Origin: Myxococcales bacterium
GTDB lineage: Bacteria > Myxococcota_A > Polyangia > Polyangiales > JAFGIB01
Direction of reading: 5' to 3'
DNA length: 64,000 nucleotides
Assembly: GCA_029880325.1 (NCBI GenBank)
Contig: JAOUOP010000021.1
Coordinates: forward strand, 1-64,000
The position numbers were made by a program, and so were the translations under genes. The notes beneath the pieces were generated by a model. It saw only the letters and a program-made list of their open reading frames with translations. It was not told where the DNA came from and made no database searches. Shown here one piece after another: positions 1 through 64,000 of the stretch (within the stretch, counting starts at the first letter, position 1; each line of letters opens with the position of its first letter).

Positions 1-59
1 GCGCTCCCTGAACTCATCCAAGCGCGCGCAGGCTCCGCCTGAGCCCGGCACCGGGATTG

Positions 60-539
60 CTACGCAACAGCTGCCAAGGCCGCCGGGGTCTCGCCGGACG
101 AGCCTTCGACTCTCATGGTCTCCGCCGCCACCGTACGGGCGGACCGCTCAGCGAAAGCGCGGCCGACACGCGGTGATATTCGCCCCCTGCCACGACTTTT
201 TGAGAAGCTACCGGCGATGACCGGCTTGTGGCTGTCGAAGATGCGCCGGGTGAGCTGACCGTCGAGGTCGCCTTCGGGTTGGTCCTGGTAGGCGGTGTGC
301 ACTTCGCCCCCGCCACTCCAGGTGTCTGCGCCCGCCTCGAGGTCGGCGCCCGCGCAAAACGCGCGGCCGGCACCGGTGACGACCACCGCGCGCACGCCAT
401 CGTCTGCGTCGGCGCGGTTGAAGGCGCCCATCAGCTCGGCGAACATGCGCGGGGTGAAGGCGTTTAGGCGATCGGGACGATGCAGCGTCAGGGTCAACAC
501 GCGGTCGCTGATGTCATAGCGGATCTGCTGGTAGTCCAT
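60..539 (-). pseudogene. Truncated enoyl-CoA hydratase (crotonase family)
   Basis: The first ~110 residues look like a crotonase N-terminus: HRPDRLNAF, then the oxyanion-hole segment VVVTGAGRAFCAGADL, then DSHKPVIA. Intact crotonases are about 250-300 aa and continue after PVIA with a conserved glycine-rich segment and the catalytic helices. Here homology stops near base 213 and the frame runs on as an Arg/Ser-rich tail to a stop near base 60 (159 aa). The acid/base residues of the second half are therefore missing and the product is unlikely to be active. The start is the ATG at 539; a GAGG-like Shine-Dalgarno is not obvious. The rest of the gene is not in the neighbouring bases 1-210. I infer a deletion or insertion breakpoint near 210. 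Confidence 0.7.
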
Positions 540-689
540 GGCGAGGCTCCTTCGGTCGGCAGGGAAGGATGCTACTACGGCTCGGCGCCCCGCCCCCGCT
601 TGACAACCCCGCGCCCCATGGTGTGCCCTGCAGCGGCCTCCACCGTCGCGTCCACCCCGGCCGCCGCCGCGAGGCCCAGGGAAGCCACC

Positions 690-1676
690 ATGGCCGCAGA
701 CGCACCCGCACCCACGCCCGCAAACACGCTACGTCCGGAGGTCATGCTGGCCAAGCCGGTCTTCCTCGAGTCGGCCTTCAAAGAGCCGGAGCGGGTGCTC
801 ACGCTGGTTCGAGACTCCGCGCCCTACCGGCTGGCGGCGGCCGTCCATCGCTCGCGGGAGTCCGGCACCGACGTACCCTGGTTTCGCGTCTTCTGGGCCT
901 ATGGCGAAAAGCTCGCCGACCCACGGGCAGACTTCATCTTCAATAACCCGCGCTTCATCCAGGCGGCCCGCGAGAGCTTCGGCGCCGAGGTGGTCATTCC
1001 CAGCTCGCTGATGAACAACTTGAACACGCCGATGGCCGGCGGCGTGCCCCACCTGGACCTGCCGCACTTCCGCGGCGCCGAGCGTTTCCCCTTCGATCTG
1101 CTGGTGGCCATGGGCTACTCGGGCCTGTTTCACCCCTGGGCGATTCCCATCGCCTCGGCGCTCAGCTGGTTCTACCGCGGCCCCGGTGGCGACTTCGACT
1201 ACTGGCCCGACGGCCCCGACGAGCCGCGCTTCACGCTCAGCGCTCCGCTCTGGAATCAAGCGGTGGTCGCCGACAACGAATACATGTTCCACAGGGTCGG
1301 CGGCGTCGGTCGCGACAGCGATCACGTGGCGCCCGGAGCCATCTCGCGCGCGGCCAAATTGCATCATGAAGACGGCGCCTGGAGCCTGGTCGATGGCGAC
1401 AGTCGGCAGAGCTTCAGCGAGGAGGCCGTGCGCCTGTCGGTGCTGTGGAAGGCCTACGCTTTCAAGGACGGGGCCGCCCTGCGGGTCTTCCGCGACAGGA
1501 GCGATGACCTGACGCTGCCGCAGGCGCTGTCGATCCTCTCGGCCGATCTCGACCAGCGCGGCCTCGGGCGCCTCGACGTGGAAGCTGGCTATGGCGACGA
1601 AGCAAATCGGCGCCTGATCCACAAAGTCTATCGCGCGCCCGAGGTCCGCGACGCGAGCCGCCGCCGCGTGCAGTGA
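690..1676 (+). CDS. Hypothetical protein, possible 2-oxoglutarate/Fe(II)-type oxygenase fold
   Basis: A 328-aa protein if the ATG at 690 is used; a long upstream extension in the same frame is Pro/Ala-rich and looks non-coding. No family is recognised with certainty. Residues 121-123 (His-Leu-Asp, in GGVPHLDLPHFRG) followed by a His near residue 201 (EYMFHRVGG) resemble the HxD...H facial triad of phytanoyl-CoA-dioxygenase-like enzymes, but the arginine that binds 2-oxoglutarate was not pinpointed. No signal peptide or membrane segment is visible. The stop overlaps the GTG of the next gene (GTGA), suggesting translational coupling with the metallo-beta-lactamase-fold gene. The oxygenase assignment is a weak inference; the coding call is firm. 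Confidence 0.7.
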   Translation: MAADAPAPTPANTLRPEVMLAKPVFLESAFKEPERVLTLVRDSAPYRLAAAVHRSRESGTDVPWFRVFWAYGEKLADPRADFIFNNPRFIQAARESFGAEVVIPSSLMNNLNTPMAGGVPHLDLPHFRGAERFPFDLLVAMGYSGLFHPWAIPIASALSWFYRGPGGDFDYWPDGPDEPRFTLSAPLWNQAVVADNEYMFHRVGGVGRDSDHVAPGAISRAAKLHHEDGAWSLVDGDSRQSFSEEAVRLSVLWKAYAFKDGAALRVFRDRSDDLTLPQALSILSADLDQRGLGRLDVEAGYGDEANRRLIHKVYRAPEVRDASRRRVQ

Positions 1677-2083
1677 GCGTGGGCCGTCGGGGCTGGCTAC
1701 GCCGGGGCCTCGCTGCGTTGGTGAGAGGGCTCGGTCTTTTGATCGCGCTGGTTCTGGCCATCACCTGGCAGGCCATGGGCAAGGCGCCCCAGGCCCCGCG
1801 CCTGCTCCGCATGGAGGCTTCCCCCAATCACCGCGAGGGCGTCTTCGTCAATCGTCAGCCCCTGTGGAACAATCACTGGGAGATGATGACGGCGTGGCCC
1901 GAGATGAGCGAGCACGCCGAAACCGACCGGAGCTTTCCCGTCAGTGGCGACACCGTCGCGCGCCTCTCCCAGCCTGCCGGTCCCCTGCGCGTCACCTGGC
2001 TCGGTCACTCCACCAGCGTGATCGAGCTGGCGGGCAAGCGCGTCTTGACCGATCCCATCTTCGACCCCGGTCCGGTACCCTGA
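1673..2083 (+). pseudogene. Truncated metallo-beta-lactamase-fold hydrolase (NAPE-PLD/RomA-like)
   Basis: Only 136 aa. An N-terminal hydrophobic anchor (about residues 15-32) is followed by NHWEMM and LRVTWLGHSTSVIELAGKRVLTDPIFD, the first beta-strands typical of the NAPE-PLD/UlaG-like branch of the metallo-beta-lactamase fold. Family members are about 330-370 aa and carry the zinc motif HxHxDH some 40-60 residues further on. Here the frame stops right after DPIFDPGPVP, so all metal ligands are lost. The sequence after 2083 shows no continuation in any frame I could recognise. The GTG start overlaps the previous stop by four bases. A non-functional remnant is the simplest reading. Confidence 0.7.
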
Positions 2084-2632
2084 CACAGTAGTGTTAGGCA
2101 CTCCCAGTTCCAGCCATATCGGCACCGCATGCCAGGCTGCCTATATCGTTGAGGCCCCAAACCCCCACGATTCCGCCGCCCTACAGCACGGCGGAAGGCT
2201 CCGTCGAAGGCATGGGCGAACCCTTCACGCCCACGCTCGGCCGCGAAGAACGAGAAGAACGTGTCAAGCACAAGTCGCGACCAATGTGACTGGCACGTTT
2301 TTCACGGTCCTCGCTTCGCCAGAGCCGGCACGCGCACAGCAGCAGGGAGCCTGCCGATGGGAAGAAATGCCAGTGTTTTCAACGGTGTCCCCGATTCGCC
2401 AGGCCCGTGCGCGCGCACCGCTTTGTCCAATCTGTCATATGGGACGCGAAAAGATATTCGCGTTGGTCGCAGCCGCGCAGGACGCCGGCGCAACCGTCTG
2501 CGGTCTTCGCTTTCGCCCAATGCTCAGAGCGCGCGGGGCGCCGATGGGCTATATGGCTCCGATGTCCTGTGATGGCGCTGCCGCGACGGTTGCCGAGATC
2601 GCTGCGCGCGCACGGGCGGCGAGGGCCGGCCG
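2084..2632 (+). other. Gene-poor stretch after the truncated hydrolase
   Basis: About 550 bases without a convincing gene. One frame stays open across most of it (2091-2636) but reads as Arg/Ala-rich with no recognisable motif, and its end overlaps the RlmKL start only by chance of composition. The stretch begins exactly where the hydrolase homology is lost, so it may be the scar of an insertion or rearrangement. No inverted repeats long enough to define an insertion sequence were found. Confidence 0.4.
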
Positions 2633-4777
2633 GTGACCGAGCTCGAGTTCACCGCGACCGTGGCCCGCGGGCTGGAGCCGCTCGTGCAGGGCGAGCTGCA
2701 GCAGCTGGGGGCGTCCGAGGTGGCCGTGCAGCGCGGGCTGGTCACGTTCTCGGGGCCGCTCGAGCTGGGCTACCGCGCCTGCCTGTGGTCGCGCGTGGCC
2801 AGCCGCCTGCTGCTGGGGCTGGGGCGCTTTGAAAGCGGCGACGCCGAGCAGCTCTACGCCGGCGTGCGCGGCATCGACTGGCGCCAGCATCTGGAGAGCT
2901 CGGGAACGCTCGCGGTCGACTGCGTGACGGCCTCGGGGGTCAGCGGCCACACGCGTTTTTTGGCGCAGAAGACCAAGGACGCCATCTGCGACGCGCTGCG
3001 CGAGGCGACCGGCCAGCGCCCCAACGTCGATCGCGAGGCGCCCGATGTGCGCGTGCGCGTGCACGTGGGAGCCGAGGAGACGAGCGTGAGCCTGGACCTG
3101 GGTGGCCATGGACTGCAGCGCAGGGGCTACCGCAGCGCCGCGGGAAGCGCCGGTCTGGAGGCGCCGTTGAAGGAGAACCTGGCGGCGGCGGTGCTGCTGC
3201 TGGCCGGATGGCCCGAGCGCTCGGCCCAGGGCGCGCCGCTGGTGGATCCCCTCTGCGGCAGCGCCACGCTGCTCATCGAGGCGGCCCTGATCGCCGCCGA
3301 CGTGGCCCCGGGTCTGCGCCGGCATCACCACGGCATGGTCGGCTGGCGCGGACATGACTCCAAGTTATGGGACGGTCTGATGGCCGAGGCCGAGCAGCGC
3401 GCTGCGGCGGGGCGGTCGAAGCTGCCGCCGCTTTTGGGCTTCGATCAGAGCGAGCAGGCGCTCGGGGCGGCCCGCAAGGGCGCCAGCGCCGTGGGCTTCG
3501 GCAAGCACATCGAGCTGCGCAAGGCAGCGCTTTCAGCGGCGCGGCCGCCGGCCGGCTGTGGCCCCGGCCTGGTCGTCACCAACCCGCCCTATGGCGAGCG
3601 TCTGGGCAGCGAGGGCGAACTGGTTCCGCTCTACGAAACTCTGGGTCAAGTGCTGCGCGAACACTTCGGCGGCTATCGGGCGCACGTGCTGACCGGCAGC
3701 CCCGCGCTCGCCAAGCTGATGGGCCTCAAGCCCGAAGCGCGCATCCCGCTGTGGAACGGCCCCATCGAGTGTCGGCTGCTGTCGCTGCCGATCCACGCGC
3801 GCGAGGCGGGTGCCGAACGGCCCGCGGCGGCGATCCCGCCCGAGGCCCGGCCCTTCGAAAACCGCCTGCGCAAAAACGCGCGGCACTTCGGGCGCATCGC
3901 CCGGCGCAGGCAGCTGGGCAGCTACCGCGTCTACGACGCCGACATCGGCGAGTTCAATCTGGCGGTGGACGTCTACGAAACGCCCGCCGGGCGCCGCGCC
4001 GTGGTCCAGGAATACGCCGCCCCGCGCTCGGTGAAACCCGAGACGGCCATGCGAAGGCTGGCGCTGGCGCTCAAGGTGGTGGGTGAAGTGCTGGAGCTGC
4101 CGCGGGAGGCGGTGGTGGTCAAGGTGCGGCGACGGCAGCTGCAGGGCAAGCAATACGAACGCCGCCCCGAGTCCGAGGCACTCTTTGAAGTGCGCGAAGG
4201 CGAGCATCGCTTCTGGGTCAACCTGGGCAGTCACCTCGACAGCGGCCTCTTCGGCGAGCAGCGGCTGCTGCGCGCCCGCGCCGGCGAGCTATGCGCGGGC
4301 CGGCCCGTGCTCAACCTCTTCGCCTACACCTGCAGCGCCGGCCTCTACTGCGCCAAGGCCGGCAGCGCCACCACCAACGTCGACCTCTCGGGCCCCTACC
4401 TGCGCTGGGGGCGCCGTAACTACGAGCTCAATGGCATCGACACCAAAAACCACAGCTTCGTGCAAGCCGACTGCCTGGACTTTCTCGAGCGCGAGCGCGG
4501 GCGCTACGGCCTGGTCTACCTGAATCCCCCCAGCTACTCGCGCTCCCACCGCATGGAAAGCGACTTCGAGCTGGGCCGCGACCAGAAGCGACTGGTGCAG
4601 CGGGCGATGGCGCTCTTGACCAAGGATGGCGTGTTGCTCTTTTCGACCCACGCGCGCGGCTTTGTGCTCGACGAAGCGCTGGGGCGGCAGTTCGCGGTCG
4701 AAGCGTTGACCGCACGGGTGCTGCCGGAGGACTTTCGGCGCAGCCCGTTTCAGGCATTTGCTCTGCGACGGCGGTAG
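2633..4777 (+). CDS. rlmL: 23S rRNA methyltransferase RlmKL (m2G2445/m7G2069)
   Basis: A 714-aa protein, close to the 702 aa of E. coli RlmKL, a bifunctional enzyme that makes m2G2445 and m7G2069 in 23S rRNA using S-adenosylmethionine. The order matches: an N-terminal THUMP region (about residues 1-160), a first methyltransferase with the catalytic VVTNPPYGERLG motif (near residue 316), then a second RlmI/K-like methyltransferase with NLFAYTCSAGLYCAKAG (SAM-binding) and the motif LVYLNPPSYSRS (near residue 630). Both domains are complete and no frameshift is seen. The start is GTG at 2633, giving MTELEFTATVARGLEPLVQGEL; there is no upstream alternative with a better ribosome site. It stands alone on the plus strand. 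Confidence 0.95.
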   Translation: MTELEFTATVARGLEPLVQGELQQLGASEVAVQRGLVTFSGPLELGYRACLWSRVASRLLLGLGRFESGDAEQLYAGVRGIDWRQHLESSGTLAVDCVTASGVSGHTRFLAQKTKDAICDALREATGQRPNVDREAPDVRVRVHVGAEETSVSLDLGGHGLQRRGYRSAAGSAGLEAPLKENLAAAVLLLAGWPERSAQGAPLVDPLCGSATLLIEAALIAADVAPGLRRHHHGMVGWRGHDSKLWDGLMAEAEQRAAAGRSKLPPLLGFDQSEQALGAARKGASAVGFGKHIELRKAALSAARPPAGCGPGLVVTNPPYGERLGSEGELVPLYETLGQVLREHFGGYRAHVLTGSPALAKLMGLKPEARIPLWNGPIECRLLSLPIHAREAGAERPAAAIPPEARPFENRLRKNARHFGRIARRRQLGSYRVYDADIGEFNLAVDVYETPAGRRAVVQEYAAPRSVKPETAMRRLALALKVVGEVLELPREAVVVKVRRRQLQGKQYERRPESEALFEVREGEHRFWVNLGSHLDSGLFGEQRLLRARAGELCAGRPVLNLFAYTCSAGLYCAKAGSATTNVDLSGPYLRWGRRNYELNGIDTKNHSFVQADCLDFLERERGRYGLVYLNPPSYSRSHRMESDFELGRDQKRLVQRAMALLTKDGVLLFSTHARGFVLDEALGRQFAVEALTARVLPEDFRRSPFQAFALRRR

Positions 4778-4843
4778 GGGCTCACGGCGGGCGGCGGGAG
4801 TGCGGGTCGCATCCAGCCTTGCAAAGCGCCCACGCTGGGAGGT

Positions 4844-5170
4844 GTGGTCGATGACATCGCGCAGTGGGTGGCCCAGGAGGCGCAGCTCAGGCTCGGTGAG
4901 CCTGGTCTCTTGATGCTGACGCGATTTGGTGAGAGCGGACCGCGGGCTGCCGACGCGCTGCACTACGTAACCGGCATGGCCGGGGGACACTATCGACTGT
5001 CCTACGATGCCGACGGCGAAGCCCGGTTGCGAAGACATTCGCAACCGCGGCCTCTCGGACAGCAGGCAGCTGCGGGACAGTGGGGCCTCGGCGGCATGAC
5101 GCTCGCCGAGGCGCGGGGCTTCATCGCGGCGCTGCCGAGGATTTCGGGCAGGAGGCGTCATCCGAAATGA
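4844..5170 (+). CDS. Small hypothetical protein
   Basis: A 108-aa frame with GC-rich third positions and no known motif. A GGGAGG sequence lies directly before the GTG start at 4844, closer than usual; the GTG/ATG codons just downstream could serve instead. Its stop overlaps the ATG of the metallopeptidase (ATGA at 5167), a coupling arrangement seen several times in this window and the main reason to keep it. No signal peptide or membrane segment. Function unknown; it might be non-coding. Confidence 0.4.
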   Translation: MVDDIAQWVAQEAQLRLGEPGLLMLTRFGESGPRAADALHYVTGMAGGHYRLSYDADGEARLRRHSQPRPLGQQAAAGQWGLGGMTLAEARGFIAALPRISGRRRHPK

Positions 5171-6069
5171 CCGCGATCCGGCCTGTCGTGGCGGCCCTGC
5201 TCGCCGCCACCCTGCTGCTGTCGTCCTGGTGGTGCACCTCGGCACGCGCCTATTGTTTCTCGACGACCTGCGATTCGAAGCACGAAAGCTGCGGCGAAGA
5301 CGAGCATGGCTGTCCGATCGAGGGCGAGATCCTGCACTGGGCCCGTTCCTGCACGGAACTGTGGCTACCCACGTCGGCTGAGCCGCTGCCTGGAATCACG
5401 AGGGAGCAATTCACCGACGCCGCCGCGCTCGCGAGCTGAAACGATGTGGCCTGCGGGCCGCAGGCTGCGCTTCCCGGCGTCGAAGCGCAGCTCGCCGGTC
5501 ATGCCGAATGCACGACCCAGGGTTTCAGTCGTAACGCCCTGCGCAATATCAACAGCGTCAGCGTCGTGACCCACGGCCGGCCCGAACCCGGTGAGGGCCA
5601 GGTGGCCTTGACGACCGTGACCTCCGACCGCAGCACTGGCGAGATCTTCGACGCCGACATCGCGCTCAACGCCGAGGAAAACACCTTCACTGTGGGTGAT
5701 GAGCAGGTCAGAACCGATCTGCAGTCGACCTTGACCCATGAGATCGGCCACCTGTTGGGATTGGAGCACTCCGATGTTTCCGGGGCGACCATGGGCCCGA
5801 GTACCGATCTCCGCAGTACAAGTCTGCGCACGTTGGAACGAGACGACGTCGAAGGTCTGTGCGCGTTGTACGCGCCCCAGGACGCGGCCGCGCTATGCGA
5901 CGGGGATCAGGAAGACGCCGTCGTGGTATGCGAGCAAGTCGCGACGCAGAAATTCGTCACCTACGGATGCGCGGTCGCGGGATCGAGCCGTCGCCAGGGG
6001 CCCTCGGGGTGGGGCTGGCTGTCGCTCGCGGTGGGGCTTGGAGTGAGGTTCCGGCGCAGCTCGCCGTAG
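5167..6069 (+). pseudogene. Secreted matrixin-like zinc metallopeptidase interrupted by an in-frame TGA
   Basis: One reading frame from ATG 5167 to 6069 encodes a 300-residue protease broken only by a TGA at 5437-5439. The N-terminus is a signal peptide (hydrophobic about residues 6-26, ending ARA). The second half has the metzincin zinc motif HEIGHLLGLEHS and a downstream Met-turn-like ATMGPS, preceded by VALTTVTSDRSTGEIFDADI, typical of myxobacterial matrixin-like proteins. The C-terminus (Gly-Cys, hydrophobic stretch, then RFRRSSP) looks like a MYXO-CTERM sorting tail. Around the stop the protein reads AALAS-stop-NDVACG. Relatives as I remember them have a Trp at this place before a conserved Cys, so TGA most likely replaces TGG. 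It is a nonsense mutation, a sequencing error, or read-through. Confidence 0.75.
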
Positions 6070-6084
6070 GCAGCTCGCCGAACG

Positions 6085-7491
6085 TCAACAGGCCCCATGG
6101 GTCTTGGGCTGGCCGCCGGGGAAGATTTTGCCGGGATTGAGAATGCCCTGGGGGTCGAAGAGGTTTTTGACTCGCTGTTGAAGCGCAATCAGCTCCGGCG
6201 CTTGCTCGAGCGGCAAAAAAGGCGCCTTCAGGATGCCGATGCCGTGTTCGCCGCTGAGGGTGCCGCCTAGGGCGATGGTCTCCCGAAAGAGCGCCTCGAT
6301 GGCCGCGTCCACCTGGGGGCGCTGCGCCGGATCGTCCCACAGCACGTTGACGTGGATGTTGCCGTCGCCGGCGTGGCCGTAGCTCGGCATCGCCACGGCG
6401 TTTTGCTCGGAGATGCGGCGGCAGCGGTCGATCAGCTCCGGGATGCGGGGGCGCGGCACCACCACGTCTTCGGCGAGTTTGTAGTTGGCCACCTTGCGCA
6501 ACGCCCGCGATAGCTCGCGCCGCGCCGCCCACAGCCGATCGCGCTCGCCGCCGTGGCGGGCCACCAACACCTCCAGGGCGCCGGCCTCCACGAGCGCATT
6601 GCCGCAGCGTTCGAGCTGACCCTCGAGGGCCGCCTCGTCGCCGTCGAGTTCGATCAGCAGGAGCGCGCGCGCCGCAGCGTCGAGCGGCAGGCCCACCTCC
6701 GGTCGCACGATGGCCAGCGTCGCTTCGTCCAAGAGCTCCAGGCAGCGCGGCAAAAGCCCCTGCGCCAGCACCGCGCCCACCGCGGCGCCCGCGGTGGGCA
6801 GGTCGGGCAAGAGGGCCAGCAGCGTGACCACCGCCTGGGGCTTGGGGATGAGCTTCAGCGTGACCTCCGTGATCACCGCCAGCGTGCCCTCGCTGCCCAC
6901 GATCAGCGATGTCAGATCGTAGCCGGTTACGCCCTTGACCGTGCGTTTTCCGAGCTGCAGCACCTGCCCGTCGGCGGTCACCGCCTCCATGCCCAGCACG
7001 TAGTCGCGGGTGGGGCCGTAACGCAGGGTGCGTGGGCCGCCGGCGTTTTCGGCCACGTTGCCGCCGATGGCGCAAGTTGACAAGGAGTTGGGGTCTGGCG
7101 GATAGAAGAGCCCTTCGGCTTCGGCCGCCTGGTGCAGCTGACCGGTGATCACCCCGGGCTGCACCACCGCGATCAGCTCGCCGCGTTCGATGCCCTTGAT
7201 CTCGTGGCATTGTTCAAAGGCCAAAACGATGCCGCCCTCGAGCGGCACCGCGCCGCCGGTGCGCCCGGTGCCGCCGGCCCGCGGGGTGACCGGGATCTGG
7301 TGGCGACTGGCGGCGCGCAGCACCGCGGCCACGTCGGCGCTGCCCCGGGCGCGCACCACCGCCTCGGGCATCACCGGCGCGGCTTCGCTCTCGTCGCCCG
7401 CGTAGCTCGCGAGCAGCTCCGGGTCGCGCAAGACGGCGCAATCGCCGGTGACGCGTTCGATTTCCAATAGGGCGCGGTCGAGGTTCGCCAT
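6085..7491 (-). CDS. FAD-linked oxidase, glycolate/D-lactate dehydrogenase (GlcD) family
   Basis: A 468-aa flavoprotein. The N-terminal FAD-binding type-4 (VAO/PCMH) domain has PVTPRAGGTGRTGG and the segment FYPPDPNSLSTCAIGGNVAENAGGPRTLRYG that binds the FAD pyrophosphate. The C-terminal FAD-oxidase domain carries the YGHAGDGNIHVNVL motif and ends with GEHGIGILK...LFDPQGILNPGKIF, the GlcD/D-lactate-dehydrogenase signature. It should oxidise a 2-hydroxy acid, passing electrons to a quinone or another carrier; the exact substrate cannot be told. The start at 7491 (ATG) has an AGGTAG ribosome site 4-9 bases upstream. It diverges from the lipoprotein gene at 7590. No GlcE/GlcF partner is adjacent, so it is probably a single-subunit type. 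Confidence 0.92.
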   Translation of the reverse strand: MANLDRALLEIERVTGDCAVLRDPELLASYAGDESEAAPVMPEAVVRARGSADVAAVLRAASRHQIPVTPRAGGTGRTGGAVPLEGGIVLAFEQCHEIKGIERGELIAVVQPGVITGQLHQAAEAEGLFYPPDPNSLSTCAIGGNVAENAGGPRTLRYGPTRDYVLGMEAVTADGQVLQLGKRTVKGVTGYDLTSLIVGSEGTLAVITEVTLKLIPKPQAVVTLLALLPDLPTAGAAVGAVLAQGLLPRCLELLDEATLAIVRPEVGLPLDAAARALLLIELDGDEAALEGQLERCGNALVEAGALEVLVARHGGERDRLWAARRELSRALRKVANYKLAEDVVVPRPRIPELIDRCRRISEQNAVAMPSYGHAGDGNIHVNVLWDDPAQRPQVDAAIEALFRETIALGGTLSGEHGIGILKAPFLPLEQAPELIALQQRVKNLFDPQGILNPGKIFPGGQPKTHGAC

Positions 7492-7589
7492 GCCCTACCT
7501 TGTACTACAAAATTGCGTCTCGATTGAAACGCCGGGGGCCCTGTGCCACCCTGATCGTGGGTCTTTTTCGGCGTGTTGGAGTGCTTGCC

Positions 7590-8987
7590 ATGATCTTTGG
7601 GCGAATCGGCCGGATCGGTTCTTTGATGGGCTCGTTGCTTTGCGTTTCGGGCTGCGGCGACGACAGCGGCGGCGGCCCGCCAGCGCCCCCGCAGAGCGAT
7701 GCGGGCATGATGGACGCCGCCGCTCGCGAGCCCTGGATGCAGAAGCGGGCCGACGGTTCCGTCATCGTCGAGGTGGATGCGGGTGAGCGCCCACCCCAGG
7801 CCTGCATGGTCGAGCAGGGCAAGGTTTTCGAGCTGACCAGCCAGGCGCCGCTCGAGCCGGTGTCGATGGCGGTCGACCAGGTCGGCGGGGTCTTCGGGCT
7901 GGTCTACCTGACCGATAGCGTCGACTGCTTCGACTCGGTCTACATGGCCCAGGCCCGCGGCGGCGACCAGGGCGCGCCCGAGGAGCTGCCGGTGCTCGAC
8001 CCCTGCGCCAACATCGAGCGCGCCGCCGTCACTCACAGTTGGGAACACTGGCTGGTGGCCACGGTCGACGATCGCAGCGGCCCACCCAACCTCTTCGTCG
8101 AGGCCTTCGACGGTGAACCCAGCCGCGGCGAGGGCGGTAACGCGATCACCGACAACGTCAGCAACAAGCCCTCCATCGCCCTGGCTAATTTTCATCTGCC
8201 GGCCGACAACAGCATCGGCCAGGCGCAGGTCGACTCGGCCATGGTCGCCTGGGTGGAGAAGGACGTACTTGCCGGCGGCATGAGCACCCTAAAGGCCCGG
8301 GCGCTCGCTGCCGACGGTACGCCGCTGGCCGCCGAAGTGGTGATCGAGGAGCCGGCCATGCGCGACTACCAGGGGCTGTCGTTGTCGCAGGTGGGTCCAT
8401 CGCGAATGGCCCTGGCCTACATTCAAAAAGAGGGAGCTAGCGTCTCGGCCGTGCTGCAGGTGCTCGATCGGGAGACCGCCGCCGCCGTGGGCGAGCCCTG
8501 GGTGCTCACCGACCAGGCCGGCAGCCAGGCCTCGGTCGAGCTGGGCGCCGATCACAGCGGTGGGGCGGTGGTCTACACCTACCAGGCCAACGACACGCGC
8601 GAGATCATGTTCCAGGAGCTGGGACCCGACGGCCAGGCCGCCAAGATCGTCGGCGGGCTCGGTGTCGGGGGCATGGCTCCGGCCAAGGTCACCGTGGGCG
8701 TACCCGAGCGGGGCATCGACGTCTCGGTCGCCAAATTGCTACGTAACTGGGTATTGGCCTACCGCGCGCTGCCCGGCGGCCAAATCCCCGCAGAAGAGAT
8801 TCGCACCTTCTTCGTCGACCGCGACGGGCGTCCCACCGGCGCCAGCGCGGTCAGCGGCGCCAGTTCCCAGGGCGCCCGGGTCGCCATCGAGGTTGGCTAC
8901 GACGGCTACATCTACCTGGGCTGGATCGACGCCAACCCCGACGCCACCACCACGCTGGTGATGGCGAAGCTGCCCTGCGCGGGCTGA
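7590..8987 (+). CDS. Asp/Gly-rich lipoprotein of unknown function
   Basis: A 465-aa protein from ATG 7590, chosen because GGAG lies 8 bases upstream and the product then begins with a lipoprotein signal: MIFGRIGRIGSLMGSLLCVS followed by Gly and the lipobox Cys22. The mature N-terminus (GDDSGGGPP) is a flexible Gly/Pro linker, common for lipoproteins of myxobacteria. The rest repeats a pattern of short strands with Asp/Gly turns (for example SWEHWLVATVDDRSG, MALAYIQKEG, GYIYLGWID), suggesting a beta-propeller-like extracellular domain. No catalytic motif was recognised. It is transcribed divergently from the GlcD-like gene across about 100 bases. Confidence 0.85.
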   Translation: MIFGRIGRIGSLMGSLLCVSGCGDDSGGGPPAPPQSDAGMMDAAAREPWMQKRADGSVIVEVDAGERPPQACMVEQGKVFELTSQAPLEPVSMAVDQVGGVFGLVYLTDSVDCFDSVYMAQARGGDQGAPEELPVLDPCANIERAAVTHSWEHWLVATVDDRSGPPNLFVEAFDGEPSRGEGGNAITDNVSNKPSIALANFHLPADNSIGQAQVDSAMVAWVEKDVLAGGMSTLKARALAADGTPLAAEVVIEEPAMRDYQGLSLSQVGPSRMALAYIQKEGASVSAVLQVLDRETAAAVGEPWVLTDQAGSQASVELGADHSGGAVVYTYQANDTREIMFQELGPDGQAAKIVGGLGVGGMAPAKVTVGVPERGIDVSVAKLLRNWVLAYRALPGGQIPAEEIRTFFVDRDGRPTGASAVSGASSQGARVAIEVGYDGYIYLGWIDANPDATTTLVMAKLPCAG

Positions 8988-9092
8988 GGCCCTTCACCGG
9001 TTGGGATTGCTGCCGTTATGGCCAAGCAATCCTATTGACGCAGGCGGCCCGGGGCGTGACGGAGGCTCCAGGATGCAGCATGAAGGGAGGCC

Positions 9093-9935
9093 ATGATGAA
9101 TACGGACGAGCTACTCGAGGTGGTCACGGGCGCCGCGGCGGCCTGGGGACTGAAGCTTCTGGGCGTGCTGCTGGCGATTTGCGTCGCTTGGATCATGGCC
9201 GGCTGGGTCCGCGGTGCGATGCTGCGCTCCTTCGAGCGGACCGGCTTCGACGCCACCCTCTCGCGTTTTTTCAGCAACCTGGCCCGCTATGCGATCCTGG
9301 TTGCCGCCGTGCTCGGATGCCTGGGCGTCTTTGGCATTCAGACGACCAGCTTCGCCGCCGTCATCGCAGCCGGTGGCCTCGCCATCGGCCTGGCCTTCCA
9401 GGGCACGCTCAGCAATTTCGCCGCCGGTGTGATGCTGCTGGTCTTTCGTCCCTTCAAGGTGGGAGACGTCGTCGTGGTGGGCGGCACCGTTGGTACGGTG
9501 CAGGAAATCGAGCTGTTTACCTGTGACATAACCGCCCCCGACAACCGACGCATCACCATGCCCAATAGCTCCATCTTTGGAGCCAAGATCGAAAATCTCT
9601 CCCATCACCCGGAACGCCGCGTGGACGTGTCGGTGGGTACGGCCTACGACGCGGATCTCGACCGCACCCGCGAGGTGCTCGAGCGATGTCTGTCGGCGGT
9701 CGAAGGGGTGCTGGCCGAACCTGAGCCCCAGGTCTTTCTGGCGGCGCTCGGTGCTTCATCGGTCGACTGGCAGCTGCGCGGTTGGTGCAAAACGGAAGAC
9801 TACTGGGACGTGTGGCAACGCATCATCCGCGACTCCAAGTACGCTCTGGATGCCGCCGGCATCGGCATTCCCTTCCCCCAGCGCGACGTGCACCTCGACG
9901 ACACGGTGGTTGCGGCGCTGACCAAAGATCGCTGA
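9093..9935 (+). CDS. mscS: Small-conductance mechanosensitive channel MscS
   Basis: 280 aa, near the 286 aa of E. coli MscS, which opens under membrane tension to release solutes during osmotic downshock. Transmembrane segments lie at about residues 20-42 and 62-85; the pore helix TM3 is the Gly/Ala-rich stretch FAAVIAAGGLAIGLAFQGTL (about 88-107). The beta domain follows with RPFKVGDVV, EIELFTCDITAPDNRRITMPN and the C-terminal alpha/beta vestibule. GGGAGG precedes two successive ATGs (9093, 9096); the second has better spacing. It stands alone and converges on the kinase gene at 10030. Confidence 0.93.
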   Translation: MMNTDELLEVVTGAAAAWGLKLLGVLLAICVAWIMAGWVRGAMLRSFERTGFDATLSRFFSNLARYAILVAAVLGCLGVFGIQTTSFAAVIAAGGLAIGLAFQGTLSNFAAGVMLLVFRPFKVGDVVVVGGTVGTVQEIELFTCDITAPDNRRITMPNSSIFGAKIENLSHHPERRVDVSVGTAYDADLDRTREVLERCLSAVEGVLAEPEPQVFLAALGASSVDWQLRGWCKTEDYWDVWQRIIRDSKYALDAAGIGIPFPQRDVHLDDTVVAALTKDR

Positions 9936-9941
9936 CCTGGC

Positions 9942-9957
9942 GGGCGATGGCTCGCCC
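9942..9957. terminator. Hairpin between convergent mscS and kinase genes
   Basis: Six-base stem GGGCGA / TCGCCC with a four-base loop, just after the mscS stop. No U-tract follows. A second short dyad (GTCGTGCGAC) lies near 9973. A weak terminator candidate. Confidence 0.35.
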
Positions 9958-10029
9958 CGCGAGCTTCGCCGTCGTGCGACGGTCGCCTGCAGCCCGCGCG
10001 GGCCCATGCGCCTTCATGGACGAACCGGG

Positions 10030-13000
10030 TTAGAGCGGCGCCTTGGACCACTCGTCGAAGAGCTGGAGCGTCAGGTGGTGGTCGGGGATGGCGTGGAGAT
10101 AGCTTTGTCGAAATTCGGGATTCGAAAACGAGGCGGCGTACTCGAGCAGTGCATCGCGGGCCTCGCCGAGCCGTTCGAGGGCCTGCCGGTGCTGCCCGGC
10201 GGCCCGCAGCGCCATCGCGTAGGCCAGGCGCAGGCAGGGCACAAATGCCGTAAGGTCCGCGTGGACACAGGCGTCACGATTGGCAAAGGCTCGCTCTGCC
10301 GCGGCCAGGGCCGGCTGCAGCTGGCCCTGCGCCAGCAGCGCGCGCGCTTCGAAGGCCAGGGCCACTGCGGGAAGGCCCGAAAGCCCTGTGACCGTGGACT
10401 CGGTCGGCGTCGAGTCTCCGGGCTCGGCACGGCTTTCGGCGCACAGCCGAAGGGTCGTCTCGTAGTCCCCCTGCTCGAGGGCGAGCTGGGCGAGGCACAC
10501 CATGTGATATTGGCGCTCCCACCCTGAGGCCTCGCTCGAGATGATCTCTTGCTCGACCTCTTCCAGCTCGACCTCTTTTCCGCTGCGCCAGCTGGCGATG
10601 GCGACGTCCGAAGGGCAGAGACGGTCCACGTTGCTGCCCGCTTTGCGCGCGCGCAAGCGAGCGGCCTCCCAGCTGCAGAGAGCTTCCTTGTACCGTCCGA
10701 GTGCGAGTAGAAAGGAAAAGAGATTGAACTCACAGAAGCTCAGCACATTGTAGTTGCCCATGACCAGGCTGTGGGCGGCGGCGCGCTGCATGGCCACCAT
10801 CCCGATCTCGGGATGCGGCTCCATCACTCCGGCCATGAAGTGTGTCGCGGCCTGCACCGCGTGGCTCTCCGCGTGCCTGGGCGCCCACCCCTCCACGGCA
10901 TTGCGCAGTCGGCCTACTTCGTCTGGAGCCACGACATTCAAAGGGGCGACCGAGTGCGCCGCGGCGACGACGATGCTTTCTGAGGGTGTCCTCCCGGCAT
11001 GGAGCAGCAGCAGCTCGCACTGCTGCAGCACGTCAGACCCGCGGTCGGTGAAGGTCGATGCCCAGACGCGGTGACGCAGAGCCTCGGCCCAATGGTCGCT
11101 GCCGGGTCGCAGCAGGCTCATGGCCTGCTCGACGCAGCCGAAGGCGCGCTCGTGTTCGCCCTTCCAGTTGCAAGCCTCGCCCTTGAGGCTCGCCATGCGT
11201 CCGGCGTAGGCACCGTCGGCGCCACAGCCCAGCGCACTGTCGGCATGGCGCAGCACGCCCTCCAGGTCGTTTGCCAGCAGTGCTTGTTCGGCAGCCCGCC
11301 CGTACCAGATGCTGGCTTCCGCGTTGAGATCGCCCAACCGAAAATGTTCGGCCAGGACCGAGGCATCGGGCTCACCGTGGGCCCTTAGCCAGCGGGCCGC
11401 CCCCAGGTGCAGCGCGGGCGAGTCCGACGCCTGCAGGGTGGCCTGAGAGGCCTCTCGGACCAACGCGTGCGCGAAGTCGTACTCGACTTCGCCCTCGAAG
11501 CGGGAGCCGCCACGGCGCTCGATCAGCTCGGCATCGGCCAGCGGCTCCAGCGTCATCTGCACCTCGATGGCAGGCCAGCCGAGGATCTCGGCCAGCGCTC
11601 CGACCCAGAAGCGATCTCCCAGCACGCTGGCGACACGCAGCAGCTGGCGTTCACCTGTGCTGCGCTGCGAAAGGCGCGCTCCCACCAGGGCCAGCACCGA
11701 ACCGGGCACGGCGTTTGTCTCGCCGCCCTGCTGCAAAAAGCGCAGGTACTCGAGGACATAGAGGGGGGTTCCGGCGCTCTGCTCGATCACTTGCTCGACT
11801 TGGCGCTCATCGAGCCGCTCGGGAGCAGCGTCTGCGACCAGCTGGCGGCAGGCGCGTCGCGACAGGGGTCGCAGATCGAGGCGCTGCAGCATGGGCCCGG
11901 TCCAGGCCTCGGGCAGGGCTTCAAGGCCCTCGGGGCGCGCGTTGGCGAGCACGAAGATCGCCTGCTCGGTGACGTTGCGTAGCGCGCTGTCGAGGAAGCG
12001 GAGACTCGGCGCATCGGCCCATTGAAGGTCATGGAGCGCGAGCACGATTGGACGGTCGCGGCCGAGGTGCGCGATGGTCTGCTCGAATGCGTCGCGCATC
12101 TGCCCGAACATCGCCTGGGGCTCGAGGCGGACGTCCTTCAGGATGGGCAGTGCCTCGTCGGGAAACGGTGTACCGAGGATCTCACCCACAAAGACCGCCA
12201 ACTGCGTCCGCTTGGCGGGCTCGAAGCTCGCGAAGTGTTCGTCGAACCAGTGCACGATTTGGGAGCGTCGCTGCGCTTCATCCCTGTCGAGGCTCAGCTC
12301 CATGGCACAGCTGAGCCACTGCGAGAGCAGCGCAAAACGGGCATCCGCTCGATCGACCTGTCCCCGTGCGGTCAGCACGCAAACCGGCGCCTGTGCGCGC
12401 TGGATCTGGTCGAGGGCGTGGTCGCAAAGCAGCGACTTGCCCAGGCCGGGGGCACCGGCCACGAGCGTGATGCGCGGCCGCATCCGCGAACGGCAGGCTT
12501 CGAACTGCTCTGCGATCGAACTCAACTCGCGGTTTCTGCCAAAGCACCTCCTGAGGGCGCTTGGCGGCGCTGCGCTCGCGGCTTCGAGCACGGTCGAACG
12601 CGCGAGGGCTAACAGCTTCGGCCCCCGGGGCTCGCATGCGAAGCGACCGACCACCATGCCCGCGGTCGCGTCATCGACGAGTACGGCGCCATCGTCTTTG
12701 GTTCGCCCCAGGTGCATGTCGATGGCGCGATCGATGACATCACCGGCCAGCGAGGCATCGGACAGCTCTCCATATCCCGTCGCGAGCACAGGCCCACAAT
12801 CGGGCAGCAGGTCGGCCAGGTGATTGGCACAGTGCGCCGCGCGCAGCACGGCGGCAGAGCCGGCGTCGCCGCCGCCGAAACAGGCGGCCCGGGTTCCCGT
12901 GCCCAGGCGATGTAGCGCGCCACCGTGGCGAGTCACCATGGCGTCAACGGCTTGCCTGTCCTCGGCGCCTTGCTCCCACAGCAGCATCGTCAGGAGCCTT

Positions 13001-13893
13001 CGCTCCCGTGGAACGCGCTTTTGGTCTACCGCTGCCGTGGGCCTGGCTTGCAGCGAGAGGGTCTGTAGGGCCTGCATCACGGCGGCAGCCGACGGGGGCC
13101 GCTGCGCCGGTTGCTTCGCCAGTAGCGATGCGATCAAAGCGTCGAGTTCCGCCGGTACATCGCCGCGCAGGTCCGCAAGCGGCGGCGGTGCTTCGAGCAT
13201 CAGCTTGGCGAGCACGCCCATGACGTGGGCTGCCTGGTGCGGGGGGTGGCCGCTGAGACATGCGAAGAGCGTCGCCCCCAGGGCGTAGAGATCAACCGCA
13301 GGTTGTCGGCCCTCGGAAGCGTCGCCGTCCCCGGGCGAGAGCACCACCCGGGCCTGCTCGGGAGCCGTGTAGTGCGGGGTGCCCAGGGCGGCCTTTGCCT
13401 GGGGGCAGGCGGGGTCTGTCCTTTCGGCACCGGCCAGGCATGCCATTCCAAGATCGCCCAGCTTGGCCCGGGTGCAGTCCCCGCCCGGCAAAAGGATATT
13501 GCCGGGTTTGACATCACGGTGGGTGATGCCAGCCCCATGTAGGGTCATGAGCGCCGCGGCCACGCACTTGCCCACCGCCACCGTATCCTGCACCGAGAGC
13601 GGAGCCTGACGCAGGCGCGCTTCCAGGTCCGGACCGCCGATCCACTCGAGCGCCAAAAAGGGCTGGCCTTCGCCCGAGATGCCGTGGGCGACGTACTCGA
13701 CCAGGTGGGTGCCGCGACAGCGCGCCAAGAGCGGGCCCTCCCTCGATACATCGTGCTCGGCGTCCACCGCCAGTTTGAGCGCCACCGTCGTAGCTCGCTC
13801 CAGATCCTGACACTGGTAGAGGTCGCCCTCACCTCCGCTTTCGATGTGCCGAAGGACGCGGTAGCGACCTGCGAACAGTGTCCCCGGATCCAC
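10030..13893 (-). CDS. Serine/threonine kinase with vestigial cyclase-like domain, AAA ATPase and TPR-like repeats
   Basis: About 1287 aa from the GTG at 13893; a TTG at 13944, three bases after the upstream stop, would add 17 residues. Residue numbers use the GTG. Kinase domain: glycine loop ESGGEGDLY, Lys40 (VALKL), catalytic loop HRDVKPGN (125-132), GDLG in place of DFG, then APEQA. Next is a region shaped like a class III cyclase domain (RRLLTMLLWEQ... GDVIDRAIDMHL... VLVDDATAG) without the metal-binding aspartates. Then comes a P-loop ATPase with intact Walker A GAPGLGKS and Walker B VLALHDLQWAD, and about 600 residues of alpha-helical TPR-like repeats. The order resembles PknK-like kinases and LuxR-type MalT ATPases, without a DNA-binding end. 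It follows the 13948 kinase in a likely operon. Confidence 0.88.
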   Translation of the reverse strand: MDPGTLFAGRYRVLRHIESGGEGDLYQCQDLERATTVALKLAVDAEHDVSREGPLLARCRGTHLVEYVAHGISGEGQPFLALEWIGGPDLEARLRQAPLSVQDTVAVGKCVAAALMTLHGAGITHRDVKPGNILLPGGDCTRAKLGDLGMACLAGAERTDPACPQAKAALGTPHYTAPEQARVVLSPGDGDASEGRQPAVDLYALGATLFACLSGHPPHQAAHVMGVLAKLMLEAPPPLADLRGDVPAELDALIASLLAKQPAQRPPSAAAVMQALQTLSLQARPTAAVDQKRVPRERRLLTMLLWEQGAEDRQAVDAMVTRHGGALHRLGTGTRAACFGGGDAGSAAVLRAAHCANHLADLLPDCGPVLATGYGELSDASLAGDVIDRAIDMHLGRTKDDGAVLVDDATAGMVVGRFACEPRGPKLLALARSTVLEAASAAPPSALRRCFGRNRELSSIAEQFEACRSRMRPRITLVAGAPGLGKSLLCDHALDQIQRAQAPVCVLTARGQVDRADARFALLSQWLSCAMELSLDRDEAQRRSQIVHWFDEHFASFEPAKRTQLAVFVGEILGTPFPDEALPILKDVRLEPQAMFGQMRDAFEQTIAHLGRDRPIVLALHDLQWADAPSLRFLDSALRNVTEQAIFVLANARPEGLEALPEAWTGPMLQRLDLRPLSRRACRQLVADAAPERLDERQVEQVIEQSAGTPLYVLEYLRFLQQGGETNAVPGSVLALVGARLSQRSTGERQLLRVASVLGDRFWVGALAEILGWPAIEVQMTLEPLADAELIERRGGSRFEGEVEYDFAHALVREASQATLQASDSPALHLGAARWLRAHGEPDASVLAEHFRLGDLNAEASIWYGRAAEQALLANDLEGVLRHADSALGCGADGAYAGRMASLKGEACNWKGEHERAFGCVEQAMSLLRPGSDHWAEALRHRVWASTFTDRGSDVLQQCELLLLHAGRTPSESIVVAAAHSVAPLNVVAPDEVGRLRNAVEGWAPRHAESHAVQAATHFMAGVMEPHPEIGMVAMQRAAAHSLVMGNYNVLSFCEFNLFSFLLALGRYKEALCSWEAARLRARKAGSNVDRLCPSDVAIASWRSGKEVELEEVEQEIISSEASGWERQYHMVCLAQLALEQGDYETTLRLCAESRAEPGDSTPTESTVTGLSGLPAVALAFEARALLAQGQLQPALAAAERAFANRDACVHADLTAFVPCLRLAYAMALRAAGQHRQALERLGEARDALLEYAASFSNPEFRQSYLHAIPDHHLTLQLFDEWSKAPL

Positions 13894-13947
13894 AGTTGAA
13901 AGTTTACACCGTCGGCGGTGGTGAATGCACCGCGGCTGGCACAAGCT

Positions 13948-16080
<2,133 letters not shown>

Positions 16081-16407
16081 ATGCCACCGCCCCCTGTGAA
16101 CATCGCCCAGGCGACCGGTCCTGGAACACGTCGCGACCCTGGAGCTGACCTCGGGGAGGCTTGCCGGGTGAAGCGAGAGCTCGGGCGGATCGATCGCATG
16201 TGCGTGGCTGTGCGATTCTGGATTCTGTGCCGGTGATACTGGCGAACTTTGATATTTCACCAACTGGGAGGCTTTCGCGCAAGCGCGCGACCGGCGGGTG
16301 TTTGCGCCGGCTTTCGAGGCTGCCGTCTCCGGGGCCGTAGCTCAGCAACGCTCTCGCTTTAGCTGATGGTTGAGCGTCTTGCTGCGGGCCGGCCAGGGCC
16401 GCGCCGA
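16081..16407. other. Intergenic spacer upstream of the minus-strand kinases
   Basis: Gene-free on my reading. It should hold the promoter of the two minus-strand kinases. On the minus strand near 16280-16295 there is a GG-N10-GC pair with a good TTGC but a poor -24 box (CGGTCGC); I do not call it a promoter. The palindrome array at 16408-16500 would lie 115-220 bp upstream of it. Confidence 0.3.
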
Positions 16408-16500
16408 TGTTGCCTCCAATGAAACAGCCATGTGTTGCCTATCAGACAACATCCCCTGTTGCCTCCAGTGAAACATGGGGGTGTTGCCTTTCAGACAACA
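16408..16500. promoter_or_regulatory. Four phased 19-bp imperfect palindromes, likely enhancer-binding sites
   Basis: Four copies of a 19-bp unit: TGTTGCCTCCAATGAAACA (16408-16426), TGTTGCCTATCAGACAACA (16433-16451), TGTTGCCTCCAGTGAAACA (16457-16475) and TGTTGCCTTTCAGACAACA (16482-16500). Start-to-start spacing is 25, 24 and 25 bp. Types alternate, copies 1 and 3 resembling each other and 2 and 4 resembling each other. Each is an inverted repeat of TGTTG/CAACA or a weaker form. They sit 72-164 bp upstream of a consensus sigma54 promoter (16572), the normal place for sites of a bacterial enhancer-binding protein. The protein that binds is unknown. Confidence 0.75.
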
Positions 16501-16571
16501 ACGGCCCCGCAGCTGGCAGGACCGGGGGCGAAAGACGCATATCGGCGCAAGAATGTGTCCTCGCCCGGGCC

Positions 16572-16587
16572 TGGCACGAAGGTTGCT
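16572..16587 (+). promoter_or_regulatory. Sigma54 (-24/-12) promoter of the NGL-repeat lipoprotein
   Basis: TGGCACG-AAGG-TTGCT, a full match to the TGGCACG-N4-TTGCW consensus with GG and GC ten bases apart. Predicted transcription start about 16598, 64 bases before the ATG at 16662, which has a strong AGGAGG ribosome site. Confidence 0.85.
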
Positions 16588-16592
16588 CTTTG

Positions 16593-16612
16593 TGTTGCCG
16601 AGCGTCGAAACA
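16593..16612 (+). promoter_or_regulatory. Fifth, start-site-proximal copy of the palindrome
   Basis: TGTTGCCGAGCGTCGAAACA matches the upstream units but with a spacer one base longer (20 bp). It overlaps the predicted transcription start (-5 to +15). Binding here would be expected to block rather than help the polymerase, so negative feedback is possible. Confidence 0.5.
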
Positions 16613-16661
16613 AGGCGACGCGTTCGGGGGCCGAGCTTCGGCGCCCGAGGAGGGAGACGAC

Positions 16662-17699
16662 ATGATACAGGGAATGGGAACCAGGGCTGTGTGGCCGGCG
16701 CTTGCGGCGCTGATGCTGGCGGTGAGCGGTTGTGCTGCTTCGGTGGACAGCTTTGAGTCAGACGAGCTGCAGGTCGCCAGACAGGACTATGTCAATTCGA
16801 TCAACGGCTTGAAGGCCATCAATGGTCTGAAGGCCATCAACGGCTTGAAGGCCATCAACGGCCTGAAGGCCATCAACGGCTTGAAGGCCATCAATGGTCT
16901 GTCGAGCGTCAATGGTCTCAAGACCATCAATGGTCTGAAAGCCATCAATGGCCTGAAGACCATCAATGGTCTGAAATCCATCAATGGTGCTGAGGTCACG
17001 GAGCCCGACGGCCTGTTTAGCAGCGCCACCGGCATGCTCTCCAGCGATGATGGTATCGAAACCGCCAAATACGTGGTGCGCTGCGCGCTGGACGCCGGCC
17101 AGAGCGTTTCCGTCAAGGACTACGTCGGGTCGACCGTGACCTTCGACGGTGAGCTGGGCCTGGCTCCGCACTGGGATACCGAGGATTGCGACAACATTTG
17201 CCAGATGAAGATCTCCGCCTGCCTGATGGCCTTCACCAACGGCACCGGCGACCACGTCGAGATCGCCATGGCTTCCCACGGCACCGGCATAGCTGGCGAC
17301 CAGAACGTCCTCGGCACCGGCGGCCCCCAGGACTGGGACGAGGAGGCTGGCTTCTTCGGCAATCTCTTCTTCGCCTCTGACGACCCGGAGGTTCCCCGGG
17401 AGCAGCAGGGCGGCGCCCACTACTGCTGGGGCGACCAAACCTACGCCTCGAACACGGGCGAGACTCAGGGCAACTACGTGCCGCGCTTCTGCCAGGGCTA
17501 CGAGGATAACGGCGAGGAGTGCCCCTACAACAAGTCCCACGAGGCATGCGCCTATGGAACCCTCAGCAGCAGCCAAAACGCCTGCGATGAGGACAATGAC
17601 ACCTACTTGCGCTGCGAGGACGACGCCGGCAACTATTGGCCCTTCACCATCACCACCTTCGTGCAGAATATCGACACCGGCCAGCGGCTAGGCATCTGA
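16662..17699 (+). CDS. Lipoprotein with tandem NGL hexapeptide repeats and a Cys-rich domain
   Basis: 345 aa from ATG 16662, preceded by GAGGAGGGAG. Residues 1-23 are a lipoprotein signal (LMLAVSG before Cys24). Residues 46-110 are eleven copies of a six-residue unit, consensus (A/T/S)INGLK. The remaining 235 residues form a domain with about 15 cysteines, containing DICQ-like CDNICQMKISACLMAF, GDHVEIAMASHG and CWGDQTY; I recall similar domains in other myxobacterial surface proteins but know no function. The regular Ile-Asn-Gly-Leu periodicity suggests a small solenoid or an extended ligand-binding stalk. It has its own sigma54 promoter and upstream palindromes, and a hairpin follows the stop, so it is probably a single-gene unit on the cell surface. 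Confidence 0.88.
   Translation: MIQGMGTRAVWPALAALMLAVSGCAASVDSFESDELQVARQDYVNSINGLKAINGLKAINGLKAINGLKAINGLKAINGLSSVNGLKTINGLKAINGLKTINGLKSINGAEVTEPDGLFSSATGMLSSDDGIETAKYVVRCALDAGQSVSVKDYVGSTVTFDGELGLAPHWDTEDCDNICQMKISACLMAFTNGTGDHVEIAMASHGTGIAGDQNVLGTGGPQDWDEEAGFFGNLFFASDDPEVPREQQGGAHYCWGDQTYASNTGETQGNYVPRFCQGYEDNGEECPYNKSHEACAYGTLSSSQNACDEDNDTYLRCEDDAGNYWPFTITTFVQNIDTGQRLGI
16797..16991 (+). repeat. Eleven in-frame 18-bp tandem repeats
   Basis: Coding repeats of the type GGCYTGAARRCCATCAAY that give INGLKA units. Copies differ mainly at synonymous positions and in the last residues (AI, TI, SI, SV), so they are old enough to have diverged but alike enough for slippage. Length changes would stay in frame. 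Confidence 0.9.
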
Positions 17700-17741
17700 A
17701 CCGCAGCAAGCCGCCTCCGCGTCAGCCCCGGCACGACCAGC

Positions 17742-17778
17742 GAACGCCCCCGCGACCCTCCGATCCCGGGGGCGGTTC
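17742..17778 (+). terminator. Hairpin downstream of the NGL-repeat gene
   Basis: GAACGCCCCCG pairs with CGGGGGCGGTTC across a 14-base loop, one bulged base. A short T-rich stretch (TTCCCTTAT) follows. A probable intrinsic terminator. Confidence 0.55.
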
Positions 17779-17893
17779 CCTTATGGCACAGCAGCCCCGC
17801 GGCCAGTTCACCGCCTTCGCATACGACGACCCACTTCGGCAAAAGCCGCCGCCACCCGCGACTCACGCGCCACTCCGCCAAACAATGCGCCCC

Positions 17894-18811
17894 TCAATCC
17901 TCCAGCGGCCGCGGCCCGCTGTGCTCCTTGACGGCCGCGTCGTGCTCGCGCTTGGCCTGCACCAGGTTGGGCATGGCGCGGTCGAGCTCATCGAGAGTCC
18001 AAAGGGTCTTGCTGTGGTAGGTCTTGATGGCCACCGGCTGCTGCAGGATGCTGATGTTGCCGCGGGCGACGCCGAAGATTTGACCGGTGACTTCCTGGGC
18101 CTTTTCGGAGGCGAGCCAGGTGACCGCGGGCGCGATCTGTTGGGGACCGCGCGCGATGTCGCTGGGGTCGACGGTGCGGCCGCGGGCTTCGGCGAGCGGG
18201 ATCGTCATGCGTGTGGCCGCGGCCGGGGAAATGACATTCACCGTGCAGCCAAACTTCTTCAGTTCCAGCGCGAGCACGCGGCTGAAGCCCGCCACGCCCG
18301 CCTTGGCCGCGCCGTAGTTGGATTGCCCGAAGTTGCCGCGTAGGCCCGAGCCCGAGGAGAAGTTGATGATGCGGCAGCCGCGGCGATTGGTTTCCTTGAT
18401 GTAGCGGGCGAAGGGTACGGTGCAGCAGTAGTGGCCCTTGAGGTGCACCGCGATGACCGCGTCCCACTCGGCCTCGGTCATCTTGAAGATGGTGCGGTCG
18501 CGCAGGATGCCGGCGTTGTTGACCAGGATGTCGAGCCCACCGAAGGTGTCGACGGCGGTCTTGAAGATGGCCTCGCCTCCCTCGACGGTCGCCACCGAAT
18601 CGTAGCTGGCGACAGCCTCGCCGCCGGCGCCCTTGATCTCGGCGGCCACTTCGTCGGCGATGTTCTGGGCTGCGCCTTCACCGTCGACCTCGGCGCCCAG
18701 GTCGTTGACGACCACCTTGGCCCCTTCGCGCGCGAACATCAGCGCGATCTCGCGGCCGATTCCGCGTCCTGAACCGGTTACGATTGCGACTTTTCCTTCG
18801 AGCACACCCAT
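17894..18811 (-). CDS. Short-chain dehydrogenase, 3-hydroxyacyl-CoA / 3-oxoacyl reductase type
   Basis: 305 aa. The Rossmann nucleotide site is TGSGRGIG (residues 12-19), then VVNDLGAE, which suggests the (R)-hydroxyacyl-CoA dehydrogenase group (peroxisomal MFE-2-like) because of the Asp after beta-2. The catalytic set is NNAG, Ser in FSSGSGLRG and YGAAK. About 50 residues beyond a minimal SDR form a C-terminal extension (YHSKTLWTLDELDRAMPNLVQAK). It diverges from two MaoC-type hydratase genes, which fits a shared job: the hydratase and dehydrogenase steps on an acyl-CoA chain. NAD use is likely from the acidic residue but not proven. Confidence 0.92.
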   Translation of the reverse strand: MGVLEGKVAIVTGSGRGIGREIALMFAREGAKVVVNDLGAEVDGEGAAQNIADEVAAEIKGAGGEAVASYDSVATVEGGEAIFKTAVDTFGGLDILVNNAGILRDRTIFKMTEAEWDAVIAVHLKGHYCCTVPFARYIKETNRRGCRIINFSSGSGLRGNFGQSNYGAAKAGVAGFSRVLALELKKFGCTVNVISPAAATRMTIPLAEARGRTVDPSDIARGPQQIAPAVTWLASEKAQEVTGQIFGVARGNISILQQPVAIKTYHSKTLWTLDELDRAMPNLVQAKREHDAAVKEHSGPRPLED

Positions 18812-18968
18812 GGTCGAACCCCTTTGGTTGGCACGGGCGGGATAGCAGAAAAGCCGGAGCTTGAATATCCTTCAAAGAGGGCTTTTCAGCGGCCTTTGAT
18901 CGTGGCAACAATGCGCCCCACAGCGATCGCGGCGGGGCGAGCCGCGCTCGGAAAGGGTGTGCAACGCG

Positions 18969-19532
18969 GTGACTGAAACAGCGTCCGAAACCGAAGCCCT
19001 GGTCACTGCCGACATGCACGAGCGCAAGGGCGTCTGGGGCAATACGCGCACTTCGCCGCCGATTGCGGAGTCGGACATTCGCAAGTGGGCCATCGCCACC
19101 TATTGGCCGGAACCGCCGCCGCCCATCTATTGGGACGCCGAGTACGCGGCCACGACCAAGCACGGCTCCATCATCGCGCCATCGGACTTCAACCCCTTCG
19201 CCTGGCCCGTGCGGCGCAGCGGTCCGAACGCCGCCGCCATGCGCGCGGCCATGAAGGCCGCCGCGGCCAAGCGTGGTGCCGACGCCAAACCCTCCGACAA
19301 GCCTTCCGGTAGACCCCCCCGGCGCACCACCGGCATGAACGGTGGCCAGACCGATACCTACGGCGCGCCGATGCGGCCGGGCGATGTGATCAGCTCCCGC
19401 TCGCGCCTTTTGCGCTGGGAGCAACGACAGGGTCGCCTTGGCTTGACGCTCTACACCTTCACCGAGACCGAGTGGACCAACCAGGACGGCGCGCTGGTGC
19501 GTCGCCGTATCTCGACCGGTATCCGCTATTAA
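18969..19532 (+). CDS. FAS1-like (MaoC N-terminal-type) dehydratase subunit
   Basis: 187 aa from GTG 18969, chosen because AAGG lies about 12 bases upstream; a GTG at 18957 would add four residues. It has the FAS1-like hot-dog dehydratase layout: SESDIRKWAIA-type helix (here AESDIRKWAIATYWPEPP), APSDFNPFAWPV, then GMNGGQTDTYGAPMRPGDVI and the final strand RLGLTLYTFTETEWTNQDG. This half lacks the catalytic Asp/His of the MaoC fold, which normally sits in the partner. The partner follows 19 bases downstream. Together they should form a two-subunit enoyl-CoA hydratase, like the actinobacterial ChsH/HadAB pairs. Confidence 0.85.
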   Translation: MTETASETEALVTADMHERKGVWGNTRTSPPIAESDIRKWAIATYWPEPPPPIYWDAEYAATTKHGSIIAPSDFNPFAWPVRRSGPNAAAMRAAMKAAAAKRGADAKPSDKPSGRPPRRTTGMNGGQTDTYGAPMRPGDVISSRSRLLRWEQRQGRLGLTLYTFTETEWTNQDGALVRRRISTGIRY

Positions 19533-19551
19533 AAGCGCGCAGGAGTGAGCG

Positions 19552-19998
19552 ATGGCTGTTCACGTATATTTCGAAGACGTCGAGGTCGGCACCGAGATGC
19601 CGGCCTGGTCCCGCACCACCGGCCTGATGAACTGGAATCGCTACGCTGCCGTCAACGACGAGTTTGTGCCCTTCCACATGGACGACGAGGCGGGAAGGCG
19701 CGCCAAAAACGAGCAGGGCGCCTTCGGCATGGGTAACCTCCGCTACGCCTACCTGGTCAACGCCCTGCGCGACTGGATCGGGGATGAAGCCGAGATCCGC
19801 GAGGTCGGCTGCCAGTACCGGGCCATCAACCAGAAGGGCGATGTGCTGACGGTCACGGGCAAGGTCACCGAGAAGAAGACCGTGGACGGAGAGCACCTGG
19901 TCTACCTGGAGACCAACGTCGTCAACCAGAACGGCGAGCCCACCTGCCCCGGCCACGCCATCGTGGTTTTGGAAAATCGTCCCGGCGACGCTTCCTGA
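19552..19998 (+). CDS. MaoC-like hydratase subunit
   Basis: 148 aa, start ATG 19552 with AGGAG five to ten bases upstream. A hot-dog fold: FEDVEVGTEMPAWSRTTGLMNWNRYAAVNDEFVPFHMDDEAG contains the hydratase-2 type motif in which an Asp and a His five residues on do the catalysis (here D655-like NDEF...FH). Later strands are YRAINQKGDVLTVTGKVTEKK and LETNVVNQNGEPTCPGHAIV. It works with the preceding FAS1-like subunit on enoyl-CoA. Its stop is directly followed by the MITE-like element, whose inverted repeat could end this transcript. Confidence 0.88.
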   Translation: MAVHVYFEDVEVGTEMPAWSRTTGLMNWNRYAAVNDEFVPFHMDDEAGRRAKNEQGAFGMGNLRYAYLVNALRDWIGDEAEIREVGCQYRAINQKGDVLTVTGKVTEKKTVDGEHLVYLETNVVNQNGEPTCPGHAIVVLENRPGDAS

Positions 19999-20002
19999 GT
20001 TA

Positions 20003-20180
20003 GGGCTCGCGAAAGAATAACTTCCCCCTTTGGCACGCACCGGCGGGCACGCTCGGGCCGTGCGTCCTCGAAGAATTCCTCGATGTACCTCTGGTACGAC
20101 TGCGGATTCTTCTCCGGGCGCCGTCCCGATCGCACTCCGCCGTCACGCACCAAAGGGGGAAGTTATTCTTTCGCGAGCCC
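20003..20180. mobile_element. 178-bp MITE-like element with 31-32-bp perfect terminal inverted repeats
   Basis: Left arm 20003-20033 (GGGCTCGCGAAAG... CCCTTTGG) and right arm 20150-20180 are exact reverse complements; one more flanking base pair extends them to 32. The trinucleotide TTA directly flanks both ends (20000-20002 and 20181-20183), as expected of a target-site duplication. The 116-bp core has no complete gene. On the minus strand it encodes a plausible peptide scrap (NPQSYQRYIEEFFEDARPE), perhaps left from a deleted transposase or other gene. CACGCAC repeats occur just inside both arms. It lies between the hydratase stop and the ferritin-like gene. Confidence 0.8.
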
Positions 20181-20288
20181 TTAGTAACTGGCCAATTCAG
20201 GTCGCGCGCGGGCTCGATGGCCCGTGCTAGCCTCCGCACCCTTGGCGCACGGCGGGAGCCCGTGGCGCTTGGTAGCCGTGGAGGACCG

Positions 20289-21320
20289 ATGATTCGCATC
20301 AAGGCAAGGCCTGCGTCGACTGTGGTCGAGCTGCGGGAGCGTTTGCAGCAGGCTGTCGAACTCGAGTTTGCGACGCTGCCACCCTATCTATATGCGCTCT
20401 ACTCGATTCCGCCGGGACAAAACCAGGCGGCCGTCGAGCGCATCAAGGACATCGTGCATGAGGAGATGATCCACATGTGCCTGGCCTGCAATATGCTCAA
20501 CGCCATCGGCGGCCGGCCGCTGATCGCCGATCAAAAGAGCGTGCCCAGCTACCCCGGCCCGCTGCCCTACGACATCGGCAGCGAGGACGGAAAGCTCTTC
20601 GAGGTTTCGATGCTGCCGTTTTCCAAGGCGGCGATGGCCCAGGCCATGCGCATCGAGGAACCGGAAGACCCGCTGGTGATCAAGGCCAAGGCCGCCGCAG
20701 CGGTGGTGCCCGAGTTTCAAACCATCGGCGAGTTCTACCAGGCCGTCGATCAGGGCCTATCCAGGCTACCCAAGGAAGCGTTTTCGGCGCGCCCGCGCAA
20801 TCAGCTGGGCGACCAGGCGTTTTTCATGGGCGAGCTCTTCGCCGTCACCTGTTACGAAGACGCCCACCGCGCGATCACAAGGATCGTCTCCCAGGGCGAA
20901 GGCAGTTCCCAAAGCCCGGTCGACTTCGAGGGCGACCTGGCGCACTTCTATCGCTTCTCCGAGATCGAGCGAAACCAGGTGCTGGCGAAGGCCGACAACG
21001 AGCAGGGCTATGCCTGGGGCGAGCCGCTGGGGGTGGACTGGGAGGCGGTCTTTCCGGCCGTGGCCGATCCGGCCTCCCACGAAGCGGCGCTGGTGAACGA
21101 TGCCGCCGCGATTCAACTGCAAGATGACTGCGACCAGGCCTTCACCCGCATGCTGGTCAATCTACAGCGGGCCATCGACGGTGAACCCGGCCGCCTGGGC
21201 AACTCCGTGCGTTTCATGTTCGAGCTGCGAATGGCGTCGATTGCGGCTTTTTCCCATCCCGTCGAAGGGCTCGACAAGGCGGTCGGGCCTGCCTTTCGTT
21301 TTCGCAGTGAGCTGGCCTGA
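20289..21320 (+). CDS. Ferritin-like protein, C-terminal half of a split VioB-like enzyme
   Basis: 343 aa from ATG 20289 (GGAGG 5-9 bases upstream; the open frame upstream is not conserved-looking). It has the four-helix ferritin-like domain of iminophenyl-pyruvate dimer synthases: ELEFATLPPYLYALYSIP, then a helix with EEMIH in IVHEEMIHMCLACNMLNAIGG. These match the C-terminal part of VioB (ELxxxxxYLYAAYSIP, IAHEEMIHYLVVNNLL), including the Glu and EExxH residues expected to hold iron. In violacein, rebeccamycin and staurosporine synthesis the VioB/RebD/StaD enzyme dimerises an imine made from tryptophan. Here the second half is a separate gene next door. No tryptophan oxidase is in the window, so the substrate is unknown. 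Confidence 0.85.
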   Translation: MIRIKARPASTVVELRERLQQAVELEFATLPPYLYALYSIPPGQNQAAVERIKDIVHEEMIHMCLACNMLNAIGGRPLIADQKSVPSYPGPLPYDIGSEDGKLFEVSMLPFSKAAMAQAMRIEEPEDPLVIKAKAAAAVVPEFQTIGEFYQAVDQGLSRLPKEAFSARPRNQLGDQAFFMGELFAVTCYEDAHRAITRIVSQGEGSSQSPVDFEGDLAHFYRFSEIERNQVLAKADNEQGYAWGEPLGVDWEAVFPAVADPASHEAALVNDAAAIQLQDDCDQAFTRMLVNLQRAIDGEPGRLGNSVRFMFELRMASIAAFSHPVEGLDKAVGPAFRFRSELA

Positions 21321-21331
21321 GGAGACCCGTC

Positions 21332-23134
21332 ATGACCGTGCTTCAAGTTCCTCGCATCTATTTTCGCGGCAAGATCTCCTGGGATCCCATCGTCACCAAT
21401 AACCTCACCCAGCTCTACGACCTGGACACGAGCCGGCCGAACTTCGCCGGTCGCACCGTCGCCCAGTATCGCGAGGCCGCCCGGCTCGCCGTCGACAATG
21501 GTGAGGGCAACTGGAATCCCCACGGCACCCACCGCTCGACCTTCTTCGAGACCACGGTGACCGGCGTGGACCGGGGTGAGGGCGTGAGCGAAGCCGACGC
21601 CCTGGTCGGCCAACCGGTGATCCAAACGGGGATGCTGGTGGACCTCAATCCGCTGACCGCCGTCACCTCCCAGCTCTTCTTCGATCGGCTCAGCCTGGGC
21701 ATCGAGGGAGGCAGCCAAATCCTGGCGCCGGCCGGCTACCGCTACACCGCCCGCAACATCAACTTTGGCCGCAACACGGGCTACCAGGTGATCGCCGGCG
21801 TGGCCTCGGTGAACTGGCAGACCTCGTTCGCCAAAGCCGACCTGCGGCTTGCGGCCCGGGGCTCGAAGATCATCGAGGCCTTTTCCAAGGCGCTGCAAAA
21901 GGATGAGGTGCTGGGTTTGACCGTGCGTTTCAACGCCTATCGCACCACCTATTTCGACAGTCCGGCAGCCACCGACGCCCGGGAGCGGACCCTGGCCGAT
22001 CGCATCGCGGCCGGTGGTTTCCATCCGAATCCGGCCCGCAGCCTGGTGGTCGGGGTGGTGGGACTGTGGTGCGAGGGCGAGCCCGCGCACGTGCCCGGCG
22101 ATCGCTTTCTCGTGGGTGGAGATCATCCGCTCGTGAGTTCGGCCTACGCCGCCGTCGATGGCGACTCGCTGGTGCTCGACCTGAGCAACAGCATCTCGGA
22201 GACCGGCTTCGACGTGGAAAAGGCCGACCTGGGCACCCTGACGGTCACGGCCCGGGCCTGCCCGCCGGTGCAGCTGGGTAGCATCCGCTACGAGGACTAC
22301 GCGCGCGCGGCCTACGAGAAAAACTCCGGGTTGGTATGTCTGCCCCTGGACGCGGCGCAGAAAGCCGCGGCGCTCAGCGCCGACCTCGAGGTCAGCGCAG
22401 GCGGCACGCCCGTGCTGAGCGAGCGGCGCTTCCATGCCTGTGCCGACACGCCCAATGTCTACCTCGAGGCCGGCGACCTCCACTCGGTGGCCTTGCACGT
22501 TCTGGACCGGGGAAAGCCACCGGCGGTGCCGGTCAAGCTCACGGTCGCCGAGGTCGGCGGGCCCGCACTGGGGCCGGTCGTGGTCAGCACCGACGCTCGC
22601 GGCAAGGCCTCGGTGGAGCTCAAGGGCGTGCAAAAGGGCGAGTGGGATCAAATGCTCCTGCCCTGGCAGGACGACTCGCCCCCGGAGGTGCCCGCGCAGC
22701 TGGACCCCACCCAGAGCGCCTACTTCTCGGTGCGCACCATGCCCACCGATGACGAAGTCGCCAAGCTGCCGCCCACCTGGGAAAACGTCTTCGCCCAGGT
22801 GCTGCGCAACTGGAATGCGCTCGCCCCCTGCATGGACAACTGGCTGCGGCTCAACGACCGGCAGCAATGCGAGGCCTACGCGCCGCTGCTCAAGCGCCTG
22901 ACCAGCCGCTCGGAGTTCGAGCGTTTCCGCTACATGCCCGTCACTCGCGACTTGACCACTGGTGAACGCACGCTGCTGCACCGGTGGTGCGATGCGGTGA
23001 TCGCCAAGCAGGTCAAGGCCAAGGCTGAAGCCCGAGCGGCTGCGGCGCCCCAGCCCCAAGCCGATACCCAAGCCGATACCAAAGTACCCAGCAGCCGCAA
23101 AAAGCGCCGCATTCGCGAGGCGCGTCCCGAGTAG
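21332..23134 (+). CDS. VioB-like N-terminal half as a separate protein
   Basis: 600 aa, start ATG 21332 with GGAG about 8 bases upstream and only 11 bases after the ferritin-like gene. Features shared with the N-terminal ~600 residues of VioB: the opening VLQVPRIYFRGK (VioB: ILDFPRIHFRG), the middle LGLTVRFNAYRTTYFDSP, VVGVVGLWCEGE, and the end NDRQQCEAYAPLLKRL ... RYMPVTRDLTTGE (VioB: ADRCKCETYARLMWQM ... YYMPSTRELS). So the two genes together cover VioB, but in reversed order: the C-terminal domain is encoded first. The last 40 residues are Ala/Gln/Lys-rich. The pair probably makes a heterodimer; the reaction is inferred from the family. Confidence 0.8.
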   Translation: MTVLQVPRIYFRGKISWDPIVTNNLTQLYDLDTSRPNFAGRTVAQYREAARLAVDNGEGNWNPHGTHRSTFFETTVTGVDRGEGVSEADALVGQPVIQTGMLVDLNPLTAVTSQLFFDRLSLGIEGGSQILAPAGYRYTARNINFGRNTGYQVIAGVASVNWQTSFAKADLRLAARGSKIIEAFSKALQKDEVLGLTVRFNAYRTTYFDSPAATDARERTLADRIAAGGFHPNPARSLVVGVVGLWCEGEPAHVPGDRFLVGGDHPLVSSAYAAVDGDSLVLDLSNSISETGFDVEKADLGTLTVTARACPPVQLGSIRYEDYARAAYEKNSGLVCLPLDAAQKAAALSADLEVSAGGTPVLSERRFHACADTPNVYLEAGDLHSVALHVLDRGKPPAVPVKLTVAEVGGPALGPVVVSTDARGKASVELKGVQKGEWDQMLLPWQDDSPPEVPAQLDPTQSAYFSVRTMPTDDEVAKLPPTWENVFAQVLRNWNALAPCMDNWLRLNDRQQCEAYAPLLKRLTSRSEFERFRYMPVTRDLTTGERTLLHRWCDAVIAKQVKAKAEARAAAAPQPQADTQADTKVPSSRKKRRIREARPE

Positions 23135-23162
23135 GGCCGCGGTTCATCCGACGCCGGCGCGC

Positions 23163-23717
23163 TCACGGCCCGGCGTCGGATGCGGCGCCCGGTGCAAGCG
23201 CTCCAAGCCCTTCGAGTGCCTCGGCACAGGCGTCCGGCCCTGCCGACTCAGCGCTGAGCCAGCCCTGCAGGCAGCGGTGGCCCGGGGCGTCGCTGGTGGC
23301 GAAGAGGTCGCCGCCGACGTGGGCGGCGCCGCCAGCTTTGCGCGAAAGGGGCTTGCTCAGGACCAGGCGTTCGTCGCCGGCGTGGTGCGCGGGCTCGAGG
23401 CTGCGGAAGGCCGCGACGTTTCTGCGCAGCTCTTCGGCCACCAGGGGTTCGGCCTCGACCGTGTCGCCCTGGGCGCGCGGCCGTAGGCCGTGGTGCAGGC
23501 GCAGGCCCAGCTCGGAATAGAGCCGCAGCGGGCGGCCGCCGTCGCCGTGGCAGTCGAGGCTGGCGCAGGCGAGCGCGACGTAGGGTTGGACGTGGCTGGC
23601 GTAGTGGTCGGCGTCGAGGGGGGCGTCGAGGGGGGCGAGCGACTCGTACTTTGACTCGACGCAGCCGAGCAGGGCGCAGGCCAGCAACGAAAGCAGAGGT
23701 AGCCGATGACGGCTCAT
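23163..23717 (-). CDS. Lipoprotein with a CX4CH possible heme site
   Basis: 184 aa from ATG 23717, which overlaps the stop of the gene before it (ATGA). The N-terminus is a lipoprotein signal (LLACALLG before Cys19). Residues 51-57 read C-ASLD-CH, a CX4CH rather than the usual CXXCH heme motif, followed by HGDGGRPLRLYS. Similar lone C...CH motifs occur in planctomycete/myxobacterial cytochrome-like proteins. Other Cys near 149 and 164. Last gene of a four-gene coupled operon (25755 down to 23163). Whether heme is actually attached is not known. Confidence 0.75.
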   Translation of the reverse strand: MSRHRLPLLSLLACALLGCVESKYESLAPLDAPLDADHYASHVQPYVALACASLDCHGDGGRPLRLYSELGLRLHHGLRPRAQGDTVEAEPLVAEELRRNVAAFRSLEPAHHAGDERLVLSKPLSRKAGGAAHVGGDLFATSDAPGHRCLQGWLSAESAGPDACAEALEGLGALAPGAASDAGP

Positions 23718-24307
23718 GGCGTCTGTCCCCCTCCGGCGTCTGCGGGCATGTGGGCTTCCAGGTAGATGCGCCCGTTGGAGGCGGCCCCCGGCTGTCCCCC
23801 GTGGCAGACGGCGCAGCTGCCCTCGCGCCAGATCAAACCGCGCATGGTCTGCTGCGTGCCATCGCCATGCACGCGCACGCGCAGGGGAAAGCGCGGCGGC
23901 CAGGGCAGCTGCAACTCTCCGTTGTTGCGTTGGCGTGGCTCCGCCCGTCCTTGCTCCACGCGCACGAAGAAGTTGCCCGCGCGGTTGGTGCGCGCCGTGA
24001 AGCTGCGGCCCTCGGCATCCTCGAACTCCACCTCGGCACCTTCGAGGCCCCTTGTGTCGCTGGCGCGCCGGTAGACCGTGCCTGCGAGCACGAAGACCTC
24101 CTCGCCGGGCGTGTGCTCGGGGCCGTGGCAGGTGAGGCAGGGTTGACCCGGGCGGTGATTGGGGCCGGTTCCGACGCCGGGCTGCTCGGGCCCCAGATCG
24201 GCCTCGGCGCGCTGCTCGGGGCTCTGACCGATGCAGCCTGCAAGCAGCAAACCGAGGGCGGCGCAGCAAAGCGCGCGGGCCATGGCCGTTGGTGGCGAGC
24301 GCGTCAT
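23714..24307 (-). CDS. Diheme c-type lipoprotein
   Basis: 197 aa from ATG 24307, overlapping the DUF3570-like gene's stop (ATGA). Signal MARALCCAALGLLLAG before lipobox Cys25. Two canonical CXXCH heme sites: CLTCH (57-61) and CAVCH (165-169). Between them is a strand-rich region (AGTVYRRASDTRGLEGAEVEFEDAEG ... FTARTNRAGNFFVRV) resembling a carboxypeptidase-regulatory-like beta sandwich, so the hemes bracket a beta domain. Probably an outer-membrane or periplasmic electron carrier acting with the barrel protein encoded just upstream. Confidence 0.8.
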   Translation of the reverse strand: MTRSPPTAMARALCCAALGLLLAGCIGQSPEQRAEADLGPEQPGVGTGPNHRPGQPCLTCHGPEHTPGEEVFVLAGTVYRRASDTRGLEGAEVEFEDAEGRSFTARTNRAGNFFVRVEQGRAEPRQRNNGELQLPWPPRFPLRVRVHGDGTQQTMRGLIWREGSCAVCHGGQPGAASNGRIYLEAHMPADAGGGQTP

Positions 24308-25476
24308 GGCGTCCAGGAAACTCCGAGTTGAGAAATTAGGGCGATGCGATCGCTCAGCAAGAGATAGTCGAAAAAGTGCGTGGCCATGGCGCGCAGATCC
24401 AGGTAGCCGTCCAGGGGGCCGAGCCGCAGCTCCATGCGCGCACCGGTGGTCAGTGAACCGTAGGGCGAGAGCTTGCGGTCGAGGGTGCGATGGCGCGGCA
24501 GGGTCTCGGCGTCGTCGACCACATAGACCCGCTCCCAAAAAGACGCGCCGCTCTGGCCGTAGCCGCGGACGAAGACCGCGAGCTCGAGGTCTTCGCCCAG
24601 GGGTTGTTGCAGCGCCGCCTCCAGCGTATGGGCCTGTAACAGCCAGTCATCGATGTAGAAGCGATAGTCCAGGCGCAGGGAGCCATCGATGCTGTCGAGG
24701 TAGCGCAGTAGTCTCAGGCCCAGGGCGTGCCGCAGGCGGCTGTCGGGCACCGACTCGGCGGGGCGACCCACCGAGTAGTAGCGCTCGAAGGAATGCAGGC
24801 CGAGCTCGACGCCGTCGCTCTGCGCCTGCAGCACATCGGCGCGCGCGAAGATGGGCACGAAGCGGTAGGGCTTTTCCAGGTAGCCCTGCTGCAGCGTCAT
24901 GGTGTAGGCGCCGCGCAGCACGGTGCGCTGGTCCAGGTTTTGGCTGAGGCCGACTTCGGCGGCGTGGGACTGCAGGTGCTCGGAGAAGAGCGCCCGCGGC
25001 GTGTCGGTGCGTCCAACCGTATCCAGCGTCACGGTGTAGTCGACGCTGCCCACGCTGTCGGCGCTACCCAGGCGCGCCGACAGTCCTCCGCCGAAGCCAT
25101 GGGATTCGTAATCGGGCTCGCGTGAGACCCGGTAGTGCAAGGCCGGCAGCAGCTCGCCGAAGCGCAGGGCCGCGGCGAGGTTGCCCTCGAGGCGGACCTC
25201 GTCGAAGCCCGTGGTGGCGTGGGAGACCACATCGACCGAGGCGGCGCTGACCACGTCGACCACGGCGCGCGCCGACACTTCACTGCCGTCGCGGTCCAGC
25301 TGCCGCTTGGCCAGGGCCTGCGACGTCCACACCAGCACGTTGTCGCTATCGCTGTAGAAAAAGCTGTCGGCGCCCAAGAGCCAGCGGCCGTCGTCATCGG
25401 CGCGCACGGTCGCTGGCGACGGCAGCAGCCAAGCCAGGCACAGGCACGCTGCGGCGGATGCGATGGGCCTGTTCAC
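24304..25476 (-). CDS. DUF3570-like outer-membrane beta-barrel protein
   Basis: 390 aa, GTG start at 25476. A signal peptide (to about residue 26, TVRA) is followed by alternating hydrophobic/polar strands through the whole protein and a C-terminal strand ending in SWTP. Opening motifs such as YSDSDNVLVWTSQALAKRQLDRDGSEVSARAVVDVVSAASVDVVSHATTGFDEVR and GAYTMTLQQGYLEKPYR are what I know from DUF3570 proteins, which usually travel with a small GGCGCN-ended lipoprotein (DUF4266), a thioredoxin and an ApbE flavin transferase. Here the first is present, the last two are absent and two heme lipoproteins take their place. The molecular role is unknown; electron transfer across the outer membrane is a guess from the neighbours. 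Confidence 0.8.
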   Translation of the reverse strand: MNRPIASAAACLCLAWLLPSPATVRADDDGRWLLGADSFFYSDSDNVLVWTSQALAKRQLDRDGSEVSARAVVDVVSAASVDVVSHATTGFDEVRLEGNLAAALRFGELLPALHYRVSREPDYESHGFGGGLSARLGSADSVGSVDYTVTLDTVGRTDTPRALFSEHLQSHAAEVGLSQNLDQRTVLRGAYTMTLQQGYLEKPYRFVPIFARADVLQAQSDGVELGLHSFERYYSVGRPAESVPDSRLRHALGLRLLRYLDSIDGSLRLDYRFYIDDWLLQAHTLEAALQQPLGEDLELAVFVRGYGQSGASFWERVYVVDDAETLPRHRTLDRKLSPYGSLTTGARMELRLGPLDGYLDLRAMATHFFDYLLLSDRIALISQLGVSWTP

Positions 25477-25530
25477 TGATAACCGTGGAGCTTCACGTAC
25501 GCGCGCAAGGAGCCCACGCTTTGATGGGCA

Positions 25531-25755
25531 TCAATTGCAGCCGCAGCCACCCCCGCCGCCACCGAAGCCGCCGACGGCGCCCTCGCGCGTGCTCAGCAGG
25601 TGTTGCTCGAGGGCCTGACGTCCGGCGGCGCCATCGAGCGCCATGCTCGGCTTGGCCAAAAGCTCGCGCTCCCAGGCTTGGGTGGTGGCGCAGGCCGGTG
25701 CCATGAGCAGCAGCAGTAGCCCGGTCAGCGCCGATTGGCGGGATCGCAAGCGCAC
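25531..25755 (-). CDS. DUF4266-like small lipoprotein ending in a Gly-rich GCGCN tail
   Basis: 74 aa, GTG start at 25755. Signal LTGLLLLLMAPA before lipobox Cys22. The mature part has WERELLAKPSMALD (compare the family's ERGxLAxPxMxxD), EQHLLSTREGAVGGFG and a terminal GGGGGCGCN. These are the hallmarks of DUF4266, and it precedes the DUF3570-like gene as in other genomes. The Cys-Gly-Cys tail could bind metal or be modified. First gene of the four-gene operon. Confidence 0.8.
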   Translation of the reverse strand: MRLRSRQSALTGLLLLLMAPACATTQAWERELLAKPSMALDGAAGRQALEQHLLSTREGAVGGFGGGGGGCGCN

Positions 25756-25899
25756 GCTCGAACCGTAGCAGCGCCAGGGGCGACGGGAAAGCCGCGCCGG
25801 GAGCGCTTCGCAGGCGCGCCGTGCGCATCGGGGGCTTGCGTTTCACAGCTGCCGCTGCGAGTTGCGCTTCGAAATGGCTTGGCCTACCGTTGAATCGAA

Positions 25900-26451
25900 A
25901 TGAGCTGCGTGGAGGCAACGGTCGTTACGGCCCATGCGGGGCGTCTCACCGCTGCGGCCCTCTTCTTTCCCACCGAGTTCGGCATCGCGGGCTCTCCATT
26001 GTCGGCCGGTGGCGCGCTGGCTCCGCTTGCCGATCAAATCGACGTTCAGTCCGGCGCCGATTTCGTCGCTGCCTGGACGGTCCATGCCGAGGCGGTTGTG
26101 ATGCGGGCGGGACTCGGTACCCCGCTGCAGGAGGCTTTCGATCGCGCCGACGTGGGACCGGCGGAGAGTTCGCTGTCGGGCCCGACAACGGTGGTGGTTA
26201 TCACCGACGGCGAGCCCAACTGCTTTTCCGACGCGACGCTCACCGGCGTGCCGACCGACACCGAGCCCAACCGCGCCGCCGCCTGGTTGGCCGACGGCAT
26301 CGAGACCTGGGTCATCGGGCTGCCCGGCGCCAATGGGATTCTGGTTCTTCAGGACATCGCCAACGCTGCTGGCACGACGCTGATCGGGCCAGCCGATGCC
26401 GACGCAATGCGCGCCGAGCTCGAGCGCATTTTCGCAGAGCCCTGTCCTTGA
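25900..26451 (+). pseudogene. N-terminally truncated von Willebrand factor A domain protein
   Basis: 183 aa. The sequence joins a vWA fold at the second strand (GRLTAAALFFPTEFG), then has the MIDAS-type TTVVVITDGEPNCF, GIETWVIGLPGANG and AAGTTLI. The first strand with DxSxS, needed for metal binding, and any signal peptide are absent. No ribosome site precedes the ATG at 25900 and the bases between 25756 and 25899 show no continuation. Full-length relatives are secreted or lipoprotein adhesion-type proteins. Probably a remnant. Confidence 0.55.
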
Positions 26452-26507
26452 GCGTAGATTTGCAGCTTTTCCGCAGCCGCTAGCCCGGCGCGAGGGAGTG
26501 GGTCGAG

Positions 26508-27197
26508 ATGGTCACCGAGCGGCGCGCGCACATCGCCTTTAGCTATTGGTCAGACCCCCTGTGCATCTGGGCCTTCGTGGCCCAGGACAAGCTCGACCGC
26601 CTGCTCGCGCGCCACGGTGAGGCGTTGCAGGTTTCCTATCACGTGGTCCCCGTTTTCGGCTCGCTGCGCTGGCGCTTCGAGCAGGGCCCCTGGGCCCAGG
26701 ACGGCGTCGAGGGTCGCGTCGCCAAGACCGCCGAGATTGCCGCGCGCTTCGGTCATCCCGAGGTCAGCGGCGACGGTTGGCGCAGCGTATGCGATGGCAG
26801 CTCGTGGTCGCCGGGTGCGGCGATCAAGGCCGCCTGGTTGTTGGAGCACGAGGGCGCAGCACCGGCCGGCTGCTGCGAACGCTACCAGCGGGCCCTGCGC
26901 GCGGCCTTCTTCGTCGACGGTCGCAATGTGGTAGAGCGGGAGACACAACTGGCGGTTGCCGATGAGCAGGGCATCGACAAGGACGCCGTGGCCCGCGCGC
27001 TCGACGACGGTCGCGCCATGGCTGCCCTGTGGGAGGATCACCAGCGGCGCGAAGCCCTGGGCATCCAGGGTTCGCCCACCTACGTCTTCGACGACGGCCG
27101 CGCCATGCTCTACGGCAACGTCTCCGAAGGCGTGATCGTCGCCACCGTCGACGAGCTGCTCAGCGGCGCCGCCCCCGGCCGCTCCGAGTGTGGTTGA
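26508..27197 (+). CDS. DsbA-family oxidoreductase / FrnE-like protein
   Basis: 229 aa, start ATG 26508 (GAGTGGGTCGAG upstream gives a weak ribosome site). The thioredoxin-like fold opens with IAFSYWSDPLCIWAFVAQDKLDRLL, the FrnE/HCCA-isomerase type first strand and helix, where the active site has only one Cys (DPLCIW). The helical insert follows (AIKAAWLLEHEG, FFVDGRNVVERETQLAV) and the cis-Pro loop is GIQGSPTYVFDDGR. With a single cysteine it may be a glutathione-dependent transferase/isomerase rather than a disulfide oxidase. No signal peptide, so cytoplasmic. Confidence 0.88.
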   Translation: MVTERRAHIAFSYWSDPLCIWAFVAQDKLDRLLARHGEALQVSYHVVPVFGSLRWRFEQGPWAQDGVEGRVAKTAEIAARFGHPEVSGDGWRSVCDGSSWSPGAAIKAAWLLEHEGAAPAGCCERYQRALRAAFFVDGRNVVERETQLAVADEQGIDKDAVARALDDGRAMAALWEDHQRREALGIQGSPTYVFDDGRAMLYGNVSEGVIVATVDELLSGAAPGRSECG

Positions 27198-27476
27198 GGC
27201 TCCCCGGTCGGCGTCTGTCGCACAAAACTCACCTGGCCGATGCCGCGCCGGCCGTGCCATAGTTTCCGTCTCGCGTTCGGCGCTTTTCCGCCGGCAGCTC
27301 TCTCGTTCGCACGCAGCGTCGGTTCTCCGCGGCTTGCGAAAGGGCGCCGTCCTTTCAGTACAACCCGAAAGGTCACCGAACCCCGCGTGCTGCCACTTGT
27401 GCTGGCCCAACCGGCCAAGCTCGAATTTCCTGCCAAACGCCGTCGCTCAAACAACCAGACGTCAACAGGATCAAGC
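27198..27476 (+). other. Intergenic spacer before the SpoIIAA-like pair
   Basis: About 280 bases, less GC-rich than the genes around it. A small dyad GAAAGG-N7-CCTTTC sits near 27340. No gene or clear promoter identified. Confidence 0.3.
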
Positions 27477-27887
27477 GTGTCTCGAATTTGTATACATCAA
27501 GACGACCTGATCACCGTGTGGTGCGACCCGGAGCGAAAGCTCATCCACCACGAGATCCACGGCTACTGCCACAGTGAACCATTCCGCGCGGCGCTCGGTG
27601 CTGGCACCGACGCGATGGCGAGGCATGGATGCACGGCATGGCTGTCCGACGATCGTCGTAACGGTCCGTTGACACCAGAAGACGCCGAGTGGGCCATCAA
27701 CGAGTGGTTCCCGCGCACCCGCGCCATCGGCTGGACGCACTGGGCCGTGGTGAAGCCCGAGCGCGCCGTCGCCCAACTCAACGTTCAGCAATTCGTCGAC
27801 AGCTATCGCGAGCGGGGCCTGGAGGTCGCTGTGTTTGACGACCCCGTAGTCGCGTTGCAGTGGCTGCAGACGATCGAGGAAGCGTAG
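27477..27887 (+). CDS. SpoIIAA/STAS-like hypothetical protein
   Basis: 136 aa from GTG 27477, picked for the AGGA seven to ten bases upstream; the frame is open to 27240 but that part is Arg/Pro-rich. The fold looks like the SpoIIAA-like (STAS/SEC14) group: an opening strand ITVWCDPERKLIHHEIHG, a central helix-strand CTAWLSDDRRNGPLTPEDAEWAINEWFPR, then HWAVVKPERAVAQLNVQQFVDSYRERGLEVAVFDDPVVALQWL. In myxobacteria these are common single-domain cytoplasmic proteins of unknown role. A second, distantly similar gene follows. Confidence 0.7.
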   Translation: MSRICIHQDDLITVWCDPERKLIHHEIHGYCHSEPFRAALGAGTDAMARHGCTAWLSDDRRNGPLTPEDAEWAINEWFPRTRAIGWTHWAVVKPERAVAQLNVQQFVDSYRERGLEVAVFDDPVVALQWLQTIEEA

Positions 27888-27983
27888 GTGGGCAGAGACG
27901 GCCTACTGCGCGTGCGATCACGTGGCGGTGTGGGCGCGCTCGGATCGGCGACAAGGAGAAACCAAGCGCGTAGTCTCCGCGAC

Positions 27984-28373
27984 ATGGACTGGAGCTTGAC
28001 GCTCGACGAAGAGAACGGCGCCCTGCGCGTGGTCGCCAGCGGTCCGGTTGCGCTCGTCGACGTCACCGCGGTCACCCACGCCATCGTCGAGCACCCGGCC
28101 TGGCGTCCGGGTCAGCACGTGCTGGCCGACTACCGCGAGACCGACCATGCGCATCTGGGTGGCCTTGAGGTCAAGCAGCTGGCCCGAGCGATGCGAGACT
28201 TCGCCGAAAGCTTGGGCGAGGGGCGCTGTGCGTTGCTCGTCAACGGACTGTTGATGTACGGACTGGCCCGCATGTGGGCGGCCTACGCCGAGCTTCACTT
28301 CGGGATGCGGGTTCGCGTGTTTCGCGAAGAGGCCGAAGCCAAGGCCCGTCGCTGGCTGATGACCCCGAGCTGA
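27984..28373 (+). CDS. SpoIIAA/STAS-like hypothetical protein (second copy)
   Basis: 129 aa from ATG 27984; a GTG at 27888, right after the previous stop and with GAGGA upstream, could add 32 residues. Core: LTLDEENGALRVVASGPVALVDVTAV, HPAWRPGQHVLADYRETDHAHLGGLEVKQLARAM, CALLVNGLLMYGLARMWAAYAEL, FREEAEAKARRWL. This is the usual SpoIIAA-like layout with the W-(R)-PG-x-x-x-L-x-D-Y/R segment. It lies immediately downstream of the 27477 gene and is probably co-transcribed. Function unknown. Confidence 0.75.
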   Translation: MDWSLTLDEENGALRVVASGPVALVDVTAVTHAIVEHPAWRPGQHVLADYRETDHAHLGGLEVKQLARAMRDFAESLGEGRCALLVNGLLMYGLARMWAAYAELHFGMRVRVFREEAEAKARRWLMTPS

Positions 28374-28442
28374 AGCCCCGTTTGCATCCCGCCTCGCTCG
28401 GGGGTACTCACGGGCGACACCAACGCGCGTGAGGACGGCACG

Positions 28443-29195
28443 ATGACGCTAGGCAACATCAAACATGTGGGCATCTTGGGCGGCGGTGTGATGGGCGCGG
28501 GTATCGCTCAGCTGCATGCGCTGGCGGGCTTCGAGGTGACCATTCGCGATGTCTCCCACGAACGCGTGGAGGCGACCCGCTCGGACCTCCTGGACGGCAA
28601 GTGGGGCATCAAGCGGGCGGTGGAGCGCGGCAAGGTGGGTTTTGATGCGGGGCTCGCGGCCATCGAGCGCTGCCACTACACGACCGAGGTCGCCGACTTG
28701 CGCGAGGTCGATCTGCTGATCGAAGCGATTCCCGAGAAGCTCGAGCTCAAACGCGAGGTCTTTGCCGAGCTGGACGCCCTCGTCAAGGACGAAGCGATCT
28801 TCACGTCCAATACCTCGGGCATCGTGATCGCCGAGATCGCCGAGGCGGTCAGCGCGCAGCGCAGGACCCGGTTCATCGGCACCCACTACTCCAATCCCGT
28901 CGTGGTCATGGACATCTGCGAGGTGATCTACACGCCCGAGACCTCGCAGCAGACCATCGACTGCATCGTTTCCGTGCAGGAGAAGATCGGCCGCACCGTG
29001 GCGATGGTGAAGGATACCCCCGGCACCCGCGGCTTCATTTTCAACCGGGTGTTTGGGGCGGCCTTCCGCGAGGCGATGAAGATCGTGAACGAGGGCATCG
29101 CGACGCGCGAGGACGTGGACAAGGCCATGATCGGCGGCCGCAACTGGCCGGTGGGATTCTTCGGCGGCCGCGGCGGCATCGGCAAGCAGTGGTGA
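28443..29195 (+). CDS. 3-hydroxyacyl-CoA dehydrogenase family protein
   Basis: 250 aa, ATG 28443. The NAD-binding Rossmann motif is HVGILGGGVMGAGIAQ (residues 8-23). Next come DLLIEAIPEKLELKREVFAELD, the catalytic segment TSNTSGIVIAEIAEAV and FIGTHYSNPVVVMDICEVI, where the active His sits, and KDTPGTRGFIFNRVFGAAFREA. The C-terminal domain is short (NWPVGFFGGRGGIGKQW) compared with the ~285-aa standard, but the core is complete. It should oxidise a 3-hydroxyacyl-CoA with NAD. No thiolase or hydratase is adjacent. Confidence 0.9.
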   Translation: MTLGNIKHVGILGGGVMGAGIAQLHALAGFEVTIRDVSHERVEATRSDLLDGKWGIKRAVERGKVGFDAGLAAIERCHYTTEVADLREVDLLIEAIPEKLELKREVFAELDALVKDEAIFTSNTSGIVIAEIAEAVSAQRRTRFIGTHYSNPVVVMDICEVIYTPETSQQTIDCIVSVQEKIGRTVAMVKDTPGTRGFIFNRVFGAAFREAMKIVNEGIATREDVDKAMIGGRNWPVGFFGGRGGIGKQW

Positions 29196-29258
29196 ACGGT
29201 GGCGCGGGGCTCGGCGCCCGGGTCGATCGGGTACGGCGCGAGGGCGAGCAGGGCTGTA

Positions 29259-29288
29259 TCTATCCGTCCATCCGGATGTACGGATAGA
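29259..29288. promoter_or_regulatory. 30-bp near-perfect palindrome
   Basis: Two 15-base arms (TCTATCCGTCCATCC / GGATGTACGGATAGA) match at 14 of 15 positions with no loop. It lies 64 bases after the dehydrogenase stop and 66 before the next start. As a double-stranded operator it would suit a dimeric repressor such as a TetR-type protein; as RNA it would form a strong hairpin. No U-tract follows, so an operator is slightly favoured. Confidence 0.55.
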
Positions 29289-29353
29289 GCGCACGCGGGC
29301 TCGGTGGTCGCAGCCCTTTGCGCGGCGATCGCCCGCGGCTACCCTCCGGCGCC

Positions 29354-30283
29354 ATGAGTGGTTTGGCCTCGAAGTTGCCCTGGCTCGCGCTACTGGTTTT
29401 TGCCGGCGTCGAGGTGACGAGCCACGCCGTCACGCGCGCGCGGGTGGCCAGCGACAGCGACTTCGAGGCGGCGGCCAGGAGCCTGCGCGCCGAGCTGAAG
29501 CCCCGGGATTTGATCACGTCGGCGCCGGACTGGACCGATCCGCGGCTGCGCCTCGTGCTCGGCGACGCCATCGACCTGGCCATGGCCGGGCGCAGCGATG
29601 ACGCGGCCTACGAGCGCATGTGGTCGCTGTCGATCCGGGGCGCCCGACCGGCGGGTGCCCCGGCGACGGCCCCGGAGTTGAGCCGCCGCTTTGGCGGCGT
29701 AACCCTGGAGCGCTGGTCGCTGGGGCCATCGACCGTGCAGACCGACCTGGTGGCTGAGCTGTGGAGCGCGAAGGTGGAGCAGCTGCAGGCGGGCGGGCCG
29801 CAGGACTGTCGCCAGGCTCAGCACCCCGCGGCCCGCGGCGGGGGTCTGGGGCGTGCGGTGGTGCCACCCCAGCGGCGCTTTCAGTGTCCGAAGCAGCGCG
29901 AGCAGGCCTGGGTCGGCCCGGTGGTGCTCGAGGATCTGGAGCTATCGCCGCGCCACTGCGTCCACCACCGGCCGCTGCCGGGCGCGCCCCTGCGCGTACA
30001 GTATCCGGCCCAGGAGTTGGGCGAGCGCCTGGCGCTCTACGGCGGGCTCTACTACGAGGACGAGCGCATGGGCCAGGGCGCCGACGTGGAGCTGCGCGTG
30101 GCCCTCGACGGTCAGCCCCTGGCGACCCTGAAGCACCGCGATGGCGACGGCTGGAAGCGCATGATGGTCGAGACCGGCGGTCGCCGCGGGGCGCTGTCCT
30201 TCGAGGTGCACTCCAGGCAGCAGCAGCGGCGCACCTTCTGTTGGGCGGCCTCGATCCGCCGCGGTGAGGAGCGCGGCCCATGA
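29354..30283 (+). CDS. Membrane-anchored hypothetical protein, partner of a glycosyltransferase
   Basis: 309 aa from ATG 29354. One membrane segment near the N-terminus (LPWLALLVFAGVEV, about residues 8-22), then an extracytoplasmic soluble domain with four or five Cys (QDCRQAQ, FQCPKQRE, RHCVHHRP, FCWAASI) and strand patterns such as RLALYGGLYYEDERMGQGADVELRVALDG. No known domain recognised. Its stop overlaps the ATG of the GT-C enzyme gene (ATGA), so the two are translated together and may form a unit at the membrane. Confidence 0.8.
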   Translation: MSGLASKLPWLALLVFAGVEVTSHAVTRARVASDSDFEAAARSLRAELKPRDLITSAPDWTDPRLRLVLGDAIDLAMAGRSDDAAYERMWSLSIRGARPAGAPATAPELSRRFGGVTLERWSLGPSTVQTDLVAELWSAKVEQLQAGGPQDCRQAQHPAARGGGLGRAVVPPQRRFQCPKQREQAWVGPVVLEDLELSPRHCVHHRPLPGAPLRVQYPAQELGERLALYGGLYYEDERMGQGADVELRVALDGQPLATLKHRDGDGWKRMMVETGGRRGALSFEVHSRQQQRRTFCWAASIRRGEERGP

Positions 30284-31971
30284 CGCTACCGCCGCCCGCG
30301 GTCGAGCGCCGCGACCACGCGATCGGTGCGCTCCTGTGTGTGCTCTACGTGGCGCTCCTGCTTCTGACGGCCTCGGACCTGGGCCTGGCGCGCGACGAGA
30401 GCATGTATGTGCATGCCGCCGAGTCCTACGCCGGCTGGTTCGAGCGGCTCTTCGCCGACCCGGGCGCGGCGCTGACGCAGCCGGTGATCGATCACCACTA
30501 TCGCGTCAACCACGAGCATCCGGCGCTGGTCAAGACGCTCTTTGCCTTTGCCTATTTGGCCGATCGCGAGCTGTCGCTCTTCACCCGTCACTCGCTGCCC
30601 TTCCGCTTTGTGGGCATGCTCAGCGCGGGGCTTTTGCTGTGGCTCGTGCACATCTTCGGTGCGCGCCTTTACGGGCGTCGCGTGGGTCTCTTTGCGGCGC
30701 TTTGCATGGCGCTCATGCCGCGGGTCTTCTACCACGCCCACCTCGATGCCTTCGATCTGCCGATCACGCTGGCGGTGACAGCTGTGGGTTATTGCTACTT
30801 GCGTGCTCTGAACTCGCTGCGCTGGAGCGTGCTGACGGGGCTGTGCTTTGGGCTCGCGCTCAGCACCAAGCACAATAGCTGGATCCTGCCGGGCATCTTC
30901 GCCATCCACTTCGCCATCGCCGTCGCTCTCGATCGCCGCCGCGCGCGCCATGTGGGCACCGGCGCCGTGCCGCGCCTGGGTGCACGCCCCGACTGGCTGA
31001 TCGCGATGGTGCTGCTCGGCCCGCCGATGCTCGTCGGAAGCTGGCCCTGGATGTGGCACGACACGCTGTCCCGCCTCAACGCCTACGCCGCCTTTCACCT
31101 GCACCACGACTACTACAACATCGCTTACTTTGGCGAAAATCACTTCTGGCCGCCTTTTCCCATCTCGTTTCCGTGGGTGATGACGCTGTACACGGTGCCG
31201 GTGACCACGTTGCTGCTCGCCGCCGTGGGGCTGACCTTGGTCATCCGCGGGCGCCTGGCCGCCCTGCGCGATCCCGCAGCGGACCACGATCCGAAGCAGC
31301 CGGCGGTGCTGCTCCTGGGGCTTCTATTGGCCCCGCTGGTCCTGATCTCGCTGCCTTCGACTCCGATCTTCGGCGGCACCAAGCATTGGTTTACCGCCTA
31401 CCCCTTCTTGGCGATCTTGGCGGGCCTGGGCTTCGATCGGCTGCTCGAGGTCGTGGGCGCCTGGCTGGGCGAGCGCAGCGCCCGATGGCGCCGGGCGCTG
31501 CCGGCCCTGATCGGCAGCTGGTTGCTGTTGCCGGCGGCCGTGGAGACCGCCCACTCCCATCCCTTCGGCCTCTCCCACTACGGCTTCGCCGCTGGCTTCG
31601 TGCCCGGTTCGGCCGATCGCGGCATGAACCGACAGTTTTGGGGCTTCACCACCGGCAGCTTGGCGCCCTTTCTGTATGAGACCTTGCCCCAGGGCGGTCG
31701 CGTCTATGTTTGCGACATGACCCACGCGGCCTTTCGCCAGCTAGCCCACGATGGTCTATTGCCCGACAACATCGTGCCCACCGCTGACCTGGCGCGGGCC
31801 GACCTGGCCCTGGTGCACCATGAGCACCACTTCGCCGAAGTCGACTACCAGATCTGGACCAGCTTCGGCAGCAGTCAGCCGCTGAAGGTGCTGAGCTACG
31901 ACGGCGTGCCCATCATCAGTGTCTATGCCAATCCGGCATCCGGAGCGGTGAGCGGCCTGAAGGGGCCGTAG
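30280..31971 (+). CDS. GT-C glycosyltransferase, ArnT/dolichyl-P-mannose-protein mannosyltransferase-like
   Basis: 563 aa with about ten membrane helices. After the first helix (ALLCVLYVALLLLTAS) comes the loop DLGLARDESMYVHAAESY, where the DE pair matches the catalytic acidic residue of the GT-C superfamily that uses polyprenyl-phosphate sugars. HHYRVNHEHPALVK and further hydrophobic stretches follow, and a C-terminal soluble part (RVYVCDMTHAAFRQLAHDG). The sugar and acceptor cannot be told. Translationally coupled to the 29354 gene by ATGA overlap. A hairpin follows the stop. Confidence 0.87.
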   Translation: MTLPPPAVERRDHAIGALLCVLYVALLLLTASDLGLARDESMYVHAAESYAGWFERLFADPGAALTQPVIDHHYRVNHEHPALVKTLFAFAYLADRELSLFTRHSLPFRFVGMLSAGLLLWLVHIFGARLYGRRVGLFAALCMALMPRVFYHAHLDAFDLPITLAVTAVGYCYLRALNSLRWSVLTGLCFGLALSTKHNSWILPGIFAIHFAIAVALDRRRARHVGTGAVPRLGARPDWLIAMVLLGPPMLVGSWPWMWHDTLSRLNAYAAFHLHHDYYNIAYFGENHFWPPFPISFPWVMTLYTVPVTTLLLAAVGLTLVIRGRLAALRDPAADHDPKQPAVLLLGLLLAPLVLISLPSTPIFGGTKHWFTAYPFLAILAGLGFDRLLEVVGAWLGERSARWRRALPALIGSWLLLPAAVETAHSHPFGLSHYGFAAGFVPGSADRGMNRQFWGFTTGSLAPFLYETLPQGGRVYVCDMTHAAFRQLAHDGLLPDNIVPTADLARADLALVHHEHHFAEVDYQIWTSFGSSQPLKVLSYDGVPIISVYANPASGAVSGLKGP

Positions 31972-32000
31972 GGGCTCGCGAAGCAATGGCTTCGCGGCCC
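31972..32000. terminator. Bidirectional hairpin between convergent genes
   Basis: GGGCTCGCGAAGC pairs with GCTTCGCGGCCC over a four-base AATG loop with one bulge. It lies between the glycosyltransferase stop and the vWA lipoprotein stop (32011), so it can serve both strands. Confidence 0.65.
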
Positions 32001-32010
32001 TGTCACCGAT

Positions 32011-33081
32011 CTACTCGGTAACGCCTTCTTCCGGGTTTTCCTGGGGCAGGTCGACGTTGTCGAGGTCGAAGTCCGGCGGACGGTCCGGGTTGCACTCGGG
32101 GGGTGGGCCGAACTTGTTGGCGTCGAATTCGTACTCGAGGGAACCGCTGCGCTCTTCGGGGTCGTTGGCCTCGATGCGCACCACATGGCGGCCGTTGCGC
32201 GCTGGTGTGCAGTAGCTCAAGAGGTAGAAGCGCTTCATGTGGGCCTCGATGCGTTCGGCCACGCGGTCGAAGGACTCCTGCACCTTGCCGCGGTCGGTCG
32301 CCATCTCGGTCCCTTCGCGGCCCACGTCGCCCAGATCGCTTTCGTTCATCTCGGCGCCCACGCCAACGGCGAAGAGGTCGTAGTGCTCGTACTCGGGCTT
32401 GTCGAGCACCTCGAGCATCTCTTCGCGCGTCACGCGCGCGGCGCGGTCGGTGCCGTCGGAGAAGACCACCAGGGTGCCAAACTTCAGCGGGCGCTTGTCC
32501 TTGGCCAGCGCCTCGCGTAGCTCCTCGAGGCCCTTGACCACGGCGCCGTGCAGATTGGTGGAGGGGTCTTTGGCCTTGTAGCTGCGCAGCCGCTCGATGC
32601 CGCCTTCGACCGAGCCCTGGGCCTCGGTGAACTGGACGATGGGCGTGATGTCCTCGGAGCCGTCGAAGGCGTAGACTCCGACCTTCTGGGACTGGCCCAC
32701 ACGCTCGCTGAACATCTGCGCGGCATCGGCCAGGGAGTCGACCTCACCCGACTCGGTGACGCTGCCGCTCATGTCCAGTAGCAGCATGGTGTACATCACC
32801 GCTGCCACGTCGGGGTTGAGGATGACCTGCTTGCTCTCGAAGGGGCTGACCAACTGGCCGTCCTCGTAGATCTTGAAGCTCTCGGCTTCGAGCCCGCCGA
32901 CCGGTTCCTCGTCGTTTTCGACGGTGAAGAAGACCCATACGTTGTTGGGCTTTTTCTCCGAGGAATTGATGCGGATGACGTCGAGCGAGCCGCCGCAGCC
33001 GACCGCCGAAAGCAGCGCGAAAACAAGTGCGATGAGCAGGCCGGCCCGCGGCCGGGCGCTCCGAAAGACATTCGATGGCAT
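32011..33081 (-). CDS. vWA-domain lipoprotein
   Basis: 356 aa from ATG 33081. A signal peptide (GLLIALVFALLSAVG) ends at lipobox Cys29. The vWA domain contains a full MIDAS set: LLLDMSGSV (DxSxS), a central Thr/Ser region in AKDPSTNLHGAVV, and VVFSDGTDRA. A conserved Thr-rich loop (SDGTDRAARVT) follows, and the end is Asp/Glu/Pro-rich. Such proteins bind a partner through a divalent metal and are placed on the outer face of the cell. It diverges from ettA across about 100 bases. Confidence 0.88.
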   Translation of the reverse strand: MPSNVFRSARPRAGLLIALVFALLSAVGCGGSLDVIRINSSEKKPNNVWVFFTVENDEEPVGGLEAESFKIYEDGQLVSPFESKQVILNPDVAAVMYTMLLLDMSGSVTESGEVDSLADAAQMFSERVGQSQKVGVYAFDGSEDITPIVQFTEAQGSVEGGIERLRSYKAKDPSTNLHGAVVKGLEELREALAKDKRPLKFGTLVVFSDGTDRAARVTREEMLEVLDKPEYEHYDLFAVGVGAEMNESDLGDVGREGTEMATDRGKVQESFDRVAERIEAHMKRFYLLSYCTPARNGRHVVRIEANDPEERSGSLEYEFDANKFGPPPECNPDRPPDFDLDNVDLPQENPEEGVTE

Positions 33082-33179
33082 GACGCTATGATCGGCTGGC
33101 CACGCGCGGGCTGTCAATCTCCACAACGATGCCGGGTTGGCACTGGCGCGGGCCCGGCGGCCGTGCGAAAAGGTCGCCC

Positions 33180-34856
<1,677 letters not shown>

Positions 34857-34923
34857 CACGCAATTGGGGCGCAACTGGGGCGCATCCACTGCGCCGCTGT
34901 CGGCGCAGGCCTACCTGCGTGAG

Positions 34924-34972
34924 CGCCGCGTGGTACCAAGGCCGCGCCGCGTGGTACCAAGGCCGCGCCGCG
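34924..34972. repeat. 21-bp tandem repeat with TGGTACCA core
   Basis: Unit CGCCGCGTGGTACCAAGGCCG (21 bp) repeated 2.3 times. Each full unit has the palindrome TGGTACCA, exactly two helical turns apart, so a protein bound to both would sit on the same face of DNA. It abuts the GGAACCG palindromes. Confidence 0.8.
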
Positions 34973-35018
34973 GAACCGAATCGGTTCCCGATCAGCACAC
35001 AGAACGGTTCCGGTTCCG
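34972..35018. promoter_or_regulatory. GGAACCG-type palindromes, probable activator sites (locus A)
   Basis: GGAACCGAATCGGTTCC (34972-34988), a perfect 17-bp dyad, then GAACGGTTCCGGTTCCG (35002-35018). They are 75-121 bp upstream of the -24 box at 35093. The same GGAAC...GTTCC dyad recurs at 52536-52623 and 61369-61396, again upstream of sigma54 promoters. Confidence 0.65.
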
Positions 35019-35092
35019 TCGTCTCCGGCTTTGGCGCCGCCGCGTTGACTGGGGTTACCGCAATTCTGTGGGGTTTTGCCCAATGGCCTCCA

Positions 35093-35108
35093 TGGCATGC
35101 ATCTTGCT
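35093..35108 (+). promoter_or_regulatory. Sigma54 promoter of HATPase gene 1
   Basis: TGGCATG-CATC-TTGCT: all key bases of the -24/-12 consensus with one change in the -24 flank (C to T). Predicted start about 35119; the gene's ATG is at 35179. Confidence 0.75.
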
Positions 35109-35178
35109 CTATCTCCGTGACAAGACGGCAGGGCGCGGGACAGGCGCCGAACAAACGCCGAGTCAGGTGAGGTCGGAA

Positions 35179-35748
35179 ATGAATGCCTTCGAAAATCGAG
35201 CCGCAGCGCGCCCCTACACCGGTGCCATCTTTCGCAGACTTTCGGTCACTGATTCACGGGACGTGATCACGGCGGTGAGTCACATGCGCGCGATGTGTCT
35301 TCGAGCGGGGCTGCCGCAGATTCGCCGCTCGGTGGCGATCGTCGCGGTGCATCAGCTGGCGGAAAACATCGTGCAGCACAGCAAGGGCGGGGCGATGGAG
35401 CTGACGCTGGGCGGCGACCGCCGCCGGCTGCGGATCACAGCTCACGACGAAGGCCCCGGCATCGTCGACGTGCAGGCCCTGCTGCAACAGACCCGCACCC
35501 GCGGTCCCCAGGGCTTGAGCGGTCTGGGCATCCTGCAGCGCCTGGCCCACATGTTCGACATGCGCAGCACGCCCGATGGAACCGTCGTTCGGCTCATGAT
35601 CGACCTGGAGCAGGGCGCCGCGAGCGACGTCAGGAGCGACAACGATCCGGAGTCGGCCTCGCCCCACGCCCGCATCAGCGGCATCTGCTACCGAGGCGTG
35701 ACGTTTACCAGCGCGCAACCGCTGTCTGCCACCCGCACGCGACGCTAA
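35179..35748 (+). CDS. HATPase_c (RsbW/anti-sigma-like) protein 1
   Basis: 189 aa from ATG 35179 with GAGGT upstream. A single GHKL ATPase domain: N box VAIVAVHQLAENIVQHSKGG (Glu and Asn that hold Mg-ATP), G1 box DEGPGIV, G2 box GLSGLGILQRLA and the last strand DGTVVRLMIDLE. Size and layout fit serine-kinase-type anti-sigma or switch proteins (RsbW/RsbT/SpoIIAB) rather than a histidine kinase, since no H box is present. A C-terminal tail of about 40 residues is specific. It is a clear paralog of the protein at 51877-52380. First gene of module I, driven by a sigma54 promoter. A partner-switching role is an inference. Confidence 0.85.
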   Translation: MNAFENRAAARPYTGAIFRRLSVTDSRDVITAVSHMRAMCLRAGLPQIRRSVAIVAVHQLAENIVQHSKGGAMELTLGGDRRRLRITAHDEGPGIVDVQALLQQTRTRGPQGLSGLGILQRLAHMFDMRSTPDGTVVRLMIDLEQGAASDVRSDNDPESASPHARISGICYRGVTFTSAQPLSATRTRR

Positions 35749-36491
35749 TCGGATAGGGGCAATGAACATGACACGCGCAAGTGAAACAGCGAAATGGCAC
35801 CGTGCGAGCCTTCCCGGCGTTGGCATCGTCGCCATGATCGTTTCGGATCGAAGGTCGAAGGCCAAGCGTGAAGCGGTGCCCGGCCTGAAAGCACCGCAGC
35901 TCGGAGGTTTCGGCGGCAACAGCGCGACGCTTCGGCGTTTTGATGAGGCCAGGCTACGATTGCGGCAACGTAGCGGCCCGCTGCATCTGCTCTCTCTCGA
36001 CAAGTTGCGGTACTTTCAAGCCGGGCACCGCCCCGCGGCTGACGTCGGCCTGATTCTTCCACAACGCCGCGGCTCCGGCGGCAGCGGCGCGCCCCCACGG
36101 CGTCGTGAACTGGCGAGGCTGCGGTTGCGGCACCGTAGCGGCCCGCTGCACCTGCTCTCCCTCGACACCTTGCGGCATGTGCAGGCCGGTCGCCGCTTCA
36201 CCCACAGGTCTGCGAATGTCGGCAATACCAGAGGCTCGCGCACCCAGTCCGCCGCGGCGCGGCCGTCGGTTCGGGGATGAAGAAGCTGACAGTCAAGTCT
36301 ACGCTTCGTTTCCTATTGGATTTCCATGGGCGATCGCAGATGATGGGAGGCTCACTCGGGTCATCGCCCTGTGGAAGTTGCGATGGCGAGGGTGCAGGGC
36401 CACGGCAGGTCGCGGCATCCGGACAGGTCACCGCGTGTCGAGTACTCGCTGAGTGAGCTGTGCGAGCGGCCCATGATCCGGTGGCGAAGGC
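35749..36491 (+). other. Repeat-bearing spacer before kinase A1
   Basis: 743 bases without a credible gene; frames are open but give Arg/Leu-rich peptides that simply mirror a DNA repeat. It holds the 165-bp-period repeat described at 35873-36175. The end (36291-36491) must contain the kinase promoter, which I could not define; a GG-N10-GC pair near 36321 has poor flanks. Confidence 0.5.
35873..36175. repeat. Intergenic 165-bp-period repeat with inverted arms (family copy I)
   Basis: A 60-bp segment (35951-36010, starting AGGCTACGATTGCGG) recurs at 36116-36175 with about 85-90% identity, exactly 165 bp on. The first copy is enclosed by 29-bp arms at 35873-35901 and 36003-36031 that are reverse complements at 26 of 29 positions (GCGGTGCCCGGC... 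core). A related, more diverged repeat with the same 165-bp period is at 53473-53730. Non-coding; possibly an RNA-forming or mobile element. Confidence 0.65.
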
Positions 36492-39400
36492 ATGACTGAG
36501 GAATCGGCGCAAGAGCAGAGTTCGATCAGGCCCGGGCCCGAGCGCTGTGACGGACGTTACATCCTGCTCGAGGAGATCGGCGCCGGCGGCATGGCGAAGG
36601 TCTACGCCGCCCACGACTGCGCGCGCGATCGTCGCGTGGCCCTCAAGCGGCTGTCGCCACGGGGCGACAGCGCCGCGCACATCGAGCGCTGCAAGGAACT
36701 CTTCGAGCGCGAGTTCCGCACCCTCGCCGAGCTATCCCATCCACGCATTGTCGAGGCCTACGAGTATGGCTTCGACGGCGACAGGCCCTATTACACCATG
36801 GAGTTGCTCGACGGCGGTGATCTGCACGATCGCACGCCCTTGCCGTGGCGCGAGGCTTGCGCCATCGCGTTCGATGTCTGCTCCGCGCTGTCGCTGGTGC
36901 ACTCGCGGCACATGGTCTATCGCGATCTGAGCTCGCGCAACGTGCGCTGCACGACCGACGGCAAGGCCAAGCTACTGGACTTCGGCGCCATGGCGCCCAT
37001 GGGACAGGTGCAGGCGGCGGTGTGCACGCCCGCCGTCGCAGCGCCCGAAGTCGTCTACAACCAAGCGCTCGACGCGCGCACCGATCTCTACGCCCTCGGC
37101 AGTAGCCTCTACGCCACCCTGGTCGGCCACAGCCCCTATCCTGCGCGCAACTTTCGGCAGCTTCCGGCACTCTGGACGACGCGGCTTTCGCCGCCTTCGG
37201 CTGTGGTCGAAGACCTTCCCGAGGAACTCGATGCGCTGATCGAAGACCTCCTGCAGCTCGACGCCCAGGCGCGCCCGACCAGCGCCGCCGAGGTTGCCGA
37301 GCGCCTCAGGGCCATCGCAAAGCTCGAGGTCGATGAACATGTCCTGGTTTCCCGCTCCTATTTGACGACGCCGACGCTGGTCGGGCGCGCCGAGGAGCGC
37401 GCCGTCGTCGATGATATGCTCAAGCGGCTGAGGCGCCGCCGGCGCGGCGACGGTCTGCTGATTCGGGCTGCCTCGGGTCTGGGGCGCACGCGATTTCTCG
37501 ATGCCTGTGTGCTCAGCGCGCGCGTTCACGGTCTGGCGGCGGCGCGCGTCAGCGGGTCCGAGACCGCCACCACGCGCTATGGCGCAATCGAGGTGATCGT
37601 CGACCAGCTGCTCGAGCAGCTTTGGGATGAAGTTCGTGCCGTGGCTGCGGCCGACGCACCGATCTATCGATCCCTATTTCCACGCCTGGTCGGGCGCCTG
37701 GTCCCCCAGGACACGCCGCTTGCGGCCGACCTCGAAGACGAGGGGCAGTTTGGAGCGGCCCTGCGCCGCCTGGTGTCGACGTTGGCCGAACAGGTCCCGA
37801 TCGTTTTGGCCATCGACAACATCGAGAGCTGCGATCCGGACTCCAAGGCGCTGTTGACGCTGCTGACCCACCACGCGCGCAAGTCACCCCTGATCGTCGT
37901 CGCCACCACCACCGACCAGGACAATCTCGACGAGACCACGCACCTCTTGCAGCAGGCCTGCAAAGTCGTGCAGCTCAAGCCGCTGAACGACGCGCAGGCC
38001 AAGGAGCTGCTGGCGTCGATCTTCGGCGATGTTCCCAACCTCACGGCCCTGGTTTTCCGCGTGCAACAGCTGGCGGCGGGAAACCCGCGCGACATCATGC
38101 GCCTTTCGCAACATCTGCTGGCCCACGGCGTCGTTCGCCACGAGGACGGGGTCTTCGTGCTCCCCGAAAATCTCACCGAAGAGGATCTGCCCGGCAGCGT
38201 GACGCAGGCTCTGGTCTCGGCGGTCGCAGAACTCGACGGCGACACCCGTGCCCTGGCGCAGGCCTTTGCCTTTTGCCCCAACCAGCACTTTTCCCACGAC
38301 GAATGTCTGATGCTCACGGCCCACCGCGACCCGCAGCGACTCTACGGAAGTCTAAGCAAACTGCTGGTTACCTCGATTGCGGTGGCCACCGGCGATGGCT
38401 TTTCCCTGCGGTCATCGACCTGGATACCCGCCCTGCGCGAGAAGGTGCACTCCCAGGTTCACGTTCGCCTGGCCGCGCTCTTTCAGGCGCGCGGCGACGG
38501 CCTGCGCGCCGCCCGTCACTGCTTTGCGACCGGCCGCGACAGGGAAGGCGTCGACTGCATCGTCGAGCACAGCGTCAGCTCCTACGAAGATACCTCCGGA
38601 AGCCAGGATCGCTACTTCGACTACCTGCGCTCGCTTCCGGTCGACTGGAAGGAGCTCTATGACCGGGGCCTCGAACTGGCCCGTCAACAGGGGCGCTCGG
38701 CCAAGGAGATCCACGCCATCACCAACCGTCTGGGCGGGGCCTATTCACAATTCGACAGGTGCAACGACGGCCTGCAGGCGCAGATGGCCAAGGCCATCGC
38801 CCGCGACGCCGGCTTGGATATCCTGGCCGAACTCGATCCCTCGCTGCCGGCGGCCGAGCGTCTGCGGACGGCACTGCAGCTGGCGGCCAAGCGCTACCAG
38901 GAGACTCCCGAAGACGAGCGCGTCTTCGCCCCGGGCGATGCGCTTGCGCAGCTGGCCCGGACGACGATTTCCGCGATCGGCGAGTTTTCGCGCAACCTGG
39001 ACGTGGAGCAGTGGGCCCAGATGCCGTCGCTTGCGCCGGTGCGCCAGCTTTCGCCCGCCCTCGATGCGACCTGCCTACTTGCCGAGGGCTTCGAGGCGCG
39101 CGCGACGGCGCACTTCGAGCGCGCCTGTGAGACCTATCGCCACACCCTGGCGCGCCTGGACGACCAGGATTCCGAAAGCCTCGGCGCGACCTTCGTCGAT
39201 GCGATCCGCGGCGCGCTACCGGCGATCATCGGCGTGATGGAGGCGGCTCTCGGCCTCGAAGACGCCGAGGCCCAGGCGCAGGCGGCCGAACGGGGCGGTG
39301 TGCTCTACCAGGGTAGCGCGATGGCGATCCGGATGCTGTCCAGGCTCTTTTTGGGCGATGTGGCAGCCGCCGATCGACTCACCCGCGAACGCGAGCTGTG

Positions 39401-40592
39401 GCGTCTGGAGCAGACCCATTCGGTGCGACAGAGCAGCGATACCGTGATGCTCTTTTGGACCATGGTCGCCCACGCGGCTTCCGACGATTTGACCCGGGCG
39501 CGCCACAACCTGGAGGCCATCGAGCGCGCGGCCGGTCGCATGCACACCTGGACGCCCATCGCGCGCTGGGCCCGGGGCGAGTACGACCGCATTCGCGGCG
39601 ACTACGGCGCTGCGCTGACGGCCCTGGACCAGTCGCTTGCGGGCATGCCCGCAGGCAAGCATCAAGCTTGGCCCTTCGTCGCAGGTGCGCGCCTGCGCGT
39701 GATGTGTCACCTCAAGCGCGAGGACGAGGTCTGCGCAGACGGCGAGCGCTACTTGAAAGTCGCCGCGGAGCAGGGCCTGGGCTACGTCGCAAACTTCATT
39801 CGCATGCCGCTGGCGCGGGCCTACGCCGCCGTGGGTAATGCCGAAATGGCCCATGCCCACGCCCGGGCGGCCCTGGAAAGCTTCCAGGCGCTGGGCACGC
39901 GCGGCCTCTTCATGGGCTTGGCGCACGAAGCCGCCGCCGAGGTCGCATTCATCCTCGGCGATGAAGCGGCCCACGCCGAGCACAGCGAAATCTGCGGCGA
40001 GTACTTCACCGCGGCGGCCAACCCCGCGCTGCTTGCGAAGTATCACCGGCTGACGCGACGCTCCCGCAAACACGACGCGCACGAGGGCCGGGTGAGCGAG
40101 GAGGCGGATGAGGGCAAGCTCTCGGCTTCACTGCTCGAGTCAGTGCTGCAACATTGCAAGGGGCGCGCCGATCGGCTTCAACGCGGGCTCGAGCTGCTGG
40201 TCGATGCGGTCGGTGCCAAGGGCGCCTACCTCTACACCATCATCGAAGGCGAGCCCGTGCTGGCGGCGCAAACCGTCTCCGAACCGCCGCCACCGGACGT
40301 GGAGGAGCGAAGCCGGCGTTATTTGCAGGAAGAGGTGGCCGACGCTTCACTGACCATGGCGGGGGACGAGGAACCCTCGGTGTCGACCGGAACCTGGAAT
40401 ACCTCGATGGGCATGGACGGTCATCCGGTTTTGCTCAGCCACTACGACGCGAAGAACTTCATCGTCAGCGGCCTGGCCGTGCTGCTCACCGATCAGGGTC
40501 AGCCGCCGCCGTCGGTGCCGGCCGCGGTTCGCGGACTCAGCCGCTACATGGTGGAAGCGGGCGACCTGTACGGCACCGTGGTCTGTGCCTGA
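36492..40592 (+). CDS. Giant kinase A1: kinase, ATPase-like, helical repeats, GAF-like end
   Basis: 1366 aa. Kinase domain: glycine loop GAGGMAKV (30-37), Lys52, catalytic loop YRDLSSRN (143-150), DFG (163-165) and VAAPEVV. The catalytic Asp is kept, but HRD is YRD and the usual Lys two residues on is Ser. Next is an AAA/STAND-like domain with the phosphate loop RAASGLGRT, where the invariant Lys is Arg332, and a normal-looking Walker B LAIDNIESCD. About 700 residues of TPR-like helices follow, then a C-terminal GAF-like domain (RLQRGLELLVDAVGAKGAYLYTIIEGEPV). Subfamily A shares MELLDGGDL and CTPxVAAPEVV with the gene at 47807. Cytoplasmic; probably senses a ligand or partner and phosphorylates FHA-binding targets. 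Confidence 0.9.
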   Translation: MTEESAQEQSSIRPGPERCDGRYILLEEIGAGGMAKVYAAHDCARDRRVALKRLSPRGDSAAHIERCKELFEREFRTLAELSHPRIVEAYEYGFDGDRPYYTMELLDGGDLHDRTPLPWREACAIAFDVCSALSLVHSRHMVYRDLSSRNVRCTTDGKAKLLDFGAMAPMGQVQAAVCTPAVAAPEVVYNQALDARTDLYALGSSLYATLVGHSPYPARNFRQLPALWTTRLSPPSAVVEDLPEELDALIEDLLQLDAQARPTSAAEVAERLRAIAKLEVDEHVLVSRSYLTTPTLVGRAEERAVVDDMLKRLRRRRRGDGLLIRAASGLGRTRFLDACVLSARVHGLAAARVSGSETATTRYGAIEVIVDQLLEQLWDEVRAVAAADAPIYRSLFPRLVGRLVPQDTPLAADLEDEGQFGAALRRLVSTLAEQVPIVLAIDNIESCDPDSKALLTLLTHHARKSPLIVVATTTDQDNLDETTHLLQQACKVVQLKPLNDAQAKELLASIFGDVPNLTALVFRVQQLAAGNPRDIMRLSQHLLAHGVVRHEDGVFVLPENLTEEDLPGSVTQALVSAVAELDGDTRALAQAFAFCPNQHFSHDECLMLTAHRDPQRLYGSLSKLLVTSIAVATGDGFSLRSSTWIPALREKVHSQVHVRLAALFQARGDGLRAARHCFATGRDREGVDCIVEHSVSSYEDTSGSQDRYFDYLRSLPVDWKELYDRGLELARQQGRSAKEIHAITNRLGGAYSQFDRCNDGLQAQMAKAIARDAGLDILAELDPSLPAAERLRTALQLAAKRYQETPEDERVFAPGDALAQLARTTISAIGEFSRNLDVEQWAQMPSLAPVRQLSPALDATCLLAEGFEARATAHFERACETYRHTLARLDDQDSESLGATFVDAIRGALPAIIGVMEAALGLEDAEAQAQAAERGGVLYQGSAMAIRMLSRLFLGDVAAADRLTRERELWRLEQTHSVRQSSDTVMLFWTMVAHAASDDLTRARHNLEAIERAAGRMHTWTPIARWARGEYDRIRGDYGAALTALDQSLAGMPAGKHQAWPFVAGARLRVMCHLKREDEVCADGERYLKVAAEQGLGYVANFIRMPLARAYAAVGNAEMAHAHARAALESFQALGTRGLFMGLAHEAAAEVAFILGDEAAHAEHSEICGEYFTAAANPALLAKYHRLTRRSRKHDAHEGRVSEEADEGKLSASLLESVLQHCKGRADRLQRGLELLVDAVGAKGAYLYTIIEGEPVLAAQTVSEPPPPDVEERSRRYLQEEVADASLTMAGDEEPSVSTGTWNTSMGMDGHPVLLSHYDAKNFIVSGLAVLLTDQGQPPPSVPAAVRGLSRYMVEAGDLYGTVVCA

Positions 40593-40620
40593 GGCGCCGC
40601 ATCGTCGACCCTGGTGGCGC

Positions 40621-40636
40621 TGGCACAGTGACAGCA
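40621..40636 (+). promoter_or_regulatory. Weak sigma54-like promoter candidate
   Basis: TGGCACA-GTGA-CAGCA: an excellent -24 box with the GG-N10-GC spacing but a poor -12 (CAGC instead of TTGC). It points at kinase B1, whose start is 325 bases away with the inverted-repeat element in between. No GGAAC palindrome is near. Confidence 0.3.
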
Positions 40637-40754
40637 TGACGCGGCCGCCCGCGTTTGGCATCGCGTACCATGCCTCACACCGTCGTGCACGCGAGCACGC
40701 CGCCGAGGCCGCCGCTACCGCAGTCCGTCAAAAACCTGATAGCCTGGTGACACC

Positions 40755-40922
40755 CTAGATGTGCTCGGCGGGAGTGCTGAGCCGATGATCGGGGTCGATA
40801 CGATGCCAGATGCAAGGACGGCCTGCGCCGGAATACTCCGTGTATTTCAAGGGGGCCGGACGCCGCAGCTGGCGCCGTAGCGGTCCCGAGAGCGGATCAT
40901 GACTCCCGCCGAGCACATCTAG
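40755..40922. mobile_element. 168-bp element with 21-bp perfect terminal inverted repeats
   Basis: Left end 40755-40775 (CTAGATGTGCTC...) and right end 40902-40922 are exact reverse complements over 21 bp and begin and end in CTAG. The core of 126 bp has no complete gene. It is a different sequence from the 20003-20180 element. No clear target duplication beyond CC. A MITE or a large regulatory hairpin; it lies just ahead of kinase B1. Confidence 0.6.
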
Positions 40923-40960
40923 CCGGCGGCCGCCGAGCCCGCGATCCGGAGCCACCGCAG

Positions 40961-43900
40961 TTGAAGTCCGACAATCCCCATTCGTCGTTGGGCGACCACG
41001 ACGACTCAGCCCATGGGGCATCCGCTCAGTCCCCCACCAGTGTGGCGGTGCGCTCCGATGCTCCGGATGTCGTGCCGGTATCGCCCCGCTACCGGGTGCT
41101 CGAGACCATCGGTTATGGCGGCCTGGGCACCGTCTACCGTGCTCGAGACGAGCGCACGGGCGCCGTCGTGGCGCTCAAAGTCCTGCACGTCAGCACAAAG
41201 CTGCTCGAGCAGGCGCGTCCTTCTTTCGAGCGCGAGTACCACACCCTGCGCCAGCTCGCCCACCCCTCCATCATCGAAGTCTACGACTACGGCCTCGACG
41301 ACGAGCAGCGGCCCTACTACACCATGGAGCTGTTGTCGGGGCAGGATCTGCGGGAGCTGGCACCGCTGCCCTGGCGCGAGGTCTGCGAGCTGGCGATGCC
41401 GGTGGCCTCATCGTTGGCGGTGCTGCACTCGCGCGGTCTGGTGCACGGCGACGTCAGCGCGCGCAACGTGCGCTGCACGGCCGATGGCTGCGCCAAGCTC
41501 TTCGATTTCGGTGCCATGGGGCCCATGGGCGTCGCCCTGGACCGTACCGGCACGCCACCCTACCTGGCACCGGAAGCGGCGCAAGGGCAGCCGCGCGACG
41601 CCCGCAGCGATCTCTATTCCTTCGGTGCGCTGCTCTACGTGATGTTGACCGGCAGTCATGCCTATCCGGCGCGCACCGTCGCCAACCTGTCGGAGTGTTG
41701 GCTCGAAGTGCCCGAGACCCCACACCAGCTCGACACCGACGTGCCCGAAGCGTTGAGCAATATGGTGATGGCGCTGCTCTCGCTCGATCCGGGTGGCAGG
41801 CCCAATACCGCCGCCGAGGTGATGGCCCGGCTGAGCGGCATCGCAGGCCTGCCGCTGCAAGAAGACCCGGCGGTCTTGCGCGCCTATCTGGCTACCCCCA
41901 AGCTCGTGGCCCGCGAAGAGGCGCTTTCACATGTGCGCGAGCTGCTGGCGCGGGCGCGCCACGGTCGCGGCGGCGGCCTGTGCATCGAGGCGCCGTCGGG
42001 CATGGGGCGCACGCGGCTGCTCGACGCCTGCGTCATCGAGGCCCAGCTCGCCGATACCATCGCCCTGCGCGCCCGCATGAACGATGGAGGCGGTGGAGAG
42101 TTCGCCTGCGCTCGCACACTGGTCGGGCAGCTACGGGAGGCGCTGCCCGAGGAGCAGTTCCGTTCCGGCGAGTGGATAGATTTAGCCGCTTTGCCGCGCC
42201 CCGAGCTGCAGGCCAAGTTGCGCTCTGTCTTTGTCGCGGCCAGCGCTGAGCAGCCGCTGATGCTGCTGGTCGATGATTACCACGCCATCGATGAAGCCTC
42301 GGCGGCACTTTTGGCCACCCTCGCCGACGACGCCCAGCAGCAGCGACTGGTGGTGGCCGTGACCGCGCCGTCCGATGCGGCCCATGCAGCCCCCATGGCC
42401 TGGGAGGTGCTCTCCCGTGGCGCCACCCGGGTTGTACTCGAGCCCCTGACCCACGCCCAGAGTGAGCAACTGCTGACTTCGATCTTCGGCGATGTGCCCC
42501 ACGCGCGCCTGCTTTCGGCGCGCCTGCACGACGCTTCGGAGGGCAATCCGCGCGCGCTGATGGAGCTGGCCGAACAGCTGGTGCGCACCGGCGTGGTGCA
42601 CTACGAGGCCGGCCACTGGCAGCTTCCCGACACGCTCGAGGAACTGACGCCCGCGAGCGTGCTCGATCACGGCAGGACCCGCATCGGCGCGCTATCGCCG
42701 GCAGCGCGCACACTGGCTCGGGTCCTGGCTCTGGCGCCCGACCTCACCTTCGACTACGCCGAGTGTGCGGCGCTCAGCGGCGCCAAGGGAGATTTCCTCT
42801 TTGCCGCCCTGAACGAACTGGCCGACGCACGCATCGTCACGCGCATGGAGAGTTCCTTGCGCCTGACCCATGATGGCTATGGTAACCTGCTGCGCCGCGG
42901 CGTCACCGACGAGCGCGCAGCCCACGCCCGCTTGGCGCGGGTGCTCGATGGGCGCGGTGCGCTTTCGCGCGCGGCTGTGCATTGGATGGCAGCCGACGAA
43001 CCGGTGCGGGCGATCGCACACCTGATCGCGGTGGCCCAGCAGAGCCTGCGCAGCGGCGGAGCGGAAGTGGAAGCGAGCCTGCTCTTGCGCGCGTCCGAGG
43101 GCTATCGCGAAACGCTGGTCGAAGCCATCGAGGCCACCGGCGATCCCGATCAACGAATGCTGCTGCGTCTGCTGGTGGTGGAGATGGGCGTGCATGCGGG
43201 GCCAGAGCTGCTCAAGCGCCACCTGCCGCCACTGCTCGAGCGCCTCAGCCGCGACTGCGGTCTGGCCGACTACCATGTCCTCGAGGGCGACGACCGCCTG
43301 CAGCGCGCATTCGCGGCAGCCCAGCTTCGCTATGATGAAAGCCCGGCGCGCAATGCTCTGGCCTCGCCGGCCCAGGCGCTCGGATTGCTCGCCCGGGTAT
43401 GTCTTTCGGCGGCCCAGAGTGCGGTACGCTGGTTTGACTACGAGGTCATGGAGCTATTGCCATGTCTCGAGCCGCTGACGGGGATCGCGCCGGGGCTCTG
43501 GGTCACCCAGCAGCTGGTTTCCGCCTACGGTCACATCATCGCGGGCCGTGCGGAGCAATGCCGCAGCTGCTACGCAAGGGTGCTCGAGCGGCTGGCCCGG
43601 CCCGATGGCGCAGGCCTCGATGCAGCGGCCCGCGCCCGGGCCGAGATCGGCGCCCGGGCCGGTCTGGCCCTGGTCATCTCGACCTATGGTCTGAAAGAGG
43701 TGCCGGCCCTTGCAGACCAGCTCGATGCTGTGCCGGCCGGACAGATCCTGGCCAGTCAGGTGCGCTCCATGTACCACCTGGGCCGCGGCGCCGCAGGTCT
43801 TGCCGAACACTGGCAGCGCCGAGCAGAGCTGCTCGAAATTCGCCATGCGCCCACCGAGCTGTCGGCGCGGCGCCACCTCTTTCCGCGCCTGGCGGTCAGC

Positions 43901-44980
43901 GTCTACGCCGAGGATCTGCTTGGCATCAAGCAAGCCCTGGGGAGCATCGAAGAATTGTCGGAGCGGGCTCCCAGCTGGCGCGCGATTCGGCGCTTTGCCG
44001 AGGCGGCCTACGATCACGTGCGCGGTGATCGCGACGCAGCTTTGCGCCGTTACGATGCGGCGCTGATGTTGGCCGCGCCGGGGCGCCACCTGGCCTGGCC
44101 TCTGATCGTGGAGCTGCGCCTTGAGCTTCTGCTCGAGCTGGGCCGCTTCAGCGAAGTCATCGAAGAGGGGCAGCTGGCGCTCGAGCAATCGGAACGCGAG
44201 GAGATTCCCGACTATGTCGTCAAGCCCCTCGCGGTCGCCTACGCCAACCTCGGAGACCACGAGGAGGCTGCCGAACTCGCCGATCGCGACGTGGTGCGCT
44301 GGGAGGCCATTGGTGGCACGGGTCTCTACATCGGGCGCGGTTACGAGACGCGCGCGCGGGTCGCGTTGCTGGCGGGCGAGCGCGAGGTCTTCGAGCACTA
44401 CGCCTCGATGTGCGCCGAACACTTCCTCACCGGAAACCATCCGGGACTGCGCGCCAAGTACGAACGCTTGCTCGACGAGGCCCGCAAGCGGGGGCTGCGC
44501 GACAGCACCCGACCCACAGACCCCTCGGGCTTCGGCGCCGACGGTCGCATGCTCGAGCAGATGCTCGCGGCCTGCGCAACTGCACGGGAACGCAACGCAA
44601 AGATCCTGGAGCTGCTGCTCGCGCGCGCCGGCGTCAGCGAGGGCGCGGTCTACCGCATCCAGCCCGAGGGCCTGGAGCTGCTCGCCAGCCGTGGCGATAT
44701 GCCCTCGGGCATGGAGCACTTTCTCGAGGCTTTTTTGGAGTCCGACCAGGAGTTGAGTCGGACACTGACACGCAGTCTCATCGCCCCCGAAGCTTCGGGC
44801 GTCCTGGCGAGCGACCGTGGGGGCTACTTCCCCGTCATTCTCTACAACGTCGCGCGCGGCACCGAGACGCCCGTCGGCGCCCTGATGCTGCCGTGTAACA
44901 TCGGGGCTTCTTCGGAGCTCACCCCCCGACTCTTGCGCGCTGTCGCCGCCGAGCTGGTGGCCGCCTCGGGAAACCAATAG
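40961..44980 (+). CDS. Giant kinase B1: kinase, ATPase-like, helical repeats, GAF-like end
   Basis: 1339 aa, TTG start at 40961 with CGGAG nine bases upstream. Kinase domain: GYGGLGTV (51-58), Lys73, catalytic loop HGDVSARN (162-169; HRD is HGD and Lys is Ser), DFG (182-184), GTPPYLAPEA. The ATPase-like domain has EAPSGMGRT with Arg350 in place of the Walker A Lys, and Walker B LLVDDYHAIDE. A long helical-repeat part follows, then a C-terminal GAF-like domain (LELLLARAGVSEGAVYRIQPEG). Subfamily B traits (MELLSGQDLRELAPL, SARNVR, TPPYLAPEA) are shared with the gene at 55625. Module I. Confidence 0.88.
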   Translation: MKSDNPHSSLGDHDDSAHGASAQSPTSVAVRSDAPDVVPVSPRYRVLETIGYGGLGTVYRARDERTGAVVALKVLHVSTKLLEQARPSFEREYHTLRQLAHPSIIEVYDYGLDDEQRPYYTMELLSGQDLRELAPLPWREVCELAMPVASSLAVLHSRGLVHGDVSARNVRCTADGCAKLFDFGAMGPMGVALDRTGTPPYLAPEAAQGQPRDARSDLYSFGALLYVMLTGSHAYPARTVANLSECWLEVPETPHQLDTDVPEALSNMVMALLSLDPGGRPNTAAEVMARLSGIAGLPLQEDPAVLRAYLATPKLVAREEALSHVRELLARARHGRGGGLCIEAPSGMGRTRLLDACVIEAQLADTIALRARMNDGGGGEFACARTLVGQLREALPEEQFRSGEWIDLAALPRPELQAKLRSVFVAASAEQPLMLLVDDYHAIDEASAALLATLADDAQQQRLVVAVTAPSDAAHAAPMAWEVLSRGATRVVLEPLTHAQSEQLLTSIFGDVPHARLLSARLHDASEGNPRALMELAEQLVRTGVVHYEAGHWQLPDTLEELTPASVLDHGRTRIGALSPAARTLARVLALAPDLTFDYAECAALSGAKGDFLFAALNELADARIVTRMESSLRLTHDGYGNLLRRGVTDERAAHARLARVLDGRGALSRAAVHWMAADEPVRAIAHLIAVAQQSLRSGGAEVEASLLLRASEGYRETLVEAIEATGDPDQRMLLRLLVVEMGVHAGPELLKRHLPPLLERLSRDCGLADYHVLEGDDRLQRAFAAAQLRYDESPARNALASPAQALGLLARVCLSAAQSAVRWFDYEVMELLPCLEPLTGIAPGLWVTQQLVSAYGHIIAGRAEQCRSCYARVLERLARPDGAGLDAAARARAEIGARAGLALVISTYGLKEVPALADQLDAVPAGQILASQVRSMYHLGRGAAGLAEHWQRRAELLEIRHAPTELSARRHLFPRLAVSVYAEDLLGIKQALGSIEELSERAPSWRAIRRFAEAAYDHVRGDRDAALRRYDAALMLAAPGRHLAWPLIVELRLELLLELGRFSEVIEEGQLALEQSEREEIPDYVVKPLAVAYANLGDHEEAAELADRDVVRWEAIGGTGLYIGRGYETRARVALLAGEREVFEHYASMCAEHFLTGNHPGLRAKYERLLDEARKRGLRDSTRPTDPSGFGADGRMLEQMLAACATARERNAKILELLLARAGVSEGAVYRIQPEGLELLASRGDMPSGMEHFLEAFLESDQELSRTLTRSLIAPEASGVLASDRGGYFPVILYNVARGTETPVGALMLPCNIGASSELTPRLLRAVAAELVAASGNQ

Positions 44981-45115
44981 CGGTTGCCCGGCTCGCGAGG
45001 TGAAGCCACCCAATGCGCTCGCTGCACACCAGGGGGCAGGGTGTAGACCGCACTGCCACTAATTTTCGAAGCCGCACACCCGTCCCATACCAAGACCTGC
45101 TATCATGGCTAGAGG

Positions 45116-45724
45116 ATGACGAGGCACGCTGATCTGTTACAGCGAGTTGCCCCAGTCGACATCGTACGCAAGGCCGTCGGGCCCGCCGAATCCTTCATGG
45201 GAAGCTATGGCGACGCCCCGCTACTGTGTATCGATCTCTCGGCCGGGAGCGATGGCGACCTTGAGGCAGGGCTGACCTTCTCCCTGGACGCCTCGACCGC
45301 CAGCAATCGCATGAGTTTTCACACGATTATCGGCGGCTCCCAGGTGGGCGATCCCTTGCTCACCGGTGGGCTCACGGTTTCGGATCTGGCGACCCGTCTG
45401 CGGGTGCATCGCCACTTTGTGCTGCCCCTGGTCAAGCGATCGCAGCGCTCCATGTCCATGGACCGCATCGTCGTGGGTCGGGCGCGCAACAACGACGTGG
45501 TCCTGCGGCACGCCAGCGTGTCCAAATTTCACGCGTGGTTCGAGTGCCTGGCCGACGGCGTCGTACGCGTTGCCGACGCCGGTAGCACCAACGGAACCAA
45601 GCTCAATGGCGAGCGCCTGGAGCCCAAGACGTTGGTGGAGGTGGCCCACGGTTCCCCCCTAATCTTCGGGCGGGTGACCACCTTCGTCTGCGATCCCATG
45701 TTGCTGTGGGAAGTCTTCCACTGA
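45116..45724 (+). CDS. FHA-domain protein 1
   Basis: 202 aa, ATG 45116 preceded by CTAGAGG. The first ~115 residues have no known fold. The C-terminal FHA domain is complete: IVVGRARNNDVVLRHASVSKFHAWFE (Gly-Arg, Ser and His that contact phosphothreonine) and DAGSTNGTKLNGERL. FHA domains bind phosphothreonine peptides, so this small cytoplasmic protein is a natural reader of the kinases beside it. Its N-terminal half resembles that of the FHA protein at 52762 in length and pattern. Last gene of module I; no sigma54 site was found upstream. Confidence 0.9.
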   Translation: MTRHADLLQRVAPVDIVRKAVGPAESFMGSYGDAPLLCIDLSAGSDGDLEAGLTFSLDASTASNRMSFHTIIGGSQVGDPLLTGGLTVSDLATRLRVHRHFVLPLVKRSQRSMSMDRIVVGRARNNDVVLRHASVSKFHAWFECLADGVVRVADAGSTNGTKLNGERLEPKTLVEVAHGSPLIFGRVTTFVCDPMLLWEVFH

Positions 45725-45736
45725 AGGGGCAGAAGC

Positions 45737-45766
45737 CGCGGCTGAGGCCTCCCGCCCGCAGCCGCG
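45737..45766. terminator. Hairpin between convergent FHA and acyl-CoA synthetase genes
   Basis: CGCGGCTG (45737-45744) pairs with CAGCCGCG (45759-45766) over a 14-base loop. Lies between the two stops, so it can end both transcripts. Confidence 0.5.
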
Positions 45767-45773
45767 CGCACAT

Positions 45774-47678
45774 TCAGGCCGAGGTGTACATGGTCTCGAT
45801 CAGCTCGGCGTAGCGTGCATGAACGTGGCTGCGACGCACCTTCTGCGTCGGTGTCAGCTCGCCTTCTTCCTGCTGCAGCTGCCGCGGAAGAATGCGGAAG
45901 CTGCGAACCTGTTCGACCCGTGCCAGGACGTCATTGCACCGGGCGATCTCCTTGGCCAAAAGCGCCTGCACCTCGTCCTTGCTGGCCAGGTCCTGGTAGC
46001 TCGTGTATTGAATGCCCTGGCCCTGCGCCCAGTTGCCGACGGTGTCGTATTCGATCTGCACCAGCGCAGCGACGAACTTGCGGCGGTCACCGATGGCGAT
46101 CACTTCCTTGACGTAGGAGCTGGCCTTGAGCGCGTTTTCGATGCGCTCGGGAGACAGGTTCTTGCCCCCGGCGGTGATGATGATCTCTTTTTTGCGACCG
46201 GTGATCGTCAGGTAGCCGTCCTCGAGCTTTCCGACGTCACCCGTGTGCAGCCAACCGTCGCTGTCGATGGTGGCGCGCGTGGCCTCCTCGTCGTTCAGAT
46301 AGCCCACGAAGATCGACGGTCCGCGCAACAGGATCTCACCGTCGTCGGCGATGCGCTCTTCGATGCTGCGAATCGGCAGGCCCACGGTGCCCAGCCGCAC
46401 CTGCTCTGGCGGGTTGATGTGGCTGACGCCCGACAGCTCGGTCATGCCGTAGCCCTCGTGCACCAGAACGCCGAAGCTGCGAAACCACTCGAGCATCTCC
46501 GGTGCGATCGGCGCCGCACCGGTGGCTGCGAGCCGACAGCGGCGCAGCCCCAGGCGCTCCTGCAGCGCGCGATAGATCAGCATGTCGCCCAAAAACCACA
46601 TCACGCCGTCGATGGCCGTCGCCCGTCGTTCGCGGCGCCGCGTTTGAATCTCGTGGCCCTTTTCGAGGAAATACTTGGCGAGCGCGCGCTTGAGCCAGGA
46701 GGCGTTTTCAAGCTTGATGTTCACCGACGTGTGAATCTTTTCCCAGATTCGCGGCACGCCCAGAAAAAGCGTGGGCGAGACTTCGCGCAGGTCTTCTTGC
46801 ACGGTCTCGATCGACTCGCCGAAGTGCACCACCATGCCCTTGGTGAGCGGCAAAAAGACGCTGAAGATCTTTTCGGCCACGTGACACAGCGGCAGGTAGC
46901 TCAGCCCCTGTTCGTGGTCCTCGAACTCGATCAAGTCGGTGAAGGCATCGATCATCTCGCAGGCGTTGCGATTGGAGATCATGGCGCCCTTGGGGTGACC
47001 GGTGGTGCCGGAGGTGTAGACCACCATGGCTGGCGCATCGGGATCGAGCGCGGCGATGCAGCGGGTCATGAAGGCGCCGTCTCCGTCGAGCAGTGCTTCG
47101 CCCTGCGCCATGAAGTCGCGGTAGTGCAAAAGTCGGGCATCGGAGTAGCCACGGGTGCCCCGCGGATCGAAGACGACGACCTTTTCGAGTGCCGGCAGCT
47201 GGTCGGCGACGGCCATGAATTTGTCGACCTGCTCCTGATCCTCGCAGAACAGCACTTTGCTGCCGCTGTGGTTGAGCAGGTAGGCCACATCGGAAGCGGG
47301 ACTGGTGGCGTACAGGCCGACGCTGCGAGCGCCCAGCGCTTGCGCGGCCAGGTCGGCGTAGAGCCACTGGGGTCGGTTGTCGCTGAGGATGGCGATGTGA
47401 TCACCGGGACCGAGACCGCATTCGGCGAGCATACGCGCGGCGGCGCTCACATTGCGATAGTACTGGGCCCATGTGATCTCCTCCCACAGCCCCAGGCGCT
47501 TGTGACGCAGGGCCGGCTCGTGGCCGCGGGTGAGGGCGAAGGCGCGCAAACGACCCGGTAGCGTCGGTTCCAGACGCGGCTTTCCGTCTGCGGGCGCTTC
47601 GTTGAGGTGACGGGCGCGCGCGCTGTCGGGGCGCGGGGAGTTGGCTGCTGCAGGAGCTTGGGAGGGTGAGCTGGACAT
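45774..47678 (-). CDS. AMP-binding long-chain acyl-CoA synthetase
   Basis: 634 aa from ATG 47678 (GGAGG nine bases upstream; a GTG two codons earlier is too close to it). ANL-superfamily motifs: P-loop MVVYTSGTTGHPKGAMISN, YLPLCHVAEKIF, GYGMTELSGVSHIN, the TGDVGKLEDGYLTITGRKKEIIITAGGKNLSPE stretch and the C-terminal hinge. This is the FadD15/long-chain group, which activates fatty acids to acyl-CoA via acyl-AMP. It is the only metabolic gene in the signalling region and separates the two modules. No linked beta-oxidation genes. Confidence 0.92.
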   Translation of the reverse strand: MSSSPSQAPAAANSPRPDSARARHLNEAPADGKPRLEPTLPGRLRAFALTRGHEPALRHKRLGLWEEITWAQYYRNVSAAARMLAECGLGPGDHIAILSDNRPQWLYADLAAQALGARSVGLYATSPASDVAYLLNHSGSKVLFCEDQEQVDKFMAVADQLPALEKVVVFDPRGTRGYSDARLLHYRDFMAQGEALLDGDGAFMTRCIAALDPDAPAMVVYTSGTTGHPKGAMISNRNACEMIDAFTDLIEFEDHEQGLSYLPLCHVAEKIFSVFLPLTKGMVVHFGESIETVQEDLREVSPTLFLGVPRIWEKIHTSVNIKLENASWLKRALAKYFLEKGHEIQTRRRERRATAIDGVMWFLGDMLIYRALQERLGLRRCRLAATGAAPIAPEMLEWFRSFGVLVHEGYGMTELSGVSHINPPEQVRLGTVGLPIRSIEERIADDGEILLRGPSIFVGYLNDEEATRATIDSDGWLHTGDVGKLEDGYLTITGRKKEIIITAGGKNLSPERIENALKASSYVKEVIAIGDRRKFVAALVQIEYDTVGNWAQGQGIQYTSYQDLASKDEVQALLAKEIARCNDVLARVEQVRSFRILPRQLQQEEGELTPTQKVRRSHVHARYAELIETMYTSA

Positions 47679-47806
47679 CGACACTGCCTCCAGGCCACCA
47701 CACTCGGCGCGTTGCGGCCGCTAGTTAAATGCAAACTCCATGGTAAGTCTCGATTGAATGAAATTGTTAATAAATCTACACTTGGAAGTAGATCGTAGAG
47801 GCAGGC

Positions 47807-50800
47807 ATGGATGGCTCGGCACCGGAGAAAGACATCGTCGAGTTTCCCGCGTTGGTGGCCGACCGCTACGCGCTCGAGGAGATCGTCGGGCGCGGTGGTG
47901 TTGCGTTGGTCGCGCGGGTTACCGACCGCGCCACTGGTAAACAGGTCGCGCTCAAACGCCTGCGCTCGCGCTTCCGTGAGCGCGGTGGCGTGCGCGAGCT
48001 GTTCGAGCAGGAGTACAGGACCCTCGCCCAGCTCACCCACCCGTACATCGTGGAAGTCATCGACTACGGTCTGGATGACGACTGCCCCTTCTACACCATG
48101 GAGCTGCTCGACGGCGGCGATCTGATCGAGCGCGCGCCCCTGGACTTTCGCCGGGCCTGCAGCGTCGCCCACGATGTTTGCTTCGCGCTGTCGCTGGTGC
48201 ACGCGCGCGGCATGGTCTATCGCGATTTGAGTCCGCGCAATGTGCGTTGCACCAGTGACGGCAAGGCCAAGCTCATCGACTTTGGCGCGATGGCGCCCAC
48301 GGGCAGCGCCAAGGCGGCGGTGTGCACGCCGACTGTTGCCGCTCCAGAAGTGGTCAACGTGCAGCCCCTGGACGCGCGCACCGACCTCTACGCCCTCGGG
48401 GCCCTGCTTTATCACACGCTGACCGGTCATGCGCCCTTTGCAGCCAAGAGCTTTCGACAACTGGCAACCCTGTGGCAGCAGACGCCACCACCACCATCGT
48501 CCTTCGTCAGCGATGTGCCCGAGGCGCTCGATAACCTCGTGACGGACCTTCTGCAGCTCGATCCGCACCTGCGTCCGACCAGCGCTGCGGAGGTTGCGCA
48601 GCGTCTGGCGGCCATCGCGGGGCTGCGCACCGAGGCCGCGCCGGTGGTGGTGCAGTCCTTCCTCCATGAACCGAGACTCGTCGGGCGCGACGCGGAGCTC
48701 GAACGTATCGTACGCCGCCTTTCGCGCTTGAAGCGTGGAGGGTTGGGCGGTGCCATGGTGGTGCGGGGTCCGAGTGGCTGTGGCCACTCGCGGCTGCTCC
48801 ATGCCAGCGTGCTTCAGGCGCGCGTCGAAGGACTGACGGTGGTGCGGGTGACGGCCGATGATGCCGGCGCCCGGGGCGCTGGGGGCGCCATTGCCGCCCA
48901 GCTTCTCGTGGACTGTCCCGAAGCAGCGGTTGCTGCGGCCGAGGCGGACTGGGAAACGCTGGCGCGGGTGGTTCCGCAGCTGTCGCAGCACCGACCCGAG
49001 AAGTCGCTCGGGGAGATGGCTGAGAGCGACGTTCAGGCGCGAACGCTGCCGGCGCTGCGCGACTGGGTGCTGAGACTGGCCGATGAGCAGCCCCTTGTGC
49101 TGGCGGTCGACGACATCGAAGAATTGGATGCCGACAGCCGCAGCCTGATCGCGCTGGTGGCCGAAAGAAGTCGCCGCCGCCGCCTGCTCCTATTGGCGAC
49201 GCGCGACGCCGAACGCGAGATGGAGTGCGCGGCGCTTGCGCTGCTGGATGCGTCGAGTGTGGCGGTCGCGCTGCCGCCACTGACAGCGCAGGCTTCCCAC
49301 GAGCTGCTGGCGTCGATTTTCGGGGATGTGCCGAACCTGCAAACGCTGGTTCACCACCTGCACGATCTCTCCAAGGGCAGTCCCCGGCGCATCATGCTCC
49401 TGGCCCAGCACCTGCTCGACCAGGGCGCCATCCAACACCACGAGGGCGGCTTTGTGCTGCCCGAGCGGCTCAGCGATGTGGGTGCGCCTTCGAGCATGGC
49501 CGAGGCGCGACGGGCGACGGTGGCGGCGCTGGGCGACGGGGCGCTGCGTCTGGCCCGGGCCATCGCCCTGACCGACGGCCAAGCCTTCGACTTTCGGGAG
49601 TGCGAGCAGCTGGCGGGCTCGCCCGATGCGGCAGCCGAGCTGCTCGCCGTCGGCGTGCTCGCGCCGGTCGGCTCCGGCTATCGAACCGCCGACCCCGAGT
49701 GGAGGAAGCCTCTGCTCGGCGAACTCGAATCCCTCGAGGCCACGACAATCCACGCTCGCTTGGCCCTGGTGTTCCAGCAGCGTGGCGACGGCCTCCGGGC
49801 TGCTCGGCACCTGCTCGAGGCCGACGAACCGCTACGGGCCGTTGACGTGCTGGCCGACCACGCAGCGCGCACCAGCGCTGTCACCAACGTCAACGTCGGA
49901 CGCTGGATGCGCTTTCTCGACGGGCTCCCCGACGACTGGCCCCAGATCTACACCCGCACGCTCGCGCGCGCCGGCGGGCACCCGCGGCGCAAGAAGGTGC
50001 TCTACGAGATCCGAAATCGCTTCATCAGTATCGTCAGCCAAACACCGTTGAACTCCGACGGCCATGGTGTGGCCCTGGCTCGCACGCTGGCGGAGGAGTG
50101 CGGTCTCGATCTCTACGAAGCGCTCGATCCCGGCCTCGACGCGGGTGCTCGCCTGCAACAGGCGCTCGGCAAGGCCATCGAGCGCCACGAGGGGCGCCCC
50201 GAGGCGGAGCGCCTATTCGACCCCATCACCGCACTTCGTCAGTTCGCCACCTCGCTGGTCGCCCTGATCGGCAATCTTTCGCAGAGTCTCGACTTCGACG
50301 AGTGGGAGCGCTACCCGTCGATCGAGCCCTTCGCTCCGCTATCACCGGCCCTGAGCGTCGTAAACCGGCTGGTCAATGGCTTTGACGCGCGGCGTCGCGG
50401 ACTGCAGCGGCAGGCGGGTGTCATCTATCGCGAGGTGCTCGACTCGATCGCGGTGCCCGAAGAGGTGGGGCTGGACCGCACCTATGTGATCGGCATGCGC
50501 ACGGGCATCTCCGCCCTGCTCGGCATCATCGAGGCGACCATGGGGACGCAGAAGTGGCGCCAGTATGCCGATACGCTGGATGCCCACACCGGACACGAGA
50601 GCACCGCCTTGCTGATCCGTTCGCTCGGAGCGCTGTGGCAGGGCGACGTGGAATCGGCCGCCGAGATCGAGCGCGGGCGCGAGCGGCTGCGCCTGGAGTA
50701 CCGCCGCCCCCACTCCTACGAGGCGATGGGCCTGATCTGGCGTTTTCAGGCCCATGCGGTCAGCGCCGACCTCACGCGCGCCGCCCAAGAACTGGGCCGC

Positions 50801-51874
50801 ATCGAGCGCCTGGCAAAGGCAACGGCGAGTTGGGAGCCGGTTCTCCACTGGGCTCGCGGCGAGTACGAGCGGCTGCGCGGAGATCCCGAGTTGGCCCTGA
50901 CGCACCTGGATGCAGCGTTGACGAAGATGCAACCAGGGCGCCACCAGCTGTGGCCATCGACCGCCGCCGCACGCCTTTTGGCCCTGGCCTCGCTACGGCA
51001 ACACGATCAGGCCTTCGAAGAAGGGCGGGAGCAGCTGGCCCAGGCCCTGGATTGCGGATACGACTTCCTGGCGGCCGCCCTGCGTCAGACGGTGGCGCTG
51101 ATGTCGGCGCGCCGGGACGATACCGAGACCGCCTTTCAGTTGCTCGATACCACCCTGGAGGGCTTCGAGGACCAGGGCGTGAGTGGCCTCAACCTAGGGT
51201 TGGTGCACGAGACCGCGGCCAGTGTCGCGATCTTCCTGCGCGACGCCGAGCGCTTCGAGCGCCATCGGGAGCCATGTGAAGCCATCTATTTGGCCCACCA
51301 GAACGCCGCGCTCGCCGCCAAGTACGAACGGCTCTTGCGGGCGGCGCGCCGGGCTTCGCTGATCCAGGATACGCGCACGCGACGCGCGACGCTCGAGTTC
51401 GAACACGATCCGACGGTGACGCAGCTGACGTCGATCCTCGATTCCGGTATCGATCCGAGTGAATGCCTGGTGCGGAGCCTGGAGCTGGTGGCCGAGTGCG
51501 GCAAGGCTCGGGCCGCCTATCTGATCACCCTGGTGGACGGCGAACCGGTGCTGCGGGCCCAGGTCGGCGCCGAAACGCTGCCGGCGGAGGTGCTGCAGCA
51601 GGCCGGCCTGAGTCTGGAGGCGGAATTCGACGAGGCGAACGCGACCCACTGGGAGCAGACCCGAACCGCTGCGGAGCCCGACCCCCGAACCGAGCATGCC
51701 GGCTACCGCCAGCTGCTGCTGGGCCATTACAGCGAAGGCGAATTCGCGATCAACGGCATGCTGCTCTTGCAGGAGCCCGCGCTGGAGCTACCGAGTTCCG
51801 TACAGCTCGCCGAGCAGCTTAGCCGCTTTCTCTACGGCGCCAACGTCATGGCCTCGGTTCGACCCCCGGCTTGA
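47807..51874 (+). CDS. Giant kinase A2: kinase, ATPase-like, helical repeats, GAF-like end
   Basis: 1355 aa, ATG 47807 with AGAGG upstream, downstream of an AT-rich spacer. Kinase: VGRGGVALVA loop, Lys50, catalytic loop YRDLSPRN (138-145), DFG (158-160), CTPTVAAPEVV. The ATPase-like domain has GPSGCGHS (321-328) with His327 where Walker A Lys should be, Walker B LAVDDIEELD. A long helical part and a GAF-like C-terminus (SLELVAECGKARAAYLITLVDGEPVLR) complete it. Close relative of the 36492 gene. Module II. It ends two bases before the convergent HATPase 2 gene. Confidence 0.9.
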   Translation: MDGSAPEKDIVEFPALVADRYALEEIVGRGGVALVARVTDRATGKQVALKRLRSRFRERGGVRELFEQEYRTLAQLTHPYIVEVIDYGLDDDCPFYTMELLDGGDLIERAPLDFRRACSVAHDVCFALSLVHARGMVYRDLSPRNVRCTSDGKAKLIDFGAMAPTGSAKAAVCTPTVAAPEVVNVQPLDARTDLYALGALLYHTLTGHAPFAAKSFRQLATLWQQTPPPPSSFVSDVPEALDNLVTDLLQLDPHLRPTSAAEVAQRLAAIAGLRTEAAPVVVQSFLHEPRLVGRDAELERIVRRLSRLKRGGLGGAMVVRGPSGCGHSRLLHASVLQARVEGLTVVRVTADDAGARGAGGAIAAQLLVDCPEAAVAAAEADWETLARVVPQLSQHRPEKSLGEMAESDVQARTLPALRDWVLRLADEQPLVLAVDDIEELDADSRSLIALVAERSRRRRLLLLATRDAEREMECAALALLDASSVAVALPPLTAQASHELLASIFGDVPNLQTLVHHLHDLSKGSPRRIMLLAQHLLDQGAIQHHEGGFVLPERLSDVGAPSSMAEARRATVAALGDGALRLARAIALTDGQAFDFRECEQLAGSPDAAAELLAVGVLAPVGSGYRTADPEWRKPLLGELESLEATTIHARLALVFQQRGDGLRAARHLLEADEPLRAVDVLADHAARTSAVTNVNVGRWMRFLDGLPDDWPQIYTRTLARAGGHPRRKKVLYEIRNRFISIVSQTPLNSDGHGVALARTLAEECGLDLYEALDPGLDAGARLQQALGKAIERHEGRPEAERLFDPITALRQFATSLVALIGNLSQSLDFDEWERYPSIEPFAPLSPALSVVNRLVNGFDARRRGLQRQAGVIYREVLDSIAVPEEVGLDRTYVIGMRTGISALLGIIEATMGTQKWRQYADTLDAHTGHESTALLIRSLGALWQGDVESAAEIERGRERLRLEYRRPHSYEAMGLIWRFQAHAVSADLTRAAQELGRIERLAKATASWEPVLHWARGEYERLRGDPELALTHLDAALTKMQPGRHQLWPSTAAARLLALASLRQHDQAFEEGREQLAQALDCGYDFLAAALRQTVALMSARRDDTETAFQLLDTTLEGFEDQGVSGLNLGLVHETAASVAIFLRDAERFERHREPCEAIYLAHQNAALAAKYERLLRAARRASLIQDTRTRRATLEFEHDPTVTQLTSILDSGIDPSECLVRSLELVAECGKARAAYLITLVDGEPVLRAQVGAETLPAEVLQQAGLSLEAEFDEANATHWEQTRTAAEPDPRTEHAGYRQLLLGHYSEGEFAINGMLLLQEPALELPSSVQLAEQLSRFLYGANVMASVRPPA

Positions 51875-51876
51875 AT

Positions 51877-52380
51877 CTAGCGACAGGGCTTCAGTGCGCT
51901 TCGGCCAACTTCGCCCTTGCCGCGGGCCTTCGGGTCCATGTTGATCGTCACCGCCACCGTGGTGCCCGAGGGCGAGGAGTGAAACTCGAATACGGTAGCC
52001 ACGTTCTGCACGATGCCGAGACCTCCGAGCCCGCTGGCCTTCGGCTTGAGACTGGCATGAAGCAGGGCCTCGGCGTGTTCGATGCCCGGCCCGCAGTCCT
52101 TGGCCAAGATGCGCAGGCTGCTGCGATCGGGGCTGACTCCGAGTTCGATGGCGCCACCTCCGGTGTACTGCACGATATTGTGTGCGAGCTCATGGGTGGC
52201 CACGATCGCCAGCGATCGGCGTAGGGGATGAAAGCCGCTGCTCGAGCACACCGCACGCACGTGCCGCAGCGCCATGGCGACGTCACGGGGGCCCTTCACA
52301 GCCAATCTGCGCGAGGTCGGGCTGTCATTGAAATCGGCCTCCGAAGGGGCCGTCCGTCGCGGGTCAGTGCTCTGGGTCAT
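51877..52380 (-). CDS. HATPase_c (RsbW/anti-sigma-like) protein 2
   Basis: 167 aa from ATG 52380, GGGGAG about nine bases upstream. GHKL motifs: LAIVATHELAHNIVQYTGGGAIEL (N box), DCGPGIEHAE (G1), GLGGLGIVQNVA (G2), SGTTVAVTINMD. No H box. Paralog of the protein at 35179: both begin the domain with a (G/S)xRDV...(A/S)xxH(V/M)RA segment and have the same Ala-Asn-Ile-Val-Gln N box. It is transcribed from a sigma54 promoter, divergent from the FHA gene at 52762. I infer an anti-sigma or phosphatase-activating switch role. Confidence 0.85.
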   Translation of the reverse strand: MTQSTDPRRTAPSEADFNDSPTSRRLAVKGPRDVAMALRHVRAVCSSSGFHPLRRSLAIVATHELAHNIVQYTGGGAIELGVSPDRSSLRILAKDCGPGIEHAEALLHASLKPKASGLGGLGIVQNVATVFEFHSSPSGTTVAVTINMDPKARGKGEVGRSALKPCR

Positions 52381-52437
52381 GTGCGATAACTCCCCATGTC
52401 CTTTGGTGATCGGTCTTGCACCTGCCATATAAGAGGC

Positions 52438-52453
52438 TGCAAGGCGCGTGCCA
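52438..52453 (-). promoter_or_regulatory. Sigma54 promoter of HATPase gene 2
   Basis: On the minus strand TGGCACG-CGCC-TTGCA, a full consensus match. Predicted start about 52427; ATG at 52380, so a leader of about 47 bases. Confidence 0.85.
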
Positions 52454-52535
52454 GCGACTGAAAGTGAAGGCAGCCTCCTTTTCTTCGGGGTATAGACGGC
52501 GGCCAGCGCTGCTAGCGCGGGGCGGGGGCGGATCC

Positions 52536-52623
52536 GGAACGGATCGCGTTCCCCTGGGGGAACGCTCTCGGGGCGGCGCGATGGGCTGGAACTGGAGAAC
52601 CGGATCCGTTCCCGGCACGGAAC
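52536..52623. promoter_or_regulatory. GGAAC-type palindromes shared by two divergent promoters (locus B)
   Basis: GGAACGGATCGCGTTCC (52536-52552) and GTTCCCGGCACGGAAC (52608-52623). They lie 83-170 bp from the HATPase 2 promoter and 74-161 bp from the FHA 2 promoter, at nearly mirror-image distances. Each is a dyad with GGAAC half-sites; a further partial copy is near 52560. Confidence 0.65.
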
Positions 52624-52696
52624 AGGGGGCGTTCTCGGTGCACCTGCGGTTTGTGTGCTGCACCCTTTTTTTGCGGGATTTTGCCTTGCTGATTTC

Positions 52697-52712
52697 TGGC
52701 ACGCACCTTGCA
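52697..52712 (+). promoter_or_regulatory. Sigma54 promoter of FHA gene 2
   Basis: TGGCACG-CACC-TTGCA, a full consensus match. Predicted start about 52723; ATG at 52762 preceded by GAGGAG, leader about 39 bases. Confidence 0.85.
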
Positions 52713-52761
52713 GCTAAGTCTGGGCACAGCCCACGGCGGCGATAGTTAGGCGAGGAGAACG

Positions 52762-53385
52762 ATGCTCGGTACACAGATGCGAACCCATTGGCTTCCGGCG
52801 AAAGTCCTGCATCCCTTGAAGCAGCTGCCGGAATACCTGCTCGAGGATCGCCCGCGCACGTTCTTTCTCCTGGTGACCGTCGCTGACCGCGCCGATCTGC
52901 TGGCGGGTCTGGTCCAGAGCGATCAACGGGGTCCGGTACACCGCAACCGCAACAGCATCGACGAGCTGCGTACCTGCTTTGCAGAGCCCGACGACCTCAG
53001 GAGCCGAATGGGCTCCAAGTTTCCGGTCGGCTCGGAGTTCGAGCGGCTGCGGGCGCTGAAGAATGAGCCACAGTACGTCGTGAAGGTGGAAAAGCGCGCC
53101 AACAGCACCTCCTTCATGCGCAAGATCACCCTGGGTCGCACGCGCAACCACGACATCGTGCTGCGAGATCCGAGTGTCTCGAAGTTTCACGCGTCCTTTG
53201 AAGTGCTCGAAAACGATGAAGTGCTCCTGCACGACCACGGCAGCAGGAACCTGACCCGCGTCAACGGCATTTCGATCTCCCGTCCCACGCGCGTCTATCC
53301 CGGCGATGACATCTCTTTTGGAAAGGTACGAGCGACGCTGTGCACCGACCGTGGTCTGTGGCACAGCCTACGGAATGTTGCATGA
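52762..53385 (+). CDS. FHA-domain protein 2
   Basis: 207 aa, ATG 52762, ribosome site GAGGAG. An N-terminal ~110 residues of unknown fold (LKQLPEYLLEDRPRTFFLLVTVADRADLLAG...) and a C-terminal FHA domain: KITLGRTRNHDIVLRDPSVSKFHASFE has the Gly-Arg, Ser and His of a working phosphothreonine site, but the usual STNGT turn is SRNLTRVNG. Paralog of the 45116 protein. Its own sigma54 promoter faces HATPase 2 across a shared activator region, so the two should be made together. Confidence 0.9.
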   Translation: MLGTQMRTHWLPAKVLHPLKQLPEYLLEDRPRTFFLLVTVADRADLLAGLVQSDQRGPVHRNRNSIDELRTCFAEPDDLRSRMGSKFPVGSEFERLRALKNEPQYVVKVEKRANSTSFMRKITLGRTRNHDIVLRDPSVSKFHASFEVLENDEVLLHDHGSRNLTRVNGISISRPTRVYPGDDISFGKVRATLCTDRGLWHSLRNVA

Positions 53386-53918
53386 ACCCACCCGAGGGGA
53401 GGATAGCTGGCGCGAAATCGAAGTCCCACGCGCCTGTCGGCTCGAACACACCAGGCCTTCAAGGTTTTGGCAGGCGCAGCGCACCGTCCTGGAGCGTTGA
53501 GGTCACACCGAGACGCAAGCGGCACCATGGCGGTGCCCTGCGCCTGCCCTCTCTCGCGAAGCCGTGGTGTCTGCAAATCGATCGATCCACAAGAGCGCCG
53601 ATCGGTTTGCAGACACCGCAACTTCGCGGGTCTCGCGGGCGCAGCGCACCGTCACGGAGCGTTGAAGCCACACTTAAACGCATGCGGCACCGCGGTGGTG
53701 CGCTGCGCCCGCCCTCTCCCTCGCAAAGCCACGCTGCCCCCAGCGCCGTCGGAACACGAGTCCCCCGCCAGGGAAGTCCTGGCCGGTTGGGACGCCCGAT
53801 AAGGGGCCACCTGCGGCGTTGTCCTTCGCGAAAGGGGGCCTACCCTTCCTTCGTCGTCCGCCTTGAAGCGGACCCCGCCTCGAGCCCCCCAACCCATCAA
53901 GACCTCTGTGGCGGGGTA
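53386..53918. other. Repeat-bearing spacer between FHA 2 and the enhancer-binding protein gene
   Basis: 533 bases with no credible gene. The only structure seen is the repeat at 53473-53730 (direct copies plus a strong hairpin). The frames that stay open are Arg/Pro/Ala-rich echoes of that repeat. Confidence 0.5.
53473..53730. repeat. Intergenic 165-bp-period repeat with central hairpin (family copy II)
   Basis: A ~91-bp segment at 53473-53563 recurs at 53638-53730 with roughly 84% identity, 165 bp later. Between them is an 18-bp inverted repeat with a 14-base loop: GTGTCTGCAAATCGATCG (53567-53584) against 53599-53616, 17 of 18 paired, extendable outward with some mismatches. The motif GCGGCACC...CCTCTC aligns loosely with the repeat at 35951-36175, which has the same period. 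Confidence 0.65.
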
Positions 53919-55295
53919 CTAGCGGTACTGGCGATAGAGGCGCTGCAGGGACTTGGGATGCACCCCGACGTGCTCCGCCGCGGCGTCCACGTCGTCACCA
54001 AAGCGCTCCTGAACCAGCTGCACGTAGGCGGCGCGGTAGGCTTCGGTGGCGTCCTTGATGCCCATGGTGGCACCGACCAGATCGAGTCCGGGCGCCTGGC
54101 TGTTGGTGGTGATGGGGCGCATGACCTGCTTGCGATTGGCCTCCAGCTCCAACAGCAGCGCTTCATCGATCTGGCCTCCCTGGCACAGCGTCGCCGCGCG
54201 GCACAGGACGTTGCGCAGCTCGCGGACGTTGCCGGGCCAGGGGTGCTTGGCCAGATGCGCAAGCGCGCCCTCGGTCACGTCGATCTTCGGGAAGCCGCTG
54301 CGGTCCAGGATCGTGCGGACCAGCAGCGGAAGGTCACCCTCGCGTTGCGCGAGCGAAGGCAAAGGCGCGATCACCTCCGCCAGTCGATAGTAGAGGTCCT
54401 CCCGAAAGCGCCCGTCGTTGACCATGTCCTCGAGCCGGCGGTGGGTGGCGGCGATGACGCGCACGTCGACGGGCGTGGATTTGTTCGAGCCGATGCGCGT
54501 GACCTCGCGGCGCTCGAGCACGCGCAGGAGCTTGGGCTGCAGCTCCAGGGGCAGCTCACCGATTTCGTCGAGAAATACGCTGCCCTTGGCGGCCTCCTCG
54601 AAGGCCCCGGCGCGCGCCTCGTTGGCACCGGTGAAGGCGCCGCGCTGGTGACCGAAGAGCTTGTCCTCGATGAACTGCGGCCCGACCGCCGCGCAGTCGA
54701 TCACGATGAACGGTCCCTTGGCACGCTCGCTGTGTTGGTGGAGTGCCTGGGCGGCCAGTTCCTTGCCCGTACCGGTTTCGCCCTGGATCAACACGGTGAG
54801 ATTGCTGGGAGCGATCTTCTCAAGAAGGCCGAAGGTGCGGCGCATGGCCGGCGAGCGGCCGACCAGCTCACCGAACTCCTTCTTGCCGGAATGGACCGCA
54901 GCCACCCACTCCAGGGAGGACTCGAAGACGACCTCCGTCGACCCCACGGTGATCACGCTGCCCGGGTCGAGCATGACCTCCAGGATGCGCATTCCCTTGA
55001 CAAAGGTTCCGTTCTTGGAGCCCAGGTCCCTCAGAATGTAGCCCGCATCGGTGGCGACCACTTCGCAGTGGCAGCGGCTGACGCGCCGGTCACGGGGCCG
55101 AAGGTCGTTGGATGAACCGGTGCCGATCGTCACGCGCTGTGCTTCGACGTCGCAGGCAAGTCCCGCGCTGGGACCACGCTGTACGGCGAGGCGAATGCGG
55201 TGAGAGGGAAGATGGACGTACTTCTCGACACCGATGGTGTAGGTGGTTTCCGTCGTCGACGGGGGAATCGAGGATAGGCGCTGTCGGATACTCAC
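53919..55295 (-). CDS. FHA-domain sigma54-dependent enhancer-binding protein
   Basis: 458 aa. N-terminal FHA domain (about residues 35-125): [24 protein letters not shown] and [12 protein letters not shown]. The AAA+ sigma54-interaction domain is intact: Walker A GETGTGKE (172-179), the sigma54-contact loop GAFTGA (219-224), Walker [12 protein letters not shown] (239-249), arginine finger REDLYYRL and [12 protein letters not shown] short C-terminal helix-turn-helix ([24 protein letters not shown]) ends the protein. FHA instead of a receiver domain means it is probably switched by Thr phosphorylation, for which six kinase genes are in the window. It is the only activator of this type here and a good candidate to bind one of the palindrome families. 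Confidence 0.93.
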
Positions 55296-55624
55296 GATGC
55301 AACGTACGAAGGGTAGGGCCGCAGAAGCTCGATCTTATGCGCAGTGAGCATATCACGCCAGCGCGCATTGGAGCTGCGGGCGGCATCCGACCTTTCCCGA
55401 CAAGAGGCACCAAAGGCCCGAGCCCATCGGGCCGAGTGCCAAGTATCCGCCACAGGCTTTCGCAATGTGGAGAAGTATTTCCCGGGCGGACTTCATGCGA
55501 GAGTTCAATAGCCAAGAAACGTCTGATAAACTCAATGTTCGAAGTTAGAGTTCTCACAATCCGTGCAATGCGTGGGATCGGTGGGAGCCGGGGGGGGGCA
55601 TCACCGTGACAACGCCACTGAGCC
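55296..55624. other. Divergent spacer between the activator gene and kinase B2
   Basis: 329 bases, AT-richer around 55500-55570 than the rest. TTCAAT-N17-TAAACT near 55505-55533 is a poor sigma70-like match pointing to kinase B2. No sigma54 site or GGAAC palindrome was found. No gene. Confidence 0.35.
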
Positions 55625-58600
55625 GTGACGATGGATGAGAGCAAGTCAATTTCCGACGAGATCACGCTCTCGCAGGCCGGCCAGCCCATCACGGGCGCCA
55701 GCATTCGTCCCGCCATTGCCGGCGAGCGGATCGCCCAGCGCTATCGTTTGCAGGCACCGATTGGGCAAGGTGGCCTGGGCTCGGTGCACCAAGCAGTCGA
55801 TGAAGGCAAAGGCGTCACCGTCGCGATCAAGTTGCTGCGCCTGCGTAAGGGCCAGAACTTCGTGCACGCACGCACGCTTCTGGAGCGCGAGTACCACACG
55901 CTGCGGGAACTGGCCCATCCGTCGATCATCGAGGTCTACGACTACGGCTTCGACATCGACGGTCGACCCTACTACACGATGGAGCTGCTTTCGGGGCAGG
56001 ACTTGCGCGAGTTGGCTCCCCTGCACTGGCGCGAGGTCTGTCGCCTGCTGATTCCGGTCGCATCCTCACTGGCGGTGCTGCACTCGCGCAAGCTGCTGCA
56101 CCGTGATGTCAGTGCACGCAATGTTCGCCGCACGGCAGACGGACAGGCCAAGTTGCTCGACTTCGGCTCCATGGGAAGCATCGGAGTCGCGAAGGAAGCC
56201 GTCGGCACGCCGCCGTACTTGGCTCCCGAGGCGGTTCATGGGCAGCCCCTGGACGCGCGTACCGACCTCTACGCCTTCGGCGCGCTCTTGTATTTGATGC
56301 TGACCGGTCGCCATGCTTTTCCGGCCAACCGCGTCGCGCAGCTACGCGACCGCTGGCGCAGCCCGCTGATGGATCCGCGTCGTCTGGCCCGCGACATGCC
56401 CGAGGCGCTCGCCGAGCTGGTGGTGGCCCTGCTTGCGCTCGATCCCGCTTCGCGTCCAACCAGTGCAGCCGAGGTGATGGTTCGGCTCGGGGCCATCGCC
56501 GGTCTACCGACGCAAGAGGATCCGGCGGTCTATCGCGCCTACCTCACGACGCCGCGGCTGGTCGCCCGCGAACAGCAGCTGCTGCGCGTACGCAGGTTGC
56601 TCCTGCGAGCGCGCCGGGGACGCGGGGGTGGACTCTACATCGAAGCCGCGTCGGGACTGGGTCGCTCGCGTATGCTGGATGCTTGCATGCTCGAAGCGCA
56701 GTTGGCCGGGGGCATCGCCGTGCGTGCTGACATGGGCAATGGCGGCGACGCGGACTTCTCCACCGTATTCGCGCTCGCAAGGCAGCTATGCGACGCCCTG
56801 CCCGATGCGCCGAGCCCTCCCGATCCGCCTGGGTCGCGGGCTGAGCCCGGTGCGCGCGCCGAGCTGCAGTCGGAGCTATTGGCCTGGCTTCTGCGGGTCA
56901 ACCGCGATCGCCTGCTGGTGCTCTTGGTCGACGACTACCACGGCATCGACGAGGCCTCCGCCGCCCTGATCGCCACCTTGACCGACCGCGCCGAGCTGCA
57001 CAATCTCGTGGTTGTCGTCACCGCCCAGGAGGCTGCAGCCCATACCAATGCGATGGCCTGGGAGGTCCTGACCCGTCGCGCGCGACCACTGCAGTTGCAG
57101 CCATTGTCTCGACCGCAGTGCGAGCGCCTGCTGACTTCGATCTTCGGGGAGGTGCCCCATGTACGGCTGCTGTCGGCGCGGCTGCACGGCGCTTCAAAGG
57201 GCAATCCGCGCACGCTGATGGAACTGACCGAGCAGCTGGTGGACGCCGGGCTCGTCCACTATGAAGCGGGCCACTGGGTGTTGCCCGACACGCTGGAAGA
57301 AATGACGCCCGACAGCGCGGTGCAGCGCGCCAGCGCCCAGGTTCGCGCGTTGTCGGCGCCGGCGCGCGATCTGGCGCACGCGCTTTCGCTGGCCCCCGAT
57401 CTCACATTTGACCTCGCTGAATGCTCGCGGCTGTGCGACGCGCGTGATGCCGAGCTCTTCGCGGCCATCGAGGAGCTACTCCGGGTGCGCATCATCGCAA
57501 GGCAGGGCGGCAGCCATCGACTGGCCCACAACGGCTATAGCGCCGTCTTGCTCTCTGGCGGTGAGGCCGGGCGCGGAGCGCAAAGGCGTCTGGCCGAGGT
57601 GCTGCGGACGCGCGCGAACCCGATGCGCGCCGCGGTGCACTGGATGTCTGCGGGTGAGGAACGCAAAGCGGTCGAGAGCTTACTCGAGGTGGCCGAACGC
57701 AGCTCGAGGGGGGGGCTCGAGGTGGCCGAGCTGGCTGTGGCGCTACGGTCCTCCGCGGTCGTTCGCAGCACACTTGACTCCGCGATCGAAGTCACCGACG
57801 ACGAGCGAGAAAAGTTATTCTTGCGGCTTTTGATCGTGGATCTCGGGGTGCATGCTGGACCTGAACTACTCCGTTCACATCTGCCAAAGCTGCTAGAACG
57901 ACTGGCACATGACTGCGGGTTGAGCGACTACTGCACGCTCGAGGGCGACGACCGTCTGCAGAGGTCACTGGCCGCCGCGCAGGCTCGCTTCGACGCCCAG
58001 GGCGATGACGCGGGTCTCGTCGCTCCCGCCGAGGCCATGCGGCTGCTTACGCGCGTCTGTCTCGCGTCGGCCCAGAGTTCGGTGCGTTGGTTCGACTACG
58101 AGATCATCAACATGGTTCCAAGCCTTCAGCCGCTGTCGGGCCTGTCGCCCGGTCTGTGGGTGGCCCAGCAGATGCTTGAAGCCAGCCGTCATGTGATCGC
58201 CGCTCGCTACGATGCTTCCTGCGAGTGCTACCGCAGGGCCCTCGAAAGGCTCTCGCAACCCGATCGCGCAGGTCTCGATGTGGCCGCACATACCGGCTTG
58301 GAGCTTTGGGCTCGCACGGGGTTGGGCTTGGTGATCGCGGGGTGGAGTGCACCGTCGGCGTTGATCCACGCCGACCATCTCGACGCCTCACCCCACGGGC
58401 GCGTGCTGGCCTGTCATATTCGCGCCCTCTACAACATGAGTCGCGGCGATAGCGAATCGGCTGAAGGCTGGGAGCGGCAGGCCGAGTTGCTGGAGATCCA
58501 GCGGGCGCCGACCGAACTTACGGCTCGGCGTCAGGTGCATCCCCAACTCATTTTCGGCGCCTACTCCGAAGACCTGATGGGCATCAAGCAAACCCTCGGG

Positions 58601-59641
58601 AGCGTTCGCGAGATGGCCCAGCAAGCGCCGGCCTGGCGGCCCATTTTGCGTTTTGCCGAGGCCTCCTACGACCACCTCCGTGGTGACCAGGAGAGCGCGC
58701 TCAAGTACTACGATGAAGCGCTCGAGCTGGCGCTACCGGGACGCCATCCGACCTGGCCCATGATCTGCGAGCGCAAGTTGTGGCTTCTGCTTGAGCTCGA
58801 TCGGCTCGAGGACGTGATCGCGCAGGGCGATGAGGCGCTGCGGCATTGTGATCGGGAGGGCATCGCGCGCTGGATGGTCAAACCCGTCGCCATCGCGCAC
58901 GCTCTGCGCGCCGAGCATGCGCAGGCCACCCAACTCGCCGACGAGGAAATCGCCCGCTGGGAAGACCTCGGGGGACGCGGCTTGCACATGGGTCGTGCCT
59001 ACGAGACTCGCGCACGAGTGGCGCTTTATGCCGATGACGGCGAGGGCTTTGGAAAATACGCGGCCCTGTGCGCGCAGCATTTCTTGTTCGGCGGTCATTC
59101 GCGCTTGCACCTGCGTTATGACCGCCTACTCGATGAGGCTCGCCGGCATGGACTGAAGGCGGAGCACCTCAACGGCAATGCGCAGGCCCAGGCCGAGCGC
59201 GCCAATATTCGCGCGAAGCTCGTGGGCTGCGGCGGGAGCGACGAGCGTACGCAGGTGGCGTTGAAGCTATTGCTCGAAGCCTCCGGACTGCGCCATGGCG
59301 TCCTGTATCGCGTGGACTCCGACTCCGTGAGGCAGCTGGCGGCCAATTGCAGTGTGCCGGCGGGCATGGTCGACTTCGTGCGGCTCTATGCGAAGCCGGA
59401 ACTCGAAGAAAGTACGACCCTGACGCAGCCCGAAGAGCCGGAGGTGTTCGAGGCAGAAGACGCAACTTTTCAGCCGGTCTTGCTCAGTGCCATCATTGAC
59501 GAAGAGTTGATTGTGGTCGGCGTCTTGATGTTGGCAAAGGAGGGCAACAGGGGGCGACAACTCTCGTCGGGTGTGCTGCATACCGTGGCGACGACCCTGG
59601 CCGAAGCGGGCGACTTCGCCTCGCTCAAGGCCGCGATCTGA
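55625..59641 (+). CDS. Giant kinase B2: kinase, ATPase-like, helical repeats, GAF-like end
   Basis: 1338 aa from GTG 55625; an ATG two codons later (55631) is as good, and neither has a clear ribosome site. Kinase: IGQGGLGSV (46-54), Lys69, catalytic loop HRDVSARN (159-166; only Lys-to-Ser differs from standard), DFG (179-181), GTPPYLAPEA. The ATPase-like domain has EAASGLGRS with Arg347 for the Walker A Lys; Walker B LLVLLVDDYHGID. Long helical repeats and a GAF-like C-terminus (ALKLLLEASGLRHGVLYRVDSDSV) follow. Close paralog of the 40961 gene. Module II. Confidence 0.88.
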   Translation: MTMDESKSISDEITLSQAGQPITGASIRPAIAGERIAQRYRLQAPIGQGGLGSVHQAVDEGKGVTVAIKLLRLRKGQNFVHARTLLEREYHTLRELAHPSIIEVYDYGFDIDGRPYYTMELLSGQDLRELAPLHWREVCRLLIPVASSLAVLHSRKLLHRDVSARNVRRTADGQAKLLDFGSMGSIGVAKEAVGTPPYLAPEAVHGQPLDARTDLYAFGALLYLMLTGRHAFPANRVAQLRDRWRSPLMDPRRLARDMPEALAELVVALLALDPASRPTSAAEVMVRLGAIAGLPTQEDPAVYRAYLTTPRLVAREQQLLRVRRLLLRARRGRGGGLYIEAASGLGRSRMLDACMLEAQLAGGIAVRADMGNGGDADFSTVFALARQLCDALPDAPSPPDPPGSRAEPGARAELQSELLAWLLRVNRDRLLVLLVDDYHGIDEASAALIATLTDRAELHNLVVVVTAQEAAAHTNAMAWEVLTRRARPLQLQPLSRPQCERLLTSIFGEVPHVRLLSARLHGASKGNPRTLMELTEQLVDAGLVHYEAGHWVLPDTLEEMTPDSAVQRASAQVRALSAPARDLAHALSLAPDLTFDLAECSRLCDARDAELFAAIEELLRVRIIARQGGSHRLAHNGYSAVLLSGGEAGRGAQRRLAEVLRTRANPMRAAVHWMSAGEERKAVESLLEVAERSSRGGLEVAELAVALRSSAVVRSTLDSAIEVTDDEREKLFLRLLIVDLGVHAGPELLRSHLPKLLERLAHDCGLSDYCTLEGDDRLQRSLAAAQARFDAQGDDAGLVAPAEAMRLLTRVCLASAQSSVRWFDYEIINMVPSLQPLSGLSPGLWVAQQMLEASRHVIAARYDASCECYRRALERLSQPDRAGLDVAAHTGLELWARTGLGLVIAGWSAPSALIHADHLDASPHGRVLACHIRALYNMSRGDSESAEGWERQAELLEIQRAPTELTARRQVHPQLIFGAYSEDLMGIKQTLGSVREMAQQAPAWRPILRFAEASYDHLRGDQESALKYYDEALELALPGRHPTWPMICERKLWLLLELDRLEDVIAQGDEALRHCDREGIARWMVKPVAIAHALRAEHAQATQLADEEIARWEDLGGRGLHMGRAYETRARVALYADDGEGFGKYAALCAQHFLFGGHSRLHLRYDRLLDEARRHGLKAEHLNGNAQAQAERANIRAKLVGCGGSDERTQVALKLLLEASGLRHGVLYRVDSDSVRQLAANCSVPAGMVDFVRLYAKPELEESTTLTQPEEPEVFEAEDATFQPVLLSAIIDEELIVVGVLMLAKEGNRGRQLSSGVLHTVATTLAEAGDFASLKAAI

Positions 59642-59657
59642 CGCGGCCATCTTGGCT

Positions 59658-61142
59658 TCAGCGACAGCCGCCATGCGCACCGCCTCCATTAAAGTCCTCC
59701 GTGGCCGCTCGTCTGGCGCCGCGCAATGCCCCGGCCACGGACTCGAGCAATTTGCCTGGCAAGAAGGGCTTGGCGAGATGAACCGTGTCTTCGGGTACGG
59801 GGTTTTGTTTGCAGTCGAGGGCGGCATTCGAGAGCAGGACCAGCCCTGCACCGTCTCGCAGACCGCGATGGGCCTGTGCCAGGGCGGTCGTCCAGCTGTC
59901 CTCGGACGCCACAAACAGGCCCGGCGACAGCGCCTCGACCCCCAGGATGTCCAGTGCGGTGGCTGCGTCTCCGATCGACAGGACCCTGTGCCCCTCGGCG
60001 CGTAGGATACCCACGATCAGTTTTCGCAGCAGCGGGTCGTGCTCGACAACCAGGGCCGTCACCCGGCGCGGTGCCGCGGTCGGGACGCCGCTGAGGGAGG
60101 GCGCGGTCGAAGCGGTCGGTCGGCCGTCCCCCTGGTAGAGGGGCCACTCGATCTCGAATTCGGTGCCGCGCTTCATCTCGCTCTGCAGCCGGATCGTGCC
60201 CCCGCTGTCGCCAACGATCTCGTGCACCGTCGCCAGGCCGAGCCCCGTGCCCACGCCCGGAGCCTTGGTCGTGAAAAACGGTTCGAAGACCCGCGCGCGG
60301 GTCTCTTCATCCATGCCCTCGCCATTGTCGCGCACCAAAAGCCGCACCCACGGGCGTTGCTTGGCGTCGTTGACCGTTGTGGTGGAGATACTGACGACCC
60401 CACCCGATGGCATGGCGTCGCGGGCATTGACCGCCAGGTTGAGCAGCACTTGTCCGAGCTGGACGGGGTCGATTTCGACCAGTTGCTCTTCTGCAGACAG
60501 CTCGAGCCTCAGTTGCACTTCACGCCCCAGCAGGGGGTCGACGATGCGCACCAGGTCCCGGATGGCCGCATTGACTTCCAGCGGAGTCGGCGTGGCCGGG
60601 CGGGTTTGAGCGAAGCTCAGAACCTGGCGGATCAGCGCCGAAGCCTGGTCGCTGGCGTCGACGATGGCCAAGCAGGCGTCCTGGTCGCGCTCGTTGCTGG
60701 CGCGTCGGCGAAGGACGTCGGCGTAGCCGCGAATCACGGTCAAGAGATTGTTGAAGTCGTGGCTGATGCCACCGAGCAGGCGCCCCAGGGCGCTGAGATT
60801 GCGCTCCCGTTGCGACGCTTCGAGCAGGCGGCGCCCGGCTTCGCCCACCTGCCTTTCAGTCTTGAACAGGGCTGCTGATCGAACCACCAGCGCGTAGCCG
60901 AGGAAGATCAGCGGGGCTGCGATCACGATGCGGACCCAGAAATGGGTCGTCTGGACCGTTTCCGAACCCGGGGAGGCGCCCAGCAGTACCCAGAGCACCG
61001 CGCTCGCGGTCAAGACCGCGAGCGCGGCATCCAGGCTGCGCGCGTACAGGGAAGTGCGCGCGTGCCAACCACGGCTCGACCGGGGTCGGTCGGAGCTGCT
61101 CCCGTTGTCGGCGGCCGATGGCCGTCGCTTCTCGTTCACCAC
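59658..61142 (-). CDS. Membrane histidine kinase with degenerate receiver domain
   Basis: About 494 aa from GTG 61142 (or GTG 61139). Two membrane helices (LAVLTASAVLWVLLG and VRIVIAAPLIFLGYALVV) with a very short periplasmic loop. The kinase core is complete: H box GGISHDFNNLLTVIRG (His phosphoacceptor), N box LNLAVNARDAM, G1 DNGEGMDEE, F box VFEPFFTT, G2 GTGLGLATVHEI. The C-terminal ~120 residues look like a receiver (TALVVEHDPLLRKLIVGILRAEG) but the phospho-Asp position reads PGLFVAS, so it is not a normal phosphoacceptor. The hydrophobic-only sensor suggests intramembrane sensing. A sigma54 promoter lies directly in front of the GTG. Confidence 0.9.
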   Translation of the reverse strand: MVNEKRRPSAADNGSSSDRPRSSRGWHARTSLYARSLDAALAVLTASAVLWVLLGASPGSETVQTTHFWVRIVIAAPLIFLGYALVVRSAALFKTERQVGEAGRRLLEASQRERNLSALGRLLGGISHDFNNLLTVIRGYADVLRRRASNERDQDACLAIVDASDQASALIRQVLSFAQTRPATPTPLEVNAAIRDLVRIVDPLLGREVQLRLELSAEEQLVEIDPVQLGQVLLNLAVNARDAMPSGGVVSISTTTVNDAKQRPWVRLLVRDNGEGMDEETRARVFEPFFTTKAPGVGTGLGLATVHEIVGDSGGTIRLQSEMKRGTEFEIEWPLYQGDGRPTASTAPSLSGVPTAAPRRVTALVVEHDPLLRKLIVGILRAEGHRVLSIGDAATALDILGVEALSPGLFVASEDSWTTALAQAHRGLRDGAGLVLLSNAALDCKQNPVPEDTVHLAKPFLPGKLLESVAGALRGARRAATEDFNGGGAHGGCR

Positions 61143-61155
61143 GGAACCGTAGCAA

Positions 61156-61171
61156 AGCAAGTGCCGTGCCA
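61156..61171 (-). promoter_or_regulatory. Sigma54 promoter of the histidine kinase gene
   Basis: On the minus strand TGGCACG-GCAC-TTGCT, a full consensus match. The predicted start is about 61145, only 3-6 bases before the GTG codons at 61142/61139, so the mRNA would be almost leaderless unless a later codon is used. A CGGAACCG half-site covers the predicted start (61142-61149). Confidence 0.8.
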
Positions 61172-61368
61172 GTTGGCGCGCGGCTGGGGACGGTTTCCGC
61201 GCCGAGTGCCCGGGGCGATTGCCGAAGGCTGCACCTGGGCGGCCGATGTTCTTGTAACTACAGGGATTTCTCGCGAACCAGTCAGAGCCGGAGGGGCTGA
61301 CGGCCCGGGCTTGACGGGGGCAAGCGGGCGACTTCTGCCGCTCCGGGGCCCCTGCTCGGCACCCAACG

Positions 61369-61396
61369 GGTTCCGCGCGGAACCGTTTTGGTTCCG
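61369..61396. promoter_or_regulatory. GGAACC-type palindromes (locus C)
   Basis: GGTTCCGCGCGGAACC (61369-61384) is a perfect 16-bp dyad; CGGAACC-N5-GGTTCCG (61378-61396) overlaps it. They lie 198-225 bp upstream of the -24 box at 61171 on the minus strand, far but acceptable for a sigma54 activator. Confidence 0.6.
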
Positions 61397-61421
61397 GTGG
61401 CGCGTCCGACGCGCTCCCGAA

Positions 61422-62021
61422 TCAGCCCTCGGGCGCCTCGACCACGATGGTGTCGGCGATCAGGTCGTGGACGCAGCGGGTTTCGTTGCCGAAGATCCAC
61501 AGGGAGTCGACCAGGCCGAAAAAGCCGCCGAGTATCGGCACCACGCCGATCAGCATCGGCACGCCGTTGCGCGCGAAGATGATGCGGGGGGTGCTGGCGC
61601 GGCTGCCGTCGGCGCGCACGACTTTCATCTTCATCAAGCGCTTGCCAATCGACTGGCCCCGGGTGTGCACGCCGCGGAGGTTGAGGCCGAGCACCGCTAC
61701 GGTGGTCAGGCCCCCCACGACCATCAACACCACCTCGAGCCCACCCAGTTCTTCAGACAGCACCGCTGCCATTGCGGCCGTGTACATCGGAACCGTGACC
61801 AGGATGCTGTCGATGATGGCCGCGCCCAGGCGTCTGCCGGGCGTGGACTTCACCGGCAGCGTGGAGACACAGGCCCCGCAGAAGCTCTGCCCCGCCACTT
61901 CGTGGCTACAGGCCTGGCAGGCGTAGCTTCCGCAGCGGGCGCAAAGCGAGCCGGCCAACGTTTCGGGATGGGCGGCGCAGCGCGCGCCCTCCGGCAGTGA
62001 ATTCGCAAGAACTTCGGTCAT
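61422..62021 (-). CDS. RDD-family membrane protein with zinc-ribbon-like N-terminus
   Basis: 200 aa from ATG 62021. The N-terminus carries a B-box-like Cys/His cluster (CAAHPETLAGSLCARCGSYACQACSHEV ... CGAC) that could bind zinc. The RDD domain follows: PGRRLGAAIIDSILVTVPMY (with the Arg-Asp/Asp signature), GQSIGKRLMKMKVV, and two or three membrane helices (MLIGVVPILGGFFGLVDSLWIF), ending VHDLIADTIVV. RDD proteins are small membrane proteins of mostly unknown transport function. No operon partner. Confidence 0.88.
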   Translation of the reverse strand: MTEVLANSLPEGARCAAHPETLAGSLCARCGSYACQACSHEVAGQSFCGACVSTLPVKSTPGRRLGAAIIDSILVTVPMYTAAMAAVLSEELGGLEVVLMVVGGLTTVAVLGLNLRGVHTRGQSIGKRLMKMKVVRADGSRASTPRIIFARNGVPMLIGVVPILGGFFGLVDSLWIFGNETRCVHDLIADTIVVEAPEG

Positions 62022-62297
62022 CGAATGTCCGCGCGACCCCGCGCCCTCCACTAAGTATCGTCATGGTCCGTAGCGATTGCAAGCGCCCCGGGCAGCCGCT
62101 GGACCCCGGGTCCGTGCCGGGCAGCTGGCCTTTCCGGCCGGCGAGCGGGCCCAGGGGCGGCGTGCGGCCGCCGGGATGAGCCAAGGCGCGCCGACTTGCG
62201 CGGGCGACCCGATCGCGCTACGCCCCCTGCCCTTGCCGATCGCCCAGCGAGCCGAAGTCTCTCGTTCGCTGCTTTGCACGGCTGATTCGGGGCCAAG
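62022..62297. other. Spacer before the helicase gene
   Basis: 276 bases. One frame is open across it but ends exactly where the helicase frame has its first possible codon (62299). No promoter identified. Confidence 0.3.
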
Positions 62298-63869
62298 CTG
62301 ACCCAACCAGATCCCTTCGCGGGCATCGATACCCGCATTTGCAACGCGCTGCGCCGGCGCGGCTTCGAGGCGCTCACCCCTGTGCAGCAGGCGGTGCTCG
62401 AGCAGGACTGCGCCGGCCGCGACCTTCGCGTGTCGTCGACCACCGGCTCGGGCAAGACCGTCGCCCTGGGGCTCGTCTTCGCAGAGGACCTGATGAAGAT
62501 AGCGGACGGCGGCCCATCGGCCCCCCCTGTAGATCCCCCTGGTCCCCCCGCTGCAGACCCCCTCGTAGACCCCCCTGGGGGCCGCGCCGGCCCCGGTCCG
62601 CGCGCCCTGGTGATCACGCCCACGCGGGAGCTTGCCAACCAGGTGCGCGACGAGCTGGACTGGCTCTACCGCGACGTGCGCGGGCTCGAAGTGCAGGCGG
62701 TGACCGGCGGCACCTCGGTGATGCAGGAGCGGCGCAACCTGGCACGCGATCCGATGGTGCTGGTCGGCACGCCCGGCCGCCTGGTCGACCACATGGGCAG
62801 CGGTGCCCTGTGCCTGCACCGGCTGCGGCACGTGATCCTGGACGAGGCCGACCAGATGCTCGACCTGGGCTTCCGCGACGAGCTCGACACCATCGTGGCG
62901 GCGCTGCCCGAGAGCCGCAGCGCGCACCTGGTCTCGGCCACCTTCCCGCGGCAGGTGGCCAGGCTCGCCGACAGCTTCCAGCGCGACGCGCTGCGAGTCG
63001 AGGGCTCCACGCCCGGCGAAGCCAACCCGGACATCGAGCACATCGTCCATGTGGTGCACGCAGACCAGCGCTACGGCGCCATCGTCAACACGCTCCTGCT
63101 CTGCCCCGAGGCCCGCTGCCTGCTGTTCGTACGCCGGCGCCGGGACGCATCCGAAGTCGCCGAGATGCTCGCCAGCGACGGCTTCGCGGCGCTTCCGCTC
63201 AGCGGCGAGCTGCCCCAGGCCCAGCGCACCCGCACGCTCAACGCCTTTCGCAATGGCACCATCGCCGTGCTGGTCGCTACGGATGTGGCCGCCCGCGGCA
63301 TCGACGTGCCCGACGTGCCGCTGGTGATCCACGGCGACCTGCCGGAGGACGGCGAGTGTCTCACCCACCGCAGCGGGCGCACCGGCCGGGCCGGCCGCAG
63401 CGGCCGCAGCATCCTGCTTTCGCCACCGGGCGCCGTGCGTCGGGTGCAGTGGTTGCTAGAGAGCGCCAAGGTGGAGGCCAAGTGGGGGCCGGTTCCGACG
63501 CCCCATCAGATCCGTCGGGCCGCTGCCCGCGAGCTGCGCCGCGAGCTGCACGAGCGCCTCGACTCGCAGTCACCGCCGCCAGCGCAGCTGGAATACGCCC
63601 AGCGCCTGCTCGAGCAGCGCGATGCGGCCCAGGTGGTGGCAACGCTGCTGGAACAGGCGCAGCCCAGGCTCTCGCGTGAACCCTTCGATGTGACGCCGCT
63701 GCGCGCCCGCTTCGATGAGCGCCGCGAGGAGCGCCGCGACGAGCGACAGGCACGCAAACCACAGCGCAAGCCCCCTGCGGGACGCCGCCCCCCCAAGCCC
63801 AAGCCCAAGCCCAAGCCCCCGCCCAAGCGCGGTCAGCGCGGCCCGCGGCCGGTCGCGGGCAGGGCCTGA
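62298..63869 (+). CDS. DEAD-box RNA helicase with non-standard start
   Basis: The Q-motif region (FAGIDTRICNALRRRGFEALTPVQQAVLEQD) is in frame from about base 62318, yet no ATG, GTG or TTG precedes it: upstream is an in-frame TGA (62283-62285) and the only near-start is CTG at 62298. A GTG at 62382 would cut away the Q motif. With CTG the protein is 523 aa. Motif I is STTGSGKT, Ia PTRELA, Ib TPGRL, II DEAD, III SAT, V TDVAARGIDVP, VI HRSGRTGRAG. A ~30-residue Pro-rich insert sits between motifs I and Ia, and the tail is Lys/Pro/Arg-rich (KPKPKPKP). An ATP-dependent RNA helicase, perhaps with a disordered RNA-binding end. Confidence 0.85.
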   Translation: MTQPDPFAGIDTRICNALRRRGFEALTPVQQAVLEQDCAGRDLRVSSTTGSGKTVALGLVFAEDLMKIADGGPSAPPVDPPGPPAADPLVDPPGGRAGPGPRALVITPTRELANQVRDELDWLYRDVRGLEVQAVTGGTSVMQERRNLARDPMVLVGTPGRLVDHMGSGALCLHRLRHVILDEADQMLDLGFRDELDTIVAALPESRSAHLVSATFPRQVARLADSFQRDALRVEGSTPGEANPDIEHIVHVVHADQRYGAIVNTLLLCPEARCLLFVRRRRDASEVAEMLASDGFAALPLSGELPQAQRTRTLNAFRNGTIAVLVATDVAARGIDVPDVPLVIHGDLPEDGECLTHRSGRTGRAGRSGRSILLSPPGAVRRVQWLLESAKVEAKWGPVPTPHQIRRAAARELRRELHERLDSQSPPPAQLEYAQRLLEQRDAAQVVATLLEQAQPRLSREPFDVTPLRARFDERREERRDERQARKPQRKPPAGRRPPKPKPKPKPPPKRGQRGPRPVAGRA

Positions 63870-63919
63870 AGTCAGCGCGGCTTGCACGGGGGGCCCTCGC
63901 GTTCGGCGGCGGTCTTTGA

Positions 63920-64000
63920 CGGCACGCGCCGGCGGCGTTTCGCCGAGCCCAGCGCACGCTCGGCAACGCCTCCGACGCCGACGAGGTGGTGGTGCACGAC
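63920..64000 (+). other. Possible 5' part of a sigma-factor-like gene running off the window
   Basis: From 63920, after a TGA, one frame reads RHAPAAFRRAQRTLGNASDADEVVVHD to the window end. The last ~20 residues recall region 2 of ECF sigma factors (RTLGNxxDAxxVVxxV). No start codon is visible, so a frameshift or a start inside the unseen part is possible. A weak call. Confidence 0.2.

Follow-up and report, generated by a model that had tools for sequence, protein, structure and literature searches.

The genes for HATPase 2 and FHA 2 face away from each other within a 64-kb window, which is the whole stretch of Myxococcales DNA analysed here (64,000 nucleotides). This locus raises the question of whether a single activator, bound between the two genes, switches both of them on. 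A well-favoured answer is that the intervening DNA acts as a bidirectional sigma54 control region, in which one sigma54 activator (EBP) would use two dyads to activate both genes together with a small signalling regulon.

Predicted divergent promoters and the dyads between them

The two genes and their predicted promoters are arranged as follows.
51877-52380, minus strand: HATPase 2 gene, encoding an RsbW/RsbA-like ATPase of 167 aa, likely start ATG 52380
52453-52438, minus strand: predicted sigma54 promoter box of HATPase 2, TGGCACGCGCCTTGCA, exact consensus
52697-52712, plus strand: predicted sigma54 promoter box of FHA 2, TGGCACGCACCTTGCA, exact consensus
52762-53385, plus strand: FHA 2 gene, encoding a protein of 207 aa (PF00498, 1.3e-15)

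Both boxes had been placed correctly by the initial annotation and match the consensus pattern used, TGGCACGNNNNTTGCW, at every position. Each has GG at -24 and GC at -12 with the fixed spacing of the sigma54 class (TGGCACG-N4-TTGCW), and the two are predicted to be active sigma54 promoters. A search of the divergent region for a sigma70-like promoter found none. Across the genome (8.16 Mb, 156 contigs), there are 18 exact matches to the pattern versus 1 for the reversed control. Four of the 18 fall inside the window, where an even spread predicts 0.14. The gene for sigma54 itself, rpoN, is present in a single copy (one PF04552 match, on C53). A further exact box in the window lies at 16572 on the plus strand (region 16440-16587). 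It is preceded by four TGTTGCCT-N-CAACA/AAACA-type repeats, a different activator motif, and the gene downstream encodes a product with many NGLKAI repeats.

The likely start of HATPase 2 is preceded by the Shine-Dalgarno sequence GGGGAG. The reading frame opens at 52428, which is not the start because it lies too near the -12 element. The protein scores 33.6 bits against PF13581 (HATPase_c_2), above the Pfam cut-off of 27.4. It is not assigned to a named anti-sigma subfamily, the RsbA_anti_sig score of 31.8 lying below the cut-off of 210. The surrounding cluster encodes four large Ser/Thr kinase-AAA proteins (36492, 40961, 47807 and 55625), two HATPases, two FHA proteins and one histidine kinase.

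Four elements between the promoters concern the putative activator.
52536-52552: dyad 1, GGAACGGATCGCGTTCC, of the form GGAAC-N7-GTTCC, second-best matrix match in the region
52596-52612: dyad 2, AGAACCGGATCCGTTCC, best matrix match in the region
52619-52635: weak candidate for a third dyad, GGAACAGGGGGCGTTCT, at a distance of 23 bp from dyad 2, matrix score 5.1
52559-52563: isolated GGAAC half-site, lying 23 bp from where dyad 1 begins

Dyads 1 and 2 both fit one 17-bp motif, (A/G)GAACCG-N3-CGGTTCC, and deviate from the consensus more than most regulon sites do. The weak dyad at 52619-52635 is also picked up by the degenerate composite pattern described below. As partial partners of the strong dyads, the lesser sites have matrix scores of 5.1 and 3.75.

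Dyad 1 had been recognized in the initial annotation and is real. The second dyad proposed there, at 52608-52623, is superseded by dyad 2. Its sequence, GTTCC-N6-GGAAC, cannot be a second copy of dyad 1 because the polarity is opposite; its first arm is the right half of dyad 2, and its second arm is the left half of the weak site 52619-52635. Elements of this type show no genomic enrichment, with 5 occurrences compared with 7 of the reversed control, and no other genomic copy lies near a sigma54 box.

The correction alters the geometry of the region. All four distances given previously were arithmetically right, and the placement of the second site was not, so that the earlier mirror of 83/155 and 74/145 bp becomes a closer one. 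Near edges of the strong dyads now lie 83 and 143 bp from the minus-strand -24 element, and 85 and 145 bp from its plus-strand counterpart. This arrangement is a near-perfect mirror, with both dyads at an ordinary sigma54 enhancer distance from both promoters. The possibility that the entire control region is an inverted duplication was considered and rejected: apart from the boxes and dyads, its halves resemble each other no more closely than shuffled sequence does.

A motif common to five predicted sigma54 promoters

The same motif is found ahead of sigma54 boxes elsewhere in the window and at one locus beyond it.
34972-34988: first of two dyads preceding HATPase 1, GGAACCGAATCGGTTCC, which alone in the genome matches the motif exactly
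35001-35017: second of the dyads preceding HATPase 1, AGAACGGTTCCGGTTCC
35093-35108, plus strand: sigma54 box of HATPase 1, TGGCATGCATCTTGCT, one mismatch
35179-35748, plus strand: HATPase 1 gene, product 45% identical to HATPase 2
59658-61142, minus strand: gene for a histidine kinase with HisKA and HATPase_c domains; its start is uncertain, a GTG near 61142 being the probable codon
61171-61156, minus strand: sigma54 box of the histidine kinase, TGGCACGGCACTTGCT, exact consensus
61358-61374: second of two dyads preceding the histidine kinase, GGCACCCAACGGGTTCC
61379-61395: dyad upstream of the histidine kinase, GGAACCGTTTTGGTTCC
Contig C129, 63224 and 63241: dyad and abutting second copy, 43 bp upstream of a sigma54 box, TGGCACCGCGCTTGCA

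A consensus, GGAACCGNNNCGGTTCC, was written from the window sites and then searched genome-wide. Outside the window it occurs in three places with at most one mismatch, one of which is C129:63224. The gene behind the box at that locus (L017 on C129, 1443-1534) encodes a Stp1-type PP2C phosphatase and contributes the fifth regulon promoter. Motif pairs accompany five sigma54 boxes, 43-208 bp upstream, and never overlap the box. Spacing inside the pairs varies (17, 21, 29 and 60 bp), with no fixed helical phase. The genome has 14 other exact sigma54 boxes, and the motif precedes none of them. Repeated dyads of one type, upstream and at looping distance, have the form of an EBP enhancer (UAS), and these are predicted sites of that kind. 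The second FHA gene of the cluster, FHA 1 (45116), has neither a sigma54 box nor a dyad in its upstream region.

Two additional matches to the motif are located inside the FHA 2 gene, downstream of its promoter and within coding sequence.
52780-52796: candidate extra site, CGAACCCATTGGCTTCC, matrix score 16.4
53000-53016: candidate extra site, GGAGCCGAATGGGCTCC, matrix score 18.1

Dense GGYACC-type palindromic repeats on another contig (L028, C52:4010-7026) imitate the motif by chance. This region was rejected as a motif locus, its motif and relaxed-box matches being due only to the local GGYACCG-type repeat.

The strength of the motif was assessed with a symmetrised matrix derived from six sites, none of them in the divergent region. 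Within that region the matrix ranks 52596 first and 52536 second. In 5000 dinucleotide shuffles of the inter-box DNA, the best score was reached once and the second and summed scores never, in a test that is not fully blind because the six sites were picked for GGAAC likeness; finding sites by that likeness is partly circular. Over the window, eight sites score at least 16, compared with 0.13 per 64 kb from window shuffles, and the next best scores 10.2. Four of the eight belong to the training set; dyads 1 and 2 and the pair of sites inside FHA 2 make up the rest.

A composite pattern joins a sigma54 box, 41-101 bases and a degenerate dyad. In the 8.16-Mb genome it matches only the HATPase 1, HATPase 2, FHA 2 and PP2C promoters; as these promoters were the ones used to fit it, what counts is that no others match. 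The 317 other genomes of the class yield nine scattered matches in total, and the reversed control yields 3 over the whole genome set. On contigs of unrelated genomes 54 matches were obtained, which is roughly the chance level. Each has one strong dyad, the exception being L213, with weak extra matches.

Six genomes of the same family were searched for the motif with one mismatch allowed. The matches are scattered, and the sole one near a box adjoins a poor box with two mismatches. HATPase 2 has a single weak match in these six genomes (29% identical, G009), for which reason the regulon looks lineage-specific. Neither the motif nor HATPase 2 is conserved in the nearest relatives, and the system consequently leaves no evolutionary footprint.

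The candidate activator

The gene adjoining FHA 2 encodes a protein of the type needed to serve these promoters.
53919-55295, minus strand: FHA-AAA+-HTH sigma54 activator (EBP), complete gene, convergent with FHA 2

The protein comprises an N-terminal FHA domain (55-118; PF00498, 1.5e-15), an AAA+ domain (144-308; PF00158, 1.4e-67) and an AAA lid. Walker A (GETGTGKE) and GAFTGA motifs are intact. The HTH was read by eye from the C-terminal tail, where no HTH model matched. These features (AAA+, Walker A, GAFTGA and HTH) are those of an EBP. The canonical phosphothreonine-binding residues of an FHA domain are G-R, S, H and N; here S, H and N are kept and the Arg of G-R is replaced by Thr, a position at which relatives have Lys or Thr. 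Phosphothreonine reading is therefore plausible. A long plus-strand open reading frame over the EBP gene, 53340-55115, is spurious, the EBP being encoded on the minus strand. The plus-strand frame 45819-47561 is likewise spurious and covers a minus-strand acyl-CoA ligase gene (45774-47684).

On the evidence of its position, this EBP is most likely the shared activator, and it is the best candidate available. Strong matches to the EBP class number about 30 in this genome, and the assignment therefore rests on neighbourhood. Co-location of an EBP with its targets is the usual rule for assigning sigma54 regulons (PMC4641369). A different EBP of the genome might instead bind the dyads, leaving the FHA-EBP to act elsewhere. 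The size of the EBP repertoire leaves room for this alternative, and the start of the FHA-EBP gene itself, with neither a strong motif nor a sigma54 box, is in keeping with it. It is nevertheless rather unlikely, given the co-location rule and the character of the DNA-binding domain. The nearest family EBPs are 39-52% identical to the protein and have clearly different C-terminal tails. An HTH unlike that of the relatives agrees with the motif being private to this genome.

The proposed shared switch and its relation to known systems

With the FHA-EBP as the presumed activator, we infer the following mechanism from sequence. (i) Sigma54 RNA polymerase would rest in the closed state at the two outward-facing, exact -24/-12 boxes. 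(ii) One EBP would recognize the 17-bp dyad RGAACCGNNNCGGTTCC at 52536-52552 and 52596-52612, between the promoters. (iii) The dyad-bound EBP would act by looping to open both promoters, so that HATPase 2 and FHA 2 would be on under the same condition. (iv) The same activator would also serve HATPase 1, the histidine kinase and the PP2C phosphatase, forming a small signalling regulon. (v) The activator would most likely be the FHA-AAA+-HTH protein of 53919-55295, the FHA domain of which suggests input from the neighbouring Ser/Thr kinases. The proposal of one activator for both promoters, made in the initial annotation, is well supported by the symmetric sites of a single type and by the presence of the motif at the HATPase 1, histidine kinase and PP2C boxes. 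The extent of the system had been underestimated: the wider regulon and the EBP gene beside FHA 2 were both missed.

The two strong dyads might also be divided between the genes. Two UAS modules for the same protein would then stand back to back, dyad 1 and the half-site at 52559 acting on HATPase 2, and dyad 2 with 52619-52635 acting on FHA 2, with no sites in common. In favour of such modules, a partial partner accompanies each strong dyad at 23 bp. Where the regulon has a single promoter, a dyad pair precedes it, and a mirror layout would suit two copies. The partners are weak, however, whereas elsewhere in the regulon every promoter has a pair of strong dyads, and dyads 1 and 2 are within ordinary enhancer reach of both promoters. 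On balance a division of the sites is unlikely, and shared use of the two dyads is preferred.

Palindromes of this size suit many regulators, and the dyads might be operators for a repressor or other regulator unrelated to sigma54 activation. Their positions, upstream of sigma54 boxes and never overlapping them, make this very improbable. EBPs bind at such upstream positions, and repressors usually do not. An accidental origin of boxes and dyads in GC-rich DNA, where relaxed matches to either pattern (up to 3 mismatches) are common, is scarcely credible in view of the excess of exact boxes over the control, a summed matrix score that no shuffle equalled and a composite pattern nearly unique to this genome.

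Divergent sigma54 promoters with common activator sites are already known; this case appears to be lineage-specific. The orp1 and orp2 operons of Desulfovibrio vulgaris are divergent sigma54 operons controlled by the EBP DVU2106, for which DVU2106-dependence, the need for IHF and promoter activity have been measured (PMC3897727). The present locus resembles them in that two divergent sigma54 units are predicted to be co-activated by one EBP via palindromes, with the EBP gene in the cluster. There are also differences. DVU2106 belongs to the orp cluster itself, whereas the EBP here is convergent with one target. The EBP here has an FHA domain, and the predicted regulon reaches other loci. A second likeness is to Desulfovibrio T3SS operons, where one predicted EBP motif lies in an upstream region common to two sigma54 promoters; the EBP class and the genes differ, and the motif there is likewise only predicted.

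EBPs carrying an FHA domain are known in myxobacteria; those of Myxococcus xanthus were reportedly described by Jelsbak et al. (PNAS, 2005; cited in PMC4320627). In common with these, the candidate is a sigma54 activator with FHA, AAA+ and HTH parts in a genome rich in Ser/Thr kinases. Unlike them, it is proposed here together with target sites and a phospho-signalling regulon, and its HTH differs from that of its family relatives. No worked-out binding motif for an FHA-domain EBP was found in the literature searched. For one such activator, the present analysis supplies a binding motif that can be tested, along with a short list of targets, and the target set is more interesting than the divergent arrangement. 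The putative targets are phospho-signalling proteins which, if the assignment is true, would couple sigma54 transcription to signalling by Ser/Thr kinases, with feedback.

A more speculative extension, which we regard as doubtful, is a closed circuit. Ser/Thr kinases of the cluster would signal through the FHA domain of the EBP to sigma54, and hence to a private, nearly all-signalling regulon of two RsbW-like ATPases, an FHA reader, a histidine kinase and a PP2C phosphatase. Negative feedback would come from the phosphatase, and the divergent promoters would keep the ratio of ATPase to FHA reader fixed. Elsewhere in the genome, several near-consensus sigma54 boxes occur within 4 kb (G000:C103:162228-166249) around another EBP gene (C103:163058).
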